Source of the DNA: Methanobacteriota archaeon
GTDB taxonomy: Archaea > Halobacteriota > Syntropharchaeia > JACQPP01
Assembly (NCBI GenBank): GCA_016207465.1
Contig: JACQPP010000075.1
Location: 1-35,317, forward strand
Reading direction: 5' to 3'
DNA: 35,317 bases
The translations under genes were made by a program, and so were the position numbers. The notes beneath the pieces were generated by a model. It made no database searches. It was not told the DNA's origin and saw only the letters and a program-made list of their open reading frames with translations. Positions 1-35,317 of this stretch are shown piece after piece. How positions within the stretch are numbered: the first letter of the stretch is position 1; every line of letters starts with the position of its first letter.

Positions 1-1
1 G

Positions 2-1807
2 GGGCCGGACTTCCCCACCGCGGGCATCATCCACGGCAAGACCGGCATCCGGGAGGCCTACGAGACCGGCCGCGGGCTCATCAAGGTCCGCGCCAAGGCC
101 GACATCGAGGAGGACAAGCGGGGCCGCAGCCGCATCATCGTCACCGAGATTCCCTACCAGGTGAACAAGACTTCTCTGCTGGAGGCCATCGCGGACCTGG
201 TGCGGGACAAGAAGGTGGAGGGCATCTCGGACCTGCGGGACGAGTCGGACCGGGATGGCATGCGGGTGGTGGTGGAGCTGAAGGCAGACGCGAATGCGGA
301 GATTGTGCTGAACCAGCTCTTCAAGCACACGCAGATGGAGACCACCTTCGGCATCATCAACCTGGCCCTGGTGGGGGGGGAGCCCCGGGTGCTGCCCCTG
401 CGGGACCTCCTGCAGCAGTTCGTGGACCACCGGAGGCAGGTCATCCGCCGGAGGACCCAGTTCCGCCTCGCGAAGGCGGAGAAGCGGGCCCACATCGTGG
501 AGGGGTTGCGCACCGCCATCTCGAAGCTCGACCAGACCATCGCCCTCATCCGGAAGTCCCGGTCGCCGGAGGAGGCCCGGGGGGCCCTCATGGCGAAGAT
601 GGCCCTCTCGGAGGAGCAGGCCAACGCCATCCTGGAGATGCGCCTCTCCCGGCTGACGGGGCTGGAGCGGGAGAAACTGGAGCAGGAATATGAGGAGCTG
701 CGGAAGACCATCGCGCGGCTGAAGAAAATCCTGGCCTCGGAGAAGGAGATTCTGGGCCTCATCCGCGAGGAGTTGCAGGAACTCAAGTCTAAATACGGGG
801 ACGAGCGGCGTACCCGCATCGTGGAGCGCACCGTGGAGCTGGGGGTGGAGGACCTTATCGCCCAGGAGGAGATGGTGGTCTCCATCACCCACGGGGGCTA
901 CATCAAGCGGCTCCCGGTGGACTCCTTCCGGCGGCAGCGGCGCGGGGGCAAGGGCATCGTGGGGATGGAGACCAAGGAGGAGGACTTCGTGCGGGACATC
1001 TTCGTGGCCAACACCCACGACCACCTCCTCTTCTTCTCGAACCTGGGGAAGGCCTACTGGCTGAAGACCTACGAGGTCCCCCAGGCGGGGCGGCACGCCA
1101 AGGGCAAGGCCATCATCAACCTCATCAAGGTCTCCCCGGGGGAGAGGATTACCGCCTCCATCCCGGTCCATGAGTTCGACGACAAGCGCTACCTGTTCTT
1201 CGCCACCCGGCAGGGGACGGTGAAGAAGACCCGCCTCGACGCCTTCAGCAATCCCCGGTCCAGCGGCATCCGGGCCATGGGCCTCCGCGGGGGCGACGAG
1301 CTGGAGGACGTGAAGCTCACCGACGGGAAGCACGAGGTCATCCTCGCCACCCGCCTGGGGCAGGCGGTGCGCTTCCATGAGGAGGAGGTCCGCGACATGG
1401 GGCGGGGGGCCGCCGGGGTCCGGGGCATCCGGGTCTCCCGGGGGGACCGGGTCATCTCCCTGGAGGTGGTGGAGCCGAAGAACGTCCTCCTCGCCATCAC
1501 CGAGAAGGGCTACGGGAAGCGCACGGAGGTGGCGGAGTACCGGAAGACCGCGCGGGGGGGCAAGGGGGTCATCAACGTGAAGGTCACTGACAAGACCGGC
1601 CCCGTGGTCTCCATCCTGAACGTGACCGACGAGGACGAGATTATCCTCATGTCATCGAGGGGGCAGACCATCCGCACCGTCGTCAAGCAAATCAGCCTCC
1701 AGGGGCGGGCCACCCAGGGGGTGCGGGTCATGAATCTGGAGGGGGGAGACCGGGTGGTGGCCGCCGAGAAGGTCATTGAAGAGGGGAACGGGAACGGCGA
1801 GGAGTAG
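2..1807 (+). CDS. gyrA: DNA gyrase subunit A, 5'-truncated by the window edge
   Basis: Frame 2 is open from the window start (GPDFPTAGIIHGKTGIREAYETGRG...EIPYQVNK). It contains the GyrA-box QRRGGKG and beta-pinwheel repeats typical of the GyrA CTD. Confidence 0.97.
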   Translation, partial: GPDFPTAGIIHGKTGIREAYETGRGLIKVRAKADIEEDKRGRSRIIVTEIPYQVNKTSLLEAIADLVRDKKVEGISDLRDESDRDGMRVVVELKADANAEIVLNQLFKHTQMETTFGIINLALVGGEPRVLPLRDLLQQFVDHRRQVIRRRTQFRLAKAEKRAHIVEGLRTAISKLDQTIALIRKSRSPEEARGALMAKMALSEEQANAILEMRLSRLTGLEREKLEQEYEELRKTIARLKKILASEKEILGLIREELQELKSKYGDERRTRIVERTVELGVEDLIAQEEMVVSITHGGYIKRLPVDSFRRQRRGGKGIVGMETKEEDFVRDIFVANTHDHLLFFSNLGKAYWLKTYEVPQAGRHAKGKAIINLIKVSPGERITASIPVHEFDDKRYLFFATRQGTVKKTRLDAFSNPRSSGIRAMGLRGGDELEDVKLTDGKHEVILATRLGQAVRFHEEEVRDMGRGAAGVRGIRVSRGDRVISLEVVEPKNVLLAITEKGYGKRTEVAEYRKTARGGKGVINVKVTDKTGPVVSILNVTDEDEIILMSSRGQTIRTVVKQISLQGRATQGVRVMNLEGGDRVVAAEKVIEEGNGNGEE

Positions 1808-1829
1808 GATTTCCACAACGCCTTCGTAT

Positions 1830-1904
1830 CCGCAGATTTCGCAGATGAACGCAGATTAAAAAACGGGCAAAATAACTTTGTGTAATCTGCGTAATCTGTG
1901 GATA
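1830..1904. repeat. Imperfect inverted repeat of CGCAGATT-type units between convergent genes
   Basis: ATCCGCAGATTTCGCAGAT...AACGCAGATT and, inverted, AATCTGCGTAATCTGTGGAT. The arms are close reverse complements around a short spacer. Confidence 0.75.
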
Positions 1905-1929
1905 GGCCAAGGACTTTCAGAATGGAGCA

Positions 1930-2760
1930 CTAATCCGGGACCACCACGACGGGCACCGGGGCGCTGTTGATGAGGTCCTGGGCGGTGCTCTGGTGGACGA
2001 AGCGGAAGGCCTTGTCGTATCTCTGGTGGCCCATGACGAGGAGGTCGTAGGTCTTGGCGAGCTGGGCGAGGTAGGCGGGGAGGGAGTCGCTGCCGTGGGG
2101 GACCTCCACGGCCTCGTAGGTGACGGGGATGTTCTGCTTGCGGCAGAGTTCGGCGAAGCGCTTGAGGCCGTTCTTCTTGAGGGCCACGATGTCGGGGATG
2201 TCGCCGGGGAAGAGGGCGGTGATGAGGTGGACCTCCGTCCCCATCTGGCGGGCGAGGCGGATGGCCACCTGGCCCACCTTGGTCATCTCCTTGCGGAGGG
2301 GGTTGACGGGGACCAGGATTCTCTTCATGGCGACGGAGTCGGAGGGCGGAGGCATGTCCTGGGATTGGGGGACCACCGCGACGGGGATGGTGGCGAGGTT
2401 GATGAGGTCCTGGGCGGTGGACTGGTGGACGAAGCGGTAGATGCGGTCGTATTTGCCGTGGCCCATGAGGATGAGGTCGCAGCCCCGGGCGTGGCGGCAG
2501 ATGCGGGGGGCGAGGGCCTCGTTGCCCCCCTCCACCTCCTCCACCTGGAAGGTGGCCTCGACTCCCTGGCTCCGGCAGAGTTCCTTGAGCCGGTCGAGTC
2601 CCTGGCGGCGGAGGTCCTTGATTTCCCTGACCTCGCTCTGGAAGTTGAGGGCCACCACGCGGAGGGTGGCGTGGAGGCCGCGGGCCCACTCGATGGCAGT
2701 GGCCATGACGCGGTCGCCTCCTTTGATGGGGTCCACGGCCACCCGGATTCTGCGGAACAT
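1930..2760 (-). CDS. Tandem universal stress protein (two UspA domains)
   Basis: Two similar halves, each with an RI(R/L)V(A/P)V(D/N)P start and an LI/LVMGH..YD..(F/Y)RFVHQSTAQDLIN..PV.VVP end. Confidence 0.9.
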   Translation of the reverse strand: MFRRIRVAVDPIKGGDRVMATAIEWARGLHATLRVVALNFQSEVREIKDLRRQGLDRLKELCRSQGVEATFQVEEVEGGNEALAPRICRHARGCDLILMGHGKYDRIYRFVHQSTAQDLINLATIPVAVVPQSQDMPPPSDSVAMKRILVPVNPLRKEMTKVGQVAIRLARQMGTEVHLITALFPGDIPDIVALKKNGLKRFAELCRKQNIPVTYEAVEVPHGSDSLPAYLAQLAKTYDLLVMGHQRYDKAFRFVHQSTAQDLINSAPVPVVVVPD

Positions 2761-3129
2761 TTATCCGAGTATCTGTTTGATTTTCTCGGCGGCCTTCTCC
2801 ATCTCGACGAGGGCGAGCCCGAGGCCGGCCTCGGGGCGGGCCATGGCGACGAGGAGGGCCTTGGGTCCGGCGCCGGCGGCGATGACCTTGCCCTCTTTGG
2901 ATTCGACGACTACGCGGTCGGGGATTCCTTTCTTGAGTTCGCTGGTGGCGGTCTCGGCGGCGCCGAGCATGGTGGCGCTCATGGCGGCGAAGGTCTCGGC
3001 CCGGATGGAGCCGGTGATGTTGGAGGCCATGAGGAGGCCGTCGCGGGAGACCACGGCGGAGGCCTCGATGTCCCCGACGTTCTTGAGGTCGTTGAGAATC
3101 TTCTCCAGCATCTCTCTGGTGGTGGCCAT
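2761..3129 (-). CDS. Roadblock/LC7 domain protein
   Basis: 122 aa: LNDLKNVGDIEASAVVSRDGLLMASNI...ATMLGAAETATSELKKG...VVVESKEGKVIAAGAG. Stop codon abuts the uspA start. Confidence 0.9.
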   Translation of the reverse strand: MATTREMLEKILNDLKNVGDIEASAVVSRDGLLMASNITGSIRAETFAAMSATMLGAAETATSELKKGIPDRVVVESKEGKVIAAGAGPKALLVAMARPEAGLGLALVEMEKAAEKIKQILG

Positions 3130-3166
3130 GGGTGTGGTCTCCGCCCCTAAAACGACCTGGGGGGTC

Positions 3167-4336
3167 TTATAGTCCCTCCATGATTCGCTTCAGGAGCATC
3201 TCGAAGGCGTCGGTGACCCCGGTCTTGGAGGTGGCCACCGCGGGGAGGATGGGGATGTCCCGGGGGAGCTTCATGCGGTCCCGGAGGTCGTCGGGCTTCA
3301 TGGCCCCGGAGAGGTCCTGCTTGTTGGCGATGACCACCGTGGGGAGCCCGAAGGTCTTGGTAAGTTCGAGCATGGTCTTGGCGCGGGGGAAGCTGGTGGG
3401 CTGGGTGGAGTCCACCACCAGGAAGACCCCGAGGGCCTCGCCTCCGAGGAGTTTGAGGATGGGGTCGAAGCGCTCCTGGCCGGGGGTGCCGAAGATGTCG
3501 GCGGAGATGCCGCGGTGCTCGATGTGGCCGTGGTCGAGGGCGATGGTGGTCCCCAGGCGGTTGACGGAGACGGCCCGGGTGGAGATGGAGTGGATGAAGG
3601 TGGACTTGCCCGCGTGGTAGGGGCCGGTGACCAGGATTTTGGGGATGAATGCCTTGACGCCCCCCGGCTTGATGACCCGGAAGAGCATGGTGGCATCCTT
3701 GGTCTGGGTCCAGTCCACCTTGGAGACCCCGTAGTATTGGCCGAAGATGACGCGCTCGGCGATGCCCCCCACCTTGACCACCGCGTTGAAGAGCTCGTCC
3801 TTGATGCGGCGGATGGTTTCGTCCGAGTAGGGCCAGGCGGTGAAGTTGCAGATGGACACCGTGTCGTAGAGGACCAGGACCTTGTGGAAGTCCTGGAGGA
3901 GCTGGAGGGTGTCCTCCTCCCCGGCCAGGTCCATGATGTTGGAGAGGGACTCGCAGACCAGGAGCCCCCGGGGGTTCTCCTCCAGGGCCTTCTCCACGGT
4001 CTTGAGGATGCTGGCGGTGTCCTCGGGGTCCTCCACCAGGTAGCGCTCCTCCGAGTCCTGGCCGATTAGGGCGCTGTAGGCGTCCACGATGATGAGGTGG
4101 TCCCGGTGGGAGTTCAGGTCCCAGCCGAGTTCCTCGAAGCGGTCCCGGATGGCGTGGGGCGAGGCCGTGGAGGTCACGTAGATGCCCTTGACCCCCTTCT
4201 CCAGGTTGTGATAGAGGCTCTGCATCCCGAAGACATCCCCCTCCACCCCCGGGTGGATGAGGTAGACCAGGGACTTGCCTGTAGGGATGCCTCCGTCGAG
4301 GTATTCGTCGAGCTTCGGGATTCCGGTTTCAATCAT
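3167..4336 (-). CDS. Fusion of a degenerate RecA/KaiC (RAD55)-like domain with a Ras/MglA-type small GTPase
   Basis: N-terminus GIPKLDEYLDGGIP...IHPGVEGDVFG, where the Walker A Lys is absent. C-terminus has G1 GPYHAGKST, G3 DIFGTPGQERF, G4 NKQD and G5-like TSK. Confidence 0.88.
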   Translation of the reverse strand: MIETGIPKLDEYLDGGIPTGKSLVYLIHPGVEGDVFGMQSLYHNLEKGVKGIYVTSTASPHAIRDRFEELGWDLNSHRDHLIIVDAYSALIGQDSEERYLVEDPEDTASILKTVEKALEENPRGLLVCESLSNIMDLAGEEDTLQLLQDFHKVLVLYDTVSICNFTAWPYSDETIRRIKDELFNAVVKVGGIAERVIFGQYYGVSKVDWTQTKDATMLFRVIKPGGVKAFIPKILVTGPYHAGKSTFIHSISTRAVSVNRLGTTIALDHGHIEHRGISADIFGTPGQERFDPILKLLGGEALGVFLVVDSTQPTSFPRAKTMLELTKTFGLPTVVIANKQDLSGAMKPDDLRDRMKLPRDIPILPAVATSKTGVTDAFEMLLKRIMEGL

Positions 4337-4414
4337 CCAGCAGTCCAGGGCCCCCGGGCCCCCTCCCCCACGATGTTCCTTGTGCTGGTCATACGGTTCC
4401 TGTGCATAAAAAGC

Positions 4415-5140
4415 CTACGGCGGCGCGGGCCTCACATAGGAGTACTTGATGTTGATTTTCGAGCCCTCGACCTCGTACTCGTACCACTTGGTGGGCTTCT
4501 GGGACATCCCCATTGCCCGCAGGAAGCAGCTGTCGTTCTCCACCTTGACCTCCAGCACCCCGTCCAGCAGCTGCTTCAGGGTGTTGATGGTGGCATCGTC
4601 GTGCATCCCCTGCTCCACCACGTAGATGCCCAGGGCATCGGCGGTCTTGATGCGCCCCGTGAACACGTGGAGGAAGCGGAACACCGTCTGGAGGTTCGAG
4701 TACATGAGCATGGTGCTCAGGGAGTAGACGCAGAGCCGCGCCTTGCGCACCTGCTTCTTCATCCAGAAGTCCTCGAAGAAGTTGGTGATGCCCACCGAGA
4801 TGCCCGTCAGGTTCACCGGGCTCGACACCCGCTTGATGTTCTCCGTGTCCCCGATGGCGAGGCCGATGGTCTGGGACATGCAGTCCACGATGCCCAGCCG
4901 CGGCTTGTGGGGCTCTAGGTCCAGCCCGTTGTCCTTGAACCACTTCAGGGCGTCCTCCCCCGACATGCTGGTGGTCACCAGGATTCCCGACTCCCCCTGG
5001 GCCAGCCCCGAGTAGAGGATGTTGTTGGCGATGACCTCCTTCCCGCTCATGGGGGGCCCGATGAGCATGATGTTCGTGCCCCCCTTCACCACCGGCACCA
5101 CCTCCTCCAACCCCGGGATGCCCAGCTTGTAGTCGCTCAT
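4415..5140 (-). CDS. RecA/KaiC (RAD55)-family ATPase-like protein
   Basis: MSDYKLGIPGLEEVVPVVKGGTNIMLIGPPMSGKEVIANNIL...; P-loop-like GPPMSGKE. Start chosen at the ATG at 5138-5140. Confidence 0.85.
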   Translation of the reverse strand: MSDYKLGIPGLEEVVPVVKGGTNIMLIGPPMSGKEVIANNILYSGLAQGESGILVTTSMSGEDALKWFKDNGLDLEPHKPRLGIVDCMSQTIGLAIGDTENIKRVSSPVNLTGISVGITNFFEDFWMKKQVRKARLCVYSLSTMLMYSNLQTVFRFLHVFTGRIKTADALGIYVVEQGMHDDATINTLKQLLDGVLEVKVENDSCFLRAMGMSQKPTKWYEYEVEGSKINIKYSYVRPAPP

Positions 5141-5182
5141 GACGGTGGGTAACAATCGGGGGAGGGTGCTTAAATGGTTTTT

Positions 5183-5239
5183 CCCCCGCTCGCTTCGCTC
5201 GCGGGGGGTGTCTTTTCCCTCGCTCCGCTCGGGAAAAAA
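5183..5239. repeat. Two adjacent inverted repeats with GAGCGAAGCGAG-like loops
   Basis: CCCCCGCtcgcttcgctcGCGGGGGG and TTTTCCCtcgctccgctcGGGAAAA. Confidence 0.8.
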
Positions 5240-5255
5240 CACATATGCCTGATTT

Positions 5256-5690
5256 TTACAGGCTCTTCAGATACGCCACGAGGTCGTCCAGCTGCTCCGG
5301 GCTCAACTGGTCCTTGAAGGTCTTCGGCATGACTCCGGGGGGAAACCCGCTGACCACCACTGCATCCGGGCTCACGATGGACTCCCGGATGTAGGCGTCC
5401 CCCTTCGACCCGACTCCCTTCAGCCCCGGTCCCACAATCCGGCTGTCGCCGGTGGCGTGGCACGAGGTGCAGGCGGGGCTGGCCACCTTCTCGAAGATGT
5501 CCTTTCCCCTGGCGGCGTCCCCCCTGGCCGCCGCCGGGGTGGCCGCAGGGGGGGTCTCGGCCCGGGGTGTCGTCTGGCCCAGGGGCTGGGCGAGAGGCGG
5601 CGAGGCGAGAGGCGGAGGGGTGTGGTGGGAACACCCGGCGATGACCACCGCGGCCACCACCACCAGGAGGAGAAGGAGACGCCGGGCCAT
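5256..5690 (-). CDS. Monoheme c-type cytochrome lipoprotein
   Basis: N-terminal lipobox-like VVIAGC, heme motif CTSCH, and a C-terminal MPKTF..QLSPEQLDDLVAYLKSL cytochrome c fold signature. Confidence 0.92.
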   Translation of the reverse strand: MARRLLLLLVVVAAVVIAGCSHHTPPPLASPPLAQPLGQTTPRAETPPAATPAAARGDAARGKDIFEKVASPACTSCHATGDSRIVGPGLKGVGSKGDAYIRESIVSPDAVVVSGFPPGVMPKTFKDQLSPEQLDDLVAYLKSL

Positions 5691-5741
5691 ACGGGGGAGG
5701 TGTCCGGGAGTGGAAATATAAACCTTCCCGGCCATACTGAA

Positions 5742-5960
5742 GCGAGCGCAGAACGCCCAGGCGTTCACGCCGGGGATGAATGCGCTCGCGATTTCAATCT
5801 TCCGTGCTTGCCTGCTGGGCGCAGCCGCGAGGCGTTGGCCGGCGCCTCGCGGCGAGCACAGCATGAGGACCGAACGCGAAACAACATACAACATAGTCGG
5901 CAATACGCAATGTTCAGTTCGGTCCGAACAGCCAAGACGCCCCGGCCTTCAGGCCGGGGT
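5742..5960. repeat. Array of four consecutive inverted repeats; candidate structured RNA or IS200/IS605-derived non-autonomous element
   Basis: GCGAGCGCA/TGCGCTCGC enclosing GAACGC/GCGTTC; GCCGCGAGGCG/CGCCTCGCGGC; GACCGAAC/GTTCGGTC; CCCCGGCC(TTCA)GGCCGGGG. Confidence 0.6.
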
Positions 5961-5963
5961 GAT

Positions 5964-6395
5964 TCACGGCGGGGTGCCGTTCATCCGGCTGCGGATGGTC
6001 TCCTCGTACTTGCTGGGGCACTTGGCCGCGAGCCGGTCGGCCTCGAAGGTCCCGTCGGGGCCGAGGCGGCCGATGGCCACCACCCCCAGGTCCTCGCGGA
6101 AGATGCCGGGGAGAGGCCCCCGGTGGCTCACGTTCATCTCCCGCAGGCCGTCGGTGAGGCGGAACCGGGCGGTGTCCCCCTCCCTCTGGAGGCTCCCCCG
6201 GACGATGACGGCGGCCACCTGGACCGTCTCGGTGCGGTAGCGGGGCTGGTCCACCACCTCGCTCACATACTTGAAAGGGGAGCCGAAGGTGGTGGCGCTC
6301 AGGCCGATGAGCAGCAGCACCAGCACCAGGAAGACCCCCGCCAGGACGCGGATGCGCCGGTTCCCGGGGGGCAGGGGAGGGGACTCGGAGGCCAT
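5964..6395 (-). CDS. ccmE: Cytochrome c maturation heme chaperone CcmE, CxxxY variant
   Basis: N-terminal TM, then VSEVVDQPRYRTETVQVAAVIVRGSL..EGDTARFRLTDG...GVVAIGRLGPDGTFEADRLAAKCPSKYEE; the heme motif position reads C-PSK-Y. Confidence 0.9.
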   Translation of the reverse strand: MASESPPLPPGNRRIRVLAGVFLVLVLLLIGLSATTFGSPFKYVSEVVDQPRYRTETVQVAAVIVRGSLQREGDTARFRLTDGLREMNVSHRGPLPGIFREDLGVVAIGRLGPDGTFEADRLAAKCPSKYEETIRSRMNGTPP

Positions 6396-6535
6396 CACGG
6401 GGACGGTGGCCCCCCGGGGGTCTTGAATCCTCCCCGCCCCCGGAGATGCCACCGGAGCCACAGGAGATACCCCGCCAGGAGCCCCCACAGGATTCCGGCC
6501 GACAGGAGGATGGACTGGCCCACAGTATGGCTCAT
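6395..6535 (-). CDS. ccmD: CcmD-like small membrane protein
   Basis: 46 aa single-TM ORF MSHTVGQSILLSAGILWGLLAGYLLWLRWHLRGRGG, overlapping both ccmC and ccmE. Confidence 0.65.
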   Translation of the reverse strand: MSHTVGQSILLSAGILWGLLAGYLLWLRWHLRGRGGFKTPGGPPSP

Positions 6536-7176
6536 CCCCGGCCTCCTGATGCCTGCCATTCCCACCGGAGGGCTGCCATGGAGAACCCCGCGAGGCTGGC
6601 CACCATGAGGACCGCCACCCCCCACATGGGGGGCTCCAGGCCGATGGAGGCGCTGGTGGGATGGAGGGAGAACCCCGCGATGCGGGTGGAGAGGTAGGTC
6701 ATGGGGACCGACACGTAGCCGAAGACCCCCAGCACCGCGCTGAGGCGGGCGCGGGCCTCCGGCTCCTCCACCGCCCGCCGCAGGGTGAGCAGGCCCGCAT
6801 AGACGAACCACATGGAGAGGGTGGAGGTCTCGATGGGGTCCCACGTCCAGTAGAGGTTCTGGTGCTCGTACCAGGTTTCCCGCGCGAACAGGACCCCGGT
6901 GAGCAGGGTGATGGTGCAGAAGAGCAGCCCCAGCCGCGCCGAGCCCTCCGCGACTCCATCCCACCGGAGGCTGCGCGTTCGGAGGTAGAGCAGCCCCGCC
7001 GCCAGGGTGAGGGTGAAGAGCCCGGTGGCGAGGAGGGCGCTGGGGAACTCGAAGAAGAAGATGCGGTAGGCCTCCCCCAGCACCCGCGCTGGGGCCAGCG
7101 CCGCCAGCGCCCCCCAGGTCCCCGCGGCCCCCAGAGCCACGGATGTGAGCAGTAAAATGCTATTCTTCGAGGACAT
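6532..7176 (-). CDS. ccmC: Heme exporter CcmC
   Basis: Multi-TM protein with a tryptophan-rich WYEHQNLYWTWDPIETSTLSMWFVYAG motif. Confidence 0.9.
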   Translation of the reverse strand: MSSKNSILLLTSVALGAAGTWGALAALAPARVLGEAYRIFFFEFPSALLATGLFTLTLAAGLLYLRTRSLRWDGVAEGSARLGLLFCTITLLTGVLFARETWYEHQNLYWTWDPIETSTLSMWFVYAGLLTLRRAVEEPEARARLSAVLGVFGYVSVPMTYLSTRIAGFSLHPTSASIGLEPPMWGVAVLMVASLAGFSMAALRWEWQASGGRG

Positions 7177-7822
7177 ATTCCGCCGTGAGCCATGCGAGGA
7201 TGGTCATGGTCCCGGTATAGACCAGGAGGAGAAGAACCTCGCGCCCCGCATCTGCCGCGTATCCCTGGAGGACCTTCCGGAGGGCCCCCACGGAGGCGAA
7301 GGCCAGGGGGAGCAGAAGGGGGGCCAGCAGGACCGGGAGGAGCATCTCCCGGGTTCGGGTGTGGAGCAGCAGCGCGGAGAGGGCAGAGGCCGCCACCACC
7401 AGGCCCGCCATCCCCAGGAGGAGGACGCCGAAGGCCAGGAGGGGGTCCCCCGGGTAGGGGTAGCCGAAGAAGACCGCGAAGAGGGGGAAGAGGACCGCCT
7501 CCAGGAGCGTGAGGAGGAGGAGGTTGTGGAGCACCTTGCCCGCCATGATGGCCCCGGGCCCGATGGGGGCCCCCCGGAGCCCCCCCAGGGTCTCGTCCTC
7601 CCGCTCCCGGAGGAAACTCCGGGGGACCCCGAGGAGGGCGGCGAAGACCATCACCAGCCAGAGGAGCCCCGGTCCCGCCTGGGCCGCCGCCGGGGAGAGC
7701 CCCAGGGTGGCGGAGAAGAGGGCCGCGGTGAGGAGCCCGAAGAGTGCCATGAGGTGGAGGGCCTCCCGGGTCCGGAGTTCCACCCGCATCTCCTTTCGGA
7801 GAATCACCAATACTGCATTCAT
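7160..7822 (-). CDS. ccmB: Heme exporter CcmB-like ABC permease
   Basis: MNAVLVILRKEMRVELRTREAL...FLREREDETLGGLRGAPIGPGAIMAGK; six-TM pattern; overlaps ccmA and ccmC. Confidence 0.9.
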   Translation of the reverse strand: MNAVLVILRKEMRVELRTREALHLMALFGLLTAALFSATLGLSPAAAQAGPGLLWLVMVFAALLGVPRSFLREREDETLGGLRGAPIGPGAIMAGKVLHNLLLLTLLEAVLFPLFAVFFGYPYPGDPLLAFGVLLLGMAGLVVAASALSALLLHTRTREMLLPVLLAPLLLPLAFASVGALRKVLQGYAADAGREVLLLLVYTGTMTILAWLTAEYVLEE

Positions 7823-8454
7823 TCTATCACTCCACCTTCCTCCAGCCGGGCCTGGCGGCGGCAGAGGGAGGCCTCCCCCGGGTCCCCGGTGGTCAGGAGG
7901 ATGGCCCCGGGGAAGCGGGAGAGGAGCCCGCGGAGGAGTTCCTTCCCCTGGACATCCAGGCCGGCTATGGGTTCGTCGAGGAGGAGCACCCCGGGGTCGT
8001 GGAGCAGGGCCCGCGCGAGCCCGAGCCTCTGCCGCATCCCCCGGCTGTAGCCGGAGACCCGCTCCCCCCCGCGGGGCCCGAGGCCCACCGAGTTCAGCAG
8101 TTCGGGGATGCGCATGTGCAGCTCCCGCACCCCGTAGAGGTGGCCATAGAACTCCAGGTTCTCCCGTGCGGTCAGCTCCGGGTAGAGGAAGGGGGCATGG
8201 GTGAGCAGGCCCACCCGGCGACGGGCCCGCGCCGACACCCGCGGGTCCTCTCCCATCACCCGCACGCTCCCCCCGCCGGGGCGGAGGAGGCCACCGCACA
8301 GTTTCACCAGGGTGGTTTTCCCCGAGCCGTTGGCTCCCACCACCGCGAGGGACTCCCCCCGGGCGATGGCGAAGTCCACCCCCTGCAGCACCGGGCGCCC
8401 CCCGTAGGCGCGGGAGAGACCCCAGGCTTCCAGTGCAGGCGGGGAGGAAGACAT
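7819..8454 (-). CDS. ccmA: ABC transporter ATPase CcmA (start could be 8502)
   Basis: Walker A GANGSGKTT, signature VSGYSRGMRQRLGLARALL, Walker B VLLLDEPIAGLD. Confidence 0.9.
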   Translation of the reverse strand: MSSSPPALEAWGLSRAYGGRPVLQGVDFAIARGESLAVVGANGSGKTTLVKLCGGLLRPGGGSVRVMGEDPRVSARARRRVGLLTHAPFLYPELTARENLEFYGHLYGVRELHMRIPELLNSVGLGPRGGERVSGYSRGMRQRLGLARALLHDPGVLLLDEPIAGLDVQGKELLRGLLSRFPGAILLTTGDPGEASLCRRQARLEEGGVIE

Positions 8455-8500
8455 CGGGGAGTCTATATCTTCCGGGAGAATAAAGGGGGTAGAGTCCCCC

Positions 8501-8845
8501 ATGCCCCCATCCCACTCCGGCCCGATGGCCGGTGGTGAACCGGGCCACCCCCGGGCTCCCCTCCCCGTGAGGCTCTACACCAAGCCCGGCTGTCCCCTCT
8601 GCCTGGAGACCGAGCGGGCCCTCTCCCACTGGGGCCCCCGGATGGGCCTTCAGGTGGAGACCGTGGACATCACCCGGGACCCCGTCCTCCGGGTGAAATA
8701 CGGGCGCTACATCCCGGTGGTGGAGGTCCGCGGCGAGGTGGTCTCCCGCGCAGGCACCCCCGAGGCCCGCCTGGAGCGCAGGCTCGAGGAGATGGCGGGC
8801 ATCCGGGAGCGCAAAATCACCGCCATCTTCTCCGGACGTGGCTGA
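8501..8845 (+). CDS. Glutaredoxin/thioredoxin-like (DUF836-type) protein
   Basis: VRLYTKPGCPLCLETERAL...VDITRDPVLRVKYGRYIPVVEV. Confidence 0.85.
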   Translation: MPPSHSGPMAGGEPGHPRAPLPVRLYTKPGCPLCLETERALSHWGPRMGLQVETVDITRDPVLRVKYGRYIPVVEVRGEVVSRAGTPEARLERRLEEMAGIRERKITAIFSGRG

Positions 8846-9857
8846 CCTCCACCTTGTCACCGGCGCCCGCGGGGTCCTGGGCCGCGCGGTGGTCGCGCGG
8901 CTGCTGCGGGGGGGCCTGCGGGTGCGGACCCTCGACCTCTTCCGGTCCTACGAGTTCCCGGCGGAGGTGGAGCAGCGGATTGGAGACGTGCGGGACGCGG
9001 ACGCCGTGGGCCGCGCGGTCCGGGGCGCGCATGTGGTCCACCACCTCGCAGCCCTCCTCCCCCAGAAGCGGGCCCCCCGCCAACTCATGCAGGCCGTCAA
9101 CGTCGGGGGAACCCGAAATGTCCTCGACGCCTGCCTGCGGGAGGGCGTGGGACGGCTGGTCTTCGCCTCCACCATCGAACTCTACGGGGCCCGCCCCGAC
9201 CTGCCGGTGGCCGAGGATGCCACGCCCCTCTTCACGGGGGAGTACAGCCGGAACAAGTGGGAGTGCGAGGGGTTCCTCCGGGAGGCGGCCGAGGACGGGA
9301 AAATCTCCTGCGTGGCTTTCCGGATGCCGATGATTTTCGGCCCCGGCTTCTACCACGAGCGGGCCATGCTCACCCTCTTCGACTGCATCCGCCGGGGGCT
9401 CCCCATCCTCCTCCCCGGCGACCCCCGTGTGCCCTTCACCGGCCTCTGGGTGGACGACGGGGCCGAGGGCTTCCACCGGGCCTCCACCCGCCCCGGCCTC
9501 CGCTGGCTCGCCGCCAACCTCGCCGTGGCCGACGCCCCCCCGGCCCTCCAGCTCATGCGGGACTTCGCCGGGGCGGTGGGCTCCCGCTCCCGGGTCATCC
9601 CGGTCCCCCCCTTGCTGCTTCGCCCCGGCGTCTCCCTCTTCAAGGCCACCGGCCTCCCCGTCCCCGTGACCCGCACCCCCCCGGAACTCCTCGACTTCAT
9701 CTTCACCGGGGGCCACTACGACATCACCCGAGCCCGGAAGCAATTGGGCTGGTCCCCGACGAGGAACTGCCTGGAGATGCTCACCGAGACCTACCGCTGG
9801 TACATCGAGAACCGGAGGGTCCCCCCACGGGAGCGGCGCCTCCACGGGTTGAGGTGA
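8838..9857 (+). CDS. NAD-dependent epimerase/dehydratase (extended SDR), GTG start
   Basis: VTGARGVLGRAVV NAD-binding motif; YSRNKWECE catalytic YxxxK. Confidence 0.9.
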   Translation: MADLHLVTGARGVLGRAVVARLLRGGLRVRTLDLFRSYEFPAEVEQRIGDVRDADAVGRAVRGAHVVHHLAALLPQKRAPRQLMQAVNVGGTRNVLDACLREGVGRLVFASTIELYGARPDLPVAEDATPLFTGEYSRNKWECEGFLREAAEDGKISCVAFRMPMIFGPGFYHERAMLTLFDCIRRGLPILLPGDPRVPFTGLWVDDGAEGFHRASTRPGLRWLAANLAVADAPPALQLMRDFAGAVGSRSRVIPVPPLLLRPGVSLFKATGLPVPVTRTPPELLDFIFTGGHYDITRARKQLGWSPTRNCLEMLTETYRWYIENRRVPPRERRLHGLR

Positions 9858-9861
9858 CCCC

Positions 9862-10557
9862 ATGCAAGGCCCTCCAGGGATTGCCATCACCGCCACCGAC
9901 ACCGCAGCGGGCAAAACCACCGTGGCATCGGCCCTGCTCCACCACCTGCGCTCGCGGGGGGTGGACGCTGTGCCCTTCAAGCCGGTGGAGACCGGCTGCC
10001 CCCGCCGGAGGGGACGGCCATACCCGCAAGATGCGGCGCGGCTCCGGCGGGCATCCGGGACCCCGGAGCCTCTCGGGGCCATCTGCCCTTACCCATTCCA
10101 TGCCCCCCTCGCCCCCCTGGAGGCCGCCCGCCGCGAGGGGCGCCCCATCGAGCCCCGGCGCATCCTCCGGGCCTTCCGGGCCCTCGCGGCCCGCCACGAG
10201 TGGGTGGTGGTGGAGACCGCCGGGGGGCTCCGGGTCCCCCTGACCCCCCGCTGCTCCAACCGGGAGCTCCTGCACGACCTGGGGCTCCCCGCCCTGGTGG
10301 TGGTCCCGAACTGGCTGGGAGCCATCAACCACACCCTGCTCACCCTGGATTCCCTCCAGGGGGCCCGAATCCCGGTGGCGGGGGTCATCCTGAACGACCT
10401 CCGGCCCCCGCGGGGGTTGGCGGAGAGGAGCAACCGGCGGGTCCTGGAGGGACTGGGAATCCAGGTCTGCACGTTTCCCCACATTCCCCGGGGACGGCTT
10501 GAGGCAACCTCAAGGAGGGTCCCCTGGAAATCCATTCTGCACCATTGTAAACGATAG
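9862..10557 (+). CDS. bioD: Dethiobiotin synthetase
   Basis: ITATDTAAGKTTV P-loop, VPFKPVETGC, VVVETAGGLRVPLTPRCSNRELLHDLGLPALVV. Confidence 0.93.
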   Translation: MQGPPGIAITATDTAAGKTTVASALLHHLRSRGVDAVPFKPVETGCPRRRGRPYPQDAARLRRASGTPEPLGAICPYPFHAPLAPLEAARREGRPIEPRRILRAFRALAARHEWVVVETAGGLRVPLTPRCSNRELLHDLGLPALVVVPNWLGAINHTLLTLDSLQGARIPVAGVILNDLRPPRGLAERSNRRVLEGLGIQVCTFPHIPRGRLEATSRRVPWKSILHHCKR

Positions 10558-10621
10558 CGGTGGACCCCGATTTTGCACAAACCTTATCTACCCCCCTGTC
10601 CCCCTTTACTATGGAGCCATC

Positions 10622-10957
10622 ATGGTCCTGCTCACGGTCACCGACTCGGCAGCCGCCAAAATCCAGAACGTCCTCCAGGGGCTGGGGAAGCCCCAGGGGG
10701 CCCTCCGGGTCTCCGTCGTCGGCGGGGGCTGCTCCGGGCTCTCCTACAAGATGAACGCCGCCGACGGCCCCGCCAAGGGGGACACCCTCGTCGAGGACAA
10801 GGGGGTCCGGGTGGTGCTGGACGCCAAAACCCTCCTCTACATCGCGGGCTCCCAGATTGACTACAAGGAGGGGCTGGGCCTCGACGGCCAGGGCTTCCGG
10901 GTGTCCAACCCCAACGCCAAGACCACCTGCGGCTGCGGAGAATCCTTCTCTGTATAG
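10622..10957 (+). CDS. IscA/HesB/ErpA-type iron-sulfur carrier
   Basis: Cys motifs GGGCSGLSY and CGCGESF. Confidence 0.95.
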   Translation: MVLLTVTDSAAAKIQNVLQGLGKPQGALRVSVVGGGCSGLSYKMNAADGPAKGDTLVEDKGVRVVLDAKTLLYIAGSQIDYKEGLGLDGQGFRVSNPNAKTTCGCGESFSV

Positions 10958-10965
10958 GCCGGCCC

Positions 10966-11667
10966 ATGACTTCAGCGGCCTGTCCCAAGTGCAATACCCC
11001 GGGTGAGGCCGTCTTCTGCCCCCGGTGCGACACCCTTCTCCCCCCGCGCGAGCTGGACCACTTCACCCTCCTCGGGGCCCCCCGTCGGCCCTGGCTGGAG
11101 GAGGGGCCCCTGAAGGAGGCCTACCACCGGCTCAGCATGAGGCTCCACCCCGACCACGCGAGGGAGCGGAGGGAGGACGCGGTGGTGTGGTCGAGCCATC
11201 TGAACAAGGCCTACGCCACCCTGCGGGACCCCCGGGACCGCCTCCAATACCTGGTCTCCCTGGAGACCGGCTCGAACCCCCTGGGGCCCGGGACGGCCCC
11301 GGTGACCCCAGACATGATGAAACTCTCCCTGGAGGTCCAGAAGTTCTGCCAGGCCTTCGACCCCTGGTCCAGCCGGCCCCCCCGGGCCTCTCCCATGCTG
11401 GCGGCGGGCCGCGCCCTGGAGAAAGCGGAGCATGAGAAGAGGCTCGCCACCCTCCAGGCCGCCGTCGCCGAGCGCCGCCGGAGGGTGATGGAGGAAATCC
11501 GGGCCCTCGACGCCCGGTGGACCACTGGCGAACGGGCCCCCCTGGGCAAGAAACTCGCGGAGCAGGCCTCCTGGCTCTCCTACCTCAACAAGTTCGACTC
11601 GCTGCTGGCCGAGCGGCTCCTCGCCCTCCGCTCCGGGACCCCCATCGCCCCCGAGCCCTTCCATTAA
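10966..11667 (+). CDS. hscB: HscB-type J-domain co-chaperone with N-terminal zinc finger
   Basis: CPKC..CPRC N-terminus; J-domain YHRLSMRLHPDHA; C-terminal three-helix region. Confidence 0.9.
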   Translation: MTSAACPKCNTPGEAVFCPRCDTLLPPRELDHFTLLGAPRRPWLEEGPLKEAYHRLSMRLHPDHARERREDAVVWSSHLNKAYATLRDPRDRLQYLVSLETGSNPLGPGTAPVTPDMMKLSLEVQKFCQAFDPWSSRPPRASPMLAAGRALEKAEHEKRLATLQAAVAERRRRVMEEIRALDARWTTGERAPLGKKLAEQASWLSYLNKFDSLLAERLLALRSGTPIAPEPFH

Positions 11668-11815
11668 ATCCCTTTTCTTTCTTTTGCCACGCCCGCCTTC
11701 GGCGGTCTAACGGAGGGCTCGCGTTGTGCTTCGCAAAACGCGAAGCCCTCCTGCAAAAGAAAGAAAAGCGATTTTATTCGGAAAAGAAAGAGAATGGTCG
11801 GATGCGTTCAGAACG
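11666..11815 (+). repeat. Dispersed structured element, copy 1
   Basis: Outer 16-bp inverted repeat CTTTTCTTTCTTTTGC/GCAAAAGAAAGAAAAG (11672-11687 / 11753-11768) enclosing two hairpins separated by CTAACG. Shares flanks AAATCCCTTTTCTTTCTTTTGCCACGCCCG and ...GATGCGTTCAGAACG with the inverted copy at 26876-27021. Confidence 0.92.
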
Positions 11816-11869
11816 GAAGAGAATCCCCGATGAGTTTTTCCCCGAGGGCGAGTGAGTAAGAGAGCCATC

Positions 11870-13651
11870 ATGGCACAAAGAATCCTGGGAATTGACCTGG
11901 GGACCAGCAACTCCAGCGCCGCCGTGCTCCGGCAGGGCAAACCCATCACCATCCCCAGCCGGGAGGGGGCGAGCCCCTCGGGCAAAAATTTTCCGAGCGT
12001 CATCGCCTTCACCCCCGGGGGCCTCCTGGTGGGGCTCTCCGCCCTGCGGCAGGCCGCCGCCAACCCCCAGGGCACCGCCACCGCATTCAAGCGCAAGATG
12101 GGGAGCCCCCACAAGTATGTCTTCCAGGGCAAAGAATATGCCCCGGAGGAACTCTCCTCCATCCTCCTGCGGAAAATCCGGGAGGACGCCGAGACCCACC
12201 TGGGGGAGAAGGTGGGCAAGGCGGTCATCACGGTGCCCGCCTACTTCAACGACTCCCAGAGGCAGGCCACGAAAAAAGCGGGGGAGCTGGCGGGCCTCGA
12301 GGTGGTGCGCATCATCAACGAGCCCACCGCCGCCGCCCTCGCCTACGGCCTCGACAAGAAGGGGAGCCACACGGTCCTCGTCTTCGACCTCGGCGGGGGC
12401 ACCCTCGACGTCACCCTCCTGGAGTTCGGCGCAGGGGTCTTCCAGGTGCGGGCCACCAGCGGCGACACCCAGCTGGGGGGCACCGACATGGACCGGGCCC
12501 TCGTGGACCACCTCGCCGGGGAGTTCCAGAAGAGCGGCGGGGCGGATATCCGCGGGGACCCCCTCGCCATGGCCAAGCTCCGCGAGGCCGCCGAGCAGGC
12601 GAAAATCATCCTCTCCACCGAAACCCGGACCGGGGTCAACATCCCCTTCTTCTCCAGGGACCCCCAGGGGGCCCCCCTGCACCTCAAGGTCCCTCTCACC
12701 CGCGAAGTCATGGAGGGGGTCCTAAGGCCCATCGTGGAGCGCTGCCGGAGGCCCCTCCTCCAGGTCCTCGCCGACGCCAAGATGGACCCCGCCGGAGTGG
12801 AGAGCGTCATCCTCGTCGGCGGACCCACCCGCATGCCCCTCGTGCGCCGCTTCGTCGAGGGAGTCCTCGGCAAGAGGCCCGAGGAGGGCATTGACCCCAT
12901 GGAGGCGGTCGCCCAGGGGGCCGCCATCCAGGGGGCCGTCCTCTCCGGGGAGACTGGGCAGGTCCTCCTCCTCGACGTCACCCCTCTCTCCCTCGGCATC
13001 GAGACCCTCGGGGGCCTCATGAACACCATCATCCCCCGCAACACCACCATCCCCACCAAAGCAGGCGAGCTCTTCACCACCGCCATCAGCGGACAGAAGC
13101 ACATCCTCATCCACGTCCTCCAGGGGGAGCGGGAGATGGTGCGGGACAACTTCTCCCTCGGCCGCTTCATGTTCGAGGTCGAGCCCGCCCCCGCCGGGGC
13201 CCACCGCGTCGGAGTCCAGTTCACCATTGACGAGAACGGCATCCTCCACGTCCTCGCCATGGACACCCGCACCGGAAAGCGCGTGGACCACACCATCCAG
13301 AGCGTGGTCAACATCGAGGAGGAGAAGGTGGAGAAGATGGTCCGAGAGTCCCTCGAGCACGCCATGGAGGACATGAAGGCCCGCCAGACCGCCGAGACCC
13401 GGAACGAGCTCGACCTCATGGTCCGCGCCACCGAGACCGGCCTCGCCGACCTCGAGCCCCGCCTCAGCCCCAGCGAGGGGGAGACCATCCGCGCCAGCCT
13501 CGCCGAGGCCCGCGCCGCCCTCCCCACCGACGACTACACGCGCCTCAAGAACGCCCGCGAGCGCCTCGACAAATCCACCCAGAACCTTGCCCGCCTCATG
13601 ATGGACGAGATACAAAAGAAGACACAGGGGGCCCCCCCGGGGCCCAAATAG
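11870..13651 (+). CDS. hscA: Hsp70-family chaperone, HscA/DnaK-like
   Basis: ILGIDLGTSNSSAAV, NEPTAAALAYG, VFDLGGGTLDVTLLE, VGGPTRMPLVR; directly downstream of hscB. Confidence 0.93.
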   Translation: MAQRILGIDLGTSNSSAAVLRQGKPITIPSREGASPSGKNFPSVIAFTPGGLLVGLSALRQAAANPQGTATAFKRKMGSPHKYVFQGKEYAPEELSSILLRKIREDAETHLGEKVGKAVITVPAYFNDSQRQATKKAGELAGLEVVRIINEPTAAALAYGLDKKGSHTVLVFDLGGGTLDVTLLEFGAGVFQVRATSGDTQLGGTDMDRALVDHLAGEFQKSGGADIRGDPLAMAKLREAAEQAKIILSTETRTGVNIPFFSRDPQGAPLHLKVPLTREVMEGVLRPIVERCRRPLLQVLADAKMDPAGVESVILVGGPTRMPLVRRFVEGVLGKRPEEGIDPMEAVAQGAAIQGAVLSGETGQVLLLDVTPLSLGIETLGGLMNTIIPRNTTIPTKAGELFTTAISGQKHILIHVLQGEREMVRDNFSLGRFMFEVEPAPAGAHRVGVQFTIDENGILHVLAMDTRTGKRVDHTIQSVVNIEEEKVEKMVRESLEHAMEDMKARQTAETRNELDLMVRATETGLADLEPRLSPSEGETIRASLAEARAALPTDDYTRLKNARERLDKSTQNLARLMMDEIQKKTQGAPPGPK

Positions 13652-13760
13652 GCCCCCCTGCGGGTGACTAACAACCGGAACCGCTATCGGTGAACCTTCT
13701 TGCGCTCGTGACTATTTAATGCCCCGGAGCGGGCTACCCTGAGGTGGTGGGTGATTAGAC

Positions 13761-14435
13761 ATGAAGAGACTATTCCTCGTCCTGCTGGTATTCGGGGGGC
13801 TGGCCCTCGCCTCGACGGCGGCCGCCGACCACGACGGCGCCATCAAGGCGGGCCAGGTCCAAGTGAGCCTGCAACAGGTCCCCCTGGGCGGGGGAGACTG
13901 GGTCTACAACTACGACTTCCACTCCAAGGACATCCGGGCCGACAACGTGGACTGGCCCGTGACCCTCGTCTTCTGGAACAACGCCGAGGTGGACAAGGTG
14001 AAGAACGTCTGGTGCCCCTGGTACGACACCCAGTGCTGGGCCCCCGGGGTCTACGAGTATATGTACCTGAAGGACGGGAGCAGCCCCGCGTGGGACCAGG
14101 ACACCGGGAGGAAGAAGCTCCTCAAGTGGTACGACTGGGACGACACCTGGCACGTGCGCTTCTACGCCCCCTCCTCCACCGACCGGGGCTACAACCTCCA
14201 GATGGGCTACTGGGTCGTTGCCACCACCCACAAGCACATTGACGAACTGGGCGGCGACGCCACCAAGCGCACCGGATACAATGAGGAGACCGAGGGCAAG
14301 GTGGCCAGCGTCTTCAAGGGCAAGGGCTACCAGGTCCAGGAGGACTCCCTCCCCATGGGCAATGCCCAAAATGTGTGGGTGGGACACCACTACCTGGAGT
14401 CCGACGGCCGCGCCACATTGATTAGGATTCCCTGA
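13761..14435 (+). CDS. Secreted hypothetical protein
   Basis: Signal peptide MKRLFLVLLVFGGLALASTAAA shared with the 15542 ORF; Trp/Tyr-rich mature part. Confidence 0.8.
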   Translation: MKRLFLVLLVFGGLALASTAAADHDGAIKAGQVQVSLQQVPLGGGDWVYNYDFHSKDIRADNVDWPVTLVFWNNAEVDKVKNVWCPWYDTQCWAPGVYEYMYLKDGSSPAWDQDTGRKKLLKWYDWDDTWHVRFYAPSSTDRGYNLQMGYWVVATTHKHIDELGGDATKRTGYNEETEGKVASVFKGKGYQVQEDSLPMGNAQNVWVGHHYLESDGRATLIRIP

Positions 14436-14447
14436 AGAGACTCCCGC

Positions 14448-15416
14448 GTGGAGCCATCCATCGCAGGACTTGTCCTGCTACTGCTGGTTGCCCTCGCCGG
14501 CACCGCCCAGGGGCAGGCCCCACTCCTGCCCCCCGACGAGGGCTCCCTCACCCTCCGGGACCTGGGCCACGGCGACGTCGTCCTGGGGCCCGGGGTGGAG
14601 AACCGGACCCTCGAAATCCAACTCCCCGGCAACGCCTCCCAGGGCCCCGGCCTCTGGTACCGCATCCACCTCAACCTCGAAATACGGTTCAATGAGAGCA
14701 TGGTCCGCGAGGCCCCCCGCTCGCTGGCCTACATCAGCGGGAGCCTCAACGGCTGGGCATACGCCTCCGCCAAACTCGACTTCCCCCTCCCCGGGTCCGT
14801 GCGCTGGGACTTCGTCAACGTCACCGGGACCTACCGCGAGACCGCCCCCCTCCCCCGCCTCACCCTGGACCTCTCCAACTACCCCCCCATCCCCGCCGTC
14901 CAGCCCGGAGCCGCCCGCCTGGAGTTCCGCCTGGAGACCCTCGGGGCCCCCGTGGTGGAGGAGGCCCGCATCCTGGCCACCTCCCGCATCGAGACAACCC
15001 CCATCGCCCCCCCGAGGCTCCGCATCTCCCGCGTCGAGGGGCCCCCCGCCGGCCTCCGGGCAGGGGAGGAGTTCACCCTCCGGGTCCACCTCCGCAACCT
15101 CGGAGGCCTCCCCGCCAGGAATACCCGCGTGGACCTCCGCCTCCCCGACGGACTCCGTTTCCTCTCGGGGGCCCAGGAGACCCAGCGGTTCGACTTGGTC
15201 GAGAGGGAGGCCCAGGCCGAATGGAGACTCCGCGCCATCGAGGCCGACCAGGGGGCCCTCCAGGTGCTGGTCCGCTCCGAGAGCAGCGACTCCTCCCCCA
15301 CCCTGGAGGTCCCCATCTCCATCCGCCCCCCCGATGTCCCCCTCCTCCTGGGGGTGGCCCTCGCCGCAGCCATCCTGCTCCTGGTTCTCCTCCGGCGCCT
15401 CCGCGGGCGTGGATAG
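14448..15416 (+). CDS. Secreted, C-terminally membrane-anchored protein with a CARDB/DUF11-like beta domain; GTG start
   Basis: N-terminal signal peptide, RAGEEFTLRVHLRNLGGLPARNTRVDLRLPDGLRFLSG, C-terminal TM plus Arg-rich tail. Confidence 0.8.
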   Translation: MEPSIAGLVLLLLVALAGTAQGQAPLLPPDEGSLTLRDLGHGDVVLGPGVENRTLEIQLPGNASQGPGLWYRIHLNLEIRFNESMVREAPRSLAYISGSLNGWAYASAKLDFPLPGSVRWDFVNVTGTYRETAPLPRLTLDLSNYPPIPAVQPGAARLEFRLETLGAPVVEEARILATSRIETTPIAPPRLRISRVEGPPAGLRAGEEFTLRVHLRNLGGLPARNTRVDLRLPDGLRFLSGAQETQRFDLVEREAQAEWRLRAIEADQGALQVLVRSESSDSSPTLEVPISIRPPDVPLLLGVALAAAILLLVLLRRLRGRG

Positions 15417-15541
15417 GGGGCCCCCCGGGGCCTGACAGAGACTAACACCCGGAAACCGGCATCGGGAAGCCCCCCGCTGAGAGACACTATTGATACCCCC
15501 GGCCGGAGGAGAGGAGGGCAGTGGTGGTTGGGAGGTAGATT

Positions 15542-16330
15542 ATGAAGCGACTGTTCCTCGTTCTCCTGGTGTTCGGGGGGCTGGCCCTGGCGCCCGCCCA
15601 GGCGGCCGACGGCGACAGCGACGGCCTCGACGATGGCCTGGAGCAGTCCCTCCTCTCCCGCTTCCGCCCCTACATGGTCATGTCCAAGACCGACAAGGAG
15701 CCCGGCCCCGTCTACTTCCAGAAGAACAACCCCAGCCCGGTGGTCACCGGATACGGGGGGCTCTACGGCGTCGTGAACCCCCGGCCCGGCTACGGGTGTC
15801 CCAAGGCCGCCGCGGCCCGCGGGATGTGCGCCCAGGCCCAGGTGAGCGTGGAGATGAAAATCTTCGACGTCTGGGCCAAGGACCACGGCGTACCCCCGGA
15901 GGGCTGGTCCTGGTACACCCCCTGGTGCATCCCCGGCATCACCAGCCACACCTGGGACCCCGAGGGGGGCATCCGAGTCCTCGTCAGCGCCCCCTCTTGG
16001 GACTCCCCGCCCGACCAGTGGCGGGTCTGGAAACTCGGCTACCACCGCCACGGCTTCTTCGAGGCCCGCGACTCGGCCCCCGGCATCGGGGAGAACGATG
16101 GGCAGCACGTCGGCATGTGGATATCCAAGAACAAGCACGGGGCCTACGTGAGCCAGAAGTCCGCCGAGCGCAACCCCGACTCCTGGTTCTGCGACCGCCT
16201 CAAGGACCCCGGCACGCCGAGCCGCGCCTCCATCCCCGAGAACGTGGGCGCCCTCGGAAAGCCCCTCAACGGCAACCTCTGGACCGCCTGGTACGCCGAC
16301 GACGGCAACGAGTTCAACAACCGCCTCTGA
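15542..16330 (+). CDS. Secreted hypothetical protein
   Basis: Signal peptide MKRLFLVLLVFGGLALAPAQAA followed by an Asp-rich DGDSDGLDDGLE Ca-binding-like motif. Confidence 0.8.
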   Translation: MKRLFLVLLVFGGLALAPAQAADGDSDGLDDGLEQSLLSRFRPYMVMSKTDKEPGPVYFQKNNPSPVVTGYGGLYGVVNPRPGYGCPKAAAARGMCAQAQVSVEMKIFDVWAKDHGVPPEGWSWYTPWCIPGITSHTWDPEGGIRVLVSAPSWDSPPDQWRVWKLGYHRHGFFEARDSAPGIGENDGQHVGMWISKNKHGAYVSQKSAERNPDSWFCDRLKDPGTPSRASIPENVGALGKPLNGNLWTAWYADDGNEFNNRL

Positions 16331-16331
16331 T

Positions 16332-18485
16332 TCACTCGAATATCCTCTGGAACACCCCGAGGGCCCCCCGGGTGGGAAACCAGGAGACCCGGTCCCCATA
16401 GTCCAGGATATAGCGGTTCTCGGAGAGCAGCCGCCCCGCCTGCATGATACGCAGGTGGATGCGCGGTGGCCGCGGCCCCCGGGTGTCCCACACAAACTTC
16501 ACATCCCCGAGGTCCGCCACGCTGTCGGGCCCCACATCGCACATGAGATGGTGCTTCAGGGGGGTCCCCTCCACCTCCACCTCGACGTTGAGCCTCCCCA
16601 GCGGGCGCCGCAGGTCGTTGATGACCTTCAGCCTCGCCACCACACCCGGGGGATTGGGCCGCAGGGGAAAGATGAGGATGGGGAGAATGGGCTGATACGA
16701 GCGCCGGACCTCCTCCCACGCCATCTTCGGGGTCCCGTCGTGCTCCACGATGGACCACGAGATGCACGGCCACGGCTCGTTGAACATCCAGAGGAGACAC
16801 CCCCCGCATGCGTATTTGCGGGACCGGTAGTGCTCGATGGCGGTCTTCAGGGCCACCGCCTGGGCCCTCTGGGCGGCCCCGGCGAACCCGGCGAGGGAAT
16901 CCACGGGGACAACGGGGCGCAGGGGGCGGATATAACGCTTCATCTTGGGCCAGGAAATCTTGTGGAACCTCCAGAGCCCCTTGTCCGGGGGCCACCCGAG
17001 CCCCATCCTCTGCAGGGTCTCCGGGCGGGGACAGGCCTGGAGGCCGAACTCGCTCGCCATCGCCCCCATGTCCCGCCGGTAGGACTCCACGGGGGCGAAG
17101 AGATGCCAGACGGTCCAGTTGTGGAAGTCCCCCCGCCGGGGACTCGATGGGTGGTAGAACCGGAGGGGGTCGGCCCCGCGGCACGCCCCCTCGATGCGCT
17201 CGAAGAGCCCCCGGTTGCGCCAATGGGAATACTCGTTTCCCCCGCACCACAGAAAGAGAGAGGGGTGGTTGCGGAGGACGCGGGCGATTCCTCCCACCTC
17301 CTGCTCGGCCAGCCGCAGATACGACTCCGAGCGGGGATAGGTCTTGCAGGCGAAGGGGAGGTCCTGCCAGACCAGAATCCCCATCTCATCGCACAAATCA
17401 TAGAACTCCCGCTTCTCCCGCAGGCCGCCCCCCCACACCCGCAGCACATTCATGTTCGCCTCCCGCGCCCGCCCCAGCAGCCTCTCGTAGTCGGGGCGCC
17501 GGAGCCTCCCGAAGAGGGAGTCCGCCGGGACCCAGTTGGCCCCCCGCAGGAACAACCGCTCCCCGTTGAACCGGAACACCCAGGGGTCCCACCCGCGCCA
17601 GGCGCTCGGGTTCGCCTCCCGCGCGGTCTCCACCAGCCCCACCCGGGTCCCCGCCGCATCCGAGCCCGGCACCTGCACCTGCAGATAATAGAGATGGGGT
17701 TCCCCCAGCTCCCACGGGTTCCACCGCCGGGGCTCCTCCACCGGGATGTCCACCACCGCCTGATGACGCCCCATCGGGATGTCCAGGTCCACCGCGCTCT
17801 CCCGGGCCACGCCACCGGCGTCGGTGAGAACCGCCCGGAGCCTCCCCCGCCAGTCCACCGCCGCGTCCAGCTCCACCTGGGCCCGCAGCACCTTCTCCCG
17901 TGGCTCCCAGCGGGCCGCCAGGTCCCGAATCAGGACAGGCCCCGACTCCACCAGCCACACCTCGTCCCACAGCCCCACCGTCACCAGACGCGGGGCGAAG
18001 TCCCACCGGTAGGACATCTGGCACTTCAGCGCATGCCTCCGCTTCTCCGGCGGAGGGTCGAGCCGCACCGCAATGGTGTTCTCCCCCTCCACCGCCGCCG
18101 TCACCTCCACCAGCCACGGTGAGAACATCCCCACATGGGTCCCGTGGGAAAACCCGTTGACCCACAGCGAGGCCCGGTAGTCCACCCCCTGGAATAGCAG
18201 ATGATAGCGGTGGTGCTCCTGGGCCCCCAGAGAGAACCGGTGGCGATACCACCACTCCCGCCGCGGGACCCAGTCGAACCCCCGCGCGTTCTCCCCCACA
18301 TACGGGTCGGGGAGACGCCCCCCCCGCACCAGGTCATCCTGCACATTCCCCGGCACCCGCCCCACCATCGAGGGCCCCTCGTATCCCACCCGGTGGGCCC
18401 CCTCCCTCTCCCCCCGGCCCGGCTCGAACTCGTGGAGACTCCACTCTCCCATCAGCGAGCGCGCCCCCGGACGGTCTAAAACCAT
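16332..18485 (-). CDS. Glycoside hydrolase family 2, beta-mannosidase-like
   Basis: FNGERLFLRGANWVPADSLF, NMNVLRVWGGG, LWCGGNEYSH (acid/base) and MASEFGLQ (nucleophile). Start taken at MVLDRP; the upstream ORF extension overlaps the divergent gene. Confidence 0.9.
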   Translation of the reverse strand: MVLDRPGARSLMGEWSLHEFEPGRGEREGAHRVGYEGPSMVGRVPGNVQDDLVRGGRLPDPYVGENARGFDWVPRREWWYRHRFSLGAQEHHRYHLLFQGVDYRASLWVNGFSHGTHVGMFSPWLVEVTAAVEGENTIAVRLDPPPEKRRHALKCQMSYRWDFAPRLVTVGLWDEVWLVESGPVLIRDLAARWEPREKVLRAQVELDAAVDWRGRLRAVLTDAGGVARESAVDLDIPMGRHQAVVDIPVEEPRRWNPWELGEPHLYYLQVQVPGSDAAGTRVGLVETAREANPSAWRGWDPWVFRFNGERLFLRGANWVPADSLFGRLRRPDYERLLGRAREANMNVLRVWGGGLREKREFYDLCDEMGILVWQDLPFACKTYPRSESYLRLAEQEVGGIARVLRNHPSLFLWCGGNEYSHWRNRGLFERIEGACRGADPLRFYHPSSPRRGDFHNWTVWHLFAPVESYRRDMGAMASEFGLQACPRPETLQRMGLGWPPDKGLWRFHKISWPKMKRYIRPLRPVVPVDSLAGFAGAAQRAQAVALKTAIEHYRSRKYACGGCLLWMFNEPWPCISWSIVEHDGTPKMAWEEVRRSYQPILPILIFPLRPNPPGVVARLKVINDLRRPLGRLNVEVEVEGTPLKHHLMCDVGPDSVADLGDVKFVWDTRGPRPPRIHLRIMQAGRLLSENRYILDYGDRVSWFPTRGALGVFQRIFE

Positions 18486-18524
18486 GTTTTTTCCCTGCTC
18501 GCCTCTGGCTCGCAGGGAAAAAAC
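18486..18524. repeat. Perfect 13-bp inverted repeat abutting the GH2 start codon
   Basis: GTTTTTTCCCTGC-tcgcctctggctc-GCAGGGAAAAAAC. Confidence 0.9.
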
Positions 18525-18570
18525 ATAAAGAATCGTATCGGGTCCCCGCCAGCCCCATGCGACTCTTTTT

Positions 18571-18599
18571 GCTTTTCCCGAGCGAAGCGAGGGAAAAGC
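18571..18599. repeat. 9-bp inverted repeat ending 3 nt before the ABC ATPase start codon
   Basis: GCTTTTCCC-gagcgaagcga-GGGAAAAGC then ACC-ATG. Confidence 0.9.
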
Positions 18600-18602
18600 A
18601 CC

Positions 18603-19522
<920 letters not shown>

Positions 19523-19526
<4 letters not shown>

Positions 19527-20377
19527 ATCCGCGGATTCGTTCCGTCCTCCAGCAACCAGCCCCGGAGGCGAGGCGCACCATGAGCATCCCGCTTCGCCCA
19601 TGGCTCCGCGCCGTCGCCGGATTCGCCTACCGCGACCTCCAGGTGGTCCGCCGCAACTTCTTCGCCTTCTTCGAGATGTTCTTCTGGCCCCTCTTCGGAC
19701 TCGCCAGCGTCGGATTCCTCTCCACCTACCTCCAGGCGGGGACCCCCGAGGCCGCCACCATCCTCACCGGGGCCATCGCCCTCTCCGTGCTCCAGGTCTC
19801 CCAGATTGACACCGCCTACATCCTCCTCTTCGACGCCTGGGGCAAGAGCCTCAAGCACACCTTCCTCGCCCCCGTCCCCGACGGGACCTTCGTCGCCGGG
19901 GCCTGGCTCGTCGGCACCCTCCGCGGCCTCGTCGTCTTCACCGTCCTCCACACCATCAGCCTCACCGCCTTCGGATTCAACGTCCTCCAGGCCGGTCCCC
20001 TCCCCGTGGCCCTCTTCCTCTTCGGCATCTTCCTCACCGCCGCCCTCGTCGGAATGCTCGTCTGCGCCCTCCTCCTCACCTTCGGCCTCAAAGCAGAAGC
20101 CGCCGCCTGGTCCATCTCCATGCTCCTCCTCTTCTTCTCCGGATTCTACTACCCCGCCACCATCCTCCCCCCGCCCCTCTACCAGTTCAGCCGCCTCCTC
20201 CCCACCTCCCACCTCCTCGAATACCTCCGCGGACAATTCACCGGGGGAGCCGGCCTCGAACAGGTGGCAATCGCCTACGCGCTCACCGGAATCTACCTCG
20301 TCTTGGGGCTGCTGGGGCTGAGGTGGACCATACGGAGGGCGAAGAGGACCGGGTTGCTGTTGAGGCTGTCGGAGTAG
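19523..20377 (+). CDS. ABC-2 type transporter permease
   Basis: Preceded by AAAGGAGGAAACCC; six-TM ABC-2 pattern with SGFYYPATILPPPLYQFSRLLPTSHLLEYLRG. Confidence 0.9.
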
Positions 20378-20478
20378 TCAGCGCTTCTCCTCTTTTTTCT
20401 TAAACCCCAACGCCAGGCTGTTGATACAGTACCTCATCCCCGTCGGCTCCAGCCCATCGTCGAACACGCGGCCCCGCG
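20378..20478 (-). pseudogene. 3' remnant of a second msrB
   Basis: Reverse translation [30 protein letters not shown] parallels [30 protein letters not shown] of the intact msrB; the rest of the gene is absent. Confidence 0.85.
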
Positions 20479-20487
20479 GCCACCATC

Positions 20488-20495
20488 TTTATATT
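20488..20495 (+). promoter_or_regulatory. TATA box for hicB (leaderless spacing)
   Basis: TTTATATT centred ~27 nt upstream of the ATG at 20519. Confidence 0.55.
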
Positions 20496-20518
20496 CGAGA
20501 GTGATAGAGTTGGTTCCA

Positions 20519-20746
20519 ATGAAGGCTCTGATTCGCGTATCCAAGGAAGGCAAGTACTTCGTCGCCGTGGACCTTGTCACCCATGTGGCCGACCAGGGAA
20601 AAACGAAGAGAGAGGCCATCTCTCGGCTGAAGAGAGGGTTGGAGAGTCACTACCAAGTCCTCATGGAGATGGCCCGCAAAGACCGCAGGGCCTCCGTTCT
20701 CGAACTCGACATCCCCCATGCCGAAACTCCCGGTCCTGTCGGCTAA
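20519..20746 (+). CDS. hicB: HicB-like antitoxin
   Basis: MKALIRVSKEGKYFVAVDLVTHVADQGKTKREAISRLKRGLESH; overlaps hicA. Confidence 0.8.
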   Translation: MKALIRVSKEGKYFVAVDLVTHVADQGKTKREAISRLKRGLESHYQVLMEMARKDRRASVLELDIPHAETPGPVG

Positions 20747-20939
20747 GGCCGTCATCAAGGCCCTCCATCGCGCGGGTTTCCGGCAGGTGCGGCAGACCGG
20801 GAGCCACATCCACCTGTGGCACGATGAACGGAAACTGCTGGTCACGGTCCCGTATCACCCGGAGCTGGCAAAGGGGACCTTGCTGTCGATTTTGAGACAG
20901 GCGCGGATGGAACGAGAGGAGTTCCTGAAACTTCTGTGA
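20718..20939 (+). CDS. hicA: HicA-like toxin (mRNA interferase)
   Basis: MPKLPVLSAKAVIKALHRAGFRQVRQTGSHIHLWHDERKLLVTVPYHPELAKGTLLSILRQARM: the GSHxxL-type dsRBD fold with catalytic His. Confidence 0.92.
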   Translation: MPKLPVLSAKAVIKALHRAGFRQVRQTGSHIHLWHDERKLLVTVPYHPELAKGTLLSILRQARMEREEFLKLL

Positions 20940-21014
20940 CTGTGGGAGAACCCCGACACAGGGGGACGTGAATAGAAGGGCATAGCCGACTCTTTCAGAA
21001 TTATTTCGATTCGG

Positions 21015-21425
21015 CTACGTTTTCCCCTCTCTTTTCTTGAACCCCAGCGCCAGGCTGTTGATGCAGTACCGGAGTCCGGTCGGCTCCGGTCCGTCATCAA
21101 ACACGTGTCCCAGGTGTCCCCCGCACTTCTTGCACATGACCTCCACCCTCCGCATCCCGAATGTGGAGTCGTCCTCCTCCCGGATGCAGGTCTCATCGGC
21201 GGGCTTGTAGAAGGAGGGCCATCCGGTGCCGGATTCAAATTTGGTGTCGCTGGTGAAGAGGTCGGCTCCGCACCCGGCGCAGATGTATGTGCCCGGGTCC
21301 TTGTTGGCGAGCCATTTTCCGGTCCACGGGCGCTCGGTGCCCTTCTCGCGGAGGACGTGGTACTGGGCCGGGGCGAGTTTTTTGCGCCACTCGTCGTCCT
21401 GGGGGTCTTTGCGCTTCAGGAGCAT
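21015..21425 (-). CDS. msrB: Peptide-methionine (R)-S-oxide reductase
   Basis: [42 protein letters not shown]. Confidence 0.95.
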
Positions 21426-23413
21426 GGGGTGGGCATGTGGACGCCGCCCTCTGGCCTCTTTCTGCCGGTGATTCTCCTGGCGGTCTTCTTTCCCTGGTGG
21501 GCGGCGACCTCGATGAGTCCGGCGGCGATGAGCCGCAGGAGGGCGCGGCGGCGGCCGGGGCCCCGGTTGCTCTTGAGCATCTTGCGGGCAATCTGGTATT
21601 GGGTGTATCCCTTCTGGAGGTCGTCCACGTCGAGGGTGAAGTGGAGGGTGGCGTCGTTCTCGACCCCCTTGGTGGTCTTGATGTATTCGACCTCTTTCTT
21701 GTTGGTTTTGAGGATGAGGCTCATGACGGGCTCCCCCTGGTGGCGGGTGGTGACCTGGATTTTCTGTTCGCCGAGGATTTTGAGGAAGCGGCGCATCTCG
21801 ACGACGTCGTTGAGTTTGACCCGGCGGGTGTATTCCTCGGTGCGGGGGGTGGTGTAGCCGTCGAGGGCGATGAGGGCGTGGCGGATGAGGCGGTCTTTCT
21901 GGAGGCGGTCGCCCACGGTGCTGGCGAAGTGGACGCCGAAGACCTGGTTGGAGATGAAGCGGACGAGGCTCTGCTTGCGGCCGGTTTTTATCATGCGGAC
22001 GCGCTCCTGCTCGATGTAGGTGTCCATGCCCCAGAAGCGGGCCATGTTGAAGGTGGCGAGCTCCTCGATGCGCTCGGAGGTGAGGCCGTCCACCTTGAAG
22101 GTGCTGTGCATCTCGTCGAATTTCTCCCAGTCGGTCTCGAAGATGCGGCCTTGGGCGTGGAGTTCGTTCCAGAACTCGGTGCCCGGGTAGGGGGTGGCGA
22201 TGCCGTAGGCGGTCCCCTGGAGGCCGATGGACTTGGCGTAGTCGGGGAAGGTCTTGATTTGCTCCTCGGTCTGCCCGGGGAGGCCGATGACGAAGGTTCC
22301 CCCGCTGGCGCCTCCCCAGCGGTTGATGTTGCCGGCGGCGATGTGGTGGTACTCGGTGGTCTTCATCCCCTTCTTGGTGTTCTTGAGTTCCTCGGGGTTG
22401 GTGGTCTCGATGCCCATCTCGTATCCGCAGATGCCGGCGCGTATCATCTTGCGGACCAGGTCGGGGTATTTGGCAATCATGTCGGCGCGGGCGTGGCCCC
22501 CGAACTCGATGTCGTAGTCGCGCTCCAGGAGGAGGTCCACAATCTGCTCCATGATTTTGGGGTTGCCCACGAGGTTGGGGTCCACGATGAAGGTGCAGAG
22601 AGGCCGCCCCCGGTGGTAGGCCACCATCTCGTCCACCTCCCGGATGATGTTCTGGGGACTGCGGAACCTCTGTCGGGCCTCGCTCATCATGGGCTCGCAG
22701 CAGAAGGTGCATTTGGCCCAGCAGCCCCGGGAGAAGGTGATGATGTCCCGGCCCCGGTCGGGGTCCCAGTAGATGGAGTACTTGTAGCGGCGGAGGTGGC
22801 GGGCGGGGAAGGGGATGGAGTCCAGGTCCTTGATGAAGGGGCGGTCAGGGTTGTGGGATATTCTCCACTCCTTCCCGTTGCCGTTTCCGTTCCCATGGCC
22901 GTTGCCGTTCCCGTGGCCGTTGCCGTTGCCGTTTCCCGGGAGCAGGTTCAGGTCCCCCTTGGGAATTTTCCCGCTGGTCCACTCGAGGTAGGAGAGTCCG
23001 AGGATGTCCTTCTTCTCCCGGCCCTGGACAATCTCCTTGAAGGTCTCCTCCCCCTCCCGGCGGACCAGCATGTCGGCGTAGGGGAAGAGCCGCTCGAGGA
23101 AGGAGGTGGCGTGGTATCCGCCGACCACCGAGGGGACGCCGTAGTCGCGGATTTGGCCCAGCATCTCGAGGCCCCGGTAGTGCTCCCCGGCGCTGTGGAT
23201 GGCCACACCCACGATGTCGGGCTTGAAGGAGCGGAGGATGCGGTCGAAGGACTTCTTCTCCTTGGCCATGTCAATGACCGCCACCTCGTCCACGTGGGGC
23301 TCGATGTAGGAGGCGATGTATTCCAGCCCCAGGGGAATCACATCAATGGCCATCCCGAGCCCGTGGTTCGTGGTGGGGGCTGCAAGCAGTACGCGGCGGT
23401 AGGGGTCGCCCAT
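21416..23413 (-). CDS. B12-binding domain radical SAM enzyme
   Basis: N-terminal B12-binding-like region; [13 protein letters not shown] (CxxxCxxC); [14 protein letters not shown]. Contains a low-complexity (GN/GH)n linker. Confidence 0.92.
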
Positions 23414-23500
23414 GGGTCAATTTTCCACCGGAAGGTGTGGGAAGTGGCCGTGGCTACTACTTATAGTTTCCTCACATGGCTGTCATTTCCCTTAGAAAGC

Positions 23501-23519
23501 GGGTTTCTTTTAGAAATCC
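23501..23519. promoter_or_regulatory. Candidate operator palindrome between divergent promoters
   Basis: GGGTTTCT-ttt-AGAAATCC (7/8 symmetric positions), directly upstream of the TTTAAAT box at 23520-23526. Confidence 0.5.
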
Positions 23520-23549
23520 TTTAAATCCTGGGCGATGCAGTATGGGGTG

Positions 23550-24029
23550 ATGGTTCGCGCCGCCGAGGCGGTCCCTGCCGTCGAGCCGACGGGTGGGGTA
23601 GTGATGGACGCCGAGCTCCGCCGGAAGTTCGAGGACCTCCTCCGCTCCTCCGAGGCTTTCTTCAAGGAAGTCCAGGGGCTCATCTCCAAGGGGCGCAGCC
23701 TCGACCTCCGGAAGGAGGCCCGGGTGAACAGCGAGATTGCCCGCCAGGTGACCTCCAAGTGGAGCGTGGAAATCATCTTCCTCCTCTACATGGGGGGCCC
23801 CATGGGCTTCGAGGAGCTCCGCCGCACCCTGGGGCGCATATCCTCCCGGACCCTCTCCCAGAGGCTCCAGACCCTGGAGCGCCTCGGCTACCTCGAGCGC
23901 AAGCTCTTCATGGCCCGCCCCATCCGGGTCCGCTACTCCCTCACCGAAAAGGGGCGCTCGGTGGCCACCGTGGGCTCTGGGCTGTTCCTCTACCTGCGGT
24001 ATGTGGAGGGGCACCTGGGGGGCCGGTAG
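23550..24029 (+). CDS. HxlR-like winged-helix transcriptional regulator (annotated ORF start 23535)
   Basis: SKWSVEIIFLLYMGGPMGFEELRRTLGRISSRTLSQRLQTLERLGYLERK. Start placed ~27 nt from the TATA box (GTG 23547 / ATG 23550). Confidence 0.85.
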   Translation: MVRAAEAVPAVEPTGGVVMDAELRRKFEDLLRSSEAFFKEVQGLISKGRSLDLRKEARVNSEIARQVTSKWSVEIIFLLYMGGPMGFEELRRTLGRISSRTLSQRLQTLERLGYLERKLFMARPIRVRYSLTEKGRSVATVGSGLFLYLRYVEGHLGGR

Positions 24030-24086
24030 CCGGGCGACAACAACGGTTATTACCCGGCTCCCCCAACGAGGGGAGACGGAGCCCTC

Positions 24087-25268
24087 ATGAAATACATCGT
24101 CATCCTCGGCGACGGCATGGGCGACTACCCCCAGCCCTCCCTCGGCGGGAAGACCCCCCTGCAGGCCGCGAATACCCCCAACATGGACCTCCTCGCGCGG
24201 GAGGGGCGGTGCGGTTTGGCCCGCACGACCCCGGCGGGGATGGAGCCGGGGAGCGACGTGGCGAACCTCTCCATACTGGGATACAATCCGGCGGAGGTCT
24301 ACACGGGGCGGGCCCCCCTGGAGGCGGCAGCCCAGGGTATCCAATTGGGGCCCCAGGATGTGGCCTACCGGTGCAATCTGGTGACCATCGAGAACGGGGT
24401 GATGAAGGACTACAGTGCGGGTCACATCACCAGCGGGGAGGGGGCCCCCCTCATGCAGGCGGTGGGAGCGAAGCTCGGGGCCCCGGGCATCGAGTTCCAC
24501 CCCGGAGTGTCGTATCGGAACCTCTTGGTTCAGAGGCCGGGGAAGGTGGTGGACTGCACCCCTCCCCACAACATCTCGGGGAAGCCCATCGAGGGCCGCC
24601 TGCCCCCGGATGCGCACCTCAAGAAACTCATGCTCGACTCCCCCCCTATCCTGGCCGACCACCCGGTGAACCAGAAGCGGCGGAAAGCGGGGAAGAACCC
24701 GGCGACGATGATATGGTTCTGGGGCGGGGGCACCCGGCCCCGGCTGGAGTCCTTCCAGGAGAAGTATGGGGTGCGGGGCTCCGTCATCACCGCCGTGGAC
24801 CTCCTCCGGGGCATCGGGGTCTACGCGGGGTTCACCGTCGTGCGGGTCCCCGGGGCCACCGGCTACCTCGACACCAACTTCGAGGGCAAGGCCGAGCATG
24901 CCATCCAGACCCTGCGGGACCACGACTTCCTCTTCCTCCACGTGGAGGCCGTGGACGAGGCGGGCCACGAGGGGGACCTCGACCACAAGCTCCAGGCCCT
25001 CGAGATGCTGGACAAGCGCACCATCGGCCGCCTCCTCGACCTCCTCCCCGACCTCGGCGAGCCCGTGCGCATCCTCCTCACCACCGACCACTACACCCCC
25101 ATCGCCCGCAAGGCCCACACCCCCGAGCCTGTCCCCTTTGCCCTCTGGGGCGCCGGCGTCGAGCGCGATGGAGTCAAGACCTTCGACGAGGCCAGCGTCA
25201 AGCAGGGCGGCCTGGGGCTCGTGGAGGCGACGCGGCTCATGGACCTGCTCATCCGGGGCGGCGCGTGA
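24087..25268 (+). CDS. apgM: 2,3-bisphosphoglycerate-independent phosphoglycerate mutase, archaeal type
   Basis: KYIVILGDGMGDYPQPSLGGKTPLQAANTPNMDLLAREGRCG; LHVEAVDEAGHEGD; LLTTDHYTPI. Confidence 0.96.
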   Translation: MKYIVILGDGMGDYPQPSLGGKTPLQAANTPNMDLLAREGRCGLARTTPAGMEPGSDVANLSILGYNPAEVYTGRAPLEAAAQGIQLGPQDVAYRCNLVTIENGVMKDYSAGHITSGEGAPLMQAVGAKLGAPGIEFHPGVSYRNLLVQRPGKVVDCTPPHNISGKPIEGRLPPDAHLKKLMLDSPPILADHPVNQKRRKAGKNPATMIWFWGGGTRPRLESFQEKYGVRGSVITAVDLLRGIGVYAGFTVVRVPGATGYLDTNFEGKAEHAIQTLRDHDFLFLHVEAVDEAGHEGDLDHKLQALEMLDKRTIGRLLDLLPDLGEPVRILLTTDHYTPIARKAHTPEPVPFALWGAGVERDGVKTFDEASVKQGGLGLVEATRLMDLLIRGGA

Positions 25269-25279
25269 GGCGCGGCAAT

Positions 25280-25885
25280 TCAGAGTTTCAGTGTCCGCCG
25301 TATCTCCATCTCCACGTCCCACGCCACTTTGTCAAGGTCCCGGTTGGCGTCCACCACCACGAACCTCCAGGGCTCCGCCAGGGCCAGCTTGCGGTAGTTC
25401 AGCTGGACCACCCGGAGGAAGACCTCCCTCTCGAACTTGGTCTTCCGGCGTCCCTCCATCCGGGAGATGGCCTCCCTGGGGTCCACCACCAGCAGGAGGG
25501 TCTGCTGGGGGGCGATGGTGATGGGCCGGTGGAGCTCCTGGAGCCACTGGAGGGGCTCGGAGACGATGTCCCGGAGGGTCACCGACTGGTAGGCGTAGCG
25601 GCTGTCGCTGTAGCGGTCGGAGATGACCGGCCGGCCTTTCTCCAGAGCGGGCCGGAGGGTGAGGGCCACATGCTCCGCGTGGTCCGCCACGAAGAGGAGC
25701 GCCTCCGCGAGGGGGTCAATCCTGTGGCCCCGAGCCAGCCCCGCCCGCACCAGCCGCCCCAGGGGGCCCCCGGTGGGCTCCTTGGTGAACACCACCCGGC
25801 GGGGGAGATTGTGGCGCAGGCGCCGGAGGATGGTGGACTTCCCCGAGCCATCAATGCCCTCCAGGGTAATCAGGGGAGCGGGCAT
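25280..25885 (-). CDS. tmk: Thymidylate kinase
   Basis: ITLEGIDGSGKSTILRRL, FTKEPT, VISDRYSDSRYAYQ. Confidence 0.93.
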   Translation of the reverse strand: MPAPLITLEGIDGSGKSTILRRLRHNLPRRVVFTKEPTGGPLGRLVRAGLARGHRIDPLAEALLFVADHAEHVALTLRPALEKGRPVISDRYSDSRYAYQSVTLRDIVSEPLQWLQELHRPITIAPQQTLLLVVDPREAISRMEGRRKTKFEREVFLRVVQLNYRKLALAEPWRFVVVDANRDLDKVAWDVEMEIRRTLKL

Positions 25886-25925
25886 GGTGTAACGCTCTCT
25901 GCGCTTCGGGAAAAAGCATTTTGCC

Positions 25926-26864
25926 TTACATTCCCGCGAACTTCCGCAGGGCATCCTCGCAGGTGTATCGGGGCTCCCAGCCGAGTTCCCGCCGGGCCTT
26001 CGCGCTGCTGACCACGATGCCGTATTTGCAGTATCCGAGCCACCCCGGGTGGACCCCGGAGAGCCGGAGCCTCCAGAGGAGCCGGTTGAACCCCGCCACG
26101 AGGGGGTAGGGGACCCGGATGCTCTTCTTCTCCAGGATGGGACCGATGCGGCTCCACCGGACCGGGGGCTCGGCGGCGATGTTGAAGGCTCCCCCAGGGC
26201 TCCGCCGGAGGGCCAGGTGGAAGGCCCCGGCCACATCCTCGTCCCACGTGAACTGCACCTCCGGGTCATACCCCATGAACACCGGGCTGCGCCGGAGGGT
26301 GAGGAGACGGCCGAAGGGATTGTTGATGGTCGGCCCCACGAAGAGGCTGGGCCGCAGCAGGGTCACCTTCACCCCCGGGTTCGCCTCGCGGAACCGGACG
26401 ATATGCTCCTCCACCCGGGCCTTGGTCTCGCTGTAATAGAACCCCCGGTTGGGCCGCAGGGCACACTCCTCGGTGATGAGCCGGGGGTTGTCGGGCCAGT
26501 TCCCGTAGGCCGCGATAGAACTCGCGTGGACAATGTGGCCCACCCCTGCCCGGGCCGCGCACTCGAACACATTGACAGAGCCCCCGACATTGATGTGGTG
26601 GATGGCCCGGTCATTCTGCATCCGGATGGCCCCGGGGGCCCGCGCCACCACGAAGGCCAGATGGACCACTGCATCACACCCTCGCAGGGACCCCTCGATG
26701 GCCGGCTCCCGCACATCCCCCGCGATGAACCGCAGTTTCGGGTGCTCCCCCCGGGGCGGCTGGAGGTCAATGCCCACCACCTCCTCCACCCCCGGGTCCC
26801 CCTCCAGTAGCCGCAGCAGGATGCCACCCAGATACCCCGAGACCCCCGTGACCGCCACCCTCAT
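25926..26864 (-). CDS. NAD-dependent epimerase/dehydratase (extended SDR)
   Basis: VTGVSGYLGGILL; YYSETKARVE (YxxxK). Confidence 0.92.
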   Translation of the reverse strand: MRVAVTGVSGYLGGILLRLLEGDPGVEEVVGIDLQPPRGEHPKLRFIAGDVREPAIEGSLRGCDAVVHLAFVVARAPGAIRMQNDRAIHHINVGGSVNVFECAARAGVGHIVHASSIAAYGNWPDNPRLITEECALRPNRGFYYSETKARVEEHIVRFREANPGVKVTLLRPSLFVGPTINNPFGRLLTLRRSPVFMGYDPEVQFTWDEDVAGAFHLALRRSPGGAFNIAAEPPVRWSRIGPILEKKSIRVPYPLVAGFNRLLWRLRLSGVHPGWLGYCKYGIVVSSAKARRELGWEPRYTCEDALRKFAGM

Positions 26865-26875
26865 GCTATCACCAT

Positions 26876-27021
26876 CGTTCTGAACGCATCAAGCCATTTT
26901 CTTTCTTTTCCGAATGAAATCGCTTTTCTTTCTTTTGCAGCAGCCGCCGACCCCTGTGGGTCGGCGGCTGCGTTAGCCCGGCCTGCAGGGCCGGGCGTGG
27001 CAAAAGAAAGAAAAGGGATTT
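26876..27021 (-). repeat. Dispersed structured element, copy 2 (inverted relative to copy 1)
   Basis: Same outer arms (26923-26938 / 27000-27015). Inner hairpins CAGCCGCCGACCC(ctgt)GGGTCGGCGGCTG and GCCCGGCC(tgcag)GGCCGGGC separated by CGTTAG. Confidence 0.92.
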
Positions 27022-27023
27022 GA

Positions 27024-27094
27024 GCCTGGCGCGTAACTCCGGGGTTCATCGCTGGCCTTCGGCCTTCTTCCCGCCGGTAACCCTCGCGCCAGGC
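27024..27094. repeat. Long-spaced perfect 10-bp inverted repeat with an internal hairpin
   Basis: GCCTGGCGCG ... CGCGCCAGGC, enclosing GGCCTTCGGCC. Confidence 0.7.
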
Positions 27095-27266
27095 CTGTGC
27101 CGCTCCGGGGTATTTCCGCACTCATTGTCTGCCATGTGGCATCTTGTGCGAAGACCGTTCCGGGCGGCTGTGGCCCCCATCTTGCATCCGGGTTTGGTCA
27201 CAGCGGGGCTTGGCCCCGGCTCCCCCCGGTCCTCAATGGGGGCAATGAGATAATACGAGGGCCCCC

Positions 27267-27274
27267 TATTTATA
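27267..27274 (+). promoter_or_regulatory. TATA box of the methyltransferase gene
   Basis: TATTTATA; predicted TSS at ~27297 falls on the in-frame GTG at 27298. Confidence 0.6.
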
Positions 27275-27297
27275 CTCCGCCAATGACCCGGCCTCCG

Positions 27298-27942
27298 GTG
27301 GAACGCCGTGAATTCGACTACGGCGGGCTCCGCCTGGTCCTCTACGACGGGGTCTACGTCCCCAGCGACGACACGATGCTGCTGGCGGAGACCCTCCGCG
27401 TCCCTCCGGGAGCCCGAGTTCTGGACATGTGCACCGGCTCCGGCCTCCTCGGACTCCTCGCCGCCCGCCGTGGGGCCCGCCGGGTGGTGCTGGCGGACGA
27501 CGACCCCCTCGCCCTCCGGTGCGCCAGTGAGAACGCCGAGAGGAACGGCCTCAAGAACGCGGAGGTGGTGCGGAGCGACCTCTTCCAGAAGGTCCAGGGC
27601 CGGTTCGACCTCATCCTCTTCAATCCCCCATACCTCCCCCAGGAGAACAGCGAGGACCTCTACCTCTACGACGAGAAGTTCGAGAAATGGCGCAACATCG
27701 GAATCCACGCCTGGGACGGAGGCCCCGACGGAAGACGGCTGATAGACCGCTTCCTCCGGGAATACCCCCCCCACCTCGCCCCCGGGGGACGCATCCACAT
27801 GATAGGCTCCAGCCTCAGCGACTACGAGAAGACACGACGCATACTCAAGGCCCAGGGGATGGAGGTCAAGATACTGGGACGGCAGAGGTTCTTCTTCGAG
27901 GAGATTGTGGCGATGGGGGCGCGGCGGGGGAGAGGACGGTAG
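27298..27942 (+). CDS. HemK/PrmC/Mtq2-like SAM-dependent methyltransferase (alternative ATG 27283)
   Basis: VLDMCTGSGLLGLLAA (motif I), LILFNPPYLP (NPPY), AWDGGPDGRRLIDRFL. Confidence 0.88.
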   Translation: MERREFDYGGLRLVLYDGVYVPSDDTMLLAETLRVPPGARVLDMCTGSGLLGLLAARRGARRVVLADDDPLALRCASENAERNGLKNAEVVRSDLFQKVQGRFDLILFNPPYLPQENSEDLYLYDEKFEKWRNIGIHAWDGGPDGRRLIDRFLREYPPHLAPGGRIHMIGSSLSDYEKTRRILKAQGMEVKILGRQRFFFEEIVAMGARRGRGR

Positions 27943-28105
27943 AATTCTTGCGATTTAGCACAAGGTTTATAACGCCGGACAGCGCATGTAAGCCAAGCAT
28001 TGCGCAAACGAGTTTTGCCATTGGTGTTCTCCACGCGCGGAGACCGCCATCTGTCAAGCCCTTTTTCGGAGTGCATGATGAACCCACGAGAACCCGAGAT
28101 TCCCC

Positions 28106-28438
28106 ATGACGACCCTCACATTGGCCCATGGCCACGCACCGCTGTCCCCATCTCCTGCGCCCCTGCGGGGTCGCCCCATGTGCGAGTTCTGCGGCCGAAC
28201 CGGTGGGGTCCGCCGCTACCATCTCCGCGAGGGCACCCGTATCCCCGATTTTTCACTCGTCCATCCTCTGCGCCTCTGCAGAGGGTGCCACCCGGATGTG
28301 GGGGCCCACATCCGGGAGAGCCAGGGGCTTTACAGCCTCCGGGTGGACCGGCGGAGGCTTTGGAGGCGTCGGCTCCCCTCCGGCCTTCCCCGTGGGGTCG
28401 CGGGGGAAGTGCCGCGGCCTCTGGCGGCGGTCCCATGA
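28106..28438 (+). CDS. Small putative zinc-finger protein
   Basis: MCEFCGRTGGVRRYHL...LCRGCHPDVGAHI; ATGA overlap with the next ORF. Confidence 0.6.
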   Translation: MTTLTLAHGHAPLSPSPAPLRGRPMCEFCGRTGGVRRYHLREGTRIPDFSLVHPLRLCRGCHPDVGAHIRESQGLYSLRVDRRRLWRRRLPSGLPRGVAGEVPRPLAAVP

Positions 28439-28578
28439 GGTGCACCTCCTGCGGGGGCCTCCTCCTGGTGCCTCGCGGCCACCGGGGCGCCGTGTCCTGC
28501 ACGTGCACCGGATGTCAGTTCACCATCCTCCGCACCGTGGAAGGCTTGATGCCGGGGTTCGGGTGGATTCCCCTATGA
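28435..28578 (+). CDS. Tiny Cys-rich protein (47 aa)
   Basis: MRCTSCGGLLLVPRGHRGAVSCTCTGCQFTILRTVEGLMPGFGWIPL; ATGA overlaps at both ends. Confidence 0.6.
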   Translation: MRCTSCGGLLLVPRGHRGAVSCTCTGCQFTILRTVEGLMPGFGWIPL

Positions 28579-28808
28579 GTTTCACCTACGGGTCCTCCCG
28601 CTCCCAGGTCTACTGCCGCTGCGGGTTCTCCTGTAGCAGCACCCACATCCTGTGGAAGCACATCGGGCGGTGGGAGTCCGAAGGCGCGGGAAAGCACGTG
28701 CGGGTCACCGGTCCCGGGGGAAGCCCCGTGGAGCGCGGCCCCGGGCGCGCGGCAAATCGAGTGAGATCAGGTCCTTTACCCGGCGAAAGGACATTCAGCG
28801 GGGATTAG
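28575..28808 (+). CDS. Small Cys/His-containing protein
   Basis: MSFTYGSSRSQVYCRCGFSCSSTHILWKHIGRW...; C-x-C-x3-C...H-x4-H arrangement. Confidence 0.55.
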   Translation: MSFTYGSSRSQVYCRCGFSCSSTHILWKHIGRWESEGAGKHVRVTGPGGSPVERGPGRAANRVRSGPLPGERTFSGD

Positions 28809-30102
28809 AGAATCTATATCCTCTGCGTAATCTGCGGATTTCTTGTCCGCCTGTCAGGAATCGCCCCGACCCCGGCCGTGCCAGGACCTCCCCCTCTCGC
28901 ACCGCAATCTCCCCCCGCCGGACCACCACCTGCGGGAAGACCCCGGGGCGTCCCTCGTAGGGGCTCCACCCGCATTTGGAGTGGAGCCGCGACCCGCGGA
29001 TGGTTGTTCTCCGGTGCATATCATAGATAACGAGGTCACCATCGAGCCCCGGCCGCAGTTCGCCTTTGGGGAGCCCGAGGAGCCGGGCGGGCCTGCGGCA
29101 GGCCGCGTCCACCAGCACCCGGAGGGGGAGGCGGCCCCGGTGCACCTCCTCCAGCATCAGGGGAACCATCGTTTCGACCCCGGGGACCCCCGGCGGGGGC
29201 TCCCGGCTGCGCTTCTCGGCGGGTGTGTGGGGGGCGTGGTCGGAGGCGAGGATGGGGATGCGGCCCCGGCAGAAGAGTTCCCAGAGGGCCCGGCGGGTCT
29301 CCTCGCGGCGGATGGGGGGGTGGGTGTGGCCCCGGGGGCCCAGGCGGGCCACGTCGCGGGTGGAGAGGAGAAGGTGGTGGGGGGCGGCCTCCAGGGTGGT
29401 CCCGAGCCCTCGCGCCAGATGGACCCCGCGGGGGGTGGAGGTATGGGCCACATGGAGCCGGAGCCCTTGGGGCACGCAGATGGACTCGAGGGCACGGGCC
29501 TCGCACTCCTCCGGGCGCCTCTCCCCGTGGGTGGGCTCCGCGGAGTGGCAGGCGATGCACCCCGGGTCCTCGGCGTGGAGGATGGCAAGGGCCCCCAGGC
29601 GCCGGAGGGCCCGGAGCCCCCGCTGGAGCGCCCCGGGCTCCATCTCGTACATGAATATCTCTCCGAAGGCCATGGCCCCCGCGCGGTGGAGGGCGGAGAG
29701 GCCCCGGAGGTTGTCCCCGGTGTATCCCCCGGCGAGGGCGTAGTCCACCCGGGAGCCCCGGCCCGCGGCCTCCTGTTTCCGGCGGAACGAGGCGGAGGTG
29801 GTGACGGGGGGCCGGGTGTTGGGCATCTCCAAAATGGAGGTGACGCCTCCAGCGAGGGCGGCGGCGGAGCCGGCGGCCCAGGTCTCCTTGTGCTTCTGCC
29901 CGAGGTCGCGGAAGTGGACATGGAGGTCCACCGCCCCCGGCAGGACCAAGCGGTCCCGGGCGCCGAGGCGGGGGACGCCGGGGGCCCGCAGATTGCGCCC
30001 CACGAGCTCGATTTTCCCACCCCGGATGAGGATGTCGGAGTCGCGGAGCCCCCCGGCGGTCCAGACCCGTCCTCCTCGAACCAGCAGGTCCCTGTCCCCC
30101 AT
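28795..30102 (-). CDS. pyrC: Dihydroorotase
   Basis: VDLHVHFRDLGQKHKETWAAGSAAALAGGVTSILEMPNTRPPV; ILASDHAPHTPAEK. Confidence 0.94.
   Translation of the reverse strand: MGDRDLLVRGGRVWTAGGLRDSDILIRGGKIELVGRNLRAPGVPRLGARDRLVLPGAVDLHVHFRDLGQKHKETWAAGSAAALAGGVTSILEMPNTRPPVTTSASFRRKQEAAGRGSRVDYALAGGYTGDNLRGLSALHRAGAMAFGEIFMYEMEPGALQRGLRALRRLGALAILHAEDPGCIACHSAEPTHGERRPEECEARALESICVPQGLRLHVAHTSTPRGVHLARGLGTTLEAAPHHLLLSTRDVARLGPRGHTHPPIRREETRRALWELFCRGRIPILASDHAPHTPAEKRSREPPPGVPGVETMVPLMLEEVHRGRLPLRVLVDAACRRPARLLGLPKGELRPGLDGDLVIYDMHRRTTIRGSRLHSKCGWSPYEGRPGVFPQVVVRRGEIAVREGEVLARPGSGRFLTGGQEIRRLRRGYRFSNPR
28811..28841. repeat. Related CGCAGATT-type repeat arm
   Basis: AATCTATATCCTCTGCGTAATCTGCGGATTT; matches the inverted arm near 1880-1904. 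Confidence 0.65.
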
Positions 30103-30103
30103 G

Positions 30104-30715
30104 CTAGCAGGTTCCTCCCGCCTTCAGGAACACCTCGCGCACGTCGAGCCGGGGCCCCGGCTGGGAGAACACCCGCCCCTCGAAGACCGAGACCCGGGTC
30201 CCCTCTGCCAGCCAGGCATCCGGGGGGAGCCCGGCCTTCATGCAGGTCTGGCAGAGGAACTCCTCCGCGTCCCACCCCTGCTCCACCGGAACCTGGGGAA
30301 GCAGGAGGCCCCCGCGGGGGCCACGGCGCACCAGGAGGCCGTGGCGTCCCACCTCGACCCTCTTCGGGTAGTCCCGCGGGGCCCCCTCCAGGGCCACCGG
30401 CGGGGAGAGAACGGTCACCTCCACCTCCAGGTCCTCCAGTTCTCCAGGGGAGAGGGGGGGAAACCGGGGGTCCTCCCGCGCGGCCCCGCGGGCCGCCTCT
30501 CCCAGCGCCCGGGCCAGCGCCATGCGGGGCTCCGGGATTCCGATGCACCCCCGCAGGAGGCCGCTCCGCTTCAATGTGACGAAGACCCCCGCGGGACGGC
30601 CATAAATCCCATCGGTCCCCTCCAGCCCCTCAGGGAGCCTCTGGCCCCGGGCCGCGGCCTCCACCGCCCCCCGGGCCCATTGGACCGCCCGGCTCCCCTG
30701 CTCCAAGGTCAGCAT
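30104..30715 (-). CDS. AMMECR1-domain protein
   Basis: GVFVTLKRSGLLRGCIGIPEP; EDPRFPPLSPGELEDLEVEVTVLSPP; VEQGWDAEEFLCQTCMKAGLPPDAW. Confidence 0.94.
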   Translation of the reverse strand: MLTLEQGSRAVQWARGAVEAAARGQRLPEGLEGTDGIYGRPAGVFVTLKRSGLLRGCIGIPEPRMALARALGEAARGAAREDPRFPPLSPGELEDLEVEVTVLSPPVALEGAPRDYPKRVEVGRHGLLVRRGPRGGLLLPQVPVEQGWDAEEFLCQTCMKAGLPPDAWLAEGTRVSVFEGRVFSQPGPRLDVREVFLKAGGTC

Positions 30716-30744
30716 ATCTCCACCTTAGGGTGGAGACACTACGG

Positions 30745-30751
30745 TTTAATA
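30745..30751 (+). promoter_or_regulatory. TATA box for rnpB
   Basis: TTTAATA ~26 nt upstream of the P1 5' strand (30774). Confidence 0.6.
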
Positions 30752-30773
30752 CCTTGGGGCCCCCAGTCTCCCC

Positions 30774-31172
30774 GGGGAGAGTGGAAGGGCCGCCGCCGGT
30801 CCCGCCCGCAAGGGCAGGGCCGAGGAAAGTCCCCCCACCACCCACATCGGGTTCGCCCGGTGTGGAAAAGGCGGGCCCCGAGATGGGGCGCGGTGAGAAC
30901 CGCGGCTCTGGCACAGAAACGATACGGTCCCCCTTGTGGGCGATGACACCGCAAGGTTGAGGTCGAGGGAGGGCCGGTGAAACGGCGAAACCCCGCCGGT
31001 GCAAGTCGCTCCGACGACGCCCAGACCAATGCGGCCAGGCCCGAACCCTCCGCCCCCGCCGCCGCGTGCGGCAGGGACCCGGCGCAAGCCGGGGGAGAAC
31101 CGGAGACCCCTGAACCTTAAACGGGGACGGGGTGAGGGCCGAACAGAAGGGGGCTTACTCTCCACACTCCCC
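30774..31172 (+). ncRNA. rnpB: RNase P RNA
   Basis: GAGGAAAGTCC, ACAGAAAC, GGTGAAACGGCGAAACCCC, GCAAG and ACAGAAGGGGGCTTAC conserved blocks. P1 pairing ggggagagtgga with tccacactcccc. Confidence 0.96.
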
Positions 31173-31174
31173 AA

Positions 31175-31214
31175 CAATAGATTTAAGACCGAACGGTATC
31201 GGTTGACTCTATTG
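31175..31214. promoter_or_regulatory. Nested palindrome upstream of the recombinase gene
   Basis: CAATAG atttaag ACCGA acggta TCGGT tgact CTATTG (spacings approximate). Confidence 0.5.
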
Positions 31215-31225
31215 GGGGCATAGAA

Positions 31226-32611
31226 ATGGGCCGAAAAAATGGGGAGGTATATAAACCCTGGGGGGACACCGAGCCCAAAATACTCCAACTCCTCGACGAC
31301 AATACCCTACCCCCCGAGACCCGCTCTCACCTCGCCCACCACTCCAACTCGTTGAAGGACAAGGGCTGCGTCTACAGCCACCGCCACAAGGAAATCTACC
31401 GCGCCCACCGCTTCCTCACCTGGTGGAAGAAGACCAAGACACCCACCCTCGACGACGTGAACCGATTCCTCGGCGGACTCCGCTCCCAAGGCCACAAGGA
31501 GAAGGACATCGCCCACTTCGCCGGCTCCATCAAGCGCTACTACACCCGCGCCAACAAGGGCATCCCCCCCGAGGCCCTCCGGCTCCTCTCCACCACCCCG
31601 CGCGAGAAGCGCAAGAACCGCCCCCACTGGACCCAGGAGGACGTCGAGAAGATGATCACCGCGGCCGACCACCCCCAGAACCGCGCCATCATCATGGCCC
31701 ACATCGAATCCGGGGCCCGGCCCGAAGAATTCCTCAAGCTCTCCATCGGCGACTTCACCTTCGCCCCCGACCACAGCCACGCCAAGGTCAACCTGCCCAC
31801 CGGAAAAACCGGCCAATACACCCAGACCTGGGTCCGCACCATCCCCTACCTTCTCCTCTGGTTCCGCCACCACCCCGGCCCCAAGAAACCCGACGGCACC
31901 CTCGACCCCGCTGCCCCTCTCTGGGTAAGCCGGACTCCGCGTGCCCGGGGACAGCGGCTGAGCTACTCTGGCCTCTACCACATCCTCCAAGACGTAGGGA
32001 AGGCCGCGGGCATCCCCCCGGAGAAGCGCAACCCTTACTCGGCCCGCCGTGGAAACGCCACCTGGCTCCTCTCCCAAGGATGGACCAAAGAGAAGGTCAA
32101 CATGTGGCAGGGCCGCCTCCCCGGCTCCCGCCTCATCGACATCTACTCCCAAGATTTTGACCTCTCCCAGGAGATGCTCCGAATGACCGGGCTCCTGACC
32201 GGCAACGAAGAAAAAGACAAACCCGACCGCCTCCGGCCCATTAAATGCGAATGGTGCGGCCACATGAACGAGGCCGTCCCACCCCCCAAAGTCTGCCAAT
32301 GCGGAAAGCCCCTCAGCATCGAAGCCGCCCAAGAGTTCGAGGAGAAGAGCCAGGCCAGAATCAAGAAACTGGAGGACCAAGTCGCAGAATACCAGCATCT
32401 TAACCTCACCGTGCTGAAGGGCATGGAGGAGCTAAAGTCGATGTTCCTGAAAGACGCTATCGAGGCCCGCGCTTTCGAACTGCTTCAGGAGCAAATGGTG
32501 GAGGGAAAACTCGATCCCCTCGCTTTCAAACTGGTTATGGCGCAGGTGATGGAGGGAAAACTCGTTCAGAAAGCGGAAGCCAAAGCCGTTCCTGCGGTTA
32601 AAGGCTCGTGA
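31226..32611 (+). CDS. Tyrosine recombinase/integrase with C-terminal zinc ribbon and coiled coil
   Basis: SAM-like N-domain; ESGARPEEFLKL (Arg I), NPYSARRGNATWLL (HxxR-like box with Tyr for His), RLIDIYSQ (Tyr); CEWCG...CQCG ribbon. Confidence 0.87.
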   Translation: MGRKNGEVYKPWGDTEPKILQLLDDNTLPPETRSHLAHHSNSLKDKGCVYSHRHKEIYRAHRFLTWWKKTKTPTLDDVNRFLGGLRSQGHKEKDIAHFAGSIKRYYTRANKGIPPEALRLLSTTPREKRKNRPHWTQEDVEKMITAADHPQNRAIIMAHIESGARPEEFLKLSIGDFTFAPDHSHAKVNLPTGKTGQYTQTWVRTIPYLLLWFRHHPGPKKPDGTLDPAAPLWVSRTPRARGQRLSYSGLYHILQDVGKAAGIPPEKRNPYSARRGNATWLLSQGWTKEKVNMWQGRLPGSRLIDIYSQDFDLSQEMLRMTGLLTGNEEKDKPDRLRPIKCEWCGHMNEAVPPPKVCQCGKPLSIEAAQEFEEKSQARIKKLEDQVAEYQHLNLTVLKGMEELKSMFLKDAIEARAFELLQEQMVEGKLDPLAFKLVMAQVMEGKLVQKAEAKAVPAVKGS

Positions 32612-32967
32612 CGATGACTATGGTCTTCGTCGTAGAAGTCCGGGGAATCCCGCCCTACAAACAGGCTCCGGCAGACGTATCCGAGAGGAGAAACCAACAA
32701 GAGAGGAAGGCCATCCTAAAACATCAGTCCGAGGAGGCTCTCCGGGGAATCGGGGCCAAGTTCGATAAAGACGAGAGGCTGGGAATATGGGTATCCTACC
32801 GGAGAAAAAAGGGTAGAGCAGATGCCGCCAACATCATTGGCGGCATCGCAGACACCCTTCAGGGTCTGGTCTACTCCAACGACCACCAGCTCCGGCAGAT
32901 CCACTACGAGGAACAACCTGGTGAGGTGGATGGTTATACCGTCAAGGTTTCTGTCCTTGATGGGTAG
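32608..32967 (+). CDS. RusA-like Holliday-junction resolvase/endonuclease
   Basis: RGIPPYKQAP start; GRADAANIIGGIADTLQGLVYSNDHQLRQIHYEEQ resembles the RusA D-x-D-N / D-x-L-x-G-x-x-Y-x-D-D core. ATGA overlap with the integrase. Confidence 0.72.
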   Translation: MTMTMVFVVEVRGIPPYKQAPADVSERRNQQERKAILKHQSEEALRGIGAKFDKDERLGIWVSYRRKKGRADAANIIGGIADTLQGLVYSNDHQLRQIHYEEQPGEVDGYTVKVSVLDG

Positions 32968-33057
32968 GCTGCTGCTTCTACGGTACGGACCCGGTTACAA
33001 CCGTGTTCAACGCCCTCAAGAGGCTTCGCAGAACCCGGCTCCCTGCGATAATGCCAC

Positions 33058-33393
33058 CTACTCCATCTTGCGCTGCCCCACTTCTATCTTTTCCTTTAGG
33101 ATTCTTGTTATTCCTTCCGGAGTCAATTCAACTTCTTCTCTTTCGATCAGAAGCCTTACCGGTTTCTCCTTGAGCTTACTCCATAGCCAATTACCCAATA
33201 TACTGGCTGCCACACCTGAGCCAAAAGATAGAGTGAAATAGAAGATCTCTGGTGCGCCATCCGCATCCATCGCAAATGAGCGATTATATTCGATAGATGC
33301 GTCATCCCCAATCTTCTGAGCTCTATCAGTCCCAAACAATTCTGAGAAGACGCTTGAGTCCATCGTCTCGATAGTTCCCTGAATGCGAGTCAT
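33058..33393 (-). CDS. Small single-TM hypothetical protein
   Basis: 111 aa; IFYFTLSFGSGVAASILGNWLW hydrophobic segment followed by a short cytosolic-like domain. Confidence 0.55.
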   Translation of the reverse strand: MTRIQGTIETMDSSVFSELFGTDRAQKIGDDASIEYNRSFAMDADGAPEIFYFTLSFGSGVAASILGNWLWSKLKEKPVRLLIEREEVELTPEGITRILKEKIEVGQRKME

Positions 33394-33458
33394 CCTACCT
33401 CATACACAGTACCTGCCCGGCATTAGGATTTCGATAGGGGGGTGAAAGTGTTTGGTAC

Positions 33459-33489
33459 GTAGTGACGCCCGCCTGCGGCGTCGAACTAC
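33459..33489. repeat. Hairpin carrying GAACTAC at the 3' end of the toroid gene
   Basis: GTAGT GACGCC cgcctgc GGCGTC ga ACTAC. Confidence 0.6.
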
Positions 33490-33490
33490 A

Positions 33491-34567
33491 TCACTGGTTG
33501 AGCCAAGTGTTCCCGCTGCGGGCTCGTAGCCAGCCAGACAGGACAAGGGCGACCAGGCTTATGCGGTAGGGGTCGTTTTCCGTGGAGACATCAAAATATC
33601 GTAGAAGCCACCTCACGCCCTTGTTTCTGTATCTGAGGAGCCTCCGGTCGGGTCTCGTCCCCATGGAAGCCTCGAAAAGGGCGAGAAGGGCCCAGCAGGT
33701 GTCGACGAGAGCGGGGCGGGCACCGGCCGTAGGACCCCAGGCCATGTGAGAACGGTCGAAAGCGTCCAGTACATGGTCGACGCAGGCGGCCGCCATACTC
33801 TCCCGCTGTGCGGCAGAGAGAACAATCGCGGCCTCGCCCATGTAGCGAATTCGCGGAGCCTCGCCGATGTCCTCCGGAAATCCTCCGAAAAGACGGTATT
33901 GCTCCTCCAGCCATCGCAATGCCCGCCCGATACCTCCGGGATAGGGCCCTTGTTGCTCGACAATCCGGTCGTCGATGCTCCTCGACTCGCCGGAACACAC
34001 CCAGGTCTCACCCGCATCCACCCCAGGGGCCAGCAGACTTCGAAGAACGTAGAGCGTCTTTTGAATGGGATTTTCGATCCCCCACTGGCCGGTTTCCTTC
34101 TGGATATTTTTCAGATGCCGGAGAGCGTCCTCTAGGACTCCCTCTTGGTCCTGCGGCTTCAGATGGTCCTGGAAGACACCACAGCTTAGGACCACATCCG
34201 CGGAGTCCATGATGATGGGCCACGTTCCCGACCTCCGGAACTCCCTCCATCTTCCGGTCACGAAATCCAACGCTCGTCCGATGATTCGCGCCTCGGGATT
34301 CGATGCTCGCCGGATGGCCAGCAGACTCCAGGCGGTGTCGCGGAGCGTAGGATCCCGGTAGCCCCACCCTCCACGGCCATCGAGCGGGATTTGGAGCCGA
34401 ACCAGTCGCTCTACGCAGGCGCTGAAGACGCCCAAGACCTGCGATTCCCGAAGAGGCAAAACGATACTGTTCAGCTCGTTCACGAATCGGCGGGGGCCGA
34501 ACCAGAGGAGGAATGCCTCGAACAAGGCCAGAAGACCGACCAGTACCCCCATCTCCTCCAGCACCAT
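33491..34567 (-). CDS. Membrane-anchored alpha/alpha-toroid (prenyltransferase/squalene-cyclase-like repeat) protein
   Basis: N-terminal TM; repeated GGWGYRDPTLRDTAWSLLAI, TGQWGIENPIQKTLYVL, GGFPEDIG..RYMGEAAIVL, AWGPTAGARPALVDTCWALLAL motifs. Confidence 0.65.
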   Translation of the reverse strand: MVLEEMGVLVGLLALFEAFLLWFGPRRFVNELNSIVLPLRESQVLGVFSACVERLVRLQIPLDGRGGWGYRDPTLRDTAWSLLAIRRASNPEARIIGRALDFVTGRWREFRRSGTWPIIMDSADVVLSCGVFQDHLKPQDQEGVLEDALRHLKNIQKETGQWGIENPIQKTLYVLRSLLAPGVDAGETWVCSGESRSIDDRIVEQQGPYPGGIGRALRWLEEQYRLFGGFPEDIGEAPRIRYMGEAAIVLSAAQRESMAAACVDHVLDAFDRSHMAWGPTAGARPALVDTCWALLALFEASMGTRPDRRLLRYRNKGVRWLLRYFDVSTENDPYRISLVALVLSGWLRARSGNTWLNQ

Positions 34568-34670
34568 CAGGGCCTCCGATTACTCCCCTTTCGGCTTAAA
34601 AGCACTGTTGCCTCACGTGTAGCATAATCTTGTTCCCTCAATGTGCAAAAAGACTCTTTCGTTCCCCATA

Positions 34671-34726
34671 GTCACTGAACTACGCACCCCCTAAAGGGGG
34701 TGGGGCCTGGAGCCCGGGGAGGCTCC
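34671..34726. repeat. Tandem hairpins with GAACTAC motif upstream of the second recombinase
   Basis: GTCACTGAACTACGC ACCCCC(taaa)GGGGGT ... GGAGCC(cgggga)GGCTCC. Confidence 0.6.
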
Positions 34727-34923
34727 CCTTGACTCCCTTCTACATCGCGTAAGTCCCCAGTCGTGTCTGCCGCGTGCGACACCTCCCCGCCACGGATTTC
34801 GAGTTCTACCTACCGCCTGCCTCTTGGACTTCTCCAACTGCTCCTCCGCTCAATTCAGCTCCCCGCAAATATGGAAAAGGAATATTGTCCTCCTGCTGGC
34901 GGAACCCCCATTCGGAGGTATCT

Positions 34924-35317
34924 ATGGACTTCACTACCGCAATCCAACAATTCCTTTATTGCAGGAGGGTCGACCGGAACCTATCCGAGAAGACCCTGAA
35001 GGCGTACAACTCGGATCTATCGAGCCTTCAGGAGTTTCTGGGTCAAAGAAGTGTGGAGGAGGTCGGAATCCACGATTTGAGGGGTTACATCGCCCGTCAA
35101 GGGACACGCTGTCTAAAGGACACGACAATTCGCAGGAGGATTGCCAGTATCAAAGCCTTCTTTGCGTATCTGGAAGAGGAGGAGACCATATCTTTCTCCC
35201 CCGCCCGAAAACTCCGCTACCAATTCAAGGTGACCCGCCGACTGCCACGGGTCCTGTCCCGGAACGAGATTCGCAGGCTTCTCACAACCGCCTCGCGGAT
35301 GGCACACGGCGTTGGGA
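34924..35317 (+). CDS. XerC/D-like tyrosine recombinase, 3'-truncated by the window edge
   Basis: MDFTTAIQQFLYCRRVDRNLSEKTLKAYNSDLSSLQEFLG...LKDTTIRRRIASIKAFFAYLEEEETISFSPARKLRYQFKVTRRLPRVLSRNEIRRLL. Confidence 0.9.
   Translation, partial: MDFTTAIQQFLYCRRVDRNLSEKTLKAYNSDLSSLQEFLGQRSVEEVGIHDLRGYIARQGTRCLKDTTIRRRIASIKAFFAYLEEEETISFSPARKLRYQFKVTRRLPRVLSRNEIRRLLTTASRMAHGVG

Follow-up and report, generated by a model that had tools for sequence, protein, structure and literature searches.

The window (the whole stretch of DNA analysed, 35,317 nucleotides) carries two copies of a dispersed element in which a long hairpin is followed by a second purine tract that mirrors the purine arm of the stem. 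Complement plus mirror on one strand is, as judged from the letters, the layout predicted for an intrastrand triplex, of the purine motif on this strand and of the pyrimidine motif on the other. We consider the chances evenly balanced that the element is a noncoding dispersed DNA repeat, REP/MITE-like and of a triplex-hairpin type, which belongs to the ANME-1-containing class of archaea and acts as DNA. We infer, each point separately, that DNA rather than RNA is the acting form, that the repeats are mobile, and that any terminator activity is a side-effect.

Anatomy of the element and its second purine tract

The sequence-only reading had placed copy 1 at 11666-11815 (+) and copy 2 at 26876-27021 (-), and its coordinates, arms, flanks, linker and tail were all borne out on inspection of both copies. 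The parts follow one another in the order AAATCCCTTTTCTTTCTTTTGC, CAC, hairpin 1, TAAC, hairpin 2, T, GCAAAAGAAAGAAAAGCGATTT, a short turn, the second purine tract GGAAAAGAAAGAAAA and finally a tail with CGTTCAGAACG at its end. In copy 1 (all parts on the + strand), the outer left arm AAATCCCTTTTCTTTCTTTTGC, which is the pyrimidine strand (Y), spans 11666-11687 and is followed by the linker CAC (11688-11690), tip hairpin 1 (11691-11707), the linker TAAC (11708-11711) and tip hairpin 2 (11712-11751), in which a G x A mismatch is present. The outer right arm GCAAAAGAAAGAAAAGCGATTT (11753-11774) comprises the purine arm (R1) and the stem base, with a C x C mismatch opposite C11671. It is succeeded by the second purine tract (R2) GGAAAAGAAAGAGAA at 11780-11794, a mirror of R1 with one change and the proposed third strand, and by a conserved tail (11795-11815), the last part of which is the short palindrome CGTTCAGAACG. 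In copy 2 (all parts on the - strand), the outer left arm (27000-27021) lies directly 3' of an HgcG-like RNA gene and is followed by the linker CAC (26997-26999), tip hairpin 1 (26976-26996), the linker TAAC (26972-26975), tip hairpin 2 (26940-26971), the outer right arm with R1 (26917-26938), R2 (26897-26911), here an exact mirror of R1 over 14 nt, and the conserved tail (26876-26896). The two copies are 100% identical over the 30 nt of left arm and flank, and 91% identical over the 68 nt of right arm and tail. The internal stems have the layout claimed for them, but the long hairpin of copy 1 contains a bulged A besides its G x A mismatch, and the hairpins of copy 2 measure 8 and 14 bp, the latter having been given as 13 bp.

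The same reading had described the fold as a three-way junction. The fold itself was supported; the description was incomplete in that it overlooked the second purine tract and that the two-hairpin junction proved to be a variable tip on a core. The tract R2 lies downstream of the outer stem and mirrors the purine arm R1 of that stem (11780-11794 in copy 1; 26897-26911 in copy 2). Elsewhere in the host, R1 and R2 are AAAAGAGAAAAGAAAA and AAAGAAAAGAGAAAAGA in copy C21, and AAAAAAGAGAAAAGAAAAA and AAAGAAAAGAGAAAAAAGA in copy C154; in both cases R2 equals R1 read backwards. Over all elements found, R2 matched R1 better as a mirror than as a direct repeat in 53, worse in 3 and equally well in 14. 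When the 13 tract types were re-paired at random 20,000 times, no re-pairing reached the observed mirror fit, while the direct fit gave a p of 0.06; related copies and near-symmetric tracts are included in these tests, so that they are not independent trials, and the asymmetric types agree. The mirror relation is maintained despite changes of the tract in the host genome, in ANME-1 and in DPANN archaea. A direct repeat of R1 was ruled out, as R2 tracks the reversed tract. Since the mirror is kept when the tract sequence changes, a hairpin with a third strand fits better than a bare three-way junction. An intrastrand triplex may form from Y, R1 and R2. A-rich purine-motif triplexes are weak in general; the pyrimidine motif, rich in T.A-T, seems on general grounds the likelier form. 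Evidence of evolution keeping a triplex geometry is scarce. In this family, stem and mirror arm change in concert in more than one archaeal phylum, making the triplex question testable with a few oligonucleotides. In one ANME-1 genome (L057, 1501-1640), the unit of R1, linker and R2 occurs three times in tandem in steps of 39 nt, suggesting slippage.

As we picture the repeat at work, the long Y:R1 hairpin would fold whenever the DNA becomes single-stranded in replication, transcription or strand transfer, and R2 would lie against the Y:R1 stem as a third strand; on the other strand, a second pyrimidine tract would lie against the purine arm. The perfect tip hairpins (none, one or two) would be freely exchanged. 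The repeats would spread and be lost in the fashion of REPs and MITEs through some enzyme or copying process, and those at gene edges would last, being nearly harmless in such places. Incidentally, the left end would provide both an in-frame stop (T+AA or TG+A) and a run of T-rich sequence able to end transcription.

Pairing in the outer stem and the variable tips

The outer stem measures 21 bp; adjoining the tract, a single C x C mismatch interrupts it in every aligned copy. The stem covaries: the base reads AAATC/GATTT, GAATC/GATTC or GAACC/GGTTC, and the top pair is C-G or T-A. None of the dinucleotide shuffles (n = 200) folded as well as the element, with z of -5.4, -10.5 and -8.5 for copy 1 folded as RNA and copy 2 folded on both strands, indicating that the fold is not due to chance. 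In an alignment of 13 copies, which mixes two registers of hairpin 2, 95.7% of cells were paired compared to 46-58% with the partners slid, and double-sided changes occurred at 21 of 42 pairs compared to 8.0 in shuffles and 2-7 when slid. Because of the mixed registers, parsing the tip of each copy separately provides the better evidence. The 20 copies with a two-hairpin tip contain 449 tip pairs, 448 Watson-Crick and a single G.U, with differing stem sequences. In ten copies, hairpin 2 contains the G x A mismatch. Thus, the covarying hairpins proposed from the two window copies recur: further copies exist, and their stems still pair though they change.

Wobble pairs are usually more frequent in RNA helices that are under selection. 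The near absence of wobble in the tips therefore favours a DNA palindrome, maintained at the level of DNA, over a selected RNA. In addition, template switching during DNA replication can generate and mend perfect hairpins with no need for selection on an RNA (PMC8794818). With one G.U in 449 pairs and a process at hand that makes and repairs such stems, we see no proof of a selected RNA in the covariation, and the earlier argument from conserved pairing to selection, on an RNA fold or a DNA cruciform, is not warranted as far as the RNA is concerned. The same near absence of G.U in strongly covarying stems is a caution for RNA discovery based on covariation, as a DNA palindrome can mimic a structured RNA. 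We accordingly find it very doubtful that the element is a structured or cis-regulatory RNA selected for its fold, in which the opposite strand might form a U.A-U triple helix. The strong covariation, the low energy at which either strand folds as RNA, the suitability of the mirror relation for a major-groove RNA triplex and the position of some ANME-1 copies directly upstream of start codons would fit such an RNA; besides the missing wobble, however, the tips vary freely or are absent, no Rfam family matches, the neighbouring genes are unrelated and the host copies lie mostly downstream of genes.

It is likewise quite improbable that the covariation arose without any selection, with template-switch mutagenesis at DNA palindromes making and keeping perfect hairpins and the repeats being decaying debris. 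Perfect stems can be created and repaired in this way (PMC8794818), and near-zero wobble, the replacement of whole stems between copies and decayed ANME-1 copies are all in keeping with it. However, two mismatches (C x C in the outer stem, G x A in hairpin 2) have been preserved instead of being corrected, mirror repeats are not produced by template switching, and the main type shows no variation in its linkers CAC and TAAC. The conserved mismatches, together with the overlap with stop codons described below, could reflect a selected function.

The tip behaves as a variable module on the outer core. In the host it holds no hairpin (C121), one (C103, C105) or two, and in ANME-1 it ranges from 0 to at least 37 nt, the 37-nt piece having two hairpins. 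In the sister genomes G049 and G053/G054, the tips differ at the site of an ACT-domain gene. The tip module ACGC..GCTAACG is confined to these elements in the host genome, apart from one chance match; independent insertion of the module elsewhere was ruled out, none being present outside these elements in that genome. In L003 (C52), L004 (C76) and L022 (C119), another double-hairpin piece (ACTCGCGGACTTCGTCCGC..., about 50 nt) lies within the second purine tract, each time at the same point, and the left arm of L022 carries a different two-hairpin insert as well.

Occurrence in the host and its relatives, and position at gene edges

The element had been called dispersed, and searches of the host genome and its relatives confirmed this. 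The right-arm pattern gave 31 matches in the 1.50-Mb host genome and the reversed control gave none. A covariance model built from 13 host copies found about 21 strong elements, together with about 9 that are weaker or shorter; the host copies are spread over many contigs in both orientations. For the element, Rfam 15 yielded chance matches only, at gathering and at relaxed thresholds. No longer, gene-bearing copy was seen, and an autonomous parent copy was rejected, since the host genome showed no left and right arms widely separated by a gene. No link between the element and a transposase emerged, and a search of the host genome (74% complete) for the Y1 transposase family PF01797 gave 0 candidates. 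Other features of the window include an inverted pair of the short palindrome CTTTTCCCTCGCTCCGCTCGGGAAAA (5212-5237 and 18573-18598, 96% complementary), possibly another repeat family; a 90-nt direct repeat of 81% (20385-20474 and 21022-21111), possibly two neighbouring paralogous genes; and an archaeal RNase P RNA gene (RNaseP_arch, 30777-31169), which marks the genome as archaeal and is closely followed by a gene for a recombinase of the phage integrase family (together 30777-32608, +).

The core also occurs in relatives of the same class, Syntropharchaeia, the sampled members of which include Methanophagales (ANME-1). Here it takes the form TAAACCCTTTTCTTTT-tip-AAAAGAAAAGCGTTTTCGGAAAAGAAAA, and a second ANME-1 type with the linker CCTGTGCT is likewise mirrored. 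Within the host's class, 32 of 58 genomes contained the gapped core pattern, compared to 0 of 339 other genomes of the phylum, and reversed controls gave 0. For the AT-rich core, blastn lacked sensitivity (2 of 99 genomes of relatives); the covariance model recovered it. The same layout with other tract sequences was found in Micrarchaeota (L106, L108, L111, L125) and in one contig of Aenigmatarchaeota (L131); judged by this shared arrangement, its presence in DPANN archaea may be due to horizontal transfer or to a general archaeal motif. Viral carriage was ruled out, as pattern matches in viral contigs were due to chance and none had the anatomy of the element.

Most host copies sit downstream of genes, with unrelated gene neighbours. 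For 12 of them, an ORF with coding-type GC3 ends on the second base of the element, indicating that the element completes the stop codon. In copy 1, the first AA completes the TAA stop of a DnaJ-like gene (10966-11667), which precedes an HSP70 gene. Copy 2 lies directly downstream of the HgcG-like RNA gene (27016-27287, -; Rfam HgcG, E 1.9e-12, below the gathering score), which has a TATA-like TATAAATA box near its 5' end, and other copies directly follow tRNAs. The host genes downstream of the copies are convergent and co-directional in similar numbers. In ANME-1, the left end abuts stop codons or, on the other strand, start codons, and some copies lie between divergent genes, e.g. purC/hisB. 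Short, half or full forms abut tRNA genes (L028, L023, L085, L007 near 640), some on the 5' side and others on the 3' side; forms 5' of tRNA genes leave no room for an ordinary promoter.

These positions bear on a possible, though on balance unlikely, function as a bidirectional transcription terminator or 3'-end element, in which the T-rich arm after the stop would end the transcript, the two T-rich runs of the opposite strand would serve the convergent gene and the fold would protect the 3' end. The 12 copies beginning at a stop codon and those directly after the HgcG-like RNA or tRNAs agree with this, as does the fact that about half of the copies are followed by convergent genes with ends just beyond the element. 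Moreover, the window has a GC content of 66%, and most of its long T-rich runs belong to the two elements; most other genes of the window, however, do without such runs. The pure terminator reading is further weakened by the ANME-1 copies at start codons and between divergent genes, and the latter contradict a universal terminator. Short forms 5' of tRNA genes also speak against it, and copy 1 splits the DnaJ-like and HSP70 genes, a pair that is often co-transcribed. Finally, a T-tract terminator needs neither a complementary nor a mirrored arm.

At the stop of one ACT-domain gene of ANME-1, 17 of 51 genomes carry the element and 34 lack it. Mapped on the tree of this gene, the pattern requires a minimum of 7 changes, a single-gene tree being a weak guide to species history. 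Filled genes end in HQ (rarely LQ; VLQ), with the TAA of the element as stop, and empty relatives of the same genus end in HQP (g14), HQPL (g17) or HPPL (g10). In g6, several related ACT-domain genes end in HQ without the element, and decayed copies were found at this gene in G047, G051, G014 and G035. Neither a target duplication nor a clean insertion was seen; at this gene, the intergenic DNA differs too. This pattern is one of dispersal or loss with drift, not of strict conservation. As filled sites share the exact position in several genera, old inheritance with repeated loss is suggested as much as repeated gain, which tempers the REP/MITE-like reading, since much of the pattern may be inherited. 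A bolder proposal, which we regard as unlikely, is an undescribed family of archaeal mobile DNA in ANME-1 relatives and some DPANN, in which a folded single strand with a triple-helical stem would be recognised, the hairpin tips would be interchangeable and the element's own stop codon would let it land in the last codons of genes. ANME-1 archaea are uncultured and important as methane oxidisers; in them the family marks the edges of genes and changes both C-termini and stop codons, and it may also determine where transcripts end.

Comparison with known repeats

REP/RAYT elements and PATE-type MITEs resemble the archaeal element in being short, dispersed, noncoding intergenic palindromes near gene ends with mosaic or nested copies. 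In contrast to REP/RAYT, no tag tetranucleotide was identified and the layout is an inverted plus a mirror repeat; mobilisation by the REP/RAYT route was rejected, as the 74%-complete host genome yielded no PF01797 candidate. MITE-like features are the dispersed noncoding copies and their presence or absence among relatives (17 filled, 34 empty); neither terminal inverted repeats of a parent transposon nor a parent-length copy nor target duplication was seen, the inverted repeat being internal with R2 and the tail outside. The double hairpin elements of fungal mitochondria consist of two adjacent GC-rich hairpins with varying yet paired stems, inserted in other sequences, whereas the archaeal pair tops a longer stem and was found nowhere else in the genome. 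H-DNA shares the polypurine mirror repeat capable of an intramolecular triplex; unlike in H-DNA, one strand suffices in the archaeal element, as the third, complementary tract is built in.

A further likeness is to the potential intrastrand triplex repeats (PIT/TM_ECO; Holder et al. 2015), which have already been catalogued in bacteria by motif search (PMC4666352). They share with the archaeal element one strand with a pyrimidine stem, a loop, a complementary purine stem, a loop and a second purine stem, and they are likewise short and dispersed in many copies per genome, with strain-variable presence and no known function. The archaeal sequence has the three stems with allowed triplets (Y-R-R or Y-Y-R) that define an ITxF/PIT, but exceeds the size limits (stem 6-15 nt, loops 1-6 nt). 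In the host, the tip loop measures about 60-75 nt and the linker 11 nt; ANME-1 forms have tips of 0-5 nt, yet their linkers are mostly 7 nt. TM_ECO is G/C-rich with 9-nt stems and loops of 3-6 nt (PMC4666352), whereas the archaeal element has A-rich tracts of about 9-19 nt, loops of up to about 70 nt holding two perfect hairpins, a linker that forms part of the stem base, and archaeal hosts. The sequence-only description as novel-looking is thus fair for the family, while the general architecture was already known from bacteria (PMC4666352).
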